A stretch of DNA of 54,988 nt, taken from the NCBI GenBank assembly GCA_902760645.1, contig CACWHC010000010.1:1-54988 (forward strand). Direction: 5' to 3'. The position numbers were made by a program, and so were the translations under genes. The notes beneath the pieces were generated by a model. That model was not told the origin of the DNA. It worked only from the letters and a program-made list of their open reading frames with translations, and ran no database searches. This DNA is from an uncultured bacterium (GTDB lineage: Bacteria; Cyanobacteriota; Vampirovibrionia; Gastranaerophilales; Gastranaerophilaceae). Positions 1 through 54,988 of the stretch are shown here, piece by piece. The stretch's first letter is position 1; each line of letters starts with the position of its first letter.

Positions 1-148
1 AGAACCCCCACCGAACAGAGTTCGGTCAGGGTTCAAGCGGATTTGCGGACGGACGACACAAAGTTAGTCCGGATAGCGAACAGATTTTGTTGGCAGGTAC
101 AAAGTACCGAAAACAAAACTCTGTGAGCGTGGAGCAAATCCAAGACAG
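1..148 (+). other. Structured intergenic element A (candidate ncRNA or repeat)
   Basis: No protein is apparent here, but the stretch is packed with complementary segments. GAACCC (2-7) pairs with GGGTTC (29-34) around a perfect ACCGAAC/GTTCGGT hairpin (10-16/20-26). GGATTTGC (39-46) pairs with GCAAATCC (134-141) and encloses ACAGATTTTGTT (80-91) against AACAAAA-c-TCTGT (112-124), itself capped by GGTAC-AAA-GTACC (96-108). Positions 131-148 match 49465-49482 at 17 of 18 bases. A terminator hairpin follows at 190-224 on the plus strand, which suggests plus-strand transcription. The element is GC-richer than its surroundings and sits at the contig edge, so its 5' end may be missing. Whether it is an ncRNA gene, a mobile repeat or something else is not known. 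Confidence 0.5.
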
Positions 149-189
149 TCCCCCTTTCGGCATTTATTTATTTGCACCTACAAATGATT

Positions 190-224
190 AAGCACGAATG
201 AAATATATCAAACGTGCTTTTCGG
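190..224 (+). terminator. Terminator after element A
   Basis: AAGCACG (190-196) pairs with CGTGCTT (213-219) over a 16-nt loop and is followed by TTTTCGGTTTATTT on the plus strand. The minus-strand tail is poorer in T, but the hairpin may also help end the amylase transcript, which stops at 247. Confidence 0.5.
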
Positions 225-246
225 TTTATTTAATGTGCCAATAAAA

Positions 247-2046
247 TTATCTTTGTCTATATACTTTATCAGTAAAGTTTTCTATATTAGGAGTATCAAT
301 TTCAAATACATGAATTCTTGAAGCACCTATATCGACATGCAACTCATTATCAGCAGCCTGGAATATACTTTCCTGACCGTATGAAGGAAGCAAATTATCC
401 AATTTTTGATTTGCTTTTAATGTAGGAATTTTAATTGTACAAGCAACCGCACGATTAACATTCTTATTTGCGACAGTCAACAAAGTTTTTCCCTGATAAT
501 GTCTTGCATAAGCTATAATTTGGTCATTTTTATCACCATCTTTATCGAGTTCAATTAACGTACCTTTAGGTCCTACAATATCGGAATATTTATCTCTGAG
601 AGCGTGACAATTTTTGACAAACTGACGTATTGAAGGTTCTTCGCCACCCGGTTTTCTTGAAAGATTAAATAAATCTAACTTGCCGTAATGAAGCTCCATT
701 TTTGTCTTTTTAACCAATTCGTCAGGATTATCTTCACTATATTCCCAAGTTTGACTTTCCGGATTATCTTTATCTTTATATTTTCTTGTGTAGTAATCAC
801 CTGTCTGGAAACCGTCAACAGCGTACATATTTGTCATCGGCATTGTTGCTTCCAAGCCGTAAATCATCTTACAAAAATCTGCCCCGCCATGAAACATCGG
901 AGATAAATCATCATGAGATGCAAAAGATGCAATAGCGGATTTTCCCTGATCTACACGATAAGTTAAGTCAAGATTTTCTTTCATATAATCCATGAATTCA
1001 GTAGCAGTCTTCCATTCACTGAATAAATGGTATTGCCCGTAAAAGGAATCAAAACCTGCCCTTAAACTGTCATCCGGTCTGTCTGCCGGCATATTAATCA
1101 TAGGGGAAGCATCTTCATGCGTATAAGTTTCCGCAAGCCAAGCAAATTCAGGATCTCTGAGTCTTGAATATTTAATTAAAACATCCCAAAATTCAACGGG
1201 TTTCGCTCTTGCAACATCTGCTCTGATACCGTCAACACCTAAATCAATACACATATCAACGAATTGTTTGTGTAATTCAAGTAATTTAGGATTCAAAGTT
1301 CTTTTAGCTTCATCTTCCCAAGGTTGAAACATTCTAATATCATTCCATCCCTGAGGAGTTTTTGCCATTCCGCCTTCTTCAATAGCCATTAGTTCCGGAT
1401 GTGCTTTGAACATTTCGGTAGATGCACAGCTTGGCAAATCTATCATAACTTTTATATCACGCTTATGACATTCATTTATAAAATCTCTAAACTGCTCTTT
1501 TACATCTCTTGGATCATTTTTATCGGCAAGCATAGGATCAATTTGTAATAAATCAAGCGGGGAATAAACAGAACCTGCAGTGCCCATAGCCTGAATTTTA
1601 CCCGGCGTATTTATCGGCAAGATATGCAAACAATTATAACCATCGTCTTTTATTTCATCCAGCCGCTCTATTGCATTTTTAAAAGTACCGTGTTCTTCAT
1701 TACCGTCTATATAGTCATTTCCGTTCAAATCTTTTGCATTAAAAATCCTCGGAATAATTGCAAGGATTTTTGCATCGCAATTTTTGAATAATGTTTTTAA
1801 ATCGTTTGTATAAAGCATTTTCTTAACAGATTTTTTATCATCAACCGTATTAATTTTTTCAGCTTTAGTTACAACCGGCGTATTTATCACAGCCTGATTA
1901 TTCAAATATGCGGACAAAAGATTTGATGATTTTTTTGTTTGAGGAATATAAGGTACAGCATCAGGAGTCTGATTTGAGCTGTTTTTAACCGCACCGGTAA
2001 GTTGAATATTATTTAATTTTAACTGTATAAGATTCGTATTCAACAT
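247..2046 (-). CDS. Alpha-amylase-family (GH13) protein with EF-hand-like loop
   Basis: A 599-residue GH13-type (beta/alpha)8 glycoside hydrolase, probably acting on alpha-glucans. The nucleophile is D277 in GIRADVAR, the acid/base is E306 in LAETYTHED, and the third carboxylate is D379 in FASHDD. The usual region I motif DxxxNH is replaced by MIDLPS, so the active site is atypical. Residues 106-117 (DLNGNDYIDGNE) fit an EF-hand calcium loop, placed just after the first barrel strand. There is no signal peptide. The first 50 residues look disordered and carry NNIQLTG, a variant of the N-x-S-F-G/T motif seen in other proteins here. It starts 3 nt after the stop of the upstream membrane protein, so the genes are probably co-transcribed. 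Substrate is not inferable. Confidence 0.85.
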   Translation of the reverse strand: MLNTNLIQLKLNNIQLTGAVKNSSNQTPDAVPYIPQTKKSSNLLSAYLNNQAVINTPVVTKAEKINTVDDKKSVKKMLYTNDLKTLFKNCDAKILAIIPRIFNAKDLNGNDYIDGNEEHGTFKNAIERLDEIKDDGYNCLHILPINTPGKIQAMGTAGSVYSPLDLLQIDPMLADKNDPRDVKEQFRDFINECHKRDIKVMIDLPSCASTEMFKAHPELMAIEEGGMAKTPQGWNDIRMFQPWEDEAKRTLNPKLLELHKQFVDMCIDLGVDGIRADVARAKPVEFWDVLIKYSRLRDPEFAWLAETYTHEDASPMINMPADRPDDSLRAGFDSFYGQYHLFSEWKTATEFMDYMKENLDLTYRVDQGKSAIASFASHDDLSPMFHGGADFCKMIYGLEATMPMTNMYAVDGFQTGDYYTRKYKDKDNPESQTWEYSEDNPDELVKKTKMELHYGKLDLFNLSRKPGGEEPSIRQFVKNCHALRDKYSDIVGPKGTLIELDKDGDKNDQIIAYARHYQGKTLLTVANKNVNRAVACTIKIPTLKANQKLDNLLPSYGQESIFQAADNELHVDIGASRIHVFEIDTPNIENFTDKVYRQR

Positions 2047-2049
2047 AAT

Positions 2050-4683
2050 TTACACCTTTTCGTTTAGAGAATATTTTGAACCTGAATGACCGAAGAAAAA
2101 CTGAGATAACACCGTAAAGCCTAATAAACCTGCTCCGAATTTACCAAACGTTTTTAGCCATTTTTGGGTATTATATGTCTGACGTAATGAATTCGACAGC
2201 ATTTCATCCAAAGCGGCACCAACGGCATTACTTCTGAACTTAGGAGTACTCTTTGTATAAGTTTCAGGATTAACCCTGCCACCCTCAAAATACTTAACTT
2301 CACCGGAAACAGCTTCCGGATACATAAAGTTTTCAAGATTACCTACATCATTAAACATCGATGTTCTATAGCTGTTTAACATTTTTTCAACACCGGTATA
2401 ATTATTTAATACCGATTTAATCTCCGCCTCTACAGGGGAATTGAATAATGTCTGCATTACACGCCTGAAGAAATTAACGTCACTATGAATAATTATTCCG
2501 TTTGTTTCTAATTTTTTAGGACTGTAATATTCATAAGAAATTTTACCATCCTTAAATGATAAAGCACCACTATCAGCCATATCCGGATTAGGATTTCTTA
2601 AAAAGTCAAATTTTACTGCATAATCTGACACTCTGCCTTCAGTAGTCAAATATTCAACTAAAGCAACCAGTTCCTCTTTAACTTCTTTTGGAATAGATGT
2701 ACCATCCTTTAGGAAATTTAAATCAGGATTTTTATATAACATTCTGAATACATTTGCTTTATTAAGAACAGATGAGAATGTATTTGTAACATTTTGAATA
2801 CCATCAGCAATAAAAGCTTTTTTAGCAGAAATTAAAGAACCTCTTTCTGTTTTGCCGTTACCTACAAGACGTTCGGCCGTACTGTTAAAGCCAATGGCTT
2901 TTAATTGATTTGCAGCAGTAGTGAAGGAATCCTGTAACTGTTCAAAATATTTACCGCTCAAAACATCAGGTTTTACGTTTTGGTCAATTTTTGCAATTTG
3001 AGCTGCTAAAGAATTTATAAATCCGGTAAACGTGTCAGCATCAGCCGTTGCAAATTTCCAAATTTTTTCGTTAAATAATTCGCCTACAAGTTTTCTGTCA
3101 TAACGGGTTTGTTCAATTTCTTTTGCAGTAATTCCCAAATTATCAGCAAGCGATTTTACAAAATCATTCCAGTATTTTGCTTTCGCAGTATTAGGAGCCT
3201 GAGCTAATTTTCCGAACGCATATTCATGTAGGGCATTATTATCAGTTACAAAATTATTCAAATGTACGGCTAAATTTCGTACCAACTCCTGAGCAGAAGC
3301 ATCAAATGCTTTTGCAGGACGAGCCGTCAAAATGGTTTCTAATGAAGGTATAGTTAAAGGTTTTACAGGATTTGCCACGGAAGAAACAAGACGTCTTTCC
3401 AAATTCGGTTTAATCACAGTACCTTCAGCTCTTTGTGCCTCAATATTTTTATAAACAAGGGTCGAAATATCACTGATTATCTCGCCTACACCTATAGAGT
3501 CTAAAGTTTTTGAATAATAACCCTTATCAACAAACAACTGATTTAATTGGCGTGAATCAGGAACAATTTTAGAAAGAATATCAGAAAGCAATTTACCATC
3601 AGCGGCATCTTTTAATTGCTTATTTAAAGAAACTGTCAACTCTTTTAACTGATTATCGGAAAGAATAAATTCCTTCTTGTTCATAAACTTCAGTTCTAAA
3701 TCTTCCTTTACACCCTTTCGTACGATAGGATCCAAATCAACAGTCAAAGCATCAGCTAATTCATTTATCAATTTTTCGGTCATAGGAGCATCATGGTTAA
3801 GACTAATAACATTATTAACCCTGTCAATAGTCAGATTAGAAGCATATTTCATCTTCTGGTTTGAGAAATCTCTGAGCATATTACCGAGTTTATTATTCAA
3901 TATATAGCTATGAGCATCCTCTACATAAGGTTCTACCGCATTACAAATAAGCGAACTTAATACAGGAGTAGCAAAGCCTGCGGTCAACATCCACATGGTA
4001 TTATTTTGAAGTGCTATCTGACGCATTTTTTCTTCAACAGCTTCTCGTCTGTTTGGCAGATTTTTAGGAATCCTTAACCTGTTACCGATTCTGTTTATTT
4101 CTTTTTCTGGTATCATATCAAACGGTATAAACTGATTATCAGAGAAAAAGCCTTTTTTTCTGCCCTGAGAATCTTCATATCTCATGAAAGGACTAAAACC
4201 GTGTATCAATCTTGCCGGAATATCAAGTGCAATCTTAGGCCAAAGAGCCATTGACGCAAAAAATGAACCTACACCTACAAATTCCATAGCCTTCGTAACA
4301 GGAGCATGCTTCAATGTGAATAAATAAGAAGCTATAGCCAGACCACCAAGCTTCATTCCCAAATCATTTAATTTGCCTAACTGATGATCATTGGCATCAC
4401 CGGATGCAGCACTTTTCAAAGCATTAATATCGGTTTTAACATCCTGAACAAAATTTAACGGTGCAGAGGCGATATTACTGCGAACCAATCTTCCCTTGGG
4501 TGGTAAAGGCCTTATGAAAGTGCGGTTTGCAAGCTCCTTATTTATATCAAACGGCGGTTTCTTTTTACGTTTTGTAATCAATTCAATATCAGAAGCAGAT
4601 GAATTTCTGCTGTTATTTTGAGAAGCAGCAAGAAACATCGGGTGATTACCGGCTATGAAATTTTCAATCATTGAAGTTCTCAT
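2050..4683 (-). CDS. Large membrane-associated protein, unknown function
   Basis: I do not recognise this 877-residue protein. The N-terminal ~40 residues are low in complexity and basic. Hydrophobic stretches lie around residues 110-160 (a glycine-rich pair, GGLAIASYLF and GVGSFFASMALW) and 230-255 (MWMLTAGFATPVLSSLIC), with another near the C-terminus (FGAGLLGFTVLSQFFFGH). The middle ~550 residues are soluble-looking helical sequence with repeated short segments rich in L, N and K. Its ATG lies one base after the stop of the upstream gene (TGATATG), indicating translational coupling. This layout of membrane segments around a long helical middle resembles the 343-residue neighbour, so the two may form one complex; that is inference. 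Confidence 0.7.
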   Translation of the reverse strand: MRTSMIENFIAGNHPMFLAASQNNSRNSSASDIELITKRKKKPPFDINKELANRTFIRPLPPKGRLVRSNIASAPLNFVQDVKTDINALKSAASGDANDHQLGKLNDLGMKLGGLAIASYLFTLKHAPVTKAMEFVGVGSFFASMALWPKIALDIPARLIHGFSPFMRYEDSQGRKKGFFSDNQFIPFDMIPEKEINRIGNRLRIPKNLPNRREAVEEKMRQIALQNNTMWMLTAGFATPVLSSLICNAVEPYVEDAHSYILNNKLGNMLRDFSNQKMKYASNLTIDRVNNVISLNHDAPMTEKLINELADALTVDLDPIVRKGVKEDLELKFMNKKEFILSDNQLKELTVSLNKQLKDAADGKLLSDILSKIVPDSRQLNQLFVDKGYYSKTLDSIGVGEIISDISTLVYKNIEAQRAEGTVIKPNLERRLVSSVANPVKPLTIPSLETILTARPAKAFDASAQELVRNLAVHLNNFVTDNNALHEYAFGKLAQAPNTAKAKYWNDFVKSLADNLGITAKEIEQTRYDRKLVGELFNEKIWKFATADADTFTGFINSLAAQIAKIDQNVKPDVLSGKYFEQLQDSFTTAANQLKAIGFNSTAERLVGNGKTERGSLISAKKAFIADGIQNVTNTFSSVLNKANVFRMLYKNPDLNFLKDGTSIPKEVKEELVALVEYLTTEGRVSDYAVKFDFLRNPNPDMADSGALSFKDGKISYEYYSPKKLETNGIIIHSDVNFFRRVMQTLFNSPVEAEIKSVLNNYTGVEKMLNSYRTSMFNDVGNLENFMYPEAVSGEVKYFEGGRVNPETYTKSTPKFRSNAVGAALDEMLSNSLRQTYNTQKWLKTFGKFGAGLLGFTVLSQFFFGHSGSKYSLNEKV

Positions 4684-4684
4684 A

Positions 4685-5716
4685 TCAGTTTACCACATAC
4701 TTTCCGCCTTTTTCAATGACATCATTTGAGTCAAGTTTAGAAGGCTTATGTCTGCTTATCAAAGCATTTGCAACCCCGAGTGCCGTAGTTAATACCGATG
4801 CACCGACAAGTAATTTACCAGAATTTTTATACAAATATCTTGTTTCATCTTTAGGACCGTTATAAAGTTCTTTACAGCTACTCAACAGGCATTCCCCAAA
4901 TTTTACAACAGTATTAAAAAATGGTTTAACATGCCAGAATTTAGCAGTAGCCATATCGAAAAATTTATCCCAAGTATTTTGTAGTGCTAAACCTACACCA
5001 ACACCTGCCCACAAATATGATGCAAATACCTTTGCCAAATCAGTTTTAACCGTAATTTCTTTTACCCGTGGTTTTACATCCTGATCCGAATCTTTAAGAT
5101 TATCACCTAAGCCAATTTTTCTCGCAATCTTATCAAACCAGATATTACGTTCTTCTCCTGCAGCTTCATCACCATATTTTACATCCCATCTCGGGAACTC
5201 AAGACTTTCAAGAACTTTATGATATTCTAAACTTGTAATATTAGTATCGTTTACATTCTCAGGAAGCTTATACTTCATTTCGGCATAAGGTTCTTCTGTA
5301 TCTACTCCGGTAAACCATTTTACAGGCTTAGTAACAAAATCTTTTGAAATATTTTTTGCAAGTCCGTAAAATAAAACACCCAATGCCATTTTCTTCCCGA
5401 ACTTGGCAGCTCCTGCTTTATCTGCAGCACTATAAGAACCGTATGCATTAAATACAGCCATTAAAGTAGCACTACCGGTCAGATAAGGGATAATTCCCAT
5501 TGTAAGAAATTCATAAAAATTGGAGTTTTTGCTTCCTTTAAGCCCTCTTGCAGGATACATTGTTATAGCATTAGTAAATTTATCCCAGCCTATAGCCATT
5601 CTGTTTGAAAGGGTATTTTCTATAAGGACCGGATGCTTTTTCAGTTCTTCTTCATCTGCTATTTTGTTTGAAGCGAAACCTATATTATTGCTATAAATTT
5701 TAACAGGCTGTATCAT
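4685..5716 (-). CDS. Multi-pass membrane protein, unknown function
   Basis: This 343-residue protein is not recognised. It begins with a short polar segment containing NNIGFAS, a variant of the lineage N-terminal motif. Likely membrane segments are FLTMGIIPYLTGSATLMAVF (about 70-90), GKKMALGVLFYGLA (about 107-120), VFASYLWAGVGVGLAL (about 232-248) and LLVGASVLTTALGVANALI (near 303-322). A charged segment between the second and third (about 130-225) is probably a soluble loop. It is the first gene of a tightly packed minus-strand run with the 877-residue protein and the amylase. The run suggests a shared envelope function, but none can be named. Confidence 0.7.
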   Translation of the reverse strand: MIQPVKIYSNNIGFASNKIADEEELKKHPVLIENTLSNRMAIGWDKFTNAITMYPARGLKGSKNSNFYEFLTMGIIPYLTGSATLMAVFNAYGSYSAADKAGAAKFGKKMALGVLFYGLAKNISKDFVTKPVKWFTGVDTEEPYAEMKYKLPENVNDTNITSLEYHKVLESLEFPRWDVKYGDEAAGEERNIWFDKIARKIGLGDNLKDSDQDVKPRVKEITVKTDLAKVFASYLWAGVGVGLALQNTWDKFFDMATAKFWHVKPFFNTVVKFGECLLSSCKELYNGPKDETRYLYKNSGKLLVGASVLTTALGVANALISRHKPSKLDSNDVIEKGGKYVVN

Positions 5717-5802
5717 TATAACTCCACATATATGTCTGAAAATATAAGGTAACTAAAGATATTTTTTTGCTACCCTTGTCGTCTTTGTTACAAATTTTTA
5801 CA

Positions 5803-6645
5803 TTAAAAAATACTAAAAAATATAACTGCGAAAACACCCATTATAAGGCAATAATAAGCGAATATATTTAATGAAAATTTTGCCAGAAATTTCATAAAAT
5901 ATTTTATACACAAATAACCTACCACACAAGAAACTATCGTCCCGACAATAATAGCATGCCAATTATATGTCATCGCCTCATTGATATCAATTTTCACAAG
6001 AGGATAAACCATAGATGCACCCAATATAATAGGAATACTTAATAAAAAGGAATATCTTGCAGCAGTAACTCTGTCAAGTCCGCCGAATAATCCGGCAGCA
6101 ATAGTCCATCCCGAACGAGAAAACCCCGGTAACGCAGCAAGTCCTTGTGCAATACCGATAACAACAGACGTTTTAAAATCTACATCAGTTTTTTTTGCAG
6201 TAAAGTTTTTTGATTTTCTCTCGCTATAGAAAAGAACAAACGCCGTTATTATTAAAAACAAACCTGCAAGCTCTGGCTTGTATACAATAAACTCAGCGAA
6301 CTCATTTATCGGATATGCAATAAATATTGTAATAATTGTACCTACAATTATAAATAACCCTAATTTAGCCTCTTTGTCCGAAAAATCCCTACTGATAATT
6401 GCCTTAAACAACGCTTTAGTAATTCTTATTATATCCTCTCTGAAGAAAAATATAACAGCGATAAGAGTTCCTAAATGAACCATAATATCAAAGAAAATTT
6501 CCTGACTTGACTGATCGTGTATGGGAACATTTGCAAAAATTTTATAAAAATTAGATGTAAAAACAAGATGAGCAGAACTTGAAACAGGTAAAAATTCACT
6601 TAATCCCTGCACAATCCCCATTAATATAGCCTGTATAAAATTCAT
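5803..6645 (-). CDS. uppP: Undecaprenyl-diphosphatase UppP (BacA family)
   Basis: UppP dephosphorylates undecaprenyl pyrophosphate to regenerate the lipid carrier for peptidoglycan and other wall polymers. At 280 residues it has the family's usual length. Both signature regions are present: QGLSEFLPVSSSAHL at the N-terminus and ALPGFSRSGWTIAAGL around 169-185, with the catalytic Glu, Ser and Arg in place. About eight hydrophobic segments are visible. It fits functionally with DgkA (44016) and MurJ (19227). High-level expression of this family gives bacitracin tolerance; nothing here shows such regulation. Confidence 0.95.
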   Translation of the reverse strand: MNFIQAILMGIVQGLSEFLPVSSSAHLVFTSNFYKIFANVPIHDQSSQEIFFDIMVHLGTLIAVIFFFREDIIRITKALFKAIISRDFSDKEAKLGLFIIVGTIITIFIAYPINEFAEFIVYKPELAGLFLIITAFVLFYSERKSKNFTAKKTDVDFKTSVVIGIAQGLAALPGFSRSGWTIAAGLFGGLDRVTAARYSFLLSIPIILGASMVYPLVKIDINEAMTYNWHAIIVGTIVSCVVGYLCIKYFMKFLAKFSLNIFAYYCLIMGVFAVIFFSIF

Positions 6646-6675
6646 TAATTTCTAATCTCCAAATACCAATTATAA

Positions 6676-7041
6676 CTAGTCTTCTTCTTCATAATAACTT
6701 GCGCATGAAGTTTGAGTTTCCCAAACAGAAATTTTACTTAATTGCACAATACGCTCTTTAAGTTTTGCATAAATGAAAGATGCAATCATTTCACTACTCG
6801 GACTTTCCCCCTTAAATTCGGGAATTTCATTTATATCATGGTGATCAAGCAATTCTAATACTGCATTTAATTCTCTTTTCAGAACCTTATAATCTATTAA
6901 AATATTACTTTTATCAAGTGTTTCACCTTTAACAAAAGCTTCAACCATCCAATTATGACCATGCTGATTTTCGCATTCACCTTCATAATTTAAAAGATGA
7001 TGTGCTGCAGAAAAAAATGCCTGGGTTTTAATTTCATACAT
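6676..7041 (-). CDS. queD: 6-carboxytetrahydropterin synthase (QueD/PTPS family)
   Basis: A 121-residue protein of the PTPS/QueD fold, the second step of queuosine and 7-deazaguanine synthesis, converting dihydroneopterin triphosphate to 6-carboxytetrahydropterin. Zinc ligands are the His in FSAAHH near residue 14 and the two in HGHNW. The catalytic Cys sits in ECENQHGH, and the conserved LLDHHDIN and WETQTSCASY segments are present. The stop codon is 30 nt before the uppP start, and the gene lies 3 nt downstream of kdsC, so kdsC-queD-uppP look like one operon. No other que gene is in the window. Confidence 0.92.
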   Translation of the reverse strand: MYEIKTQAFFSAAHHLLNYEGECENQHGHNWMVEAFVKGETLDKSNILIDYKVLKRELNAVLELLDHHDINEIPEFKGESPSSEMIASFIYAKLKERIVQLSKISVWETQTSCASYYEEED

Positions 7042-7044
7042 AAT

Positions 7045-7518
7045 TTATACTCCTCTATCATTAATATCTAATATATAATCACAAAACTCTCTGACTGCAC
7101 CATGTCCTCCATTTTTTGAGGAAATCCAATTAGCTGCAGCCTTGACCTTATCAACAGCATCAAAAGGACAGCCCGCAAGTTTAACTTTTTCTAAAATACA
7201 CATATCCGGCAAATCATCACCCATATATGCAACCTCATCAAAAGTTATATTGTATTTTGAAAGCAATTCATTTAGCTTCTCAATTTTATTTTTTTGTCCC
7301 TGATGTAATTCTTTTATTTTAAGATTATTTGCCCGGTGATACACGGTACCGTTTTCTCTGGCAGTAATAATAGCAGTAATAATACCTGCATTGTTAAGAT
7401 TTACGATTCCCTGACCGTCTTTTGCGTTAAAAGTTTTGTATTCCAGACCATTTTCATCATATGTAATACCGCCGTCGGTAAGGACTCCGTCTACATCAAA
7501 TGCTGCTAATTTAATCAT
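7045..7518 (-). CDS. kdsC: Kdo-8-phosphate phosphatase (KdsC-type HAD)
   Basis: A HAD-family phosphatase that releases phosphate from 3-deoxy-D-manno-octulosonate 8-phosphate, giving Kdo for lipopolysaccharide. FDVDGVLTDG holds the nucleophile and acid/base Asp, ITAREN holds motif II, and YMGDDLPDM is the metal-binding motif. The usual KdsC tail NGGHGAVREFCDYIL is present. I place the start at the ATG at 7518: an upstream in-frame GTG at 7527 lies inside the GAGGTGG ribosome binding site, which is well spaced from this ATG. The protein is then 157 residues. A second, more divergent KdsC-like gene lies at 34261, so which one is the real KdsC is not settled by sequence alone; this copy is closer. 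Confidence 0.85.
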   Translation of the reverse strand: MIKLAAFDVDGVLTDGGITYDENGLEYKTFNAKDGQGIVNLNNAGIITAIITARENGTVYHRANNLKIKELHQGQKNKIEKLNELLSKYNITFDEVAYMGDDLPDMCILEKVKLAGCPFDAVDKVKAAANWISSKNGGHGAVREFCDYILDINDRGV

Positions 7519-7692
7519 TCTAACCACCTCAAACTAATTATACTATAAATTCCTACAAATGTACTAAATTTACAAAAAAGTTTAAATTTTCAAATAAACA
7601 TTCCGATGGAATATTATACAAATTAAGAAACGGATGATTTAGAGATTATAAGGAAATTTATGTTCAGAGAGGAAAAAACGCAGTCTGGCAAT

Positions 7693-8400
7693 TTAAATAT
7701 TTTTTTTAAATAATTCCTTTCTCCACTCAACATAAAAATAAACTGCCAATATAACATAAACTGCCCACATAACCAGAGTGGAGTACACTTTTACACCGTT
7801 TAATAAAACGCATATCCACATATATAATGAAAGTGAATTTACAAACAGCCACACAATCCACTGTTCAATGCAACGTTTTACCGTTAAATACATACCCAAG
7901 ATTGATAAAAAAGTAGTAATACCGTCTATAATCGGATTACTATCGTGCAGTTTACTCAATATAAATGAGGTAACCACACACCCAAAAAGGGCAATTATTA
8001 CGCATATAATTGAATCTTTGACAGACAGTGAAGCCTTAACAATTTCATTATCCGAATCTTTTTTTAGATTTTTCTTCCATCTGTAAAAGCCTATAATTTG
8101 TGCCGGCACATAATAACAAAGATAAAGCAAAAGATTTCCGTATAATGCATTTTGCCAGGATAAAAAGCTATAAAAACACGAACCGCATAACCCGAAAAGA
8201 AAGCAATATACTTTTCCCTTACCTGCCAGAATTGTATACATAATTCCGCAAAGTGCAGAAATAACTGCAATCAAACTATCTTTTAATAAAATTGAATTTA
8301 TACAAATAGCAAATATAGCTATACCTAACAGGATAAGTTCATGCGTTTTCCAAACTGAAAATTCGTTTTTTAAATAAGCTGTTATTTTCATTATTATCAT
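7693..8400 (-). CDS. pnuC: PnuC-family vitamin transporter
   Basis: A 235-residue membrane protein with about seven hydrophobic segments. It carries the PnuC features PAQIIGFYRWKKN in the middle and EQWIVWLFVNSLSLYMW towards the C-terminus. PnuC proteins carry nicotinamide riboside by facilitated diffusion, trapped by phosphorylation; PnuT and PnuX relatives carry thiamine or riboflavin. No riboswitch or kinase gene nearby decides the substrate. It is divergent from the gene at 8417 with a 16-bp gap, so the two start regions overlap. The start could also be the ATG at 8391. Confidence 0.85.
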   Translation of the reverse strand: MIIMKITAYLKNEFSVWKTHELILLGIAIFAICINSILLKDSLIAVISALCGIMYTILAGKGKVYCFLFGLCGSCFYSFLSWQNALYGNLLLYLCYYVPAQIIGFYRWKKNLKKDSDNEIVKASLSVKDSIICVIIALFGCVVTSFILSKLHDSNPIIDGITTFLSILGMYLTVKRCIEQWIVWLFVNSLSLYMWICVLLNGVKVYSTLVMWAVYVILAVYFYVEWRKELFKKNI

Positions 8401-8408
8401 TGTATAAT
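8381..8408 (+). promoter_or_regulatory. Putative promoter giving a nearly leaderless mRNA
   Basis: TATAAT (8403-8408) lies only 8 bp before the ATG at 8417. With normal spacing, transcription would start about 1-3 nt before that ATG. The -35 (GTTATT at 8381) is poor. No Shine-Dalgarno sequence precedes this start, which agrees with a leaderless message. Confidence 0.4.
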
Positions 8409-8416
8409 GAACGAAA

Positions 8417-9382
8417 ATGAAAGTACAGTCAATTTACAATAGCAGAGTATTAAAGAAAAGTCTGAAATTTGCGTCGGAAAATGGGGCACTATTTGCCGCA
8501 ACGGCTTCTCTTGCATTTTCTACAATAAGACCGCTGATTATACTTGCAACGCCCAAAACAGACAAAGAAAACCGTCAATATGCCAGCACAAAATCAATTG
8601 CATCAACATTAACAGGTTACCTGCTAATGCTTGGAGCATCGCTACCGATTGCAAATGCAGTAAAAAACATAGATAATAATCCTAATAAATTTTTAAAACA
8701 TTCTACGATTAAGCACCTAAAAGCAGAGGAAAAATCATTAAAAGCATCAAAAAAATATAATTTTGCAACACAATTAATCAAACTCGGACTTGGATTTATT
8801 CTTGCAGCACCGAAATCTATTATTACCTGTGCAATAATTCCGCCAATAATGGATACTTTATTCAAAAAGAATAAAAAAGCTCAACCAACAAATACAAATA
8901 CGACATTTACCGGGAAAGTACCGAATAAAAAACTAACCAATACAATAGCACACATAATTGATTCAAAATTTGTAAATAATATGGCCGATAAATTCCACAA
9001 TACAAAATTTGAACAACATATAATATATTTGACTGATATACTTGCTACAGCTACATTTATGCACCAAACCTCGAATAGCAAAGGAATTGCAGAAGACAGA
9101 AAAAAAGCATTAATTTACAATGCAGGAATTTCAACGGGACTTTCAGTTGCCGGAGGTTACGGCATAAATAAATTGACTGAAAAATCCACAAACAGATTTA
9201 TTGAAAATTTTAAAAAGGCAAATAAAAATTCAAAAAATCTTGAAAAATATGTTGAAGGTATTCGTGTAGCCAAGCCTGTTCTGATTTTAGGTACTATTTA
9301 TTATATAATTATACCTCTTATATCAACATTTTTATCGGATAAATTTGATAAAAATTCAAAAAATAAATCGGATCAACATTAG
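8417..9382 (+). CDS. Lineage-type membrane protein, unknown function
   Basis: A 321-residue protein that I cannot assign. Hydrophobic segments: GALFAATASLAFSTIRPLIIL (about 23-43), STLTGYLLMLGASLPIANA (62-80), LIKLGLGFILAAPKSIITCAIIPPI (118-142), a region near 231-247 and LILGTIYYIIIPLISTFL near the C-terminus. A polar linker holds TTFTGK, a form of the N-x-[ST]-F-[GTK] motif in other genes here. The C-terminus is lysine-rich. No ribosome binding site is visible and a TATAAT ends 8 bp upstream, so translation may be leaderless. Confidence 0.65.
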   Translation: MKVQSIYNSRVLKKSLKFASENGALFAATASLAFSTIRPLIILATPKTDKENRQYASTKSIASTLTGYLLMLGASLPIANAVKNIDNNPNKFLKHSTIKHLKAEEKSLKASKKYNFATQLIKLGLGFILAAPKSIITCAIIPPIMDTLFKKNKKAQPTNTNTTFTGKVPNKKLTNTIAHIIDSKFVNNMADKFHNTKFEQHIIYLTDILATATFMHQTSNSKGIAEDRKKALIYNAGISTGLSVAGGYGINKLTEKSTNRFIENFKKANKNSKNLEKYVEGIRVAKPVLILGTIYYIIIPLISTFLSDKFDKNSKNKSDQH

Positions 9383-9429
9383 ACAAAGAATCAAATTAAT
9401 AATATAATAATAATCAAGCGGAGATAAGT

Positions 9430-11292
9430 ATGATAACAATCGGTGAACCTAAAATAAAAAGAATCGGCAAAAAGACCAGATTATTTTGCGAAATAGAAAT
9501 TAATGAAACCATCAAAACTTTATGGCTTGACGTAGATAAAAAATATGGCGGTTACCTTGTAAAAGACAGAAGTGATGCATTTCTTATCGCTATGTTACCG
9601 ATTGCAATGAGAAACGGTAAAGACATTGTATGCCTTTCTCCGGTATCGGAAGAATTACTCCATAACATCAGGACAATACTTATCCCGACACTTACAAGAA
9701 CAGGAAAAAACTTTTATAAAACAAGAATATCTGCGGAGGTCAGGAAAAAACCCGTTAAAAACGCCGGTGCTGTCGGAACGGGAATGTCCAGAGGGATAGA
9801 CTCATTCCATGTTTTAAACGAATACATTGAGTGCGATTACCCGACTATGCGACTGACACACCTGATGATTAATGATGTTGGAGGCTTTGATATTCCGGGA
9901 TATAAAGAGGGCGGTCGTGATAATCTGAAAATAAAAGAAGAATGCATAAAAGAAAGCATTGAAGTCGCTGAAAAACAAGATTTACCTTATATTTTAACAA
10001 ACAGCAATTTGGCAGCTGATTTTGATATAAAGTACGGATTTGACCATATGTATTTCAACTTATTTCCGGTATTTGCCATGCAAAAACTATTCAAAATATG
10101 GTATTACGGCTCATCAGGACGTGATTATTCAATGTTTTCATTAGACGAAAGCGACCGACATGAATGCGGGAATTACGAATTACTTTTAGATAATGTGTTC
10201 AGTACATCCGGATTTAAAGTATTATCAGAAGGCGGAGAAAAAACATTCCTTGAAAAAGTCGCAGATATATTACACTATGCACCGGCACACAAACACTTAC
10301 ATGTATGCATAACAGATTCAAAAAATTGCAGCAAATGCGTAAAATGTATGCGGACAATGCTCGCTTTAGATTCTCTCGATCGGCTGGACTATTTTTCACA
10401 AGTCTTTGATATAAATTATTACTATAAAAATAAAAACAGATTTCTCGCATATTTAGAAAAATGTAATACCAACAATAACAAGATAATGCAGCCTATTTAT
10501 GAACAATTTGCAAAGCGTAAACTTTTTGTGAACAGCGAACCTGACGTACTAAAAGAAAATATTGTACTGCCTGAAAAAATAAATACCTCCGCACTAATAA
10601 TAAAAGATTTGAACAGCGGCGAAATAATCATGAAAAAAAGGATAAGAGATGAATTTAATGCAGTAGGATGTGCCAAAATTCTGACTGCAATATTGGCATT
10701 GGAAAGCGGGAAAACACAAATGCAAACGGAAATACCTGCCGGAATTGCTGAGAATATAACATCTATGACACTATATGAGCTGATAAACATATTAATAATT
10801 ACCCAAAATAATGCGGCCGCAAACGTTATAGCTGAGGCTGTAAGCGGTTCAGTAGAAGATTTTGTAACGCTCATGAATAAAAAAGCCGGACAAATCGGTA
10901 TGGAAAACACAACATTTACATCACCTACCGGATTCGAAGAAAGCAATATTATTACAGCTGAAGATACCTGCAAGCTTATGGAATATGCACTTAAAAATCA
11001 ACATTTTTGTTCAATATTTAAAACTAAATCATACAATATTCATAATGGAGAAAATCAGGTAAAAATTTCAACACTTAACCCTTTGTTGAGAGAAAAAAGT
11101 AAAATATACCTAAAAGATAGTTTAGGCGTAAAATATGGCATCCGCGGGAATATGAGTAACGTAGTTACAGTTATCCAAAACGAAGGGAAATTTTATTTGG
11201 CAATTCTGCTTGGAATACAGGAAGGCAAAAACACTCAAAACAGATTTATTGACACATATAATCTTATTCAAAGTGTCTTATCCGCTAAATAA
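9430..11292 (+). CDS. PP-loop ATPase-like domain fused to inactive S11 carboxypeptidase domain
   Basis: This 620-residue protein has two unrelated halves. Residues ~1-375 resemble PP-loop (N-type ATP pyrophosphatase) proteins found in glycan loci: GTGMSRGIDS (116-125) stands for the SGGxDS loop, and C293, C300, C303 and C306 (CITDSKNCSKCVKCMRT) look like a zinc site. Residues ~385-620 align to D-Ala-D-Ala carboxypeptidases: AVGCAKILTAILALE for the SxxK region, IITQNNAAAN for SxN, GMENTTFTSPTGF, and GVKYG for KTG. The nucleophilic Ser of SxxK is Gly413, SxN reads TQN and KTG reads KYG, so peptidase activity should be lost while a substrate-binding fold may remain. There is no signal peptide or membrane segment, which is odd for an S11 domain. 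Function is inference: perhaps ATP-dependent modification of a wall precursor. Confidence 0.75.
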   Translation: MITIGEPKIKRIGKKTRLFCEIEINETIKTLWLDVDKKYGGYLVKDRSDAFLIAMLPIAMRNGKDIVCLSPVSEELLHNIRTILIPTLTRTGKNFYKTRISAEVRKKPVKNAGAVGTGMSRGIDSFHVLNEYIECDYPTMRLTHLMINDVGGFDIPGYKEGGRDNLKIKEECIKESIEVAEKQDLPYILTNSNLAADFDIKYGFDHMYFNLFPVFAMQKLFKIWYYGSSGRDYSMFSLDESDRHECGNYELLLDNVFSTSGFKVLSEGGEKTFLEKVADILHYAPAHKHLHVCITDSKNCSKCVKCMRTMLALDSLDRLDYFSQVFDINYYYKNKNRFLAYLEKCNTNNNKIMQPIYEQFAKRKLFVNSEPDVLKENIVLPEKINTSALIIKDLNSGEIIMKKRIRDEFNAVGCAKILTAILALESGKTQMQTEIPAGIAENITSMTLYELINILIITQNNAAANVIAEAVSGSVEDFVTLMNKKAGQIGMENTTFTSPTGFEESNIITAEDTCKLMEYALKNQHFCSIFKTKSYNIHNGENQVKISTLNPLLREKSKIYLKDSLGVKYGIRGNMSNVVTVIQNEGKFYLAILLGIQEGKNTQNRFIDTYNLIQSVLSAK

Positions 11293-11339
11293 AATGTTAC
11301 ATTTCGAATAAATTTTAATTAATGGGGAATAATATTTTT

Positions 11340-11864
11340 ATGAAAAAACTTTTTTTAATATTAACATTGCTATTAGTATTTGCTTCACCAATTTTTGCCT
11401 ACGAGCTTCCAAGATGGCAATTTTTTCCTGTAAAGGTATATATTCAAGATAATCCAAAAGCGTATCTTGTAAGAGAAGCATTTAACGAATGGGAAGCACG
11501 GACAAATATTGCAAAATTTTTCTACGTTGAAACCGAGAGAAAAATTCCGAAAATCATTGTTACATTTGTCGAAAACAACGAGTATGGCATAGAAAATGAA
11601 AACGGCAAAGCCGTAGGGGTAACCTATTCTTTTACCCCAAGAGGTTTTTATGCAACCGCAAGAATAAAAATTTACGAAAATTACCCCGGGACAAATATAA
11701 AAATGTCTAATCAGGATTTCTATTTTACTGCACTTCATGAAATAGGACATGCTCTTGGTTTAAACCATTCCGAGAACAAAAAAGATATTATGTACAAATC
11801 TCTAACGGGTTTAAAACACCTCAGCCAAGGTGATATTGACCAGTTTATGAAAATTTACAAATAA
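11340..11864 (+). CDS. Secreted matrixin-like zinc metalloprotease
   Basis: A short secreted protease of the matrixin (M10) type. A signal peptide (MKKLFLILTLLLVFASPIFA) precedes YELPRWQ. The zinc motif is HEIGHALGLNHS, followed by the Met-turn DIMYKS. About 175 residues is the catalytic domain only, with no propeptide cysteine switch seen. I place the start at ATG 11340 because the signal peptide begins there and GGGGA lies just upstream; an in-frame ATG at 11322 would add six residues. Its substrate is unknown. It ends one base before the convergent stop of the next gene. Confidence 0.85.
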   Translation: MKKLFLILTLLLVFASPIFAYELPRWQFFPVKVYIQDNPKAYLVREAFNEWEARTNIAKFFYVETERKIPKIIVTFVENNEYGIENENGKAVGVTYSFTPRGFYATARIKIYENYPGTNIKMSNQDFYFTALHEIGHALGLNHSENKKDIMYKSLTGLKHLSQGDIDQFMKIYK

Positions 11865-13277
11865 CTATTTTTTGTCATTTTGCCCTGATAGCTTGCAAGC
11901 GGTAAGTTCCCTGTTTAATCCGACATTATCAAAAACTTCACCGTCATATAAATCCAAATAAATGTCGGAATAAATATCACCTATGAATTTAAAAGTTTTA
12001 TCAACGGCATACTCTTTTGGGGCAGGAATGTCATTTCTCCGATAACTCATATAAATATCTATATTACGGTCATCCTTTTTAATATATTCCAAAAGATTTT
12101 TAGAGTATTCAAGAATAGCACTTCTAATATCATTACCTGCTTCTTTGGACGGGATATAATCTTTATTAATTTCCACATTATCTATGATAAATGCAAGCTT
12201 GCCGTCAGCTTCAGCAAAGTAACATAAAGCATTACCGATTGTATTATTCGTATTATTATCAACAAGTTCTATCATATTAAAACAGGTATGCAGCAGATAT
12301 TTTGGCATAGCATCACCGTTAACAGCTCCCATTCCGATACAACAGGTAGAATAATTACCCTGAAATAAATCCTTTTTAGGATTTCTGTCCCACATTTTCA
12401 CGGTAATATCAAAATTATTTTGACCTCTTCCGTTACGTCTGACTTCATTTATATCAGAAAGAGATTTCTTTAAATCATCTCTGATATCAAGTACATCATA
12501 AGCAAGCTCTCTTACGTCAATAGGTTGATTTTCATTACTATGATATTTCGCCCGACGCCACACCGTATTCAGCTGCTTAATAATATTATCCGTAAATCTG
12601 TACAACATAGGTTTACTGGCATATATTTTTTTAGGAATAGTAAAAGTATCTTTTTTTATATAAGGTTCAAGCTGCCTGTCAATAAAATCTTTTGCCTGAG
12701 TTAAACGTAAAAGCTCAATATCACAAACAATATTATCGGCAATACTCTTTAATTTTTCTCCGCTGTCTTTTATCGAAATTCTGACCTCACAGGTTTTTGA
12801 CGGATGTAACCATTTATCATAATCAATAGAATACACCCTTTCATAAAGATTTTTAGTGGTTTCATTTGACAGGCTGTACAAATTATTTTCTTCAAAAATA
12901 TATTCCTCAAATAATGAGCTATTTACGGCTCTGAGCAAATCTTCCAGTGTACCGTCATCTTCGTATTCGGTAAATTGTTTTTTTATCAATTTAATTTTAT
13001 CAGAATCCCAACCTGAATAATTTTCAGCAGGGATATCATCATCCTCAGGTCTGTATAAATCGACTGTTTTAAGCATATTTAAAAAAGCTTCTTTTTCCTT
13101 TTCCGGATTATACTTTGTGACAGCAGATGCCGTAAATACCGGCATGTAATAAAAATTAGGCAACTGAAGTTCTTTATCGTTATTCTCTGTATCAGACAAA
13201 ATATCAGCTTTAACGCTGATTGAAGGAGGATAAAGATATGAGTTTGTATATTTATAAAAACTATTACTTATTCGCAT
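11865..13277 (-). CDS. Unknown 470-residue cytosolic protein
   Basis: I do not recognise this protein. The N-terminal third is acidic and low in conserved motifs. The C-terminal part (about 285-430) looks like a folded domain: FDITVKMWDRNPKKDLFQGN, then STCCIGMG with paired cysteines, then HTCFNMIELVDNNTNNTIGNALCYF and KLAFIIDNVEIN. The alternating beta-strand pattern and the strand-loop-strand around the internal NNT loop are loosely like GNAT acyltransferases, but no acetyl-CoA pyrophosphate loop is clear. No signal peptide or membrane segment. It converges with the matrixin gene, with adjacent stops. Confidence 0.65.
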   Translation of the reverse strand: MRISNSFYKYTNSYLYPPSISVKADILSDTENNDKELQLPNFYYMPVFTASAVTKYNPEKEKEAFLNMLKTVDLYRPEDDDIPAENYSGWDSDKIKLIKKQFTEYEDDGTLEDLLRAVNSSLFEEYIFEENNLYSLSNETTKNLYERVYSIDYDKWLHPSKTCEVRISIKDSGEKLKSIADNIVCDIELLRLTQAKDFIDRQLEPYIKKDTFTIPKKIYASKPMLYRFTDNIIKQLNTVWRRAKYHSNENQPIDVRELAYDVLDIRDDLKKSLSDINEVRRNGRGQNNFDITVKMWDRNPKKDLFQGNYSTCCIGMGAVNGDAMPKYLLHTCFNMIELVDNNTNNTIGNALCYFAEADGKLAFIIDNVEINKDYIPSKEAGNDIRSAILEYSKNLLEYIKKDDRNIDIYMSYRRNDIPAPKEYAVDKTFKFIGDIYSDIYLDLYDGEVFDNVGLNRELTACKLSGQNDKK

Positions 13278-13361
13278 GTATATACACCGGTTATATTTAA
13301 ATTAAATTCAAAAATAAAATATTTTGCTCATAATCAGCAGAATTTTACAAAAAGTAATACG

Positions 13362-14012
13362 CTAAAATATAGATAACTGATTTTGCTTATCAAAATGCTT
13401 TTTCAAAAAAGACGGTCTGTGAAATTCCGTAAGTCCGAATTTATCTATAGCCTCAAGATGTTCTTTTGTTAAATAACCGGCGTTTCTGCACCAACCATAC
13501 TCAGGATATTTTTTGTCTAATTCACCCATATATCTGTCACGGGTAACTTTTGCCAAAATACTTGCAGCAGCGATAGATGCAGATTTAGAATCTCCTTTTA
13601 CAACATACTTTTGAGGATATTTAAATTCCTTTATAAGTTTATTCCCGTCAACCAAAACCAACACATCTTCCGTTTTTAGGTTTGAAATAACATTATTACA
13701 TGCCAAACGCATCGCTTTTAAAGAAGAATTTAAAATATTTATACGCTCAATTTCTTCAACATCAACACACACAACGAAATTAATTGTTTCATTTTTTATA
13801 ACATCAAATAACAATTCTCTTTTCTTTTTACTTAATTGCTTGCTGTCATTTAAAATTTCCAGCTGCTTTATCAGTGCTTCATTTTTATCAGGGAAATATA
13901 CGGCAGCGGCAAATACACCTCCCGCAGCAGGACCTCTGCCTGCCTCATCCGTACCGACAACAGGACAGGCGAATTTTTCATCAAATAAAAACAGTTCCTC
14001 AATGTGCTTCAT
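13362..14012 (-). CDS. rnhB: Ribonuclease HII
   Basis: RNase HII cleaves RNA in RNA-DNA hybrids and at single ribonucleotides in DNA. At 216 residues it is full length. VVGTDEAGRGPAAGGVFAAAV carries the first two acidic residues (D-E-A-G-R-G), NDSKQLSKKKRE is the typical DSK segment, LVLVDGNK carries the third Asp, and KGDSKSASIAAASILAKVTRDR holds the conserved Lys-Ser stretch and the last Asp. It is the last gene of rplS-rbgA-rnhB, the same order as in Bacillus. Confidence 0.95.
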   Translation of the reverse strand: MKHIEELFLFDEKFACPVVGTDEAGRGPAAGGVFAAAVYFPDKNEALIKQLEILNDSKQLSKKKRELLFDVIKNETINFVVCVDVEEIERINILNSSLKAMRLACNNVISNLKTEDVLVLVDGNKLIKEFKYPQKYVVKGDSKSASIAAASILAKVTRDRYMGELDKKYPEYGWCRNAGYLTKEHLEAIDKFGLTEFHRPSFLKKHFDKQNQLSIF

Positions 14013-14018
14013 ATAACA

Positions 14019-14858
14019 TTAATCCAAAATAAACTTGCCGATTTTGCCTTCTCTGAAATCTCTTAAAACATATACTGATGTACGTTCAATATCAGGATTA
14101 CCCCCGGCAACAATCCAATTACGCTTTAAGGCAATACTATCAATACTAATATCATCATCTAACTGATAATATAATTTTAACTGATTCGGATACTTCTTAC
14201 TTAACAATTCAATTAATGCATTTGCTGCAATTTCATTAGAATAAGCATTTTCTGAAACTGAATTAACAAAAGTTAATTTCATTGCAGCTTCCTGATTATC
14301 CTGCCTCATCGGAATTATCCCAGGAGTATCCAACAAATCTAATTTCGGATTAATTCTGACCCACTGCTGCTGACGTGTAACACCTGCTTTCGCTCCGGTT
14401 TTTGTTTTAGAGGATTTGGTAAGTTTATTAATAATACTTGATTTACCAACATTTGGCATACCCACTACCATAACTCTTGCAGGACGCCTTAATAATCCCT
14501 TTTTCATTATTTCCTGAATGCGAGGTTCGGATAATTCCTCTAATTTTTTTACAATTAAATTTAAATCCTTAGAATTTTTTGCATCAGAAACCATAACGGA
14601 TGCATTATTCTTTTTTTCTAAAACGTTTATCCAAACTTTTAATTCATTTTTATCGGTTAAATCGGATTTATTAAGCAAAATTAAACGAGGCTTTTGACCC
14701 AAAAGCCCCGTAATATTCTCATAACTGCTTGATAACGGTAATCTCGCATCAATAACTTCAATTACGGCATCCACTAAAGAAAGCTGTTCTTTTAACTTTC
14801 TCTCAGCTTTGGCTATATGCCCGGGATACCAATGAATATGTGTCTTATCTTTTTTCAA
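14019..14858 (-). CDS. rbgA: Ribosome biogenesis GTPase RbgA (YlqF)
   Basis: A circularly permuted GTPase that helps late assembly of the large ribosomal subunit. G4 (LLNKSDL) comes before G1 (GMPNVGKSS) and G3 (DTPG), the permuted order of the YlqF/YawG family. The N-terminal [14 protein letters not shown] is diagnostic. Length (279) is normal, and a C-terminal RNA-binding tail follows the G domain. Its start overlaps the end of rplS by 14 nt, and rnhB follows 6 nt after its stop, so the three are co-translated. Confidence 0.95.
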
Positions 14859-15198
14859 TTTTTTCCTTGATACGAGTTGCTTTACCTGAACGTTCTCTCA
14901 AGTAGTATAATTTAGCACGTTTAACGTCACCACGTCTTATAATATTAATTTTTTCAATTCTTGGTGAGTGAATTAAAAATACACGTTCTACACCAACGCC
15001 TTGGAAAATCTTTCTGACCGTAATAGTTTTGTTTATACCAGAACCGTGTTTTTTAATAATAGTGCCTTCAAAAGCCTGTATTCTTTCTTTGTTACCTTCT
15101 ACAATTCTAACAAATACTTTGACTGTATCACCCGGGTTAACATCCGGAATTTCTTTTTCCATATATGGTTTTTCCAATTCATCAATAATAGGGTTCAT
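14845..15198 (-). CDS. rplS: 50S ribosomal protein L19
   Basis: L19 sits at the 30S-50S interface. The 117-residue sequence has the family core: [24 protein letters not shown], then [21 protein letters not shown] and [30 protein letters not shown] stretch a few bases upstream may serve as ribosome binding site. It heads the rplS-rbgA-rnhB operon, with a promoter at 15299-15326 and a leader of roughly 95 nt. Confidence 0.96.
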
Positions 15199-15298
15199 AT
15201 TTCGTTCCTTTATAATTAATTATACTAGTACTATTTAAATTCCTTAATCGGCTTATCCACAAAAATACATCACCGACGCACGTTAGTATTTCAATGCT

Positions 15299-15326
15299 AT
15301 TATAAACAATAATATTTTGCAAGTAA
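15299..15326 (-). promoter_or_regulatory. rplS operon promoter with short leader hairpin
   Basis: On the minus strand TTACTT (15326-15321), a 16-bp spacer and a perfect TATAAT (15304-15299) precede rplS by about 100 bp. The leader contains AAATAC (15291-15286 read on the minus strand) pairing with GTATTT (15268-15263) around a GC-rich loop. L19 leaders in other bacteria can be autoregulatory; whether this hairpin is one is not shown. Confidence 0.55.
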
Positions 15327-15403
15327 CATTTTAAGAAATATTAAACTATACAAGTTTCTTAATATTAAAGCAAAAAAAATTTTTTAGGGATTTTTAAATT
15401 CAC

Positions 15404-16123
15404 ATGCACATATTACCGCTAAATACAATTAAATATTCAATCGGGGTTGCACTATCATCTGCAGCACTAAGCTTTTCAACTCCTGCAGCAGCACAAAGTC
15501 CTCTAAAATTAACAGAGGCTCAGAAAGATACTTTTGAGTTAGTCAATAAAACACAAAAAACAATAAACCCTGTAGATAAATATACCAGTGAAGATTTACC
15601 ACCTGTATTCAGGGAACCTGTTAACCCAAGCGGCTGGACAAACGACCCTGAAATATTAAAAAATGCACCTGACCCGTATTTTACACTTAAAGGCAAAAAA
15701 ATACTCGCAAGAGGAACGATTGATATTACCAATTGCAGATTTTATGCATATGATGATAACGGGAAAGCAATTGAATCATTCCGCGTTGCGACCGGTGCAA
15801 GCAGAACCCCGACTAAATCAGGAATAAGAAAAGTTTTAAAAAAACAGGTATATCCGTACTTAGACTGTGAACGCTGGACTAAAAGACGCAGATTTCCTTT
15901 TGATTACGGACCTAAAATAGCATATCTGAACGTTGTAGATACAATTACAGGCAAAATGTTTGACAACGGGAGTTATGTACACGGAACACGGCATGAAGAA
16001 GCAGTTTTGAGAACCAACAGACATTTAACTCACAGCTGTGTCAGATTTCACAACAGAGATGCATTATATGTTATCAATGATGTGCTAAAAATTGGCGACT
16101 ATCTTAAGTATGTAAAAAGATAA
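15404..16123 (+). CDS. Secreted L,D-transpeptidase (YkuD family)
   Basis: A wall enzyme that forms 3-3 peptide crosslinks or attaches proteins to peptidoglycan. Residues 1-30 form a signal peptide (hydrophobic stretch YSIGVALSSAALSF, likely cut after AAA). The YkuD domain runs from ARGTIDITNCRFYAYDD through the VHGTRHEE loop to the catalytic segment LTHSCVRFHN. The family motif is SHGCxR; here Gly is replaced by Ser (HSCVR), while His, Cys and Arg are kept. About 240 residues, no separate peptidoglycan-binding domain. The helicase gene follows 10 nt after its stop, so the two may share a transcript despite unrelated roles. Confidence 0.88.
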   Translation: MHILPLNTIKYSIGVALSSAALSFSTPAAAQSPLKLTEAQKDTFELVNKTQKTINPVDKYTSEDLPPVFREPVNPSGWTNDPEILKNAPDPYFTLKGKKILARGTIDITNCRFYAYDDNGKAIESFRVATGASRTPTKSGIRKVLKKQVYPYLDCERWTKRRRFPFDYGPKIAYLNVVDTITGKMFDNGSYVHGTRHEEAVLRTNRHLTHSCVRFHNRDALYVINDVLKIGDYLKYVKR

Positions 16124-16133
16124 GGATACAATA

Positions 16134-18614
16134 ATGAAAGTTCTTGCTATTACAAAGTATATACCTGCATCCGCATCAGTAAATTCAGATAATAAAACAT
16201 CAGGAACAAAGAGCATAACTCCAAATTGCATAAATGCAGATAATATAATTAATTCAATGACAATGATGTCATTAAAAAATATCTCTTTCGGCAACAGTGA
16301 TTTCGATAAAACGGTAGATGCAAATTATTTCAAATTGCCTAAAGGCGCAAAAGCCGACAATTTTCAAAAAGCAGCTGCCCAAAACATCTTACTTGATAAT
16401 GACGTACTTGTTACTGCTCCCACAGGAACCGGCAAAACCGCTATCGCACATTATGCCATAGGTAAAAATTTACATGACGGAAAAAAGACTTTTTATACAA
16501 CACCCCTTAAAGCATTGAGTAATGAAAAATTCAGAGATTTTCAAAGAATTTACGGAGAAGATAATGTAGGGATTTTAACAGGAGATACCAAAGTTAATCC
16601 AAAAGCCCCGATTATCATTATGACGACGGAAGTATACCGCAATATGGTTTTTGGGAAATACTTCGGAAGAGAAAATGAATTACTTGACGATTTAAAAACG
16701 GTAATATTTGATGAATTACATTACTTAGGTGACGTTGACAGAGGCGGGATATGGGAGCAATCAATATTCCTATCCGCTCCTGAAACACAGTTATTATCTT
16801 TATCCGCAACAATCGGCAACAACAAAGATATTGCAGGCTGGATGGCTCAAATAAGAGAACACGGTAATCCTGAAATCGTATCGGGATACAACAAACAACT
16901 TTCGAAATACAAGGCACGTCCCGAACCTGCGGAAGAATCCTTGCCAATAGCAGGTACAGAAAGCACAGAAATAAACAAGAACAATAATTCCGAAATTATA
17001 GAAAAATACGACATGCAGCTTTCAAAATATCAGGCACATCAAGAACTACCAATTCACACGGTTTTGATTGATGTACCAATGGAAAACAGACATGTTCCGC
17101 TTGAATTTGAAAATATCAATGTTTCGGACTTAACTCAGCCTGAAAAATCAAAGAAAAAATCAAACTTTAATGCACAACTTGAAAAACTGTCAAAACTTGC
17201 AGACAAAAAAGGGTTAATACCTGCTTTTGCATACAATGACGTTGTAAAGCAATTAAAAGATGACAACAGATTACCTGCAATATTTTTTGTTTTTGATAAG
17301 AAAAACAGCAAAGATATATTGGAATACCTGACAAAATACGGTCCAAAACTGACAACGGATGAAGAAAAAGAACTGATAATGGATACCGTTGAACGTTTTG
17401 ATTCGGAAGGTAAATATCTTGGTGAAACAATGGATATGAAAGCATTGTTAAAAGGTTATGCCGTACATAATGCAGGACTGCTACCAACCCAAAAAGAACT
17501 GGTTGAAGAGCTGTTTCAGAACAAACTTATAAAAGTTGTTATAGCAACAGAAACACTTTCAGCAGGCATAAATATGCCGACAAGAACAACCGTTATTACC
17601 GCATCAAGAAAGCCGTCCTCAATGCCTGACGGACCGGATAATAAAAGAAGAATTTCCGCAAATGAATTTCATCAGATGGCAGGCAGAGCCGGCAGACGAG
17701 GCATTGATACCAAAGGTTACTGCTATACCCTCAGCTTAAATGATGATGAGCGTTCGGCTTTTGATATGCTTGTACATTCAAGTCCGAACAATTTAAAAAG
17801 TGCATTAAGACCAAGTTATTCATTTATTACCAAGTATTATAACGAATTGCAAAATGATGATATGCTGGAAATGCTATTTGATAAATCTTTTTACACATAC
17901 AATAAAAATCCTCAGACAGCACTAAAAAACAAACAAAATCTGCGATACGAATTTACACAAAAAATAAATATGCTGAAAAATTTTGATTATTTAACCTCAA
18001 AGAACAATCTTACTGAAAAAGGTATTTTAATATCAAATCTTAACGGCTATGAACAAATTCCTGTTATAGAAATGGTAAGTTCAAAAGTTTTTGAAAAAAT
18101 GTCAGCGGCTGAATTTGCAGGTGCAGTAGGGGCTTTGGCTAATATTGAACCCAAAAAAGACGGTCTGTTTACAAAAACTTTTGACGTTAAACCCAAAGGC
18201 TACGAATGGGCAAACTCTGCTTTAGAAAAGTATATTAAAGAATTAAATAACACACTAAATAAATATAACGATTTATCAACAAAAAATGACAGAAAATTCA
18301 GACAGATAGAAATTAACAATGAACTCACAAATAATATTTATAAATGGGCAGAAATGAACAGCTCAGAAAGCGATTCGACACAGAATTGGAGTAAATTATA
18401 CTATAATGCAGATAAACGCAAATACAAAGATGAGGGTACTATGTTTAAGGGCATTATGATGACAATAGATTTGTTGAAACAAATCCAAAATGTTGCAAGA
18501 TGCGGTACCGAAATTGCAACAAACGAAAAAGATTTCAAATATTACACAGGACTAATCCAAAAGGCAGATGAAGCCATAGCACTAATTAACAAAGAACCTG
18601 CAAGAGTAAATTAA
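16134..18614 (+). CDS. Ski2-type DExH RNA helicase
   Basis: An 826-residue superfamily 2 helicase of the Ski2/Mtr4 class. Residues 1-60 are a disordered leader holding KNISFGNSD (48-56), the lineage motif. Walker A is APTGTGKT (95-102), the DExH box is DELH (193-196), motif III is LSLSATIG, and motif VI is QMAGRAGRRGID. After motif VI comes SALRPSYSFITKYYNEL, like the Mtr4 family's S-F-x-x-Y-x-x-I-L segment, followed by a helical C-terminal region. It probably unwinds structured RNA for decay or processing. An insertion between motifs III and IV (about 265-345), rich in E, N and K, is not seen in the usual core. AAGGA precedes the start. Confidence 0.88.
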   Translation: MKVLAITKYIPASASVNSDNKTSGTKSITPNCINADNIINSMTMMSLKNISFGNSDFDKTVDANYFKLPKGAKADNFQKAAAQNILLDNDVLVTAPTGTGKTAIAHYAIGKNLHDGKKTFYTTPLKALSNEKFRDFQRIYGEDNVGILTGDTKVNPKAPIIIMTTEVYRNMVFGKYFGRENELLDDLKTVIFDELHYLGDVDRGGIWEQSIFLSAPETQLLSLSATIGNNKDIAGWMAQIREHGNPEIVSGYNKQLSKYKARPEPAEESLPIAGTESTEINKNNNSEIIEKYDMQLSKYQAHQELPIHTVLIDVPMENRHVPLEFENINVSDLTQPEKSKKKSNFNAQLEKLSKLADKKGLIPAFAYNDVVKQLKDDNRLPAIFFVFDKKNSKDILEYLTKYGPKLTTDEEKELIMDTVERFDSEGKYLGETMDMKALLKGYAVHNAGLLPTQKELVEELFQNKLIKVVIATETLSAGINMPTRTTVITASRKPSSMPDGPDNKRRISANEFHQMAGRAGRRGIDTKGYCYTLSLNDDERSAFDMLVHSSPNNLKSALRPSYSFITKYYNELQNDDMLEMLFDKSFYTYNKNPQTALKNKQNLRYEFTQKINMLKNFDYLTSKNNLTEKGILISNLNGYEQIPVIEMVSSKVFEKMSAAEFAGAVGALANIEPKKDGLFTKTFDVKPKGYEWANSALEKYIKELNNTLNKYNDLSTKNDRKFRQIEINNELTNNIYKWAEMNSSESDSTQNWSKLYYNADKRKYKDEGTMFKGIMMTIDLLKQIQNVARCGTEIATNEKDFKYYTGLIQKADEAIALINKEPARVN

Positions 18615-18632
18615 TCAGTATTTATAAACACA

Positions 18633-19217
18633 CTATAGTTTTATCGCACCCTGTCTGAATATTTTAACATCATCACCAAAAACACCTGCAACAGTTGACT
18701 CTAATCCTTCTGCCTCATATCCGTAATCAGGGATTACAATATCCGCTAAATCCTTCATGTTCTCTAAAGCCTGCTGATATGTTTTGGCTGACGGCTGATG
18801 TGAAAGATTTGCACTTGTTGTCGCAAGAACGTGACCCGTAATATTATCACAAATTTCTTTAAACACCGGATTATCCGGAACTCTTATACCTACCGTATCC
18901 ATATTTGATGTCATATAATATGGAGTTTTTTCGGACTTATTTAGTACAAGGGTTAACGCCCCCGGAAAATATTTTTTTATAAGTTTAGATGCTGTCTTTG
19001 ATAAAGGTTGTTTTACATAATCAAGTAAATGATAAGGCTCTGATGACATTAAAATCAACGGTTTTTGAGCTTCTCTGTGTTTTATTTCATAAATTTTCTT
19101 TACTGCTTTTTCCGATGACGGCAGACACCCCAACCCCCATACGGTATCGGTAACATAAGCTATTACCCCGTCATTATCAAGTATATTTTTTATTTTTTCA
19201 ATGTCATTAACTATCAT
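18633..19217 (-). CDS. tsaC: L-threonylcarbamoyladenylate synthase (TsaC/Sua5)
   Basis: Makes threonylcarbamoyl-AMP from threonine, bicarbonate and ATP for the universal t6A37 tRNA modification. The 194-residue protein is the short TsaC form without the Sua5 C-terminal domain. GVIAYVTDTVWGLGC is the N-terminal motif, KHREAQKPL is the KxR..KP substrate-binding segment, and VLATTSANLSHQPSA is the SAN motif. It follows murJ by about 10 nt on the same strand. The tsaB/D/E partners are not in the window. Confidence 0.94.
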   Translation of the reverse strand: MIVNDIEKIKNILDNDGVIAYVTDTVWGLGCLPSSEKAVKKIYEIKHREAQKPLILMSSEPYHLLDYVKQPLSKTASKLIKKYFPGALTLVLNKSEKTPYYMTSNMDTVGIRVPDNPVFKEICDNITGHVLATTSANLSHQPSAKTYQQALENMKDLADIVIPDYGYEAEGLESTVAGVFGDDVKIFRQGAIKL

Positions 19218-19226
19218 AAAAATCCT

Positions 19227-20837
19227 CTACTTATGGAATTTTGATTTTAATCTAACAGCGAGTTCACTTGCATATTCCATTTTTAATAACAAATTAATCG
19301 GTACATAAACAAGTACACAAACCAAACAGATAAATAAAATTTTTGTAATCAAAAACATTAATTCTGATATATTAACAAACTTGTCATATCCGTATGCCGC
19401 AAACATGGAAATAATAAACGCAATACCACCTGCGACAAGCATTTTTAATAAATTTAGAAATAAAGATTTATAATCCATTTTAATCTTTCTGCTTATAAGA
19501 ATTCCAAGTACAAATGCATTAAATAAGGTTACGAGAGAAGTTGACAAAGTTATACCGCCTATTCCCCATCCGAGCTTTAATATTAATAACCAGTTAAGGA
19601 AAAATTTTAATATAATAGACGAAAAAGCAACAACAAACGGTGTAGCACTATCATTAAACGAATAATATACTCTGGTAATAGAATCTCTGAATACATACGG
19701 TAAAATTGAAGCCGACAAGAACCACAAGGCTTCTGCTACCATAAACGTTGCAGCGGCATCAAAAGCACCGTGTTCAAACACTAATCGGACACTATCCAAT
19801 CCTATAACAAGTATTCCGATAATAATCGGTATAGCCGCAAAGAATAAAACTCCTACCCCCTTATTAAAATAAGTTCGGATACCGTCATAATCCTTATCAG
19901 CCACGAGCTTGGCAAATATAGGAAACAACGGAACCAAAAATGCCGTAACAAGTATTCCGACAGGGAATTGAAATACCCTGTTAGCATAACCTACAGCAGT
20001 CCACGCCCCCTCTGAAATCGAAGAAGTAAAAAACATATCAACATATATATGAATCTGTCCTACCGTAGAACTTAAAATTGCAGGGAACAAAAGTTCACCA
20101 ATATCCTTAAAATGAGGATTATTTATAATATTTAGGTTCGGTTTTAAGCGGTACCCCAATCTTCTGATATTCGGATATTGAATAACAAGCTGTAAAACAG
20201 CACCGATAGTAGTTGCCCACGCTAAAGCATACCCCTTGGAATCATCAGGTGCTGCTGCAACCGATATTGCTATTATAGCAACGCTCATGACAATAGGCGA
20301 CAAATTAGGCAGCATAAATTGCTTATAAATAATCAGTATCCCGTAATAAATTCCTACAATTCCTCCGATAACAAGCATAGGAGTCATTATTTTCAGATGT
20401 GCCGCCGCTAATTGAACCATTTCCGCAGAACCACCCGATATTATTATTTGCATAATCTGACGAGGGAAAATATAAATCAGAACCGACAACAATAAAAAAG
20501 CCAAAATTGTAGTCGTCATAAAGGTAGAATAAAGCTTATTAACTTCCTCTGAAGGCTTTTCTTTAATTGAAGGAATAAGTTTTGAAAATATAGCAACAGT
20601 TGCACTATGAAAAGGTCCTCCGACACCGCCCAACAATATTAATGACAGAGCAGGAATCTGATATGCATAATAATACGCGTCCGAAACCATATTTGCACCG
20701 TAATAATTAGCAATAACAATATCTCTTATAAAACCTATAAGTTTACTTACAATAGTTACTACTGCAATTAACCAAGCCGCTCTCAAAACACTTGTAGTTT
20801 TATTATCCTTATTCCCAGATATTATCTCTGCCATCAT
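19227..20837 (-). CDS. murJ: Lipid II flippase MurJ
   Basis: MurJ moves lipid II across the inner membrane for peptidoglycan synthesis. The 536-residue protein has about 14 hydrophobic segments and the family start SKLIGFIRDIVIANYYGAN with the conserved Arg. The GGVGGPFHSATVAIFSK segment and the FPIFAKLVADKD segment are also typical. Its start overlaps the end of the SpoIID gene by 29 nt; ATG at 20837 and 20834 are equally placed behind GGCAGG. Together with SpoIID-domain and L,D-transpeptidase genes it makes this stretch a wall-biogenesis neighbourhood. Confidence 0.95.
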   Translation of the reverse strand: MMAEIISGNKDNKTTSVLRAAWLIAVVTIVSKLIGFIRDIVIANYYGANMVSDAYYYAYQIPALSLILLGGVGGPFHSATVAIFSKLIPSIKEKPSEEVNKLYSTFMTTTILAFLLLSVLIYIFPRQIMQIIISGGSAEMVQLAAAHLKIMTPMLVIGGIVGIYYGILIIYKQFMLPNLSPIVMSVAIIAISVAAAPDDSKGYALAWATTIGAVLQLVIQYPNIRRLGYRLKPNLNIINNPHFKDIGELLFPAILSSTVGQIHIYVDMFFTSSISEGAWTAVGYANRVFQFPVGILVTAFLVPLFPIFAKLVADKDYDGIRTYFNKGVGVLFFAAIPIIIGILVIGLDSVRLVFEHGAFDAAATFMVAEALWFLSASILPYVFRDSITRVYYSFNDSATPFVVAFSSIILKFFLNWLLILKLGWGIGGITLSTSLVTLFNAFVLGILISRKIKMDYKSLFLNLLKMLVAGGIAFIISMFAAYGYDKFVNISELMFLITKILFICLVCVLVYVPINLLLKMEYASELAVRLKSKFHK

Positions 20838-22578
20838 TACCTGCCAATTCTACAAAAATTCTGACTGCCTTTCTGCCGCTTTCCCCTGCCGGATACGAAT
20901 ATCTGACAACATTACGTCCCTGTTTTATGTAATCTGAAATATCAATCTTTGAACACCTGTTTCCACCGAATATACTTGTCGGAAGTCTAAAGGAATAATC
21001 CGAACCGTTTATATTTACGTCAATCGAATTTAACTGAAATTTATTATCAATCACAAGTTCAGCATGCTTTTTATTCGCATAAAATGCCTGCGTTACTAAA
21101 CGCTGATTCGGTTCTGAGGAAACGATTACAGGCTTTGTCCCAATTATTATATTCGTATAATAATGCATTAAAATTTTATCAAACGGAAGATGCAACTCAG
21201 ACCCCATAAAACCTGCACCGAATTGACTTAACCCGACACCATGTCCAAATCCGCCGCCAAAAGCATTTACAGACATCAAATCACCATAGTCATCCTGAAT
21301 ATTTTCGAAAACTACATTAGCACTTGGTAAAGCCTTGCCGTCTTTTGGCAATAAACGTCTTATTACAAGTTCTTTGTATATTTTATACGTCTGAGTCTTT
21401 GTTATTATTTCCATTTCAACGATTTTTCCCGACTCACCGCGTTTAATTACTTTTAATTCAAGCAAATCACCAAGCTCATCACCTTTTTCAAATTTTGGTT
21501 TTACAAATCCGGTTGATGACTGCTCTGCAAGCGTTCTCTCAAGCACAGTTTTAAGTTCCTCCGCAGACCAGCTTCTTGTCCACCTGTAATATGGAGAGCG
21601 TATATCGTAAGCATCCGGCTTTGATTTATAAAACGCCGCCGCATCTTCTTCTGATTTTAATGACTTTTGGGTAAGTATATCAGGTTTAGCTTTAAGATAC
21701 GGTTTCTCCTGCGCAGGGAAATGTCCTGACTGAGGATCTGAAAATGCATGTGAATAACTTTCGGTATATCCGCCTGCAGTCGAAGAATATAATGCTAAAA
21801 TCAATTCCCAGTCATGTAAAGCCACAAGTCCTTCTGTCTGCTTCACGGCTTTATCCGCCAGATCCTTTTCCGTATTTGCACCAAAATATACCTGACTTGC
21901 AACCGAATCAACCACATCATAATTTGCAGATGACTTTGTCCTTGGGGATAAAACATAGTTTCTTGCAGCAACAGTCTGAGCTTTTAATGCTTCTAAACCG
22001 AAATTTACGGGCATTTCATTCGGGACAACCCCCCTCAAATAAGATTCTAACGGTAATTTATTTACAAGATTAAACTGGTTACCGCTTTGCAATTTGATAA
22101 TTTCAAAATATCCTCTGTAAAGAGCCGGAGCTCCTGCTCTTTTTAAATTTTTTACTCCGAGATAACCGCCTGAAGGAACTGTAAACTTTATTATACCTGT
22201 CAAATCACCTAATTCTTTACCGTTATCATAAGTAAGAGTATATGAATTATCCGCCTTAATAGATATATTTATATTAGTGTTTGCAGGCACCTGCTTTAAC
22301 TCAATACCGTCTGAATAGATAGTAACAGGCATAGTTCCGTACACGCCTATTGACTTATAAACATAACTGCCAAAAGACTGATTTCCAATTCCAACCCGTA
22401 CAATTTCCGACTGATAAGCTGACTGATTAGGGGCTGCACTCTGAACCGGCGTATCAGGAATACGAGATTCTTCTGCCGCTTTTAAAGTATTTAACGGAAT
22501 ATTCGGGGAAAATGCCAGAGCAGCACACCCGAACACAACTGTCCCTAAAAATGATAATAATAATTTCCACATCCTCAT
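20809..22578 (-). CDS. SpoIID/LytB-domain wall protein
   Basis: An exported 589-residue protein with an N-terminal signal sequence (WKLLLSFLGTVVFGCAALAF). The SpoIID domain is clear: NKLPLESYLRGVVPNEMP with the conserved Glu, LEALKAQTVAARNYV, YDVVDSVASQVYFG, LYSSTAGGYTES and, after an insertion, NAFGGGFGHGVGLSQFGA. In Firmicutes SpoIID cuts denuded glycan as a lytic transglycosylase; related LytB proteins enhance amidases. A spore role is unlikely here; a role in separation or wall remodelling is inference. The C-terminal ~110 residues look like a beta-rich accessory domain. It heads a run with murJ and tsaC. Confidence 0.9.
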   Translation of the reverse strand: MRMWKLLLSFLGTVVFGCAALAFSPNIPLNTLKAAEESRIPDTPVQSAAPNQSAYQSEIVRVGIGNQSFGSYVYKSIGVYGTMPVTIYSDGIELKQVPANTNINISIKADNSYTLTYDNGKELGDLTGIIKFTVPSGGYLGVKNLKRAGAPALYRGYFEIIKLQSGNQFNLVNKLPLESYLRGVVPNEMPVNFGLEALKAQTVAARNYVLSPRTKSSANYDVVDSVASQVYFGANTEKDLADKAVKQTEGLVALHDWELILALYSSTAGGYTESYSHAFSDPQSGHFPAQEKPYLKAKPDILTQKSLKSEEDAAAFYKSKPDAYDIRSPYYRWTRSWSAEELKTVLERTLAEQSSTGFVKPKFEKGDELGDLLELKVIKRGESGKIVEMEIITKTQTYKIYKELVIRRLLPKDGKALPSANVVFENIQDDYGDLMSVNAFGGGFGHGVGLSQFGAGFMGSELHLPFDKILMHYYTNIIIGTKPVIVSSEPNQRLVTQAFYANKKHAELVIDNKFQLNSIDVNINGSDYSFRLPTSIFGGNRCSKIDISDYIKQGRNVVRYSYPAGESGRKAVRIFVELAGNDGRDNIWE

Positions 22579-22700
22579 ATATTAATTATATGACAAATAA
22601 TAAAATCATTATGTTTTGTAACAAAAAAACACATTATTAAACAAAAATAATTTTTTTTATATTAAATAAATAATATGTGATATTAAAAGGAGTATAAAAT

Positions 22701-23210
22701 ATGGCAATAGACAAAATAGGATACAGTCCGGTTTCATTTAAAGGCTTTTATACAGACCCGAAAGGTTCATTTGAGTTGGCCTGTGAATTAGTCGGGAAAC
22801 CGAATTTAGAGAAAAAATTTATACAAAACATTGTTGAACCGCTTACGCATACGCATTTATATGATGTTTTTGTAAGCGGCAATATAACAGGAATAACTAA
22901 CAAAGAAGGAAAAGGAGTTATGACGATTGTTTATCCGGGTTCCTTTTCAACAGACAAATCACTTGGAGTTGTTTACGACATAGAAGCAGCAAGCCGCAGA
23001 GGGCTGAGAAGAAGTTCTGAAGTTATCCCGACTGAAAACTTTAAAAATGACAATTATTTATTACACATAATAGAAACAGCTAAAAACATAGTACTGGATT
23101 TGGAAGCTGCAGCTTCAAAAATAACCTCCGAACCATCTGCAAAAATTGCGACAGAAACACTGGAAGAAAAGACTTCAAAATTCACTCAAATGTTCGATCG
23201 CGAAATATAA
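22701..23210 (+). CDS. Small lineage-type protein, unknown function
   Basis: A 169-residue protein of unknown function. It starts MAIDKIGYSPVSFKGFYTDP, where PVSFKG is the lineage motif. The rest looks like one alpha/beta domain: GNITGITNKEGKGVMTIVYPG, then a charged SRRGLRRS loop and a helical C-terminus. No signal peptide or membrane segment. AAAGGAG lies well placed before the ATG. It stands alone, divergent from the SpoIID gene, and ends at a strong bidirectional terminator. Confidence 0.75.
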   Translation: MAIDKIGYSPVSFKGFYTDPKGSFELACELVGKPNLEKKFIQNIVEPLTHTHLYDVFVSGNITGITNKEGKGVMTIVYPGSFSTDKSLGVVYDIEAASRRGLRRSSEVIPTENFKNDNYLLHIIETAKNIVLDLEAAASKITSEPSAKIATETLEEKTSKFTQMFDREI

Positions 23211-23236
23211 AAATAAATTTTCAGAACAATTGCACA

Positions 23237-23266
23237 AAAGCAGAACCAGATATGGTTCTGCTTTTG
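23237..23266. terminator. Bidirectional terminator
   Basis: AAAAGCAGAACC (23237-23248) and GGTTCTGCTTTT (23255-23266) form a perfect 12-bp stem with loop AGATAT. It carries T on both strands and lies between the convergent 22701 gene and cysS. Confidence 0.92.
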
Positions 23267-23286
23267 TATCTTTATAATATTACAAA

Positions 23287-24660
23287 CTATTTTGCCTCAA
23301 CTGTTGTGCCTTCTTTTGTATCCTTTAATACAATTCCGCACTCATCAAGAGTTATTCTGATAGCATCTGCAATATCCCAGTTTTTATTTTCTCTTGCTTC
23401 TTTTCGGTATTGAATTAAATCATCCATATCAGAAAAAGTTTTGCTTAATTTATCGGACACTTTTGACAAAGCGATATTAATTTCATCTTCTGACAACTCA
23501 GGTTTATCAAAAGTAAACCCAAGCACAGATGCTAATTTATATAAAATTGTAAATGAATCTTTCACATCCTTATTAGCTTTATTGGTCAAATCAAACAACA
23601 CGGCAAGTGCCTTTGATGTGTTTAAATCATCATCCATAGCATCAACAAACTGTTTATATTCTTCGGTTTTGGTCAAATCAAGATTTTCATTAACCGGAGT
23701 TCGCTTTGCATTCAGCATTCGTTTAACTCCAGCCTGAGCGGAAGCCAATGCCTCATCAGAAAATTCAACAGGCATACGGTAATGATTTGTCAAAATAAAG
23801 AATCTGATTGTATTTGCGTCATATTTTTTCAACAAATCATCAATCGTTAGGAAATTTCCTAATGATTTTGACATTTTTTCCTTATTGATTGTTACAAAAC
23901 CGTTATGCAGCCAATAATTTACGAATTTACAACCGTTTGCACATTCGGATTGAGCAATTTCATTCTCGTGATGCGGAAATATTAAATCTGCACCACCTGC
24001 GTGAATATCTATAGTTTTACCGAGATATTTACGGCTCATTGCAGAACATTCAATATGCCAACCCGGACGACCTACACCCCAAGGTGAATTATATCCGAAT
24101 TTTTCATCTTTTTTCCACAATGCAAAATCAAGAGGATCTTCTTTATGTTCACCAACTTCAATTCTTGCACCGCTTTCCAGCTGATCAATCGGCTGTTTCG
24201 ACAAATAGCCGTAATTAGGGAATTTCTTAACTCTGAAATAGACATCCCCGTTTGCTTCATACGCATAACCCTTATCAATAAGAGTTTTAACGATAGATAT
24301 CATTTCACCGAGTGTTTTAGTCGCAAACGGTTCTATATCAGGCTTCAGATTATTCAAAGCCTTCATTGAATTTGAAAACTGTTTATACCAATACTGAGAA
24401 ACTTCTTCAGGCGTTTTATTTTCCTTTTCCGCTTTTTTCAGAATTTTATCATCAACATCCGTTACATTGCGACAGTACGTTACGTCATAACCCTTAAATT
24501 TCAAATATCTGTATAAAACGTCCCAGGTTATATAGCATCTTGCATGACCCAAATGTGCAAAATCATATACTGTCGGACCGCAAACGTACATTTTAACTTT
24601 ATTGCCTTCAATCGGAGTAAAATCTTCAACTTTATTTGTGTAAGAATTATGCAATCTCAT
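23287..24660 (-). CDS. cysS: Cysteinyl-tRNA synthetase
   Basis: Charges tRNA-Cys. The HIGH motif is HLGHAR, within [17 protein letters not shown], whose Cys is a zinc ligand. KMSKS is present in [21 protein letters not shown] and [10 protein letters not shown] are further family blocks. I take ATG 24660, giving 457 residues, the normal length starting [14 protein letters not shown]. The open frame extends 53 codons further up, but those codons run across the terminator at 24718 and into the neighbour's 3' end, and GAGGG lies just before 24660. Confidence 0.96.
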
Positions 24661-24717
24661 ATAATATCCCTCTTTCCTGAATAATCTTACAACAAATAAG
24701 AATTTTTGTATACTAAA

Positions 24718-24742
24718 AAAGGCTTCGGTAAACGAAGCCTTT
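24718..24742 (-). terminator. Terminator after the EF-hand-like gene
   Basis: AAAGGCTTCG (24718-24727) pairs with CGAAGCCTTT (24733-24742) over a 5-nt loop. The minus strand then reads a run of T. It separates the 24749 gene from cysS and supports the short cysS start. Confidence 0.9.
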
Positions 24743-24748
24743 AAAATT

Positions 24749-25261
24749 TTATCTTCCAAGCCATTCAAATATTTCGCCATCCGATACGGCTCTGCTGTAA
24801 CCTGCATAAGGATCGCCATGGCTTCGTTGTGAACGGACGTCCTGAGCTTCCATTTCGTCCATACTTCTTGCGAACCAGCCTATATCCTCAAGCTTAATTT
24901 CTATTTTTCCGTCAATTACATCTTTATCCTTAAACTTTTTATTATTTGTTTTGCTTAACACTGTCGGCGGAATCCCTAAATTTTCACGAAGTTCTTTAAA
25001 AGTAAGCTTGCCGTCACCCTCTAAGGTAATATAGTCATCACCGACAAACACATGATACCAGTCATTGTGGACTTCGATTTTGTCTTTATACTTTTTCAAA
25101 AAGTCTTCAGCAAATTCTTTCGTTTGCTGGCGTTTAAACATATTTTCGTTGTCTAATCTGCTGCCAAACTGAGCATTCAGTTCTGCTTTAGCTGATGTTA
25201 CAGAAGATGCCTGCTGAGCAGAATTTGCGGACGAAACCGCATCAATAGCGTTAATTTCCAT
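24749..25261 (-). CDS. Small protein with degenerate EF-hand-like loops
   Basis: A 170-residue protein of unknown function. Residues 1-35 are Ala/Ser/Gln-rich and probably disordered. Two later segments recall EF-hand loops: TLEGDGKLTFKE keeps D5, G6, L8 and E12 but lacks D1 and D3, and DKDVIDGKIEIKLED has the DxD and DGxI pattern with one inserted residue. Calcium binding is therefore uncertain. No signal peptide is seen. A clear EF-hand protein lies at 47716, and the amylase at 247 has a similar loop, so calcium-binding loops recur here. Confidence 0.65.
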   Translation of the reverse strand: MEINAIDAVSSANSAQQASSVTSAKAELNAQFGSRLDNENMFKRQQTKEFAEDFLKKYKDKIEVHNDWYHVFVGDDYITLEGDGKLTFKELRENLGIPPTVLSKTNNKKFKDKDVIDGKIEIKLEDIGWFARSMDEMEAQDVRSQRSHGDPYAGYSRAVSDGEIFEWLGR

Positions 25262-25347
25262 ATAAATATCCTCACGTTATATAAACCTTATATAATTAAT
25301 AAGTATTTTGAGCTTGAAAAATTGATAATATGTTAATTTGTGTAAAG

Positions 25348-25992
25348 TTAAATTAAATCAAAAATTTTAAAAACAGAAGCTTCAAGTTCAGATACGGGAA
25401 TATCTTCATCTAATTCAAGAGTGATAGTAGGGATATTTCTTTCAACACCGCAATAAGTTCCGAAACTTCCCGGGGTAGGATAACCTATACTCGCCTCAAC
25501 CGGATAACCTATTATATCGGAAATTTGTTCGGCAATATTTTTAGCCGGACCGTCATAGTTTACAACTTTATATGGTGCATGAAGCGATAAAATAACATCC
25601 GGTTTATATTCCTCAATTACATCAATAATAAACTTCGTTTCAATTTCACTTGCAGGCATTTTACCGCCATAATAATTTTCAGGATTATCACCAGCCGCAG
25701 AAGCATCTTCACCCCAATTTTCTGTAGGGAAATTTCTGTTCAAATCTACTCCGTTAGAATTTGTCCTTTGATTTAACCGCATTCCGTCAGGGTTAAGACA
25801 CGGAATAAACAATTTATTAGAAACGTAGTTATTTAAATATTTATCAATTAAATATTTCCCTTGCGGTTCATCACCGTGAAAAACGCCTATGATTAAAGCT
25901 TTTCTGTCTGATACCAAATAATTGCCTGAAATAATCAGCTGAATTTCATTACCTAATTTTGTAAATGCAGATTTTAAAACAGTTAAAGCCAT
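25348..25992 (-). CDS. M14-family zinc carboxypeptidase (MpaA-like)
   Basis: A 214-residue peptidase of the M14 fold without a signal peptide. HGDE in GVFHGDEPQGK gives the first two zinc ligands, NPDGMRLNQRTNSNGVDLNRNF is the substrate-binding segment (split here as the NPDG and DLNRNF motifs), SLHAPY gives the third ligand, and E in TLELDED is the likely catalytic Glu. Length and cytosolic location fit murein peptide amidase A, which trims the D-Glu/meso-DAP bond during wall recycling; that substrate is inference. It is coupled to ftsY by TAAATG. Confidence 0.82.
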   Translation of the reverse strand: MALTVLKSAFTKLGNEIQLIISGNYLVSDRKALIIGVFHGDEPQGKYLIDKYLNNYVSNKLFIPCLNPDGMRLNQRTNSNGVDLNRNFPTENWGEDASAAGDNPENYYGGKMPASEIETKFIIDVIEEYKPDVILSLHAPYKVVNYDGPAKNIAEQISDIIGYPVEASIGYPTPGSFGTYCGVERNIPTITLELDEDIPVSELEASVFKIFDLI

Positions 25993-26910
25993 TTATTCCT
26001 CAAATAATGCATTTATAAAGTCAACAGGATTAAAAGATTTTAAATCTTCCATCTTTTCTCCGACACCTATGAGTTTAACCGGAAGTTTCACTTCCTTTGC
26101 AATAGCAAGCACAATAGCACCTTTTGCAGAGCCGTCAAGTTTAGTCAATGCAACGGAAGACACATTAACGGCATCAAGAAAAACTTTTGCCTGCTGTAAG
26201 CCGTTTTGCCCTGTATTTGCATCAAGTACAAGCATACACTCTCTCAAATTATCAGGTGCATTCTTATCAATTACACTTTTTATCTTTGAAAGTTCTTCCA
26301 TTAAATTAAATTTATTCTGCAAACGTCCTGCCGTATCAACCAATATCACGTCATAATTTTCATTTTTAGCCTTTTGTATTGCTTCATACACAACAGAAGC
26401 AGGGTCAGCCTTATCACGGCGTACAATATCAGCACCTGCACGGTTAGACCATATATTAAGCTGTTCTTCAGCTGCAGCACGGAAAGTATCACCCGCCGCA
26501 ATCAAAACCCTCTTACCCTCCTGCTTAAATTTATATGCTAATTTTGCAATAAGAGTGGTTTTACCTACACCGTTAACACCTGCAATAAAATATATATTTA
26601 AATCATTATCGGAAAAATTCAGCTCAGAAGAACCTGCATTCTCTAAAGTTTTTAAAAATTCGGACTTCAAATAAGCCCGAACTTCGGACGGTTTTACCTT
26701 TGTTTGATTTCTAAGGCTGTCAACAATTTCGGAAGCGTAAGAAACACCCAAATCCGCACTTATCAGCATGTCCTCCATGTCTTCCAATACGAATTCCGAA
26801 AATTCTTCTTCCTCTTCAACGACAGCCGCAACATTGCCTACAAGGTTTTTTGCGGTATTAGATACGGCATTTTTTAAATTATTAAAACTTTCCGAAAAAA
26901 ATTTGAACAT
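25993..26910 (-). CDS. ftsY: Signal recognition particle receptor FtsY
   Basis: FtsY is the membrane-side GTPase that receives SRP-ribosome complexes. The 305-residue form has only a short acidic A region (EEEEEFSEF) before the NG domain. G1 is GVNGVGKTT, DTFRAAAEEQL is the SRP-GTPase insertion motif, DTAGR is G3, TKLD is G4 and VGVGEKMEDL is the C-terminal motif. It overlaps nusB by one base (TAATG) and is followed directly by the M14 peptidase. Confidence 0.96.
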   Translation of the reverse strand: MFKFFSESFNNLKNAVSNTAKNLVGNVAAVVEEEEEFSEFVLEDMEDMLISADLGVSYASEIVDSLRNQTKVKPSEVRAYLKSEFLKTLENAGSSELNFSDNDLNIYFIAGVNGVGKTTLIAKLAYKFKQEGKRVLIAAGDTFRAAAEEQLNIWSNRAGADIVRRDKADPASVVYEAIQKAKNENYDVILVDTAGRLQNKFNLMEELSKIKSVIDKNAPDNLRECMLVLDANTGQNGLQQAKVFLDAVNVSSVALTKLDGSAKGAIVLAIAKEVKLPVKLIGVGEKMEDLKSFNPVDFINALFEE

Positions 26911-27569
26911 TACTGTAATCCGTTTTCAACAATAACTTTAGCTAATATTCCGTTAATAAACGAATAACTGTCGTCTGTAGAATACTTTTTAGCCAATTCC
27001 AATGCCTCATCAACAACAACCTTCATCGGAGCGTCCTTAATAAATAACAGCTCAACAATAGCTATTCTTAAAATATCCTTATCCATCTTTACAAGACGAT
27101 CAAAATCCCAATTTTTAGCATACTTTTTGATTTCCGCATCTACAGCTTCATGATGTTTCTGGAAAGTTTCTGCAATTTTTACGGCATAATCTTTTACATC
27201 ACTCTGAGAATCCAATGTCGTAAATTCGGCAATTTCCAAAGCCAAAAGTGCTTTTTCCGCAATATCAATCATTTCATCAATTCTTCCTGTCATATCAGAA
27301 GTCATAGGCAACGGTACAGGAATATTTGATGCTTCTATCGGCCTGCTTAAATTGATTTCATGCTCAGCTTCGTAGTCATTTATTTTATTTTTCATGTCAA
27401 TTAATGAGCCTAAAGAAATTTTTAACTCATCACTTGCATTACCCGATAATATTCTTACGGATTTTAATATAATATCTTCCAAGTCACTTTTTGAATAATT
27501 AGTTATATTTTTTTCAAACTGCGAAAACAGTATAAATGCCAATTCTCGGGCTGCACGTCTAGCTTGCAT
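26910..27569 (-). CDS. nusB: Transcription antitermination factor NusB
   Basis: NusB with S10 forms part of the rRNA antitermination complex. The family's N-terminal RRAARELAFILFSQFE and C-terminal DRLVKMDKDILRIAIVELLF...VVVDEALELAKKYS blocks are present. At 219 residues it is longer than the usual ~140, owing to a helical insertion around residues 40-125. It has its own promoter at 27603-27630 and heads nusB-ftsY-M14. Confidence 0.92.
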   Translation of the reverse strand: MQARRAARELAFILFSQFEKNITNYSKSDLEDIILKSVRILSGNASDELKISLGSLIDMKNKINDYEAEHEINLSRPIEASNIPVPLPMTSDMTGRIDEMIDIAEKALLALEIAEFTTLDSQSDVKDYAVKIAETFQKHHEAVDAEIKKYAKNWDFDRLVKMDKDILRIAIVELLFIKDAPMKVVVDEALELAKKYSTDDSYSFINGILAKVIVENGLQ

Positions 27570-27602
27570 AAATTTTCCTCTTTAATTATCTTTTACAAAT
27601 CT

Positions 27603-27630
27603 ATATTAGCATAAAAATAGAGGGTTGCAA
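27603..27630 (-). promoter_or_regulatory. nusB promoter
   Basis: Minus strand: TTGCAA (27630-27625), 16-bp spacer, TGC then TAATAT (27608-27603), an extended -10. It gives a leader of about 25-30 nt before nusB and shows that the RNA upstream (27694-27790) need not be a nusB leader. Confidence 0.7.
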
Positions 27631-27693
27631 GGGTAGAGCTGATTGTCGTAATGTACAATTAGAATTTCCTGATACGTTCACTCTTTTTCAGGG

Positions 27694-27790
27694 ATAAAAA
27701 TAAACCGGTGGTCATAGGTATCTTGGAGGATTACCGTTGATATGACTTTCACCGACCACCGGATTGCCCTTAGGCAATTAATATGATTAA
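27694..27790 (-). ncRNA. Predicted small RNA 2, CCUCC in apical loop
   Basis: A stand-alone minus-strand RNA of about 95 nt. Its promoter at 27796-27823 is among the best in the window. The RNA would fold as ATTGCC-TAAG-GGCAAT (27778-27763), then a long hairpin closed by CCGGTGGTC/GACCACCGG (27762-27754 with 27713-27705), continued by GTCATA/TATGAC and GGTA/TACC, with the 11-nt loop ATCCTCCAAGA. The closing stem is followed by TTTATTTTT, so the hairpin can act as terminator. The exposed CCTCC is complementary to Shine-Dalgarno sequences. I looked for 4.5S RNA (GGAAGCAGC), 6S, tmRNA and common riboswitch cores and saw none. Strand choice rests on promoter and T-tract. Confidence 0.6.
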
Positions 27791-27795
27791 TTATT

Positions 27796-27823
27796 ATTAT
27801 AACATATTTTTTAACTTCTGCAA
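27796..27823 (-). promoter_or_regulatory. Promoter of small RNA 2
   Basis: Minus strand: TTGCAG (27823-27818), 16-bp spacer, TGT then TATAAT (27801-27796), an extended -10. Transcription would start near 27790. Confidence 0.75.
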
Positions 27824-27862
27824 CCCTTCAAAATCAAATATAGTTTACTTTGCAACATGGGC

Positions 27863-27937
27863 AAAAAAAAAAGCCGTTACAATTAAGAACGGCTACCAGA
27901 CTTGGGGAGGAGGTATGAAAAACTTACGTTTTTCATA
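27863..27937 (-). ncRNA. Predicted small RNA 1, Yfr1-like architecture
   Basis: Minus-strand RNA of about 75 nt. A perfect 10-bp hairpin TATGAAAAAC-GTAA-GTTTTTCATA (27937-27914) has a GNRA tetraloop only on this strand. A 19-nt unpaired linker CCTCCTCCCCAAGTCTGGT (27913-27895) follows. The terminator AGCCGTT-N9-AACGGCT (27894-27872) then runs into nine T. Cyanobacterial Yfr1 has the same plan: two hairpins flanking a conserved unpaired CU-rich motif (ACUCCUCACAC) that pairs with ribosome binding sites. Here the motif is CCUCCUCCCC, so homology is not proven. A -10-like TAATAC lies just upstream but the -35 is weak; processing from the 28146 TPR mRNA is an alternative. Confidence 0.6.
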
Positions 27938-28145
27938 TCTGTATTATTAGTTACGAATAAAAGAAATAAATCTTTAGCAAATTGCACAATATATACATTA
28001 AATGATGTAGATAAACTAAAATACAATAAATTACAAATATATGAATCAAAAATAAAATATACGGAACACTCAAATATGCAATTTTTAACATAAAATTGCA
28101 TACGTAAAAATTCAAATTGAAATGATAAAAAATATAAACAGAAAA
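27938..28145. other. AT-rich intergenic stretch
   Basis: Between small RNA 1 and the TPR gene this very AT-rich stretch shows no convincing gene. It holds a possible weak hairpin (ATGCAATTTTTAACATAAAATTGCAT, complementary ends at about 28077-28084 and 28095-28102) that could end the TPR transcript. The short open frame on the plus strand runs through small RNA 1 and has no protein-like composition. Confidence 0.4.
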
Positions 28146-29816
28146 TTATACTTCAAATAATTTTCTTATTCTGTTCATGACATCTTCTTCGTCAAGTTCA
28201 TTTGTTTCTTTATTTAATTCTAAAGCCATCTGATAATAATTAGCGGCATCATTTATAAAGCCCATTTCCTGACTTGCACGGCCTGCATTAAAATATGCCA
28301 ACGTATAATTAGGGTCTAAATTAATTGCCTCTTCAAAATATTCTAATGCTTCTTCCGCATCAAGCATACCATCCAAATAAACAATTCCAAGATTATTCTG
28401 AGCAAACGCATTATCAGGATTTAATTCAATAGACTTATGATAAGCTACCAAAGCCTCCTCTACAAAATCTTTTTCAAACAATGCAATACCCGCTTTTGAA
28501 TATCCTCTGTAATTATCAGGCTCCGCCATTATTGCATCACAATAAGCCTTAATTGCCTTATCCAAATCATAATCGGCCATGTAAGTATCACCTAACGCAA
28601 TATATAAATCGTAATTTGTCGGGTCTAAAATAATACCTGCCTGATAGGTTGACACAGCAGCCTCAATATTCCCTTTTGCCTCAGCGTATATCGACCCCAA
28701 ACCCTGACAAACAATAGATGTCCACTCATTATCAGGATTTAATGATATTGCTTTTTGATAATATTCAATAGCATCATCATATAATTCAGCCTTAGAATAC
28801 GCAAATGCAAGAGAATTATTATAATAAGGATTTTCTGTATCTCTCTCAACCGCTAACTTAAACGCACTTATAGAATTTATTTTATCTTCTTTTCTCAAAT
28901 AAAGATGTCCGAGTTCATAATAAATAGCAGCAGTATCAACATCAAATTCCAGTAATTTTTCATAGCATGAAATTGTTTCCGCAGTATTTTCAGGGAAATA
29001 AGTCTGCAAAACAGTAGCTAATTTAACAAGAACTTCTCTGTTTGCAGGATTAGACTCCAAAACTTTACGGTAACAATCAACACATAAATCCACATCATCA
29101 TTTTTTAATGCCAAATCACCGATTTTATCGTAAAAAAGCTGAGAATGACGTGTGCCGATTACTGCCTGACGATAAAGACTCTGTGCCTTATCAAAACATT
29201 TAAACTTTTCAAGAAAATGACCTACCGTACTGTAAGTGAATACCGATACATCATCACTAACTTTTTTGTATAGCATTTTTAATAATGGTCGATCCCATGC
29301 AAGCATGAGACTCCCGGATAGGAAATAATATAAAAAGCTCATATAATCCGAAGCTGAGCCTTCATTTGAACTAATCTTATTTAATATTGCCTGTGATAAA
29401 ACTAATCTTGGACGTGCAGATTTCAACTTGCCCGATTTTATGGCAGATTTAAATTCATCAATAGCCTCAGGATAATTTTCAGCCATCTCCATAAAGAAAC
29501 CTGCATACATGTGAGCATTCATATTGTCAGGAGCAAGAGAAACGGCAGTTTTACACTGGTCAATAGCAGTATTTATACTAATCTGACCCTGTTCCCACAT
29601 CAGCGTTGCCAAACGGTAATACGTTTCAGGAATAGACGGGTCATATTTGACAGCGTCAATATAACAGGTTATGGCATCCTGCAAATCTGTATTATCTTTC
29701 CTTATCAGATACCTTTCGTGATAAATTCTTGCCTGTTCCAACGATTGCTTCGCCTTTGCAGCCTTTTCGGCATCCGTAGGAATTATATGCGGGTTTATTA
29801 AAGTTTGTTCTGCCAT
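28146..29816 (-). CDS. TPR-repeat protein (556 aa)
   Basis: Almost the whole protein is tetratricopeptide repeats, about 13 units of 34 residues, for example PSIPETYYRLATLMWEQGQ near the start and the clear run from AIEYYQKAISLNPDNEW to AANYYQMALELNKE at the end. Such proteins are scaffolds for protein complexes. No signal peptide or enzymatic domain is present. A second TPR protein of similar size lies at 32783. Partners are unknown. An irregular segment around 155-190 (SDYMSFLYYFLSGSLMLAWDRP) is more hydrophobic than the rest. Confidence 0.88.
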   Translation of the reverse strand: MAEQTLINPHIIPTDAEKAAKAKQSLEQARIYHERYLIRKDNTDLQDAITCYIDAVKYDPSIPETYYRLATLMWEQGQISINTAIDQCKTAVSLAPDNMNAHMYAGFFMEMAENYPEAIDEFKSAIKSGKLKSARPRLVLSQAILNKISSNEGSASDYMSFLYYFLSGSLMLAWDRPLLKMLYKKVSDDVSVFTYSTVGHFLEKFKCFDKAQSLYRQAVIGTRHSQLFYDKIGDLALKNDDVDLCVDCYRKVLESNPANREVLVKLATVLQTYFPENTAETISCYEKLLEFDVDTAAIYYELGHLYLRKEDKINSISAFKLAVERDTENPYYNNSLAFAYSKAELYDDAIEYYQKAISLNPDNEWTSIVCQGLGSIYAEAKGNIEAAVSTYQAGIILDPTNYDLYIALGDTYMADYDLDKAIKAYCDAIMAEPDNYRGYSKAGIALFEKDFVEEALVAYHKSIELNPDNAFAQNNLGIVYLDGMLDAEEALEYFEEAINLDPNYTLAYFNAGRASQEMGFINDAANYYQMALELNKETNELDEEDVMNRIRKLFEV

Positions 29817-29942
29817 TTGTGAAGCTCCATAAAAATGTCTGTATTTAAACCTTCGTTAAAAAAATATCTCAACTTTAATTATTTGTAAAAAAATCCCCCA
29901 AAAGATGTAGATGTGATAGAATATATAAAAAACGGAGGAGTT

Positions 29943-30548
29943 ATGAAAACACTTGGTATAATGAGTTCGGGCAATTCTGATAAATTTGGAGCAATCATAG
30001 AACATTTTAAAAATAATAATGACATCAAAATTGTTTGCATATCCGACAACCTGAAATCTGATATTTTTAATTTAACTAAACCTGATAATATTGAAACGAA
30101 ATACATATCTTCGGAAAATGCCCGTCAATATTTTATGAGTACAAACTTTGATTTAATAGCAATAAACGACTATAAATCAAATTTAGACAAAAGTATTTAT
30201 ACCTTTGCAAAATTCATTAAAGTTCATCCTTCACTATTACCTGCTTTTAGCGGAGATAATGCTCTTTATCGGGCTTTTGAATCAGGGATAAAGGTTAGCG
30301 GCATAACAATTCATACGCTTACTGGCACACCTGACACAGAAAAAATCCTTGCCCAATATCCCATCTTAATATCGAATCTTACACATTTTGATGAATTCAG
30401 CAATATGACAGAAAATCTTATCAATATGATATATCCGATTGTTATAGAAAAAACATTGGATAATAAACTCTTTGATTTTCAAGACCTTTTAAGCAAACAC
30501 AGCACGTGTTCGGGTAATTGCTCGGGCGGATGCGGAGGCTGTCACTAA
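29943..30548 (+). CDS. PurN-like formyltransferase-fold protein with Cys-rich tail
   Basis: A 201-residue protein with the fold of GAR formyltransferase (PurN). The core KVHPSLLPAFSGDNALYRAF and GIKVSGITIHTLT match the family's NIHPSLLP and VTGCTVH blocks, and D131-T132 sit where the catalytic Asp is expected. The catalytic Asn of the N-I-H motif is Lys93, so normal formyl transfer is doubtful. The C-terminus ends STCSGNCSGGCGGCH, a CxxxCxxxCxxCH tail that could bind a metal or cluster. I start at 29943, which GGAGGAG precedes; the frame is open 30 nt further up. It could be a repurposed folate-binding protein; function unknown. Confidence 0.75.
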   Translation: MKTLGIMSSGNSDKFGAIIEHFKNNNDIKIVCISDNLKSDIFNLTKPDNIETKYISSENARQYFMSTNFDLIAINDYKSNLDKSIYTFAKFIKVHPSLLPAFSGDNALYRAFESGIKVSGITIHTLTGTPDTEKILAQYPILISNLTHFDEFSNMTENLINMIYPIVIEKTLDNKLFDFQDLLSKHSTCSGNCSGGCGGCH

Positions 30549-30619
30549 ACACGCATAAGCATGGGGTTTTAGCCACTCATACCAACAGTTTAGACGTCAT
30601 GATTTTATCATCTTTTTAA

Positions 30620-31507
30620 ATGATGACTATAAACGATAAACATATAGAATATAATATGGAAAGAGAACTTGGGTGGATAATGAGTCAGAGTTTTGATTTT
30701 ACATCATACAACAACATAAAAAGACTGCCGGAAGATGAACTGGCGTCTTTATGGAATAAATATCTCGCTGACAAGACCAACAAACAGCTTAGAGATACCT
30801 TAATTGTACAGTATATATACCTTGTACGCTATGTTGTCGGCAGAGTAAGAGTAACATTACCCGCTACTGTTTCTATTGAAGATATTGCAGGCTACGGAAT
30901 TGAAGGTTTGATTAATGCCATTGAAAGATATTCCGTTCAGAAAAATACAAGATTTGAAACTTATGCACTTATAAGAATCAGAGGGGCAATACTTGATAAA
31001 ATAAGAGAAGAAGACTTTTTACCAAGAAGTATAAGGAAAAAGATTAAAGATATTAAGGCAGCCCAGGAAAAATTAAAGCAAGAATTCGGGAGAACTCCTA
31101 CAACAGCAGAAGTTGCACAAGAACTTGATATGGAGCCGGATAAAGTTAATCAGATACTTGCGGAAGACACAACAATGACATCCCTTTATGAAAAAAAGGG
31201 TACAAGTGATGACAGTGTTGAAATTATAGATACTATACAGGATACAAATAAACTTAATCCTCAGGAACAAGTTGAAGAAAATAATGTTAAACAGGAATTG
31301 GAGAGGGCATTGAAAAAATTACCGGAAAGAGAACGTGTAATAATGGTTCTTTATTATCAGGAAAATATGACTTTAAAAGAAATCGGTACAACAATTAACG
31401 TATCAGAATCCAGAGTATGCCAACTGCATGCTCAGGCAATTATGAAGCTTAAAAATATATTGTCAGAAACAAGAACCTCAAGATTACATCAAAGCATTGT
31501 TGCCTGA
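30620..31507 (+). CDS. FliA/WhiG-type sigma factor
   Basis: An alternative RNA polymerase sigma factor of group 3. Region 2 is YLVRYVVGRVRV...IEDIAGYGIEGLINAIERY...RFETYALIRIRGAILDKIREEDFLPRS (FliA-like, shown as blocks), region 3 has FGRTPTTAEVAQELDM, and region 4 ends with MTLKEIGTTINVSESRVCQLHAQAIMKL, the helix-turn-helix for the -35. Length fits after a leader of ~35 residues. The start is uncertain: ATG 30620, 30656 or 30680 are possible, and homology only begins near residue 37. No flagellar or anti-sigma gene is nearby, so the regulon cannot be named. Confidence 0.88.
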   Translation: MMTINDKHIEYNMERELGWIMSQSFDFTSYNNIKRLPEDELASLWNKYLADKTNKQLRDTLIVQYIYLVRYVVGRVRVTLPATVSIEDIAGYGIEGLINAIERYSVQKNTRFETYALIRIRGAILDKIREEDFLPRSIRKKIKDIKAAQEKLKQEFGRTPTTAEVAQELDMEPDKVNQILAEDTTMTSLYEKKGTSDDSVEIIDTIQDTNKLNPQEQVEENNVKQELERALKKLPERERVIMVLYYQENMTLKEIGTTINVSESRVCQLHAQAIMKLKNILSETRTSRLHQSIVA

Positions 31508-31511
31508 GTTT

Positions 31512-32777
31512 TTATACGTTTGGTAAATCCCCTTTAACATCCGCAACAATATCACATGATAAGCCAAATTCTTCATGTAATGCTTTTACGGCTTTTTCAG
31601 CATCTTCCTTATTAACAAGACAACTGATTTTAATTTCACTTGTTGAAATCATCTTGATATTAACCTGTAAACGTGCCAAAACATCAAACATCGCAGATGC
31701 AATACCCGGACGATCAATCATGCCTGCACCAACAATAGAAACTTTTGCAATCTCCCTGTCAACCTGAATTTCGCCGCATTTTAAAGTATCTTTTAATGAA
31801 TTTAATGTTGCAACAGTCTTATCGGTATCCGCAGAATCAACAGTAAACGCAATATCGTTTGTGTTAGAAACCTTCCTAGCATATGACTGAATAATCATAT
31901 CTACAGAAATATTATCTTTTGCCAGTTTAGTAAATATATTAGCTGCCTGACCGGGGATATCGGGAACATCACATACAACAATTCTTGTCTGAGATAAATC
32001 AGCTGCAACACCGGTCACGGGTCTGTCAATTTCCATTTTTTCAACTCCTAATATTAAAGTTCCTAAATCATCAGTCTTAAAACTGCTTCTTACTCGAAGT
32101 GGTACATGGTTTAATTTTGCGGTTTCAACGCTTCTCGGGTGAAGAACATTTGCACCTGCGTGTGCAAGTTCAAGCATTTCCTCATAAGATATTTCACTAA
32201 GTCTCGAAGCATTTTTAACTACACGGGGATCTGTCGTATAAACACCCTCCACATCGGTATATATATCACATCTTTCAGCATTTAATGCAGCCGCAAGAGC
32301 AACTGCAGAAGTATCCGAACCTCCACGCCCGAGCGTAGTAATTTCACCGGCTTCAGTAACACCCTGAAATCCGGCTACAACAATTATTTTACCTTCATTT
32401 AAATTTTTCTTCAATTTTTCTGTTTCAATTTTAATAATACGAGCCTTGGTATGGATATTTTCCGTTAAAATTCCGACTTGCATAGCATTAAAACTGACCG
32501 CATCATACCCTTCCGCCTGAATAGCCATAGCAAGCAGTGCAATAGATACTCCCTCGCCCGTAGATAAAAGCATATCCATCTCACGACCGGAAGGAAGTTT
32601 TGATATATCTTTTGCCATTTTTACAAGGTAATCCGTAGTATGCCCCATTGCAGAAACAACAACGACAACGTCATTACCATTATTTTTTTCTTTAATGACG
32701 GTCTTTGCAACGTTCTTTATTTTCTCTGTATCCGCAACGGAAGTTCCGCCGAACTTTTGTACAATAATCCTTCTCAA
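31512..32777 (-). CDS. lysC: Aspartokinase
   Basis: Catalyses aspartate phosphorylation, the first step to lysine, threonine, methionine and diaminopimelate. The 421-residue protein is the monofunctional class: IIVQKFGGTSVADTEKI at the N-terminus, GFQGVTEAGEITTLGRGGSDTSA for nucleotide and substrate binding, and two C-terminal ACT domains (ITKLAKDNISVDMIIQ and MFDVLARLQVNIKMIST) for feedback control. It lies 5 nt downstream of the second TPR gene on the same strand. Confidence 0.95.
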   Translation of the reverse strand: MRRIIVQKFGGTSVADTEKIKNVAKTVIKEKNNGNDVVVVVSAMGHTTDYLVKMAKDISKLPSGREMDMLLSTGEGVSIALLAMAIQAEGYDAVSFNAMQVGILTENIHTKARIIKIETEKLKKNLNEGKIIVVAGFQGVTEAGEITTLGRGGSDTSAVALAAALNAERCDIYTDVEGVYTTDPRVVKNASRLSEISYEEMLELAHAGANVLHPRSVETAKLNHVPLRVRSSFKTDDLGTLILGVEKMEIDRPVTGVAADLSQTRIVVCDVPDIPGQAANIFTKLAKDNISVDMIIQSYARKVSNTNDIAFTVDSADTDKTVATLNSLKDTLKCGEIQVDREIAKVSIVGAGMIDRPGIASAMFDVLARLQVNIKMISTSEIKISCLVNKEDAEKAVKALHEEFGLSCDIVADVKGDLPNV

Positions 32778-32782
32778 TTTTA

Positions 32783-34276
32783 TTACCTGTTATTTGCTAT
32801 ACTTTCCAAGTCTGTGCGTTCCTCAGGGTAATTAAACGCATCACTGTCAATTGACATTATTTTATCTGCAATTGATAATGTTTCCTTAATATTATATTCA
32901 GAACAATTTTCTTTGACAAGTATGTAACCGATATGAAACAATAAGTTTAAAACCTGCAAATTGTCACTATTCAACTTTAATGCCCGTTTTAATTTTCTCT
33001 GTGCAGAAGCATATTCCTCCTGTCGAATAAGAAAATCCACATACTTTAAATATATTGAAATATTATCAGCTCCATTAAGCAATGCAGCCTCATAATATTC
33101 CTTGGCATTATTTATATCGCCTTTTTTGTCATATGCTTCTGCCAGAAAAATATTTAAAGTATTATCAAAAAACATTTTATCCAAATTTGACTTAAAACTT
33201 TTTATTGCATTATCATAATCACCTTCATTTAGTGCGATAACTCCTAATGTTTTTGTAAGTAAATAATTATCATCAGGAACACCGTTTAATTCACTTAATA
33301 TACCTTTTGCCTTTTCAAGTTCTCCTCTTATGGCACTAATCAACGCCAAACCCGCTTTTATTTCATTTACCTCATAAGAGAATCCCAAAGCTTTTTCAAA
33401 ACATTCTTCAGATTTTTCATATTCTTCATATATCTGCAAAGTTACACCCCAGTCAAAATATAAATGCGGCGTAATTAATCCGAGAGCTTCAGCTTTTTCA
33501 TACATTGAAAGACTTTCACTCTGTTTACCTTTTATTGCAAACAACTTTCCAAGTAACAAATAAACAGGCAGCATATACTCATTAAATGACAGAGCCTTTT
33601 GTGCGTAATGAATAGCACTATCATAATCTTTTTTTATATATTTTAAATTTGCGTACTCATATGCGTTAGTTTCATTAGGACTTACATTTGCAAGAAAATT
33701 TAACTTTGATTCAGCATCATTATATCTTTCTAATCTGACTTCCATAATAGCAGCTAATAATAAAGCCATAAAATTATATCTGTTTAATCTCACAGATTCC
33801 ATGAATTTTTCATGTGCTTCTTCATATCTTTTTATCTTCATCAAAGCCATGCCCCAGCCCGCAAAAACATCAGTATTGGCAGGATTAATTTTATTGGCAT
33901 TTTCAAACGATTCAAGGGCTTCTTCTGCCTGATTACAATTCATAAGTGCAAAACCGAGAAATCTCCATATTTCTTTGTCCGAACTGTTTAAATTTGCGGA
34001 CTTTTTATAAGCAATTACTGCATCGTGCAATCTTCCTGTTCTTTCACAAACTACTCCAAGATATTTATATACCAATGCATCTTCCTGCGGTAATTCCATT
34101 GCTTCTTCAAGAATTTTTTCTGCTTTGTCGTACTCTTGCTTTTCAATACATTTTTTTGCACGGCTAACATAAGCAAAAGAAGGTAATGCCTGCACAACAG
34201 AATCTTTTTCATAAGAATCCAGCTGCTTACTCAGCTTCAATATCTTTAATATAATCTTTTTTAAATTCTTAAACAA
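32783..34276 (-). CDS. TPR-repeat protein (497 aa)
   Basis: A tetratricopeptide-repeat scaffold with about 12 units, such as AIAYKKSANLNSSDKEIWRFLG, AEEALESFENANKINPANTD and AIKSFKSNLDKMFFDNTLNI. The N-terminal 40 residues are basic and amphipathic (MFKNLKKIILKILKLSKQ) and may touch the membrane. No catalytic domain. Its start overlaps the KdsC-like phosphatase gene by 16 nt, and lysC follows closely, so HAD-TPR-lysC form a unit. Confidence 0.88.
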   Translation of the reverse strand: MFKNLKKIILKILKLSKQLDSYEKDSVVQALPSFAYVSRAKKCIEKQEYDKAEKILEEAMELPQEDALVYKYLGVVCERTGRLHDAVIAYKKSANLNSSDKEIWRFLGFALMNCNQAEEALESFENANKINPANTDVFAGWGMALMKIKRYEEAHEKFMESVRLNRYNFMALLLAAIMEVRLERYNDAESKLNFLANVSPNETNAYEYANLKYIKKDYDSAIHYAQKALSFNEYMLPVYLLLGKLFAIKGKQSESLSMYEKAEALGLITPHLYFDWGVTLQIYEEYEKSEECFEKALGFSYEVNEIKAGLALISAIRGELEKAKGILSELNGVPDDNYLLTKTLGVIALNEGDYDNAIKSFKSNLDKMFFDNTLNIFLAEAYDKKGDINNAKEYYEAALLNGADNISIYLKYVDFLIRQEEYASAQRKLKRALKLNSDNLQVLNLLFHIGYILVKENCSEYNIKETLSIADKIMSIDSDAFNYPEERTDLESIANNR

Positions 34277-34737
34277 TCGGCTACCTCCCTGAATGCACCG
34301 CTTCCGCCACGTTTTTGGGTAATTTGTATTCCGTCTGTATTTAACAATTCCTCAGCAGCATCAGGAACGGTAACTTTGTACTTTGCCAATTTTAGACATT
34401 CCAAATCATTTATATCATCGCCTATGTATAAATACTCCTCATCAGACAGATTATATTTTTCAATCAAAGCCTTTAATACATCAATTTTATTATGAATTTT
34501 TGTATGAACTTCCTTTAAGTCAAATCGTTTTTGTAGAAGATTAATAACAGCATTTTCTTCACCTGAAATAATACCGACATTGATACCGCTTTTATAAAGC
34601 ATATAAAATCCTATAATATCCTTAAAATTTACACGCCTTGACATGGAACCTTCATCATTTATGTAAACATAATTATCGGTAACAACACCGTCAAAATCAG
34701 TTATAACCCATTTTATTGTCTTTGGTAATTTTAACAT
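34261..34737 (-). CDS. KdsC-like HAD phosphatase (second copy)
   Basis: A 158-residue HAD phosphatase related to KdsC and to the phosphatase domain linked to sialic acid CMP-transferases. WVITDFDGVVTDNYVY has the DxD pair, GIISGEEN motif II, KALIEKYNLSDEEYLYIGDD motif IV, and the C-terminal KRGGSGAFREVADCL matches the KdsC flap tail. It differs much from the copy at 7045. Substrates could be Kdo-8-phosphate or a nonulosonate-9-phosphate; this is not decidable here. It leads a unit with the TPR gene and lysC. Confidence 0.82.
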   Translation of the reverse strand: MLKLPKTIKWVITDFDGVVTDNYVYINDEGSMSRRVNFKDIIGFYMLYKSGINVGIISGEENAVINLLQKRFDLKEVHTKIHNKIDVLKALIEKYNLSDEEYLYIGDDINDLECLKLAKYKVTVPDAAEELLNTDGIQITQKRGGSGAFREVADCLRI

Positions 34738-34761
34738 TTATTTATAAGCTTTCTTAATATA

Positions 34762-34790
34762 TTAACAACACATTCCCAATCTGCTATAAT
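34762..34790 (+). promoter_or_regulatory. Promoter of the histidine kinase gene
   Basis: TTAACA (34762-34767), 17-bp spacer, TGC then TATAAT (34785-34790), an extended -10. Transcription would start near 34797 and give a ~40-nt leader. Confidence 0.7.
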
Positions 34791-34837
34791 TATACCACAA
34801 ATTGCACAATATTTGAATTAGGGTTAACAAACGTAAC

Positions 34838-36112
34838 ATGCTCTGGTATTTAATTAATTTCGGAATAATCTTAGTATTTCTCATACTGTTCTTAATAACA
34901 AGGCAGATGAACAAACGCTGGTCAAAAATCAACGACTATCTCGGAACAGTTACAAATACCGTCAACTCTATCCGATACGGAGATTTGACAACAAAAATAG
35001 AAAAGCTTGAGCATCCGACATACCAAAACGTTACGGACAGCATCAACAGAATGGTTGAAACCCTGAACGACAGAGAAAAAATGATTGTTGAATATCAATC
35101 AGAGCTCATGCGGCAGAATAAATTACTGGAATCTGTAATTAATTCGTTATCAGACGGTATACTTATCATAAACGAACAAATGACGATACTCAGAGCAACA
35201 CCTAAAGTGGTTGACTGGTTTGGAGTAAAAGGGACCTCCATCATAGGAAGAAATATCTCGGAATTTTTACAGTTTGAAGATCAAAATATTAATCTTAACC
35301 GATTAAATGCCAAAGATGTATTTATAAAACATACTCCGACAAAAAACTTCATAATAAGCTCAATAAAACTTACCATTGATGACAACAAAAAAAGATATAT
35401 TTTAATAATTAAAGACGTAACAAATGAAAGAGAGCTTGAAACACTAAAAGAAGATTTTGTAGCAACACTTACACACGATTTAAAGGTTCCGATAGTAGCT
35501 GAGTCTAATATTCTTGACTTTTTATTGGATGGAAAATTCGGGCAAATAAATGATAAACAGAAAGTAGCTCTTGAAAATATGAAAATATCCAACAAAGAAT
35601 TACTTACACTTGTCCAAATAGTATTAGAGACTTACAAGATAAAAGATGGCGGGATAAAATTAAAAAAAGAAAATATACTTCTTAACGGGTTTATTAACGA
35701 CATAATAGAAGATACAAAACCCGTAGCTTCCCAATCGGGTTTATCCGTCAACTTTAAAGAAGGAAGAAACATAAAAGTTACGGCAGATTCTATGCAGCTT
35801 GAAAGAGTAATAAAAAATCTTATTAATAACGCGATATACCATAGTAATACCAAAAAAGATATTGATATAACCGTCGGAGAAATCCCCGGCTTTATCACAA
35901 TATCAGTAATAGATTACGGACAGGGTATTTCCAAAAAAGAAGTCGGTTTAATCTTCAACAAATACTATTCAGCATCCAAAAAATTCAGAAAAATAGGAAC
36001 CGGCTTAGGATTATATCTTTCGCAGCAAATAATACTTGCTCATGGCGGAGAAATTACAGTAACAAGTGAAGAAAATGTCAGAACTGAATTTTGTGTAAAG
36101 TTACCTCTATAA
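34838..36112 (+). CDS. Membrane sensor histidine kinase
   Basis: A 424-residue orphan kinase. One N-terminal membrane segment (LINFGIILVFLILFLI) with almost no periplasmic part is followed by a HAMP-like helix pair (about 30-85), a PAS domain (about 95-200, SLSDGILIINEQMTILRATP), the HisKA dimer helix with phospho-acceptor His in TLTHDLKVPI, and the ATPase domain with N box NLINNAIYHS, G1 DYGQGIS and G2 GTGLGLYLS. The minimal outside suggests it senses a cytosolic or membrane signal. No response regulator is adjacent. Confidence 0.93.
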   Translation: MLWYLINFGIILVFLILFLITRQMNKRWSKINDYLGTVTNTVNSIRYGDLTTKIEKLEHPTYQNVTDSINRMVETLNDREKMIVEYQSELMRQNKLLESVINSLSDGILIINEQMTILRATPKVVDWFGVKGTSIIGRNISEFLQFEDQNINLNRLNAKDVFIKHTPTKNFIISSIKLTIDDNKKRYILIIKDVTNERELETLKEDFVATLTHDLKVPIVAESNILDFLLDGKFGQINDKQKVALENMKISNKELLTLVQIVLETYKIKDGGIKLKKENILLNGFINDIIEDTKPVASQSGLSVNFKEGRNIKVTADSMQLERVIKNLINNAIYHSNTKKDIDITVGEIPGFITISVIDYGQGISKKEVGLIFNKYYSASKKFRKIGTGLGLYLSQQIILAHGGEITVTSEENVRTEFCVKLPL

Positions 36113-36152
36113 ATAAAAGTAAATAATTATTAAATAATATAAAATTAACAGC

Positions 36153-36180
36153 TTGTAATTTTAATTTGAGCATATACAAT
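36153..36180 (+). promoter_or_regulatory. pgi promoter and 5' hairpin
   Basis: TTGTAA (36153-36158), 16-bp spacer, TACAAT (36175-36180). The transcript would begin close to GGCTGA (36188-36193), which pairs with TCAGCC (36206-36211), so the mRNA may start with a hairpin that protects its 5' end. The ribosome binding site GAAGAGGTAAGG or the nearer AAGAGG precedes the ATG at 36248. Confidence 0.6.
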
Positions 36181-36247
36181 TATAAAAGGCTGAAAATTAC
36201 TCCAATCAGCCGTTAATAAGAAGAGGTAAGGTTATTAAGAGGTTAAG

Positions 36248-37636
36248 ATGATTCAATTTAATTGCAAAAATGTTGATGCAATGGTTGTAGGAGAAGATAA
36301 CGGATTAAATCTTGAAGAAGAATTTAACAATTATCAGGACAGAATTAAAAACATAATAGCAGATTTAAATCAGAGAAAAGATAAGCCCGGACAATGGCTG
36401 CAATGGATGAATTTAGGCTATAATGAAGAAACTTTATGGTATGTAAAAGAATATGCATCAATGGTGCTTGACAGATTTGAAAATATCCTTGTCCTCGGGA
36501 TAGGCGGCTCAGCGTTAGGAGGAATGGCTCTTACTGAAAGTTTATTGCATCCTTATTGGAATATGCTTTCGGAAGAAGAAAGAAATGGTTATCCGAGAAT
36601 ATTTTTCCTTGATAATATTGACCCTGATACAATGAATGCGTTATTTGATGTGTTGGATTTAAGCAAAACACTCGTTAATGTGATTACCAAATCCGGCTCA
36701 ACAGCAGAAACAATGTCACAGTTTCTGATAATTAAAGACAGACTTGAAAAAGAATTGGGAGATAATTACCGCTATAATATAGTTGCGACAACCGATAAAA
36801 AAACCGGGGTATTAAGACAAATTGCGGAACAGGAAGGATATAAAACTTTTGTAGTACCTGACGATGTCGGCGGAAGATTTTCCGTATTTTCAGCAGTCGG
36901 CTTATTACCTCTTGCACTTACGGGGATTAATATTGATTCTATTGTTAACGGCATTAAAGATATGGATTTGGCATTAAAAAATACCGATATACATCAAAAT
37001 ATTGCTGCACAGAATGCTCTTATCCACTATTTACTTGATACAAAGAAGGGTAAGAAATTATCGGTTATGATGCCGTATTCAAGCAGATTAAAATATGTAT
37101 CTGACTGGTATGCCCAGTTATGGGCAGAGTCTTTGGGAAAAAATAAAGATAAAGACGGCAACGATGTTAATGTAGGACCAACTCCGATAAAATCACTCGG
37201 AGCAACTGACCAACATTCACAAATTCAGCTCTATAATGAAGGTCCAAATGATAAAATAATAAACTTTATTCGTGTCAAAGATTTTGATACGACTTTAGAA
37301 ATACCGCAAATATTTGAATACACAGGAATAGGATATTTAGGCGGGAAAACAATTAATCAATTAATTAATGCTGAAGCGGATTCAACAAGGGTGGCTCTTG
37401 CAGATTATAAACGTCCGACTGTCACAATTACTCTTGATAAAGTTGACGGTTATCACTTAGGGCAATTACTTTACATGCTTGAAGTGCAAACAGCAATAGC
37501 AGGAGAATTATATAATATAAATACATTTAACCAGCCCGGAGTTGAACAGGCTAAAAATTATACATATGCACTTATGGGCAGAACAGGCTATGAAGAATCC
37601 GCAAATGTTTTGCAGGAAAAATTACAAAATATTTAG
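36248..37636 (+). CDS. pgi: Glucose-6-phosphate isomerase
   Basis: Interconverts glucose 6-phosphate and fructose 6-phosphate. The 462-residue protein is the shorter bacterial form. ILVLGIGGSALGGMAL binds the phosphate, ITKSGSTAETM and DDVGGRFSVFSAVGLLP are signature blocks, with the catalytic Glu in QLWAESLGK and His/Lys in SLGATDQHSQ and GVEQAKNY. It is a single gene with its own promoter. Confidence 0.96.
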   Translation: MIQFNCKNVDAMVVGEDNGLNLEEEFNNYQDRIKNIIADLNQRKDKPGQWLQWMNLGYNEETLWYVKEYASMVLDRFENILVLGIGGSALGGMALTESLLHPYWNMLSEEERNGYPRIFFLDNIDPDTMNALFDVLDLSKTLVNVITKSGSTAETMSQFLIIKDRLEKELGDNYRYNIVATTDKKTGVLRQIAEQEGYKTFVVPDDVGGRFSVFSAVGLLPLALTGINIDSIVNGIKDMDLALKNTDIHQNIAAQNALIHYLLDTKKGKKLSVMMPYSSRLKYVSDWYAQLWAESLGKNKDKDGNDVNVGPTPIKSLGATDQHSQIQLYNEGPNDKIINFIRVKDFDTTLEIPQIFEYTGIGYLGGKTINQLINAEADSTRVALADYKRPTVTITLDKVDGYHLGQLLYMLEVQTAIAGELYNINTFNQPGVEQAKNYTYALMGRTGYEESANVLQEKLQNI

Positions 37637-37695
37637 TAATCGTATAACACTGCTGCAAATAGCAAAAAATTTTCTTTATAAATTTTAAGCTGTAT

Positions 37696-38517
37696 ATGAA
37701 AATTATTATTGGAAAAACTGCCAGACTACCGGGAAAATTTATAAAAAACGGCTCTCTATCAGACAGATACAAATGCGTTCAGGAACTTGAAGATAAATTT
37801 TACCAGCGAATACAGCGTTACAAATCAGCGGGTAAAGATGCTTTTGAATATATTAACAAAGCATATTCTTACGTTCTTGAAGGGAAAAATATAATTCAGA
37901 CAATTCCTCTCAGTCCGGAAAAAGCAAATTTCAGCGTTGTATATCCGGCAGAAAATGCTATCTCTAAAAATGGAACTCGTAATATACTCGGATACATAGT
38001 AGAACTGCTTGTTAACAGAACAGACGAACAATTTGCAGGTGTATTTACCGATACACTCATGCATGAAACAGATCATTTATTTTCTTACCTGACTAACCCC
38101 AAATACGTTACACGCATTATTAAAGTATCACAGAACAGTACCACAGCAGAGAATTGCGAAAAATTTTTTATAAATAATATACAGTCACCTGTTAATATAA
38201 ACTCATTTGAACGCAAATTAAACAGATTCGTCAAAAATGAAATTCCTAAAAGCCAATTAATTGACATTTTGCAAAACTTCAGATACAAAACAATTAATGA
38301 AATTAATGCTTACAATACAGGGAAGAAGTACCTTTTTAAAGAAAGATTATCAAATCCTGAAAGAATCTACCCACAATATCACGATCAAGTGGAAATACAA
38401 AATTTGAAAGGAAAATTTGATATACTTAACGAGGTACTAAGAAAAACATTACAAACAGAACGTAAGGAAATACAAACAAAGAACGCAGAAAAATTAACAT
38501 GCTATAAAGATATGTAA
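37696..38517 (+). CDS. Putative zincin metalloprotease, unknown family
   Basis: Not recognised as a family, but H123-E-T-D-H127 in TLMHETDHLFSYL is an HExxH zinc motif and E202 in NEINAYNTG could be the third ligand, as in gluzincin-like proteases where a Glu-x-x-Ala-Tyr helix follows. The 273-residue protein has no signal peptide or membrane segment and a basic, helical C-terminus. Function as a protease is inference from the motif. It lies alone between pgi and kdsD. Confidence 0.6.
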   Translation: MKIIIGKTARLPGKFIKNGSLSDRYKCVQELEDKFYQRIQRYKSAGKDAFEYINKAYSYVLEGKNIIQTIPLSPEKANFSVVYPAENAISKNGTRNILGYIVELLVNRTDEQFAGVFTDTLMHETDHLFSYLTNPKYVTRIIKVSQNSTTAENCEKFFINNIQSPVNINSFERKLNRFVKNEIPKSQLIDILQNFRYKTINEINAYNTGKKYLFKERLSNPERIYPQYHDQVEIQNLKGKFDILNEVLRKTLQTERKEIQTKNAEKLTCYKDM

Positions 38518-38523
38518 ATTATA

Positions 38524-38552
38524 TTGAAAAAAAAGGTTAACCTTGCTATAAT
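38524..38552 (+). promoter_or_regulatory. kdsD promoter
   Basis: TTGAAA (38524-38529), 17-bp spacer, TGC then TATAAT (38547-38552), extended -10. TTGGAG stands before the ATG pair at 38594. Confidence 0.8.
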
Positions 38553-38593
38553 CTAGTGAGGTACGATTAGGGAACAAGGATTGGAGTAACTAA

Positions 38594-39592
38594 ATGATGA
38601 CAACATCAAACTCTATGTCTAATGAAATAAATAAACTTGCAAACAGCGATTTAATCACTGCAAAGCAAACCATTGATAAAGAAATTGAAGCTCTCAGAGT
38701 AATGGAAAGTGAACTTGACTATTCTTTAACAAAAGCATTAGATACAATGCAGTCTGCAAAAGGAAGAATTATCCTGACCGGAATGGGAAAATCCGGACAT
38801 ATTGCAAAGAAGATAGCAGCATCCCTGGCATCTACAGGGACACCTTCTTTCTTTGTTCATCCTGCGGAAGCAAGCCATGGTGACTTAGGGATGATTACTG
38901 AGGATGATGTAATTATCGCCATTTCAAACAGCGGAGAATCAAAGGAATTAATAGACATACTTAATTACTCAAAAAGATTCGGGATTAAACTTATTGCTAT
39001 AACCAAAAATCCGGAAAGCTCCTTGGGTAAAGCCGGGGATATAGTTCTTAAACTTCCTAATAACGGGGAAGCTTGTCCTCTTGGTTTGGCACCTACTTCA
39101 TCAACGACAGCAACGCTTGTATTAGGTGATATATTAACTATTGCAATGATTAACAGAAACGGATTTTCAAAAGAACAATTTAATCAAAGACATCCGGGAG
39201 GAAAATTGGGCTCTGTACTTCAAAAAGTTTCAGACTTAATGCACAAGGGAGATGAAATGCCATTATTATCATCAGATTCCGGCATGCAAGAAACACTGCT
39301 TGAAATGACCTCAAAACGTTTAGGATGTGTAGGATTTACCGATACAAACGGAAATCTTATCGGTATGCTTACTGACGGAGATTTAAGAAGGTGCTTGTCA
39401 AATGATATTTTATCGAAAAAAGCATGTGACGTTATGACAAAGAATCCAAAAGTTATTTCGCCTGAGGCTATGGCAAGTGAAGCAGTAAAACTAATGCATG
39501 ATAAGAAAATTACAAATATATTTGCCGTAGAAAACGGGAAGCCTGTTGGCGTTATACATATTCATGACTGCCTTAACAGCGGAGTTGTATAG
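38594..39592 (+). CDS. kdsD: Arabinose-5-phosphate isomerase KdsD
   Basis: Makes D-arabinose 5-phosphate from ribulose 5-phosphate, the first step to Kdo. The 332-residue protein has an SIS domain (ILTGMGKSGHIAKKIAASLASTGTPS, shown here as ILTGMGKSGH, and AISNSGESKELI), the HPGGKLG junction, and two CBS domains (about 205-330, GMLTDGDLRR and MHDKKITNIFAVE). It is typical of the family in length and order. Together with KdsC it shows lipopolysaccharide synthesis and a diderm envelope. thyX and the GT2 gene follow on the same strand. Confidence 0.94.
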   Translation: MMTTSNSMSNEINKLANSDLITAKQTIDKEIEALRVMESELDYSLTKALDTMQSAKGRIILTGMGKSGHIAKKIAASLASTGTPSFFVHPAEASHGDLGMITEDDVIIAISNSGESKELIDILNYSKRFGIKLIAITKNPESSLGKAGDIVLKLPNNGEACPLGLAPTSSTTATLVLGDILTIAMINRNGFSKEQFNQRHPGGKLGSVLQKVSDLMHKGDEMPLLSSDSGMQETLLEMTSKRLGCVGFTDTNGNLIGMLTDGDLRRCLSNDILSKKACDVMTKNPKVISPEAMASEAVKLMHDKKITNIFAVENGKPVGVIHIHDCLNSGVV

Positions 39593-39623
39593 TATTTATA
39601 AAATTTTAGGAGAGCTTTTAAGT

Positions 39624-40343
39624 ATGGAAAATAATAATAAACCTGTTGTTAATTTAATATCAAAACCAAAAGACATGCTTCGTACGGTTTATACAGCCTG
39701 CAGGACCTGTTACAGTGCGGATACACCTATTAATATTTACAACAGCACGGATGATGAAGAAAAAATGTTAAAACTTATAGAAAGAGTAATTTCCTCGGGA
39801 CACTACTCCACTATAGAACACATACAGGTAAGTTTTGCAATAAGCAATGTTTCAAGAGCCTGCACACATCAGCTGGTGCGTCACAGACATATGTCATTTT
39901 CTCAAAAATCACAGAGATATGTAAAAGAAAAAGGACAGTTTGATTACCTGATTCCGCCTACGATAGAACGCAACCCTAAATTAAAAGAAAAATTTATTAA
40001 TTTTATGAGTGAGATATCCGATAAATATCAGGAATTTGTTGAAGCAGGAATCCCTGCAGAAGATGCCCGAGCAGTATTGCCAAATGCAACGGCAACATCA
40101 ATGGTAGCAAGTTTAAATTTGAGAGAACTTATACACATTGCAAATCTTAGATTATGCACAAGAGCTCAATATGAAATCAGAATGATGGTTAAGGGTATGT
40201 GTGATGCTCTGACGGCAGAAGAACCCTGGTTAAAGCCTTATTTGGTTGCTAAATGTGACAGATACGGTTTTTGTGATGAAGATAAATCATGCGGAAGAAA
40301 ACCTAAATTAGAAGATTTAAAAATGGCAACAGCGACCGCATAA
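39624..40343 (+). CDS. thyX: Flavin-dependent thymidylate synthase ThyX
   Basis: Methylates dUMP to dTMP using FAD and methylenetetrahydrofolate. The ThyX motif RHRHMSFSQKSQRY fits RHRxxSxxxxSxRY. ATG 39624 is chosen because AGGAGA is 9 bp before it; the frame is open upstream into kdsD, but that would add 26 residues encoded by the end of kdsD. About 239 residues, with a C-terminal tail rich in Cys (CDRYGFCDEDKSCG) not typical of all members. No thyA is in the window. Confidence 0.95.
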   Translation: MENNNKPVVNLISKPKDMLRTVYTACRTCYSADTPINIYNSTDDEEKMLKLIERVISSGHYSTIEHIQVSFAISNVSRACTHQLVRHRHMSFSQKSQRYVKEKGQFDYLIPPTIERNPKLKEKFINFMSEISDKYQEFVEAGIPAEDARAVLPNATATSMVASLNLRELIHIANLRLCTRAQYEIRMMVKGMCDALTAEEPWLKPYLVAKCDRYGFCDEDKSCGRKPKLEDLKMATATA

Positions 40344-40355
40344 AAGGATTAAATT

Positions 40356-41315
40356 ATGAAACTTGTGATACAAATTCCCTGCTTTAATGAAGAGGAAACT
40401 TTACCGGTAACAATTAACGATTTACCTAAAAAGATAGAAGGTATTGATGAAATAGAAATACTTGTAATAGATGACGGTTCGGAAGACAATACCGTAAAAA
40501 CGGCCTATGAGTCAGGGGCGGCAAAAGTTGTCGAATTGCAGACACACAGAGGACTTGCAAAAGCTTTTAAGACCGGACTTGATGCGGCTTTGGAAATGGA
40601 TGCTGACATTATTGTCAATACAGATGCTGATAATCAGTATTGTGCCAATGATATTGAAAAACTTATTAAACCAATATTAGATAAAAAAGCAGATATTGTA
40701 ATAGGAAGCAGACCTGTTTCAAAAATCAAACATTTTTCTATTTTAAAAAAATTCCTTCAAAAATTTGGGTCATTTGCTGTCAGAATGCTCAGTTCTACAA
40801 AGGTTGAAGATGCTCCGAGCGGATTTCGTGCATTTTCAAGAACTGCTGCAATGCAATTAAACGTATTTGACAAGTACACCTACACACTTGAAACAATAAT
40901 TCAGGCATATGCAAAAGGATTAAAAATAGAATGCGTAGATATTAATGTCAACAGCGTTCTGAGAGAATCCAGATTATTCAAGAATATGTTTACATACATA
41001 AATCATTCAATAGTAACTATGATGAGAATGTTTATCGTATACAGACCATTTCGATTTTTTGCAATACTCGGTTCAATTGCACTAACTTTAGGTATAATAC
41101 TTGGTCTTAGATTTGTGTATTATTACATGATTGGAGGAGGAACCGGGCATATTCAGTCATTAATTCTGGCATCTATATTTATACTTGCCGGAGTTCAGCT
41201 GGGAATATTTGCTGCTTTGGCAGAAATAGTTTCAATTAACAGAAAGTTGCTTGAAGACATTCAGTATAAGCTTAAATCAGAACAGTTGCAAAAAAACTCT
41301 TATGATTTAAAATAG
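40356..41315 (+). CDS. GT2 glycosyltransferase, polyprenyl-phosphate type
   Basis: A 319-residue glycosyltransferase. The GT-A domain has IPCFNEEETLPVTI, VIDDGSEDNT, the DxD in NTDADNQY, and APSGFRAFSR. Two C-terminal membrane segments follow (FFAILGSIALTLGIILGL and LILASIFILAGVQLGIF). This arrangement fits dolichol/undecaprenyl-phosphate sugar transferases such as Dpm1-like, ArnC-like or GtrB-like enzymes that load a sugar on the lipid carrier. The sugar is not inferable. thyX ends 12 nt upstream; pgpH follows by 25 nt. Confidence 0.88.
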   Translation: MKLVIQIPCFNEEETLPVTINDLPKKIEGIDEIEILVIDDGSEDNTVKTAYESGAAKVVELQTHRGLAKAFKTGLDAALEMDADIIVNTDADNQYCANDIEKLIKPILDKKADIVIGSRPVSKIKHFSILKKFLQKFGSFAVRMLSSTKVEDAPSGFRAFSRTAAMQLNVFDKYTYTLETIIQAYAKGLKIECVDINVNSVLRESRLFKNMFTYINHSIVTMMRMFIVYRPFRFFAILGSIALTLGIILGLRFVYYYMIGGGTGHIQSLILASIFILAGVQLGIFAALAEIVSINRKLLEDIQYKLKSEQLQKNSYDLK

Positions 41316-41340
41316 TTTGGGAAACAAATAAAGGTGATAT

Positions 41341-43530
41341 ATGATAAAATTTAATATATTTAGCAAACTGAAAGATTTTTTATTTTCATCGCTGGTGGTT
41401 AAAATAACTGCATTCTTGGGATTTGTAATGCTTTTAACAACTATAGTAGCGTCCCAAAATTTCTTTTTCCAAAGTGTTATAGAAAACGGTGTAAGTAAAA
41501 AAGATATTATTGCGGAAAAAACATTGACCGTTGTTGACGTAAAACGTACGGACATAAGAAGAAAAGAAATTGCACAAAAAGTTGACCCTATTCTTACAAC
41601 AACAGAAGATGATTTCATAAAAAATAATTTGGAAACACTTGAAACTTCAATATTTCAAATCAGGAAAAAAGACGTATCACAAGAAACAAAGATTGAAGAA
41701 TTATCAATACTTTTTGACATACCGGATAAAGACACAAAAAACTTTGTAATAAATTTCTTTATAAAAGCAGAAGAAGCTTCATTAAGAGAAGCCTTTGATA
41801 AGGCTAATCTCACATTGACCAATATTTTAAGTACGGGATTATCAGAAAAAGATTTTGAAAACAACAATATTGATAAGGTCATAAGCAATCATCTCGTATC
41901 AAACGTATCTAAAAGGCAAATTACAATCGTAAACGCACTTTTAAGCCAGATACTCGTACCTAACCTTGTTATTGATGAATTCGCTACGGAAATTGCCCGT
42001 AAAAATGCGGAAAACTCAATAAAACCGTATGAAATAACTTTTCAAAAAGGGGACAAAATCTTATTTGAGGGAGAACCTGTTACAAAACTCAAAAGAGATG
42101 CACTGCGGCAGGCAGGATATAACGTATATGAGCTAAACTGGCAGGGACTTTTGGCTTTGCTTGCACTCGTATCTCTTGCTGTACTTATTTATTTAGGTTA
42201 TATTAAATTTTTTGCAAAACAGTTTATGGAGCCGAGATTTTATGCCGTTACTGCATTTCTTGCAATAATACTTGCTATTTCTGCGGTACTAATTCCTACA
42301 GGATTTTCTCAATACATATTACCGATACCGGCATTTGTAATCCTGCTAGCTATTTTTACAAGTCCGAGAGTAGCATTTACAACAACTGTTATATTACTGT
42401 CAATACTTGCAACAGGTATACAATACTCTGCACAAGTCGTAATAACATTCTTATTATTGAGCCTGGTATCAGGTATAATGGTTTCACAGATAAGATACTC
42501 ACGAAGATTTGACATTATAAAAGCCGGAGGGATGGTATCCGTAGCAGGTTTAATCATAATTCTTGCAATATATATTTTAGAAAAATGCCTTATTGATGTC
42601 AGCAATCAAAGAATAATGAACGACTGCATTTATATTGCCTTAAACGGAGTACTGAGTTCAATGATTGTATTTTTCGTACTTCCGTTGTTTGAAAATATGT
42701 TCAATATAATTACACCATACGGACTTGCTGAACTCACAGATCACCAGTTATTAAAAACACTACTCGATAAAGCTCCAGGAACATATCACCATAGTTTAAT
42801 GGTTTCAAATCTGTGTGAAGCTGCTGCGGAAGCCATCGGTGCTAACCCTATACTTGCAAGAGTAGGCGCATTATATCACGATATAGGAAAACTACAGCGA
42901 CCGTTATTTTTCGTGGAAAATCAATCATACTTCGGAATTGATAATCCGCACAAAAATCATAACCCGCACGTCAGCAAAATGTTAATTACTGCACATACGA
43001 AAGACGGTATTGAACTGGCTAAGAAAAACGGGTTGCCGTCAATTATTAACAATTTCATCCTTCAACATCACGGAGAAGGTCTTGTTAGTTATTTTTATAA
43101 CGAAGCCGTTAAGGAAGAAGGTATTGAAAACGTACAGGAGGAACAATTCCGCTATTCCGGTCCGAAACCTAATATGAAAGAAACTGCTATATTAATGCTG
43201 GCAGATGCCATAGAATCAGCTGTTAGAGCGTTTAAAAATCCTACCTCCGAAGATATTGAGCATATTATTGATAAGATTATAGTAGACAGACTAAATGACG
43301 GGCAACTGTCAGACAGTCCGCTCACATTAAAGGACTTAAAAACTGTTGCTGCAACATTCAGCAGGATATTAAGAGGGATGCAGCATGAGAGAATTAAATA
43401 TCAGGAATTGGATGAAAAGCTAAAAGAACCATCTAAAATTCTTGATGAAGATTTAGAAAACAAAATAAAACAGCTTGAATCACAAAGCCCGAAAAATCCG
43501 GAAAACGGAGAACCAAATGACAGAATATAA
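41341..43530 (+). CDS. pgpH: Cyclic-di-AMP phosphodiesterase PgpH (7TM-HD)
   Basis: A 729-residue membrane protein that hydrolyses c-di-AMP. It has an N-terminal membrane segment (VVKITAFLGFVMLLTTIV), a long outer domain (about 40-265, 7TMR-HDED type), seven membrane segments (about 270-450), and a cytosolic HD domain: PGTYHHSLMVSNLCEAA, ARVGALYHDIGKLQRP with the HD pair, and NFILQHHGEG. It overlaps ybeY by 14 nt. pgpH-ybeY-dgkA is the order found in Firmicutes. A c-di-AMP cyclase is not in the window. Confidence 0.93.
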   Translation: MIKFNIFSKLKDFLFSSLVVKITAFLGFVMLLTTIVASQNFFFQSVIENGVSKKDIIAEKTLTVVDVKRTDIRRKEIAQKVDPILTTTEDDFIKNNLETLETSIFQIRKKDVSQETKIEELSILFDIPDKDTKNFVINFFIKAEEASLREAFDKANLTLTNILSTGLSEKDFENNNIDKVISNHLVSNVSKRQITIVNALLSQILVPNLVIDEFATEIARKNAENSIKPYEITFQKGDKILFEGEPVTKLKRDALRQAGYNVYELNWQGLLALLALVSLAVLIYLGYIKFFAKQFMEPRFYAVTAFLAIILAISAVLIPTGFSQYILPIPAFVILLAIFTSPRVAFTTTVILLSILATGIQYSAQVVITFLLLSLVSGIMVSQIRYSRRFDIIKAGGMVSVAGLIIILAIYILEKCLIDVSNQRIMNDCIYIALNGVLSSMIVFFVLPLFENMFNIITPYGLAELTDHQLLKTLLDKAPGTYHHSLMVSNLCEAAAEAIGANPILARVGALYHDIGKLQRPLFFVENQSYFGIDNPHKNHNPHVSKMLITAHTKDGIELAKKNGLPSIINNFILQHHGEGLVSYFYNEAVKEEGIENVQEEQFRYSGPKPNMKETAILMLADAIESAVRAFKNPTSEDIEHIIDKIIVDRLNDGQLSDSPLTLKDLKTVAATFSRILRGMQHERIKYQELDEKLKEPSKILDEDLENKIKQLESQSPKNPENGEPNDRI

Positions 43531-44023
43531 TATATTTAGCGAAAATATTTATCCTGATTGGGCAATAGATGAAAAGTTTTTTATTGATAAAGCAAGAGAA
43601 ATACTAAAATTTTATATTGAACAGCCTGAAATAACAAAATATTTTTGTCTTAAAAACTACGAATATGATATTCTTTCATTTGATTTTCTATACTGCGACA
43701 GCAAAAAGACACATGAAATTAACAAAGAATACCGAAATAAAGATTATCCGGCAGATATAATAACTTTTGCAATATTTGCGGATACGGAGGATGACGAAAG
43801 ATTTGTATTTGATGGCGAAATTAATCTTGGCGAAGTAATAATAGCTTTGGATAAGGTTATTGAAGAAGCAGAAAAAAAAGGAACAGACAAAGAATATGAA
43901 TTATCATTTTTGATAAGTCATGGCATAATGCATTTATTGGGATTTGACCACCAAACCGAAGAAGATTATAATTTTGTTATAAGTATGCAAAAGAAAGCAT
44001 TGGAAGCTGTAGGATATGTCTAA
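43517..44023 (+). CDS. ybeY: Endoribonuclease YbeY
   Basis: A single-strand zinc RNase for 16S rRNA maturation and ribosome quality control. The motif HGIMHLLGFDHQTEED matches H-G-x-L-H-L-x-G-Y-D-H. DIITFAIF and FDGEINLGEVIIALD are the other family blocks. I choose ATG 43517 (168 residues); an upstream in-frame ATG at 43475 lies deeper in pgpH. It overlaps dgkA by 8 nt. Confidence 0.94.
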   Translation: MTEYNIFSENIYPDWAIDEKFFIDKAREILKFYIEQPEITKYFCLKNYEYDILSFDFLYCDSKKTHEINKEYRNKDYPADIITFAIFADTEDDERFVFDGEINLGEVIIALDKVIEEAEKKGTDKEYELSFLISHGIMHLLGFDHQTEEDYNFVISMQKKALEAVGYV

Positions 44024-44402
44024 ATTTAAATCACAGGGTTTTAGAAAAACATTTAAAAATGCCAGAAAAGGGTTAAGAATAGTACTAAAAAGCGAACGTA
44101 ATATCAGAATACATTTTCTTGTTGGCACTCTTGCTTTATTATGCGGTGCAGCACTAAAATTATCTATTATTGAATTATGCATAGTTTTACTGGCAATAGC
44201 ACTGGTAGTTGGATTTGAAATGATTAATTCTGCGATAGAATTTTCGCTTGATGCGGTATTTCACAATAAATACTCAACACTTGTAGGTATGGCTAAAGAC
44301 ATATCTGCAGGTGCAGTAATGTTTGCAACATTTATTGCAATAGCTATCGGACTTTTGATATTTATTCCGCCAATTTTAGCATTAATTTATCAATACATAT
44401 AA
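44016..44402 (+). CDS. dgkA: Diacylglycerol/undecaprenol kinase DgkA
   Basis: A small three-helix membrane kinase. The 128-residue protein has FKNARKGLRIVLKSERNIRIH before the first helix (given here as two short blocks), and EMINSAIEFSLDAVFHNKYS with the catalytic Glu and the N-x-x-x-E/D pattern. Gram-positive-like members phosphorylate undecaprenol, refilling the carrier pool used by UppP and MurJ. It ends pgpH-ybeY-dgkA and is followed by a terminator. Confidence 0.93.
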   Translation: MSKFKSQGFRKTFKNARKGLRIVLKSERNIRIHFLVGTLALLCGAALKLSIIELCIVLLAIALVVGFEMINSAIEFSLDAVFHNKYSTLVGMAKDISAGAVMFATFIAIAIGLLIFIPPILALIYQYI

Positions 44403-44404
44403 AC

Positions 44405-44436
44405 AAAGGCGGTTAAATCATAACCGCCTTTTGTTT
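44405..44436 (+). terminator. Terminator of pgpH-ybeY-dgkA
   Basis: AAAGGCGGTTA (44405-44415) and TAACCGCCTTT (44421-44431) form an 11-bp perfect stem with loop AATCA, followed by TGTTTT. Confidence 0.93.
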
Positions 44437-44458
44437 TAAAGAAATGAGAGAGAAACTC

Positions 44459-44662
44459 TTAATTATTACTCAACACTAACTTTAAAGTAGCCAAGTTTTT
44501 AATTGACAACATAGCATGTTTATTATGTTGTTCTTCAGAGATATTAAAAATTCTTATAATTCTCTGAATTTCTTCTAAATCTTTTCTGTTTCTGATAACA
44601 TATACATTGCTGATTGGATCAGCGACTACAGACATCATTGTATTTAAATCTTGTTCTTTCAT
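44459..44662 (-). CDS. Small helical protein, 67 residues
   Basis: An unassigned small protein, likely two or three helices (NRKDLEEIQRIIRIFNI and HNKHAMLSIKNLATLKLVL). I start at ATG 44662 (MKEQDLNTMM) because AGGA stands 9 nt before it; an ATG 15 nt further up sits right behind the same AGGA with no spacing. It overlaps no other gene, which supports a real gene. Divergent from the M16 gene. No signal peptide. Confidence 0.55.
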   Translation of the reverse strand: MKEQDLNTMMSVVADPISNVYVIRNRKDLEEIQRIIRIFNISEEQHNKHAMLSIKNLATLKLVLSNN

Positions 44663-44808
44663 TTTTGAAATCCTCATTTCCTTATATTTCTATAAAGTTT
44701 TTTCCCCTTCGGAAATTGCCTTTTTTAAAATCTTTTGTGTAACAAAAATTAACATTATAAATAGCAATTTTGACTGAATAAAAGTTTTAATATAAAAGTA
44801 GGGAAAAT

Positions 44809-47625
44809 ATGAAGAATTACATAAACGGAATAAACAGTTATAATAGGTCGTGTTACAGAATTAGTACCGTTTCCAAAGATAAAACGGCATTTTCTTCTAA
44901 TGAAGATATACAACAAGAGAAACAAATAAACGAAATCCCAAATACAACAAATAATATCGGAATAAAAACACCGATATCTTATATAAAAACAGGGGAACAA
45001 GACCTGCCCTACGGTCTTAAAGCACACTTTTACAAACTATCAAACGGTCAAAAAGTAGTAATTCTGCCAAAAGAAGGTCAGACTGTTTTGCGTTCGTATG
45101 TAAATACAGGTTCTCTCAATGAACCCGACAATTTAAGAGGAATAAGCCATTACATAGAACACAACTTATTTAACGGTTCGGAAGGACTCAATGCGGGTGA
45201 ATTTTTTGAAGCAACCGATAAAATGGGAGCAGAAACCAATGCCAGCACAGGAATGGCTGAAACAAATTACTTCATTGCCTCAAATTTATTAAACGATGAT
45301 GATTTGGAAAATAAAATTAAAATTCACGCTGCAATGCTGGAAACACCAAGATTTGCCGTAGATATGCTGGAAAAAGAAAAAGGAATTGTAAATTCTGAAA
45401 TAAACATGATTACGTCTTCCCCTGACAATATAGCATTTAATACAACTTTGAAAAATTTATTTAATATTAAAACTTCATCAAATGATGTGATAGCAGGAAC
45501 TACAGACAATATAACAAGCCTAACCAGGGATGATGTAGTAAAATATTTCAACGAGAACTACTATCCTGCAAATATGGTTACTGTTGTATCCGGAGAAATT
45601 GAACCTGAAGAAACAATGAAGCTGATTTCAAAATACTTCACGTCAAACAAGCTTCCTGCAAATAACAGGCATTTTGAAAAGCTTACACCGATTGATAAAT
45701 CCGTGCGTCAGGATATAATCACGGACAAAACCAAATCTTCATTTATCGTAATGGGTTTTGAAGGTCCTAAAAATAATGATGCGAAGAATAAGATTTATAC
45801 CGAAGCCCTTGCACGGCTGATGTTTACTTCTAGCGATGCTCAACAATTATTCAGACCGCTGAATGCACAACTTGGTGCAATGTCAGAAAAAGTTCTTGCT
45901 AAACCCGATGCGAGCAGCGCCTTACTCGTTATGGGTGAAACCTCAGAAGATAATAATGAAAAATTACTTAAACAAATATATTCTCAAATAGAAAAATATC
46001 AAAAACAAAAAATTTCTGATGAGGATTTAAAGATTTTAAAACGCGATTTAAAAAAGAATTTTACATCTATGTTTGAAACCTCTTTTTATATCAACGATTT
46101 TGTGGGAACTTCCGTATTGGAAAATAACACAGATGCACTTACGAAATATGAACAAATAATAGAAGAAATGACTGCCGATGATATTCAAAATGCGGCAAAC
46201 GAGTTCTTTAACCTTAACAGAACTGCAATAACTGTATTGCATCCGCAAAATACCGATAAAACGAGTATTCAAAACAAATATAACAAGACAAATAACCTGA
46301 GTTTTACAGGAACAGTAAAAAAAACAGCAATAAATACTGACAATATTAACCAATATGAACTCAAAAATAATTTCAGAATATTGACATATAACAGTAAATT
46401 CCCGGATTTTCACCAGAGTATTTTTATTAAGGCAAAAAAACATGTAAAATCTGAAAATCCCTCCGCTACGGCAGTATTAAACGAAATACTACAGAACGGC
46501 ACACTTAACAAGACCCAATCAGAATTTTTACGGCAAGGAGAAAAAGACGGAATTACGCTGCATATATTAGCAGATGAAAGCGGTATCCTATGCATGACCG
46601 AAGCAGATGCCCAAGATTACGACAAAGCAAATAAAATGCTTAAAGAATTGCTGGAAACCCCTGCATTCAACAAAGAAACTTTTGATAAAGCAGTATCCGA
46701 CATAAAAGACAATCTTATCAGAGCAGAAAAAACTCCTGAGAATAAATTAAATCCTAAACTTCATAAAGATTCCCGCACGAAAGAAGAAATCTTAAAGGGA
46801 CTTGATACCATAACACTTCAGGAAGTTAAAGACTTATATGAAAAACTTTTGACCTCGTCTGACGGAATGGTTTCGATAGCTGCACCATTTGACAAAAACA
46901 AAGGACTAAAAGAAAAAGTATTCAATTCAATATCCGAATACAGAAATGTTAAACCATTTGATACAAATATTGAAGATGATTTTGAACCGATACCAAAAAC
47001 AGAAGTGCTTACAGAAACCGACAACAAAAGTCAGGCAAAAATTATAATGGCATACAAATACAAACATTCCGGAAATATCAAAGATCAGGCAGCACTAGAC
47101 CTTCTGAACCACATTTTAGGCGGCAGCCCGTCATCAAGATTATTTAATGACCTCAGAGAAAAGCAGAAACTTGCATACTCGGTACGTTCAAAAATGACGC
47201 ATACAAACACCACCGGAGTAATAGAGCTGTCTATAGGCACAACCACAGATAACAAAGAAACAGGTGAACAAAGTTTTGAGAATGTTCAAAAATCCATAAA
47301 CGGGTTTAAATACCACGTTGAAAAATTAAGAAACGAGAAAGTTTCGGAAGAAGAACTTGAAAAAGCAAAACTTGCGATGAAAAATATTATTTTATCCGGC
47401 AGCGAGAGAACCGGCGGTAAGAATGCACAAATACTTGCCGGAGGCAGCAATTATTACGGAGCAGACTATGTTAACAAAATGCTGGAAGTAATTGATACAA
47501 TTACGACGGATGATATCCATAATGCCGCCGTAAATATATTTAACAGCAAACCGCTTTATTCAATCGTAGCAACACAAGACACGCTTGATTACAACAAAGA
47601 ATATTTGAAAGCGCTTGAAGAATAA
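44809..47625 (+). CDS. Double-domain M16 (insulinase-like) metallopeptidase
   Basis: A 938-residue protein of two M16 units in one chain. The first has the inverted zinc motif H114-Y-I-E-H118 in GISHYIEHNLFNG and a distal Glu in NSEINMI. The second unit (about 510-930) lacks HxxEH and holds LNHILGGSPSSRLFNDLREKQ, the usual inactive partner signature R-x-x-x-x-L-A-Y (KLAYSV). The linker carries NNLSFTGTVKK (495-505), the lineage motif. There is no signal peptide; cytosolic or surface roles are both possible. The N-terminal ~65 residues look disordered. A possible promoter, TTGACT with TATAAA, lies at 44770-44796 with a short 15-bp spacer. Confidence 0.88.
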   Translation: MKNYINGINSYNRSCYRISTVSKDKTAFSSNEDIQQEKQINEIPNTTNNIGIKTPISYIKTGEQDLPYGLKAHFYKLSNGQKVVILPKEGQTVLRSYVNTGSLNEPDNLRGISHYIEHNLFNGSEGLNAGEFFEATDKMGAETNASTGMAETNYFIASNLLNDDDLENKIKIHAAMLETPRFAVDMLEKEKGIVNSEINMITSSPDNIAFNTTLKNLFNIKTSSNDVIAGTTDNITSLTRDDVVKYFNENYYPANMVTVVSGEIEPEETMKLISKYFTSNKLPANNRHFEKLTPIDKSVRQDIITDKTKSSFIVMGFEGPKNNDAKNKIYTEALARLMFTSSDAQQLFRPLNAQLGAMSEKVLAKPDASSALLVMGETSEDNNEKLLKQIYSQIEKYQKQKISDEDLKILKRDLKKNFTSMFETSFYINDFVGTSVLENNTDALTKYEQIIEEMTADDIQNAANEFFNLNRTAITVLHPQNTDKTSIQNKYNKTNNLSFTGTVKKTAINTDNINQYELKNNFRILTYNSKFPDFHQSIFIKAKKHVKSENPSATAVLNEILQNGTLNKTQSEFLRQGEKDGITLHILADESGILCMTEADAQDYDKANKMLKELLETPAFNKETFDKAVSDIKDNLIRAEKTPENKLNPKLHKDSRTKEEILKGLDTITLQEVKDLYEKLLTSSDGMVSIAAPFDKNKGLKEKVFNSISEYRNVKPFDTNIEDDFEPIPKTEVLTETDNKSQAKIIMAYKYKHSGNIKDQAALDLLNHILGGSPSSRLFNDLREKQKLAYSVRSKMTHTNTTGVIELSIGTTTDNKETGEQSFENVQKSINGFKYHVEKLRNEKVSEEELEKAKLAMKNIILSGSERTGGKNAQILAGGSNYYGADYVNKMLEVIDTITTDDIHNAAVNIFNSKPLYSIVATQDTLDYNKEYLKALEE

Positions 47626-47654
47626 ATATTTACCGTGAATCAACTGTTGAAATC

Positions 47655-47682
47655 TTGACAAATCAGAAAAAAACATTAAAAT
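47655..47682 (+). promoter_or_regulatory. Promoter of the EF-hand gene
   Basis: TTGACA (47655-47660) is a perfect -35; 16-bp spacer; TAAAAT (47677-47682). GAGAGGG precedes the ATG at 47716. Confidence 0.75.
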
Positions 47683-47715
47683 TAGATTGGATAAAAATTA
47701 AGAGAGGGTTATTTT

Positions 47716-48273
47716 ATGGCAAATTCAGGCGGTAACGCATTACTTGCAGGCATATATTCGGGTTTGACAAATACTTATTCATATCTTGCTGCACAATATC
47801 CGAATCAGGTTACTTTGGAAAACATCAACAAAGCACGGTCTGATAACAAAACGGCAGGAATGATTAATCAAAGTTTTGCATCGTACCTGCAAACCAATTT
47901 TAATAACATTGATAAAGACAAAGACGGAATAATAAGTGCGGAAGAGATGTCCAATCTTACTAACAGAATGTCTACTCAAGGATTAACGAAAGAAGAATTA
48001 TCTCAAATGTACGCATCAGGTGCCAGCGGATTATCTTCAGGCACAATGGAAAATATACTTGAACACTTTGATGAAATGGATACAAACCATGACGGCAAAA
48101 TTACAAGTGAAGAAATTTCAGCCTACGGTCTAAATATGGCAAGAACCGAAAAAGAGGATGAGTTCAATAATCGCCGTGCAACTGATATGTCAGTATTTTA
48201 CGGGAATGAAAGTTCATCATCTGATTCATACAGCATACTGAGTTATAAATACAAAAATAACAAAAACACATAA
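47716..48273 (+). CDS. EF-hand calcium-binding protein
   Basis: A 185-residue protein with two good EF-hands: DKDKDGIISAEE (about 75-86) and DTNHDGKITSEE (about 119-130), both with D1, D3, D5, G6, I8 and E12. The N-terminus (NSGGNALLAGIYSGL) is Gly-rich but is not a clear signal peptide. The C-terminal 40 residues are polar and Ser-rich. No enzyme domain; probably a calcium sensor or buffer. The pair is of calmodulin-like spacing. Target unknown. Confidence 0.88.
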   Translation: MANSGGNALLAGIYSGLTNTYSYLAAQYPNQVTLENINKARSDNKTAGMINQSFASYLQTNFNNIDKDKDGIISAEEMSNLTNRMSTQGLTKEELSQMYASGASGLSSGTMENILEHFDEMDTNHDGKITSEEISAYGLNMARTEKEDEFNNRRATDMSVFYGNESSSSDSYSILSYKYKNNKNT

Positions 48274-48317
48274 TATACTTATTCTTAGTGGCATATTGCA
48301 AAAAGGAAAGATTTATT

Positions 48318-48343
48318 GGGGAGCAAAATTATATGCTCCTCAA
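48318..48343 (+). terminator. Weak terminator after the EF-hand gene
   Basis: GGAGCA (48320-48325) pairs with TGCTCC (48334-48339); the tail is AT-rich but lacks a clean T-run. Confidence 0.4.
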
Positions 48344-48395
48344 TTATTATTATATAAATCCACTTTGTGCTGTAGTTATTTTTACCAATTTATGT

Positions 48396-48401
48396 TATAA
48401 T
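48396..48401 (+). promoter_or_regulatory. clpP extended -10 promoter
   Basis: ATGTTATAAT is a TGnTATAAT extended -10. No good -35 is seen at the right distance. AGGAGAG lies just before the ATG at 48425, leaving a leader of under 20 nt. Confidence 0.6.
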
Positions 48402-48424
48402 AACCACATAACTAGGAGAGAAAA

Positions 48425-49057
48425 ATGGATCAGGAAACTTACTTAAAAATTATGGGTTATGTACCTACGGTTATTGAAAATTCTTCAAGGGGCGAACGCT
48501 CTTTTGATATATTCTCAAGACTTTTGAGAGAAAGAATTATCTTCTTAGGTACTGAAATCGATGACGAAGTCGCAAATTCCGTAGTAGCACAATTACTGTT
48601 ATTGGATAGCGAAAATAACGAAAAAGATATTATGCTGTATATTAACAGCCCCGGAGGCGTTATAACAGCAGGTATGGCAATATATGATACAATGAACCTG
48701 ATTAAATCCGATGTTTGCACCATCTGTCTTGGTGAAGCGGCATCAATGGGTGCATTTTTGCTTTCAGCAGGAACTAAAGGCAAAAGAATGGCTCTTCCGG
48801 GTGCAAGAATAATGATTCACCAGCCTCTTGGCGGTGCTAAAGGTCAGGCAACCGATATTGAAATAGAAGCAAAAGAAATCCTCAGAATGAAAGACATGCT
48901 TATTTCAATAATGTCGGAGAACTCAGGACAACCTTATGACAAAGTAAAAGAAGATTGTGAACGTGACCACTACTTGTCTGCATACGAAGCTAAAGAATAC
49001 GGTTTAATTGATAAAGTAGTAGAAAGAATTCCGTCTAAAAAAACCGATAAAGAATAA
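48425..49057 (+). CDS. clpP: ATP-dependent Clp protease proteolytic subunit ClpP
   Basis: ClpP forms the double-heptamer serine protease chamber used with ClpX or ClpA/C. At 210 residues it is standard. The catalytic Ser lies in [14 protein letters not shown], His in [12 protein letters not shown], and Asp in [25 protein letters not shown] is the oxyanion/strand motif. It stands alone, with no clpX beside it, and ends at a strong terminator. Confidence 0.96.
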
Positions 49058-49077
49058 ACTATTTGATTATAAGAAAA

Positions 49078-49110
49078 AAACACTCCTCTGAGTACAGGGG
49101 AGTGTTTTTT
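49078..49110 (+). terminator. clpP terminator
   Basis: ACACTCC (49080-49086) pairs with GGAGTGT (49099-49105); T-run to 49110. Confidence 0.92.
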
Positions 49111-49191
49111 ATCTTCTGAAGATTAGAAAGTAGTTGACATTTAGTTTTGTTTAAAATAGAATAGAAATTGCCGAAAGAGATAAGCATATAT

Positions 49192-49267
49192 GCCCCCATC
49201 GTCTAGAGGCCTAGGACAACACCCTTTCACGGTGTAGACAGCGATTCGAATTCGCTTGGGGGTACCA
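49192..49267 (+). tRNA. tRNA-Glu (UUC), CCA encoded
   Basis: A full cloverleaf. The acceptor stem GCCCCCA pairs with TGGGGGT (with a G1:U72 wobble), the discriminator is A, and CCA is encoded (49265-49267). The anticodon stem-loop ACACC-CTTTCAC-GGTGT has anticodon TTC. The T arm AGCGA-TTCGAAT-TCGCT has A53:U61. G1:U72 and A53:U61 are features of cyanobacterial and plastid tRNA-Glu and so support the cyanobacterial affinity. A terminator follows at 49277. Confidence 0.97.
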
Positions 49268-49276
49268 TATACAAAA

Positions 49277-49303
49277 AAAGAGCCTTGAAAGGTTCTTTTT
49301 TTT
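49277..49303 (+). terminator. tRNA-Glu terminator
   Basis: AAAGAGCC (49277-49284) pairs with GGTTCTTT (49291-49298), with one G:U pair, and a T-run follows. Confidence 0.88.
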
Positions 49304-49314
49304 GTATATTTTTT

Positions 49315-49482
49315 ACCGCAGCGAAAACTTTCGCTTGGGGCAAGCCGAGCAGAGCCACGAGCGAAAGCGAGAGACGAACAATTATCAACGGAAACGTTGA
49401 GTTTTCGTTGTAATTGTGAGCGGTGGCGTTTAATGCGAGGCGTAGTTTTTATACCTATTCCTGTGAAGCAAATCCAAGACAG
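49315..49482 (+). other. Structured intergenic element C (candidate ncRNA or repeat)
   Basis: Between two terminators. ACCGC (49315-49319) pairs with GCGGT (49420-49424) and encloses CTTTCGCT/AGCGAAAG (49328-49335/49360-49367), ACAATTA/TAATTGT (49378-49384/49411-49417) and CAACG-GAAA-CGTTG (49386-49399) with a GNRA loop on the plus strand. TATACCT (49450-49456) can pair with AGGTGTA (49481-49487). The last 18 bases match 131-148 of element A in 17 positions. The T-run of the terminator at 49497 supports plus-strand transcription. It has no coding character; an open frame on the minus strand runs through the tRNA and is spurious. Identity unknown. Confidence 0.5.
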
Positions 49483-49496
49483 GTGTACCATTTATT

Positions 49497-49520
49497 AAAG
49501 AGCATTACAGCTCTTTTTTT
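49497..49520 (+). terminator. Terminator after element C
   Basis: AAAGAGC (49497-49503) pairs with GCTCTTT (49510-49516) over ATTACA; the T-run continues to 49520. Confidence 0.88.
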
Positions 49521-49563
49521 GTACCTAAAATTCACTCTCTGTTTATATCAAAACAGTAATTTG

Positions 49564-50856
49564 CTAACCCCATAACGTATCAAGTTTTGATTTTGGAACA
49601 ACTACTTCGTGTACCGTAAAATATGGTTTTAATTCGCCATTCATCATTGCATTTCTGCCTGCAACACTTAACGTACTTGTATCCGAGCTATTGAAATCAT
49701 AGGTATCATATACGAATACATGTAAATTGCCGTCACTATCAACATATCTGTTTCTTATTGCGACATGTCCTAAAGCATAATGCAGATTTGATTCGGTAAA
49801 GCCCATTCCCAAATCCTGTGTATTATCAAGGACTTTTGCTCTGTTGCTGATTGCTGACAAAAAGTCAGCATCCGCCGCAATTCTCTTACAAGGATCAGAA
49901 TAACTCGGGAAGAAATATCCGGGGATTGTATCAACATCAAATCCATAGTCATTAAATTCCGTAGCAACTTTATTTCTCAAAAAGTCTTTGTCAACTGACA
50001 CACTATTGTCATTCCAGTTTGACATTTTAGTTGCGTCTTTTTCATAACTTGTATCATTTCTTCTTTCATGTGCCAAATCCAACATCCCTGCTGCATCAGG
50101 TCCATATGTAGTTTTCGCTATAGTATACCAGATATAGTTAAATCCGCTGCCAATAAAGTTTTCCAGTCCGCCGGATGAAGGATTATCTCCGCCACCTGAT
50201 GGTGTTGTACCTCCTGTTTCGCCTGTACCCTCATTACCTCCGGTTGGCGTCGTGCCTCCTGTTTCGCCTGTACCCTCGTTACCTCCGGTTGGCGTCGTGC
50301 CTCCTGTTTCGCCTGTACCCTCGTTACCTCCGGTTGGCGTTGTACCACCTGTTTCACCTGTACCCTCATTACCTCCGGTTGGCGTTGTACCACCTGTTTC
50401 ACCTGTACCCTCATTACCTCCGGTTGGCGTCGTGCCTCCTGTTTCGCCTGTACCCTCGCTGCCGCCGGACGGATTATTATTTGTGTTCGGTCTTTGGTTT
50501 CTAATTCTTAAAATAAGCTCTTTCAACGCAAGCATAGTTGCTTTTGGAAGATCAATATATTTAAAGCAACTTGAAGTTTTTTGAGGGGTTGAGGAATTAT
50601 CAATACTATTTTTACTGCATTTAACACCTGAAGCTGAATAATCCCCATTTGCAATATCATTTGCGATTTTATAAATTGATTCCCCATTGTTTTCGGCTTT
50701 TAATTTATTTGCAATATTTTCTTCTTCAGGATTAGGATTAACTGCAGCACTATACTCCATTTCACTGCTTTGAGTTACCTCGGCTGACTGATTAGCCGAA
50801 GATACAGAAGAATAATTATTTTTGTTAAATAAAATTGACCCAAAGTTAACTGTCAT
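49564..50856 (-). CDS. Repeat protein with GGNEGTGETGGTTPT units and unknown C-terminal domain
   Basis: A 430-residue protein of three parts. Residues 1-130 are polar, with a helical stretch LPKATMLALKELILRIRNQ near the end. Residues 131-220 are six 15-residue units GGNEGTGETGGTTPT, a flexible linker. Residues 225-430 form a globular domain of unknown type (NFIGSGFNYIWYTIAKTTYG, ALGHVAIRNRYVDSDGNLHVF and PYFTVHEVVVPKSKLDTLW are its conspicuous blocks). No signal peptide is evident although the architecture is that of a surface or secreted protein. The linker is encoded by 45-bp near-identical repeats, so its length may vary between strains. Confidence 0.75.
   Translation of the reverse strand: MTVNFGSILFNKNNYSSVSSANQSAEVTQSSEMEYSAAVNPNPEEENIANKLKAENNGESIYKIANDIANGDYSASGVKCSKNSIDNSSTPQKTSSCFKYIDLPKATMLALKELILRIRNQRPNTNNNPSGGSEGTGETGGTTPTGGNEGTGETGGTTPTGGNEGTGETGGTTPTGGNEGTGETGGTTPTGGNEGTGETGGTTPTGGNEGTGETGGTTPSGGGDNPSSGGLENFIGSGFNYIWYTIAKTTYGPDAAGMLDLAHERRNDTSYEKDATKMSNWNDNSVSVDKDFLRNKVATEFNDYGFDVDTIPGYFFPSYSDPCKRIAADADFLSAISNRAKVLDNTQDLGMGFTESNLHYALGHVAIRNRYVDSDGNLHVFVYDTYDFNSSDTSTLSVAGRNAMMNGELKPYFTVHEVVVPKSKLDTLWG
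50197..50466 (-). repeat. 45-bp tandem repeat, six copies
   Basis: Six consecutive 45-bp units, each coding GGNEGTGETGGTTPT (first unit GGSEG, last unit TTPS). Units differ by a few third-position changes, with two sequence subtypes alternating along the array. GC content is well above that of the surrounding DNA. Confidence 0.95.
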
Positions 50857-51000
50857 GCATGCCTCAATTTATATTGTCTAAAATAACTATAGTTTCAATC
50901 ATAAATACGACACATTAACTAAATAACTTTAGGCATTGAAGGTTAAGTATAAACTAATGTTACAAAACTAAATATAAAAATAGACAACAAATGGTATTCG

Positions 51001-51423
51001 TCATTTACTCTTTTTGTTTATTGAGTTATCAGCAATTATCTCATTGTATTTTGATATAGTAGCTTTTTTTATTTTTTGGAGTTCCTTTGTCGTTAATCTC
51101 CGGCTTTTACGAATAGCATCAATAACATTACGGTACAGATATAATTCTTCATCCGTTGCACCCGATAAGATAGAATAAATCTCATCTCTTAAAGGGTTAA
51201 AATTATTTATATTTTTAATATCTAAAACTCTAATATCCATTTTTAAAGCGGTAATTATATTTAATACATTAATAAAAGACGGTGAACATTTACCTGTTTC
51301 TATCCTGTAAATTTGTTTTCCATGCATATCAACCATTTCAGCTAACTCTTCCTGAGTAATATTGAGTGCAATACGCTGAGCCCTAATTCTTTCCCCTATA
51401 CTTGTTCTTAAGTTATCCGCCAT
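51001..51423 (-). CDS. XRE-family transcriptional regulator
   Basis: A 140-residue DNA-binding protein. Residues 9-65 form an XRE helix-turn-helix: GERIRAQRIALNITQEELAEM, then VDMHGKQIYRIETGKCSPSFINVLNI (given here as two parts of one domain). The C-terminal ~70 residues are charged helices (ELYLYRNVIDAIRKSRRLTTKEL) perhaps for dimerisation. It faces away from the four-gene operon at 51665. Inverted repeats in the gap are candidate operators, so it is probably the local repressor, and likely autoregulated. GAGGG lies 6 nt before the ATG. Confidence 0.88.
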   Translation of the reverse strand: MADNLRTSIGERIRAQRIALNITQEELAEMVDMHGKQIYRIETGKCSPSFINVLNIITALKMDIRVLDIKNINNFNPLRDEIYSILSGATDEELYLYRNVIDAIRKSRRLTTKELQKIKKATISKYNEIIADNSINKKSK

Positions 51424-51450
51424 AATTCATCCCTCTACTATTTCACATGA

Positions 51451-51468
51451 TAGAACATTTATGCTCTA
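51451..51468. promoter_or_regulatory. Inverted repeat upstream of the XRE gene
   Basis: TAGAACAT (51451-51458) and ATGCTCTA (51461-51468) are inverted copies (7 of 8) with a TT spacer, about 28 bp before the XRE start. A possible operator. Confidence 0.4.
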
Positions 51469-51500
51469 TTTGAATACCTTAGACGGTTAAAAATGGGGGG

Positions 51501-51526
51501 AATATAAGACTTACAAGTCTTATATT
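51501..51526. promoter_or_regulatory. 26-bp near-perfect palindrome, candidate operator
   Basis: AATATAAGACTT (51501-51512), AC, AAGTCTTATATT (51515-51526): a 12-bp perfect inverted repeat. Its AAGTCT/AGACTT cores recur at 51610-51643. A T-run is absent, so a terminator is less likely than a binding site. Confidence 0.5.
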
Positions 51527-51571
51527 ATATGGTTAAATGGACAAATTTGTAAAAAATATTAAAAATAAGGG

Positions 51572-51599
51572 TTGAAATTTGCAAAAAATAATTTATAAT
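51572..51599 (+). promoter_or_regulatory. Promoter of the four-gene cassette
   Basis: TTGAAA (51572-51577), 16-bp spacer, TATAAT (51594-51599). Transcription would begin near 51606, inside or next to the inverted repeat at 51610. Confidence 0.75.
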
Positions 51600-51609
51600 G
51601 ATAGTACAT

Positions 51610-51643
51610 ATAAGTCTATATTTATGTATAAAAATAGACTTAT
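51610..51643. promoter_or_regulatory. Inverted repeat over the transcription start, candidate operator
   Basis: ATAAGTCTAT (51610-51619) and ATAGACTTAT (51634-51643) are perfect 10-bp inverted copies 14 bp apart, just downstream of the -10. Bound protein here would block the cassette promoter. The RNA form would be a hairpin in the leader. Confidence 0.5.
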
Positions 51644-51664
51644 AATTCTAACGAGGTTGGATTT

Positions 51665-52342
51665 ATGAAACTTATAGCATTTTTAATAATATTTACCTGT
51701 ATATTAATAATACGCTTATTTATATTTATCATTCGCTCAGCCTGCAAAGCTGTTGACTTTATCGAAAAACCAAGAAATACAATCTCACAAGATTATAATT
51801 ATGCACATAAAGAATATTATAATAAAATTAATGAGCATGATGTTTTTATATTTTTTGTAACCAATTTGAGAGAAAAATGTAATTATCCAGAAGAATATTA
51901 CTTTAGTTCATTAGAAATTTTTACATATTTGTATTATCTTACCATGGTATTTCAATACAAGAATAAAAAATTTTATGTTAGCGAAACCACACTCTATTTA
52001 TATTCACGAAGTTTTGTTTGCTCAATTAACCCTTTAGATATTAAATCAAAGGAAATTTTAGAAAGTAAAGATTTTGTAAAAAATATGCTTACAGAAATTT
52101 ATAATTTCTGTTATAAGATTAATGAAATATATAATACAAATTTCTACAAAGAGGCAACTATCAAAGAACAACTATCAATTATTTTACCAGAAATAAAAAA
52201 GATAATTGAAAACAAATTGGATTCAGGAAGAGATATAAATTTTTACAACTCAAAATACAAACAAGATATTGATATTGAACTTTGTATAAATGAAGTGAAT
52301 AATCTTTTAGTTAGAACATTTCAGAGAAATAAATTAATATGA
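51665..52342 (+). CDS. Cassette gene 1: membrane-anchored protein, unknown
   Basis: A 225-residue protein with one N-terminal membrane anchor (LIAFLIIFTCILIIRLFIFII) and a cytosolic-looking, Tyr/Asn/Lys-rich helical domain (FFVTNLREKCNYPEEYYFSS, ILPEIKKIIENKLDSG). No known motif found. It is the first gene after the promoter at 51572, with its stop 8 nt before the next start. More AT-rich than neighbouring housekeeping genes, which fits acquired DNA. Confidence 0.7.
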   Translation: MKLIAFLIIFTCILIIRLFIFIIRSACKAVDFIEKPRNTISQDYNYAHKEYYNKINEHDVFIFFVTNLREKCNYPEEYYFSSLEIFTYLYYLTMVFQYKNKKFYVSETTLYLYSRSFVCSINPLDIKSKEILESKDFVKNMLTEIYNFCYKINEIYNTNFYKEATIKEQLSIILPEIKKIIENKLDSGRDINFYNSKYKQDIDIELCINEVNNLLVRTFQRNKLI

Positions 52343-52350
52343 GGAACTAA

Positions 52351-52641
52351 ATGATTACCCTAATATTACTTATAATACTTCTACTTTTGGCATTATTACC
52401 GTTACCGTACGGATATTATATCCTGCTACGCTTTACAGTTTTCTTTGGTCTAATCTATGAAATCATAAAAAACAAGACTCTTGGCCAAGATACAATTTTT
52501 ATATTCATAGCAATAGCAGTCCTGTATAATCCAATAATCAGAATGCCACTTGGCAGAGTTATATGGGTAATAGTTAATATTTTGACCGCTATTTACTTAA
52601 TATATTGTCTATTGAAATACAAGAATCTAAAAGGAGATTAA
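52351..52641 (+). CDS. Cassette gene 2: small DUF6804-like membrane protein
   Basis: A 96-residue protein with three or four hydrophobic helices: ITLILLIILLLLALLPLP, YYILLRFTVFFGLIYEI, TIFIFIAIAVLYNPII and VIWVIVNILTAIYLIYCLL. The YYILLR segment and the PIIRMPLGR turn recall DUF6804-type proteins; I recall this family only loosely. Function unknown. The next gene begins right after its stop. Confidence 0.7.
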   Translation: MITLILLIILLLLALLPLPYGYYILLRFTVFFGLIYEIIKNKTLGQDTIFIFIAIAVLYNPIIRMPLGRVIWVIVNILTAIYLIYCLLKYKNLKGD

Positions 52642-52642
52642 A

Positions 52643-53053
52643 ATGAAAAAACAAATTATCACGATTTTGTTATTATGTTCTATTTCGCCGGTTTTTGCGG
52701 AAGCATATTTTGAACCGCAATGGAACGAATTTTGTCCTAACCAATATATAAACCTTGATCCGGATAAAGATTATATTTTGGCAGAAAAGAAGTACTGGCA
52801 AGAACGAAAAAGAGATTTTGACAAGAAAATAGCACATTGTAAAAGCATAGAGGATAATGATAAACAAGAGGCTTGCTACGAAAATATACGACGTATAGAA
52901 AGTAATGCCAGTAACACTCATCTTGCAGAATTACAATACAAACAAGAAGTTATAAATTCCAGTGCTAATATGACTAATGCAACTACGGGTATAATAAACT
53001 CAATGAATTCAAGTGTAAACACTTGGCGTGGAGTTAAAATGTACGGATATTAA
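52643..53053 (+). CDS. Cassette gene 3: small secreted protein
   Basis: A 136-residue protein with a signal peptide (MKKQIITILLLCSISPVFA, cut before EAYFEP). The mature part is charged and helical, with three Cys in the order CPNQ, CKSI and CYEN, so one or two disulfides may form. The end is Asn/Ser-rich (NATTGIINSMNSSVN). Starts one base after the previous stop, so translation is coupled. Function unknown. Confidence 0.7.
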   Translation: MKKQIITILLLCSISPVFAEAYFEPQWNEFCPNQYINLDPDKDYILAEKKYWQERKRDFDKKIAHCKSIEDNDKQEACYENIRRIESNASNTHLAELQYKQEVINSSANMTNATTGIINSMNSSVNTWRGVKMYGY

Positions 53054-53084
53054 ATAATAAAAATAATTTAAAGGAGCAGCAATA

Positions 53085-53399
53085 ATGATTTCAATTCCAA
53101 AATTTATATATTATATATTTGCTGCATACGTTTTTAAATGCGGACTGGTAGAAGCAGATTTGCCAAATATAGCCGCATTTATTATAGCAGTGATAGTTGC
53201 CGGAATAGCTGTTATTTTAAAACCTCTGCTTTTACTAATTGCAACTCAAAACAATGCAGACAAGGCAATAATTTTCTTTGTATTCTCTGATTTAATAATT
53301 ATTATTCCTGCTATTTGGGGTGCATGTCAGGCTTGGGACTGGAATATATTAGTATCAATCGCAGTATTTTGCATAGGCAGTATATTAATACCATTCTAA
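53085..53399 (+). CDS. Cassette gene 4: small membrane protein
   Basis: A 104-residue protein with three or four membrane segments: FIYYIFAAYVFKCG, IAAFIIAVIVAGIAVIL, FFVFSDLIIIIPAIWGA and ILVSIAVFCIGSILIPF. AAGGAGCAG precedes the start. No known motif. It ends the cassette; the convergent GT4 gene lies 58 bp away. Confidence 0.65.
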   Translation: MISIPKFIYYIFAAYVFKCGLVEADLPNIAAFIIAVIVAGIAVILKPLLLLIATQNNADKAIIFFVFSDLIIIIPAIWGACQAWDWNILVSIAVFCIGSILIPF

Positions 53400-53457
53400 T
53401 GATATATAATTACTTTTGTAAGTGACAAATAATAACCAATAAGCAGGAGATTACACC

Positions 53458-54696
53458 TTACTTTTTATATTCACTTAAAACTTCATTATACACATGCATC
53501 AGTTTTTCATAATAAATGTCTTCTGTATAGTTTTCAATAGCTTTTTTATAAGCGTTTTTACCGTGTTCGATAACAAGTTCGGGATTGTTTTTGTATTTTA
53601 AAATACATTCTTTCAGTTGCTCAATGTTCCCAGGTTCAAAAAGCAAGCCCGTTTTATTATGTTCAACTACTTCCGGTATTCCTCCTACATTACTTGCGAT
53701 AACAGGTTTACCGTTTATGAAGGCTTCAGCATTTATTAAACCGAATGCCTCGTATCCAGTTGAAGGAACAATAAGAGCTATACAATTATTGTATTCTTCA
53801 TTTAATTCTTCGCCGCTCTTAAAGCCCACAAATTTAACATTTTCAAGATTATTATCTTTAATATACGGCATAAGCTCATTCTTAGCCTCGCCCTCACCTG
53901 CAACATGCAACTCAATATCACGAGGCAAAGAGGCCATAGCTTTGATTAAATAATCAAGCCCTTTCCCTTCTTCTAATCTTCCTACAAATAAGAAATAACC
54001 GCTGTTACTATAATTAGGTATAACATTTTCTGTCAGATTCTTTGGCAAGAAATTATATATAGCCTCAATTCTATTCTTACTTAATCTTTTATCAGCTTCC
54101 AAAAATTTATTTTTTATAGCATTACTTGCTGCGATATAATAATCAATATTGTGCGTAAAGTATAAATATTGAACGAATGCCAATAATATTCTTCTGATAT
54201 ATGTCTGAAACCTATTTCCTAAACACCTGTTTTTTATGCAATTATAGAATCTGCCATTGCGACATTCAACATTTTGGAAGCAGTTTCCGTCTGCCTTCAA
54301 TAATATTCCTCGGGGACAAATATTTACATAAGTACCATGCAGCATCATTACTGTAGGTATACCTTTGTACGCATCTAAAATTGATGGAGTTAAAACACCA
54401 AATCCATGTATATGAATAACATCAGGTTTAATCAATTTGACGAACTCTCTGAGTTTATTCTTCGCTTCAAAATTATAGTACTTCCTTATTGACTTTATAG
54501 AATTTTTTGGTATTTGAGTTTCATATTTCGGGAAATAGTTAATATATTCATAATTTTCATCATAATATGGTTTTTTATCACTGCAAAAGAAAAAAACTTC
54601 GTGACCATGCCTTTTTAGCATGTCAGCTATACGATAATTCATAATCTCTGCACCACCGTATAAATCAAATGCTCCATTAACTAAAATTATTCTCAC
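53458..54696 (-). CDS. GT4-family glycosyltransferase
   Basis: A 412-residue retaining glycosyltransferase with GT-B fold. The N-terminal acceptor domain starts VNGAFDLYGGAEIMNYRIA. The C-terminal donor domain has FVGRLEEGKGLDYLIKA, AGEGEAKNELMP, and the EX7E motif in PSTGYEAFGLINAEAF (Glu pair eight residues apart). A Cys-rich insertion (CPRGILLKADGNCFQNVECR) in the middle is of the kind seen in wall-polysaccharide GT4 enzymes. It likely adds a sugar to a surface glycan; donor and acceptor unknown. It is alone at the contig edge. Confidence 0.9.
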   Translation of the reverse strand: MRIILVNGAFDLYGGAEIMNYRIADMLKRHGHEVFFFCSDKKPYYDENYEYINYFPKYETQIPKNSIKSIRKYYNFEAKNKLREFVKLIKPDVIHIHGFGVLTPSILDAYKGIPTVMMLHGTYVNICPRGILLKADGNCFQNVECRNGRFYNCIKNRCLGNRFQTYIRRILLAFVQYLYFTHNIDYYIAASNAIKNKFLEADKRLSKNRIEAIYNFLPKNLTENVIPNYSNSGYFLFVGRLEEGKGLDYLIKAMASLPRDIELHVAGEGEAKNELMPYIKDNNLENVKFVGFKSGEELNEEYNNCIALIVPSTGYEAFGLINAEAFINGKPVIASNVGGIPEVVEHNKTGLLFEPGNIEQLKECILKYKNNPELVIEHGKNAYKKAIENYTEDIYYEKLMHVYNEVLSEYKK

Positions 54697-54911
54697 TTTG
54701 CATATACCTATATTATTAGAGATTCAGATATAATATAAAACTCTAATATTTTATACATAAAAAACGCAAATAAAATCTAATCATTAGATATAGACGTATA
54801 ATATATACCATAAAATTATTATAATTAAAATAATCATATAATAAGAAATTTAATTCATTTAATTTGAATATGAATTAAGCATTTTATGACGGCGGTAAGG
54901 ACTCTGCCGAG
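54697..54911. other. AT-rich intergenic region upstream of the GT4 gene
   Basis: Very AT-rich; several weak TATAAT-like boxes on both strands but none with a convincing -35. No gene seen. Confidence 0.4.
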
Positions 54912-54988
54912 CAAAACAATCCGGTGAATTGTTTTGTGAGAGGGGGAACCCCTGAATTTGCACTAGCAAATGATGGGTTCAATTCCCT
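54912..54988. other. Structured element B at the contig edge (truncated)
   Basis: CAAAACAAT (54912-54920) pairs perfectly with ATTGTTTTG (54928-54936). GAACCC (54946-54951) pairs with GGGTTC (54975-54980) around ATTTGC-ACTA-GCAAAT (54956-54971). The GAACCC-hairpin-GGGTTC plan is the same as in element A (2-34) with a different inner hairpin. The window ends within it. Strand and function are unknown. Confidence 0.45.

Follow-up and report, generated by a model that had tools for sequence, protein, structure and literature searches.

Several described sRNAs resemble the one considered here. Cyanobacterial Yfr1 carries the undecamer ACUCCUCACAC in an unpaired segment of 16–20 nt between two hairpins, is 54–69 nt long and is usually found by guaB or trxA (PMC2190773). 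It has been reported as stably abundant and, together with Yfr10, a paralog with the same motif, acts on hundreds of mRNAs (PMC6778093). In Campylobacter, the sigma28-dependent paralogous sRNAs CjNC1 and CjNC4 are predicted to pair at the ribosome binding sites of flagellar mRNAs (PMC4626219), and in Escherichia coli the sigma28-dependent sRNAs UhpU, MotR, FliX and FlgO adjust flagellar output (PMC10578931). The alpha-r14 sRNA NfeR1, with its CCUCCUCCC motif, pairs at ntrBC and closes a feedback loop on its regulator (PMC10746234). By analogy, we would regard CjNC1/CjNC4, the E. coli sigma28 sRNAs and NfeR1 as the closest functional kin of the sRNA described below.

The locus lies in the window, i.e. 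the whole stretch of 54,988 nt analysed, from an uncultured member of the Gastranaerophilaceae (genome G000; Table 1). An earlier note had described a small RNA on the minus strand here, and folding of positions 27863–27937 (minimum free energy −21.4 kcal/mol, z = −3.5) reproduced both its 10-bp hairpin with a GUAA loop and its terminator with a U tract. The linker, which the note held to be devoid of internal pairing, is mostly unpaired in the ensemble (unpaired probability approx. 0.5–0.98 over CCUCCUCCCCAAG), but forms weak alternatives of 2–3 bp and is less open at UGG. The fold occupies the 75 nt originally given for it; judged by the promoter position, the RNA itself likely begins some 7 nt upstream of this, near 27944. 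The core reads ACCUCCUCCCCAAGUCUGG or close variants thereof. GNRA loops are frequent, not invariant, in the window's own family, and the window's genome has a single copy of the sRNA stretch.

Table 1. Positions of the sRNA, its promoter, the fliA gene with its complementary site (window coordinates) and the paralogous sRNA
Feature	Position	Strand	Description
sRNA core stretch	27863–27937	minus	10-bp hairpin, C-rich linker and intrinsic terminator
Predicted transcript	27863–27944	minus	approx. 80 nt (range 75–82 nt); 5′ end predicted by promoter spacing
sRNA promoter, sigma28/FliA type	27951–27976	minus	−35 TAAAG 27972–27976, 15-nt spacer, −10 TCGTAA 27951–27956
5′ hairpin	27914–27937	minus	10 bp, GUAA loop; from folding
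Single-stranded linker CCUCCUCCCCAAGUCUGGU	27895–27913	minus	anti-Shine-Dalgarno-like core; near-invariant in 174 distinct copies
Proposed seed CCCAAGU, within linker	27900–27906	minus	complement ACTTGGG before fliA and fliM/N
Intrinsic terminator	27863–27894	minus	GCCGUU...AACGGC stem and U tract; kept in aligned members
ACTTGGG at fliA ribosome binding site	30667–30673	plus	complementary to sRNA seed
fliA/whiG-family sigma28 gene	30680–31507	plus	TIGR02479, 245.6 bits vs cut-off 189.6
Paralog sRNA	G000:C2:26851–26931		locus L112 (stretch L112:1470–1585 = G000:C2:26820–26935); core UAUCCCCAAAUCUCCUCCCAAGAUUAUUGU

The BLASTN search against relatives that the note had called for matched a 91-nt stretch in 47 of 57 genomes, which puts the sRNA far beyond chance; up to four copies per genome were found in families that carry flagellin. 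A covariance model based on 58 members (its E-values are rough, and all genomes are assemblies) detected the sRNA in 296 of the 382 class genomes, in every sampled family of Gastranaerophilales and in nearly all sampled genomes of that order; within the window's own family, this model gave no match in G007, G223, G277, G318 and G364. In more distant members, which belong to other orders of the class, the sequence is CCCCAACCUCCUCCCCAAGUC, and some of them also have an upstream TAAAG...CGA element. Named matches belong to Candidatus Gastranaerophilales or to gut, rumen and other metagenome-assembled genomes with general or uncertain labels, and a search of IMG/VR for viral carriage did not find the exact core.

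The linker columns CUCCUCCCC(A/G)AGUCU(G/A)G hardly vary among the 174 distinct copies, a conservation that is partly by construction because some loci were found via the exact core pattern; the loci obtained by BLASTN of relatives were not picked in this way. The same copies possess 132 different 27-nt 5′ segments, and in 91% of the copies the fold 5′ of the linker beats the 5% limit of its own shuffles (mean z −4.8). The 5′ hairpin is thus kept as a structure across families while its sequence changes, and the compensation in the stem with a kept linker that the note had proposed as a check is observed there. Within the window's own family both helices are paired in 99.9% of cells, mainly through A-U to G-U changes, with two compensatory changes in the first stem; the sequences are too similar there for strong covariation to be expected. 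In genomes G034 and G040 (L040–L043, L054) the standard copy is accompanied, sometimes in tandem, by further copies whose 5′ part is shortened and whose core differs, reading TCTCTTCCCCAAGTCTGG.

Two readings of the locus as something other than a free-standing RNA gene fare poorly against these alignments. In the window the sRNA is situated upstream of nusB on the same strand, as a cis-acting 5′ leader or attenuator of that gene would be. Neighbouring genes vary freely across 140 loci with no conserved synteny, nusB adjoins the sRNA only in the window's genome, the terminator is strong and relatives carry several copies per genome; we consider a leader virtually excluded by the lack of synteny, and the free change of neighbours points to a free-standing gene. 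A small-protein or dual-function gene is extremely improbable: in the window's genome an ATG-initiated frame (ATGAAAAACG..., i.e. MKNVSFSYLLPKSGSRS) does span both hairpin and linker, but it has no Shine-Dalgarno sequence before it, no such start exists in other families, and close relatives differ in loop length (4, 5, 6 or 7 nt), which disrupts the frame and was the ground for its rejection.

A few other elements were seen near these loci or in these genomes. Between the sRNA and nusB (window 27703–27765) there is an inverted repeat, CCGGTGGTC...GACCACCGG, present in no relative's locus examined. Repeated CTAGGGGGGGGGG (poly-G/poly-C) sites are scattered in the window's genome (e.g. G000:C1:71785, 80586 and 196777), several of them followed by a similar stretch, and in a relative L057:3170–3275 gave a sub-threshold match to the phenylalanine leader (45 bits vs cut-off 55, E 1.2e-4).

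The earlier note had read the RNA as a Yfr1-type regulator retained by a non-photosynthetic relative of cyanobacteria. Its general plan holds: two stem-loops, the second of them the terminator, surround an unpaired anti-Shine-Dalgarno-like segment in a conserved sRNA. As with Yfr1 and Yfr10, a second sRNA with the same motif exists (see below) and the phylum is the same; it differs in which motif is conserved, in the class of its promoter, in its neighbouring genes and in its lineage. Overall plan, phylum, similar length and the precedent of a paralog would favour a true Yfr1 ortholog whose core has changed; this reading is nevertheless largely refuted and in our estimation very improbable. 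The undecamer ACUCCUCACAC is absent from the aligned linkers. The Yfr1 covariance model (RF01116) matched none of eight representative loci at the gathering cut-off (38-bit) or even at E ≤ 10, as the note had wished to see searched, and was not found in G000; it matched 61 of 146 genomes of the phylum, all outside this class, so that Yfr1 was found in none of the listed genomes of the class. The new model, conversely, gave no match at Yfr1 loci, and Yfr1 membership was rejected on these three grounds (no Rfam match, none in the class, no reciprocal model match). In addition, guaB and trxA are missing from the neighbourhood of the sRNA loci, the window's neighbours being nusB and a gene for a TPR protein, and the sRNA has a sigma28-type promoter, whereas Yfr1 is reported to be stably abundant (PMC6778093). 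The length predicted here from sequence is approx. 75–82 nt; Yfr1 transcripts have 54–69 nt. Against photosynthetic cyanobacteria the new model returned about ten weak, scattered matches (E 8e-4 to 6e-6); these include G431, G486, G487, G490 and G542, several of them in one genus with genomes of 1.6–1.7 Mb. The sRNA appears to be like Yfr1 in outline, which falls short of showing it to be Yfr1.

Two facts, both absent from the earlier note, are the most telling about the locus: its promoter is of sigma28 type, and fliA lies nearby. Of 179 copies, 133 match the consensus TAAAG-N15/16-CCGATA upstream at ≥9/11 positions, a level reached by 2.6% of shuffled upstream regions, and TAAAG followed after 15–16 nt by CCGATA or close variants precedes the sRNA in every family looked at; the window's own version is TAAAG-N15-TCGTAA, with a −10 that reads only TCGTAA. 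FliA promoters of E. coli, e.g. TAAAGTTTCCCCCCTCCTTGCCGATAAC, have the same consensus and spacing (PMC4183435). The element is a sigma28 motif, presumably used by FliA. The sigma28 gene of the window lies approx. 2.7 kb from the sRNA; its frame opens at 30620, and comparison with relatives places the conserved start, MSQSFDF, at 30680, directly after ACTTGGGTGGATA. FliA, above the cut-off in the window, is encoded in 36 of 40 genomes of the class tested, a wider range than that of the sRNA, which makes the latter look like an addition to an older regulon.

RNA anatomy, sigma28-type promoters, the fliA gene and complementary sites are established at the level of sequence. We think it rather probable that the RNA is a trans-acting sRNA of the sigma28 (FliA) regulon that pairs with ribosome binding sites and lowers translation. 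FliA would transcribe it from the TAAAG-N15-CCGATA-type promoter; the 5′ hairpin and the terminator would hold the C-rich linker single-stranded; and the linker would base-pair with ribosome binding sites, with reduced translation as the presumed outcome. The most likely targets appear to be fliA itself and the fliM/N-fliOPQ export operon, where the seed CCCAAGU could pair with ACUUGGG by the start codon. Repression of fliA would then amount to negative feedback on sigma28, and that of fliM/N would limit synthesis of the export apparatus.

The proposal of fliA as a target arose from looking at the sequence and was then checked on leaders from other genomes. Among 491 ORFs in 560 kb (approx. 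29% of the window's genome), just two have ACTTGGG within 32 nt upstream of their start: fliA and fliM/N, with which the fliM/N-fliOPQ operon begins. The fliM/N site is largely kept in the congener G006. In 15 fliA leaders of the order, CTTGGG, complementary to CCCAAG of the core, is the most enriched hexamer and ACTTGG the second, statistics inflated by kinship, with four of the six hexamer-bearing leaders from one genus; its distance from the start varies from approx. −12 to −23. Together, this enrichment and the ACTTGGG sites suggest a feedback loop in which sigma28 activates the sRNA and the sRNA represses fliA. The sites pair over 6–7 nt plus a broken stretch (approx. −15 kcal/mol), and fliA ranks about 22nd of the 491 ORFs by duplex energy. 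Presence of sRNA and site do not coincide throughout: CTTGGG is found at fliA in G007 and G277 with no detected sRNA, the hexamer is missing from the fliA leader in G043, G044 and G034, which have the sRNA, and G223 and G318 have neither detected sRNA nor site. We take fliA as the best target lead that these comparisons offer, not as proof.

It is possible, if doubtful, that the RNA is a sigma28-dependent sRNA acting as a broad anti-Shine-Dalgarno regulator of many mRNAs, e.g. those of envelope proteins, with fliA no specific target. Its core CCUCCUCCCC resembles the anti-Shine-Dalgarno sequence of 16S rRNA, several strong Shine-Dalgarno sequences after CAGAC (e.g. in genes for an OmpH/Skp-like and another signal-peptide protein) give duplexes of approx. 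−18 kcal/mol, and Yfr1/Yfr10, with their hundreds of mRNAs, offer a precedent (PMC6778093). Against this, strong duplexes among the 491 ORFs show no clear overall excess, their numbers being barely above those for shuffled linkers, and the top enriched hexamer of the fliA leaders points to a specific site. The 'stronger' anti-Shine-Dalgarno core of the earlier note calls for caution: GGGGAGG-N3-10-ATG has a single match in G000, located on the strand opposite the sRNA gene, and targets must therefore pair only partly; across the genus, counts of GGGGAGG-N-ATG were about the same as for a reversed-pattern control. No extended perfect target with a sensible start was found in the window's own genome at ≤3 mismatches. 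This, and a whole linker, rather than a seed alone, that is near-invariant, would also fit an RNA that does not pair with mRNA but titrates a protein (e.g. a C-rich RNA-binding protein); we regard this as unlikely, as the hexamer enriched at fliA is complementary to the core and no candidate protein is known.

A paralogous sRNA, present as a single copy and found in 44 of 57 relatives, has a conserved upstream element, TTGTAAATTTTTATTA, in place of the sigma28 motif, which suggests another regulator. Both sRNAs share CCCCAAA(C/U)CUCCUCCC(C)AAG, so that, by their sequences, one pairing core is shared by two sRNAs under two different controls. The fliA leaders of G007 and G010 read AATCTTGGG, which fits the paralog better: predicted duplexes are −20.9 and −18.6 kcal/mol, respectively, vs −14.8 and −12.8 kcal/mol with the first sRNA. 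The latter was found in G007 neither by BLASTN nor with the covariance model, and G010 gave no BLASTN match; fliA of G007 may be served by the paralog instead.

Like CjNC1 and CjNC4, the sRNA is short and sigma28-dependent (here predicted by promoter motif), with a conserved single-stranded region, a terminator and a paralog. There is, however, no known sequence relation, the Campylobacter targets are sigma54-class genes rather than fliA, and Campylobacter is flagellated, whereas the RNA described here is kept also in genomes without flagellin. With alpha-r14/NfeR1 it has in common a conserved CCUCCUCCC anti-Shine-Dalgarno motif situated where the RNA is unpaired, and pairing (predicted here) at the translation start of a regulator, by which a feedback loop is closed; alpha-r14 sRNAs differ in having three hairpins, each with CCUCCUCCC, vs a single linker between two hairpins here, and belong to nitrogen control in alphaproteobacteria. 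The E. coli sRNAs UhpU, MotR, FliX and FlgO, conserved in some Enterobacteriaceae, are UTR-derived and Hfq-bound rather than free-standing genes with an anti-Shine-Dalgarno linker.

No flagellin was found in 13 genomes of the window's genus, and nearly all genomes of other families of the order possess it; an incomplete set of flagellar genes has been noted before in most Gastranaerophilales (PMC4040986). The window's genome retains FliI (T3SS-type ATPase), FliM/N, FliO, FliP and FliQ (L293, L294 and L295; G000:C4 and C2). With flagellin missing and flagellar-type export genes kept, the loop seems to outlive the flagellum. Several sigma28-type promoters of this genome precede, by approx. 23–43 nt, ORFs that encode uncharacterised proteins, calpain-like ones included; two long calpain-like (PF00648) ORFs situated close together have one such promoter each. 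We suggest, very tentatively, that the circuit in which sigma28 drives an sRNA that represses fliA came from flagellated ancestors and was kept and reused in gut Gastranaerophilales to control a filament-less, flagellum-derived type III export system, which may secrete calpain-like and EF-hand-like proteins with the same promoters, the second sRNA with the same core linking the circuit to another signal.

The sRNA had no match in Rfam 15, and no described family was found in the literature searched. It represents an undescribed RNA family carried by almost all genomes sampled from a common gut order. Its architecture resembles that of Yfr1, with another core and another sigma factor, and it offers a way into post-transcriptional control for a lineage that has no genetics. 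It also raises the question of why FliA and its promoters, flagellar-type export genes and the sRNA are retained where flagellin is missing.
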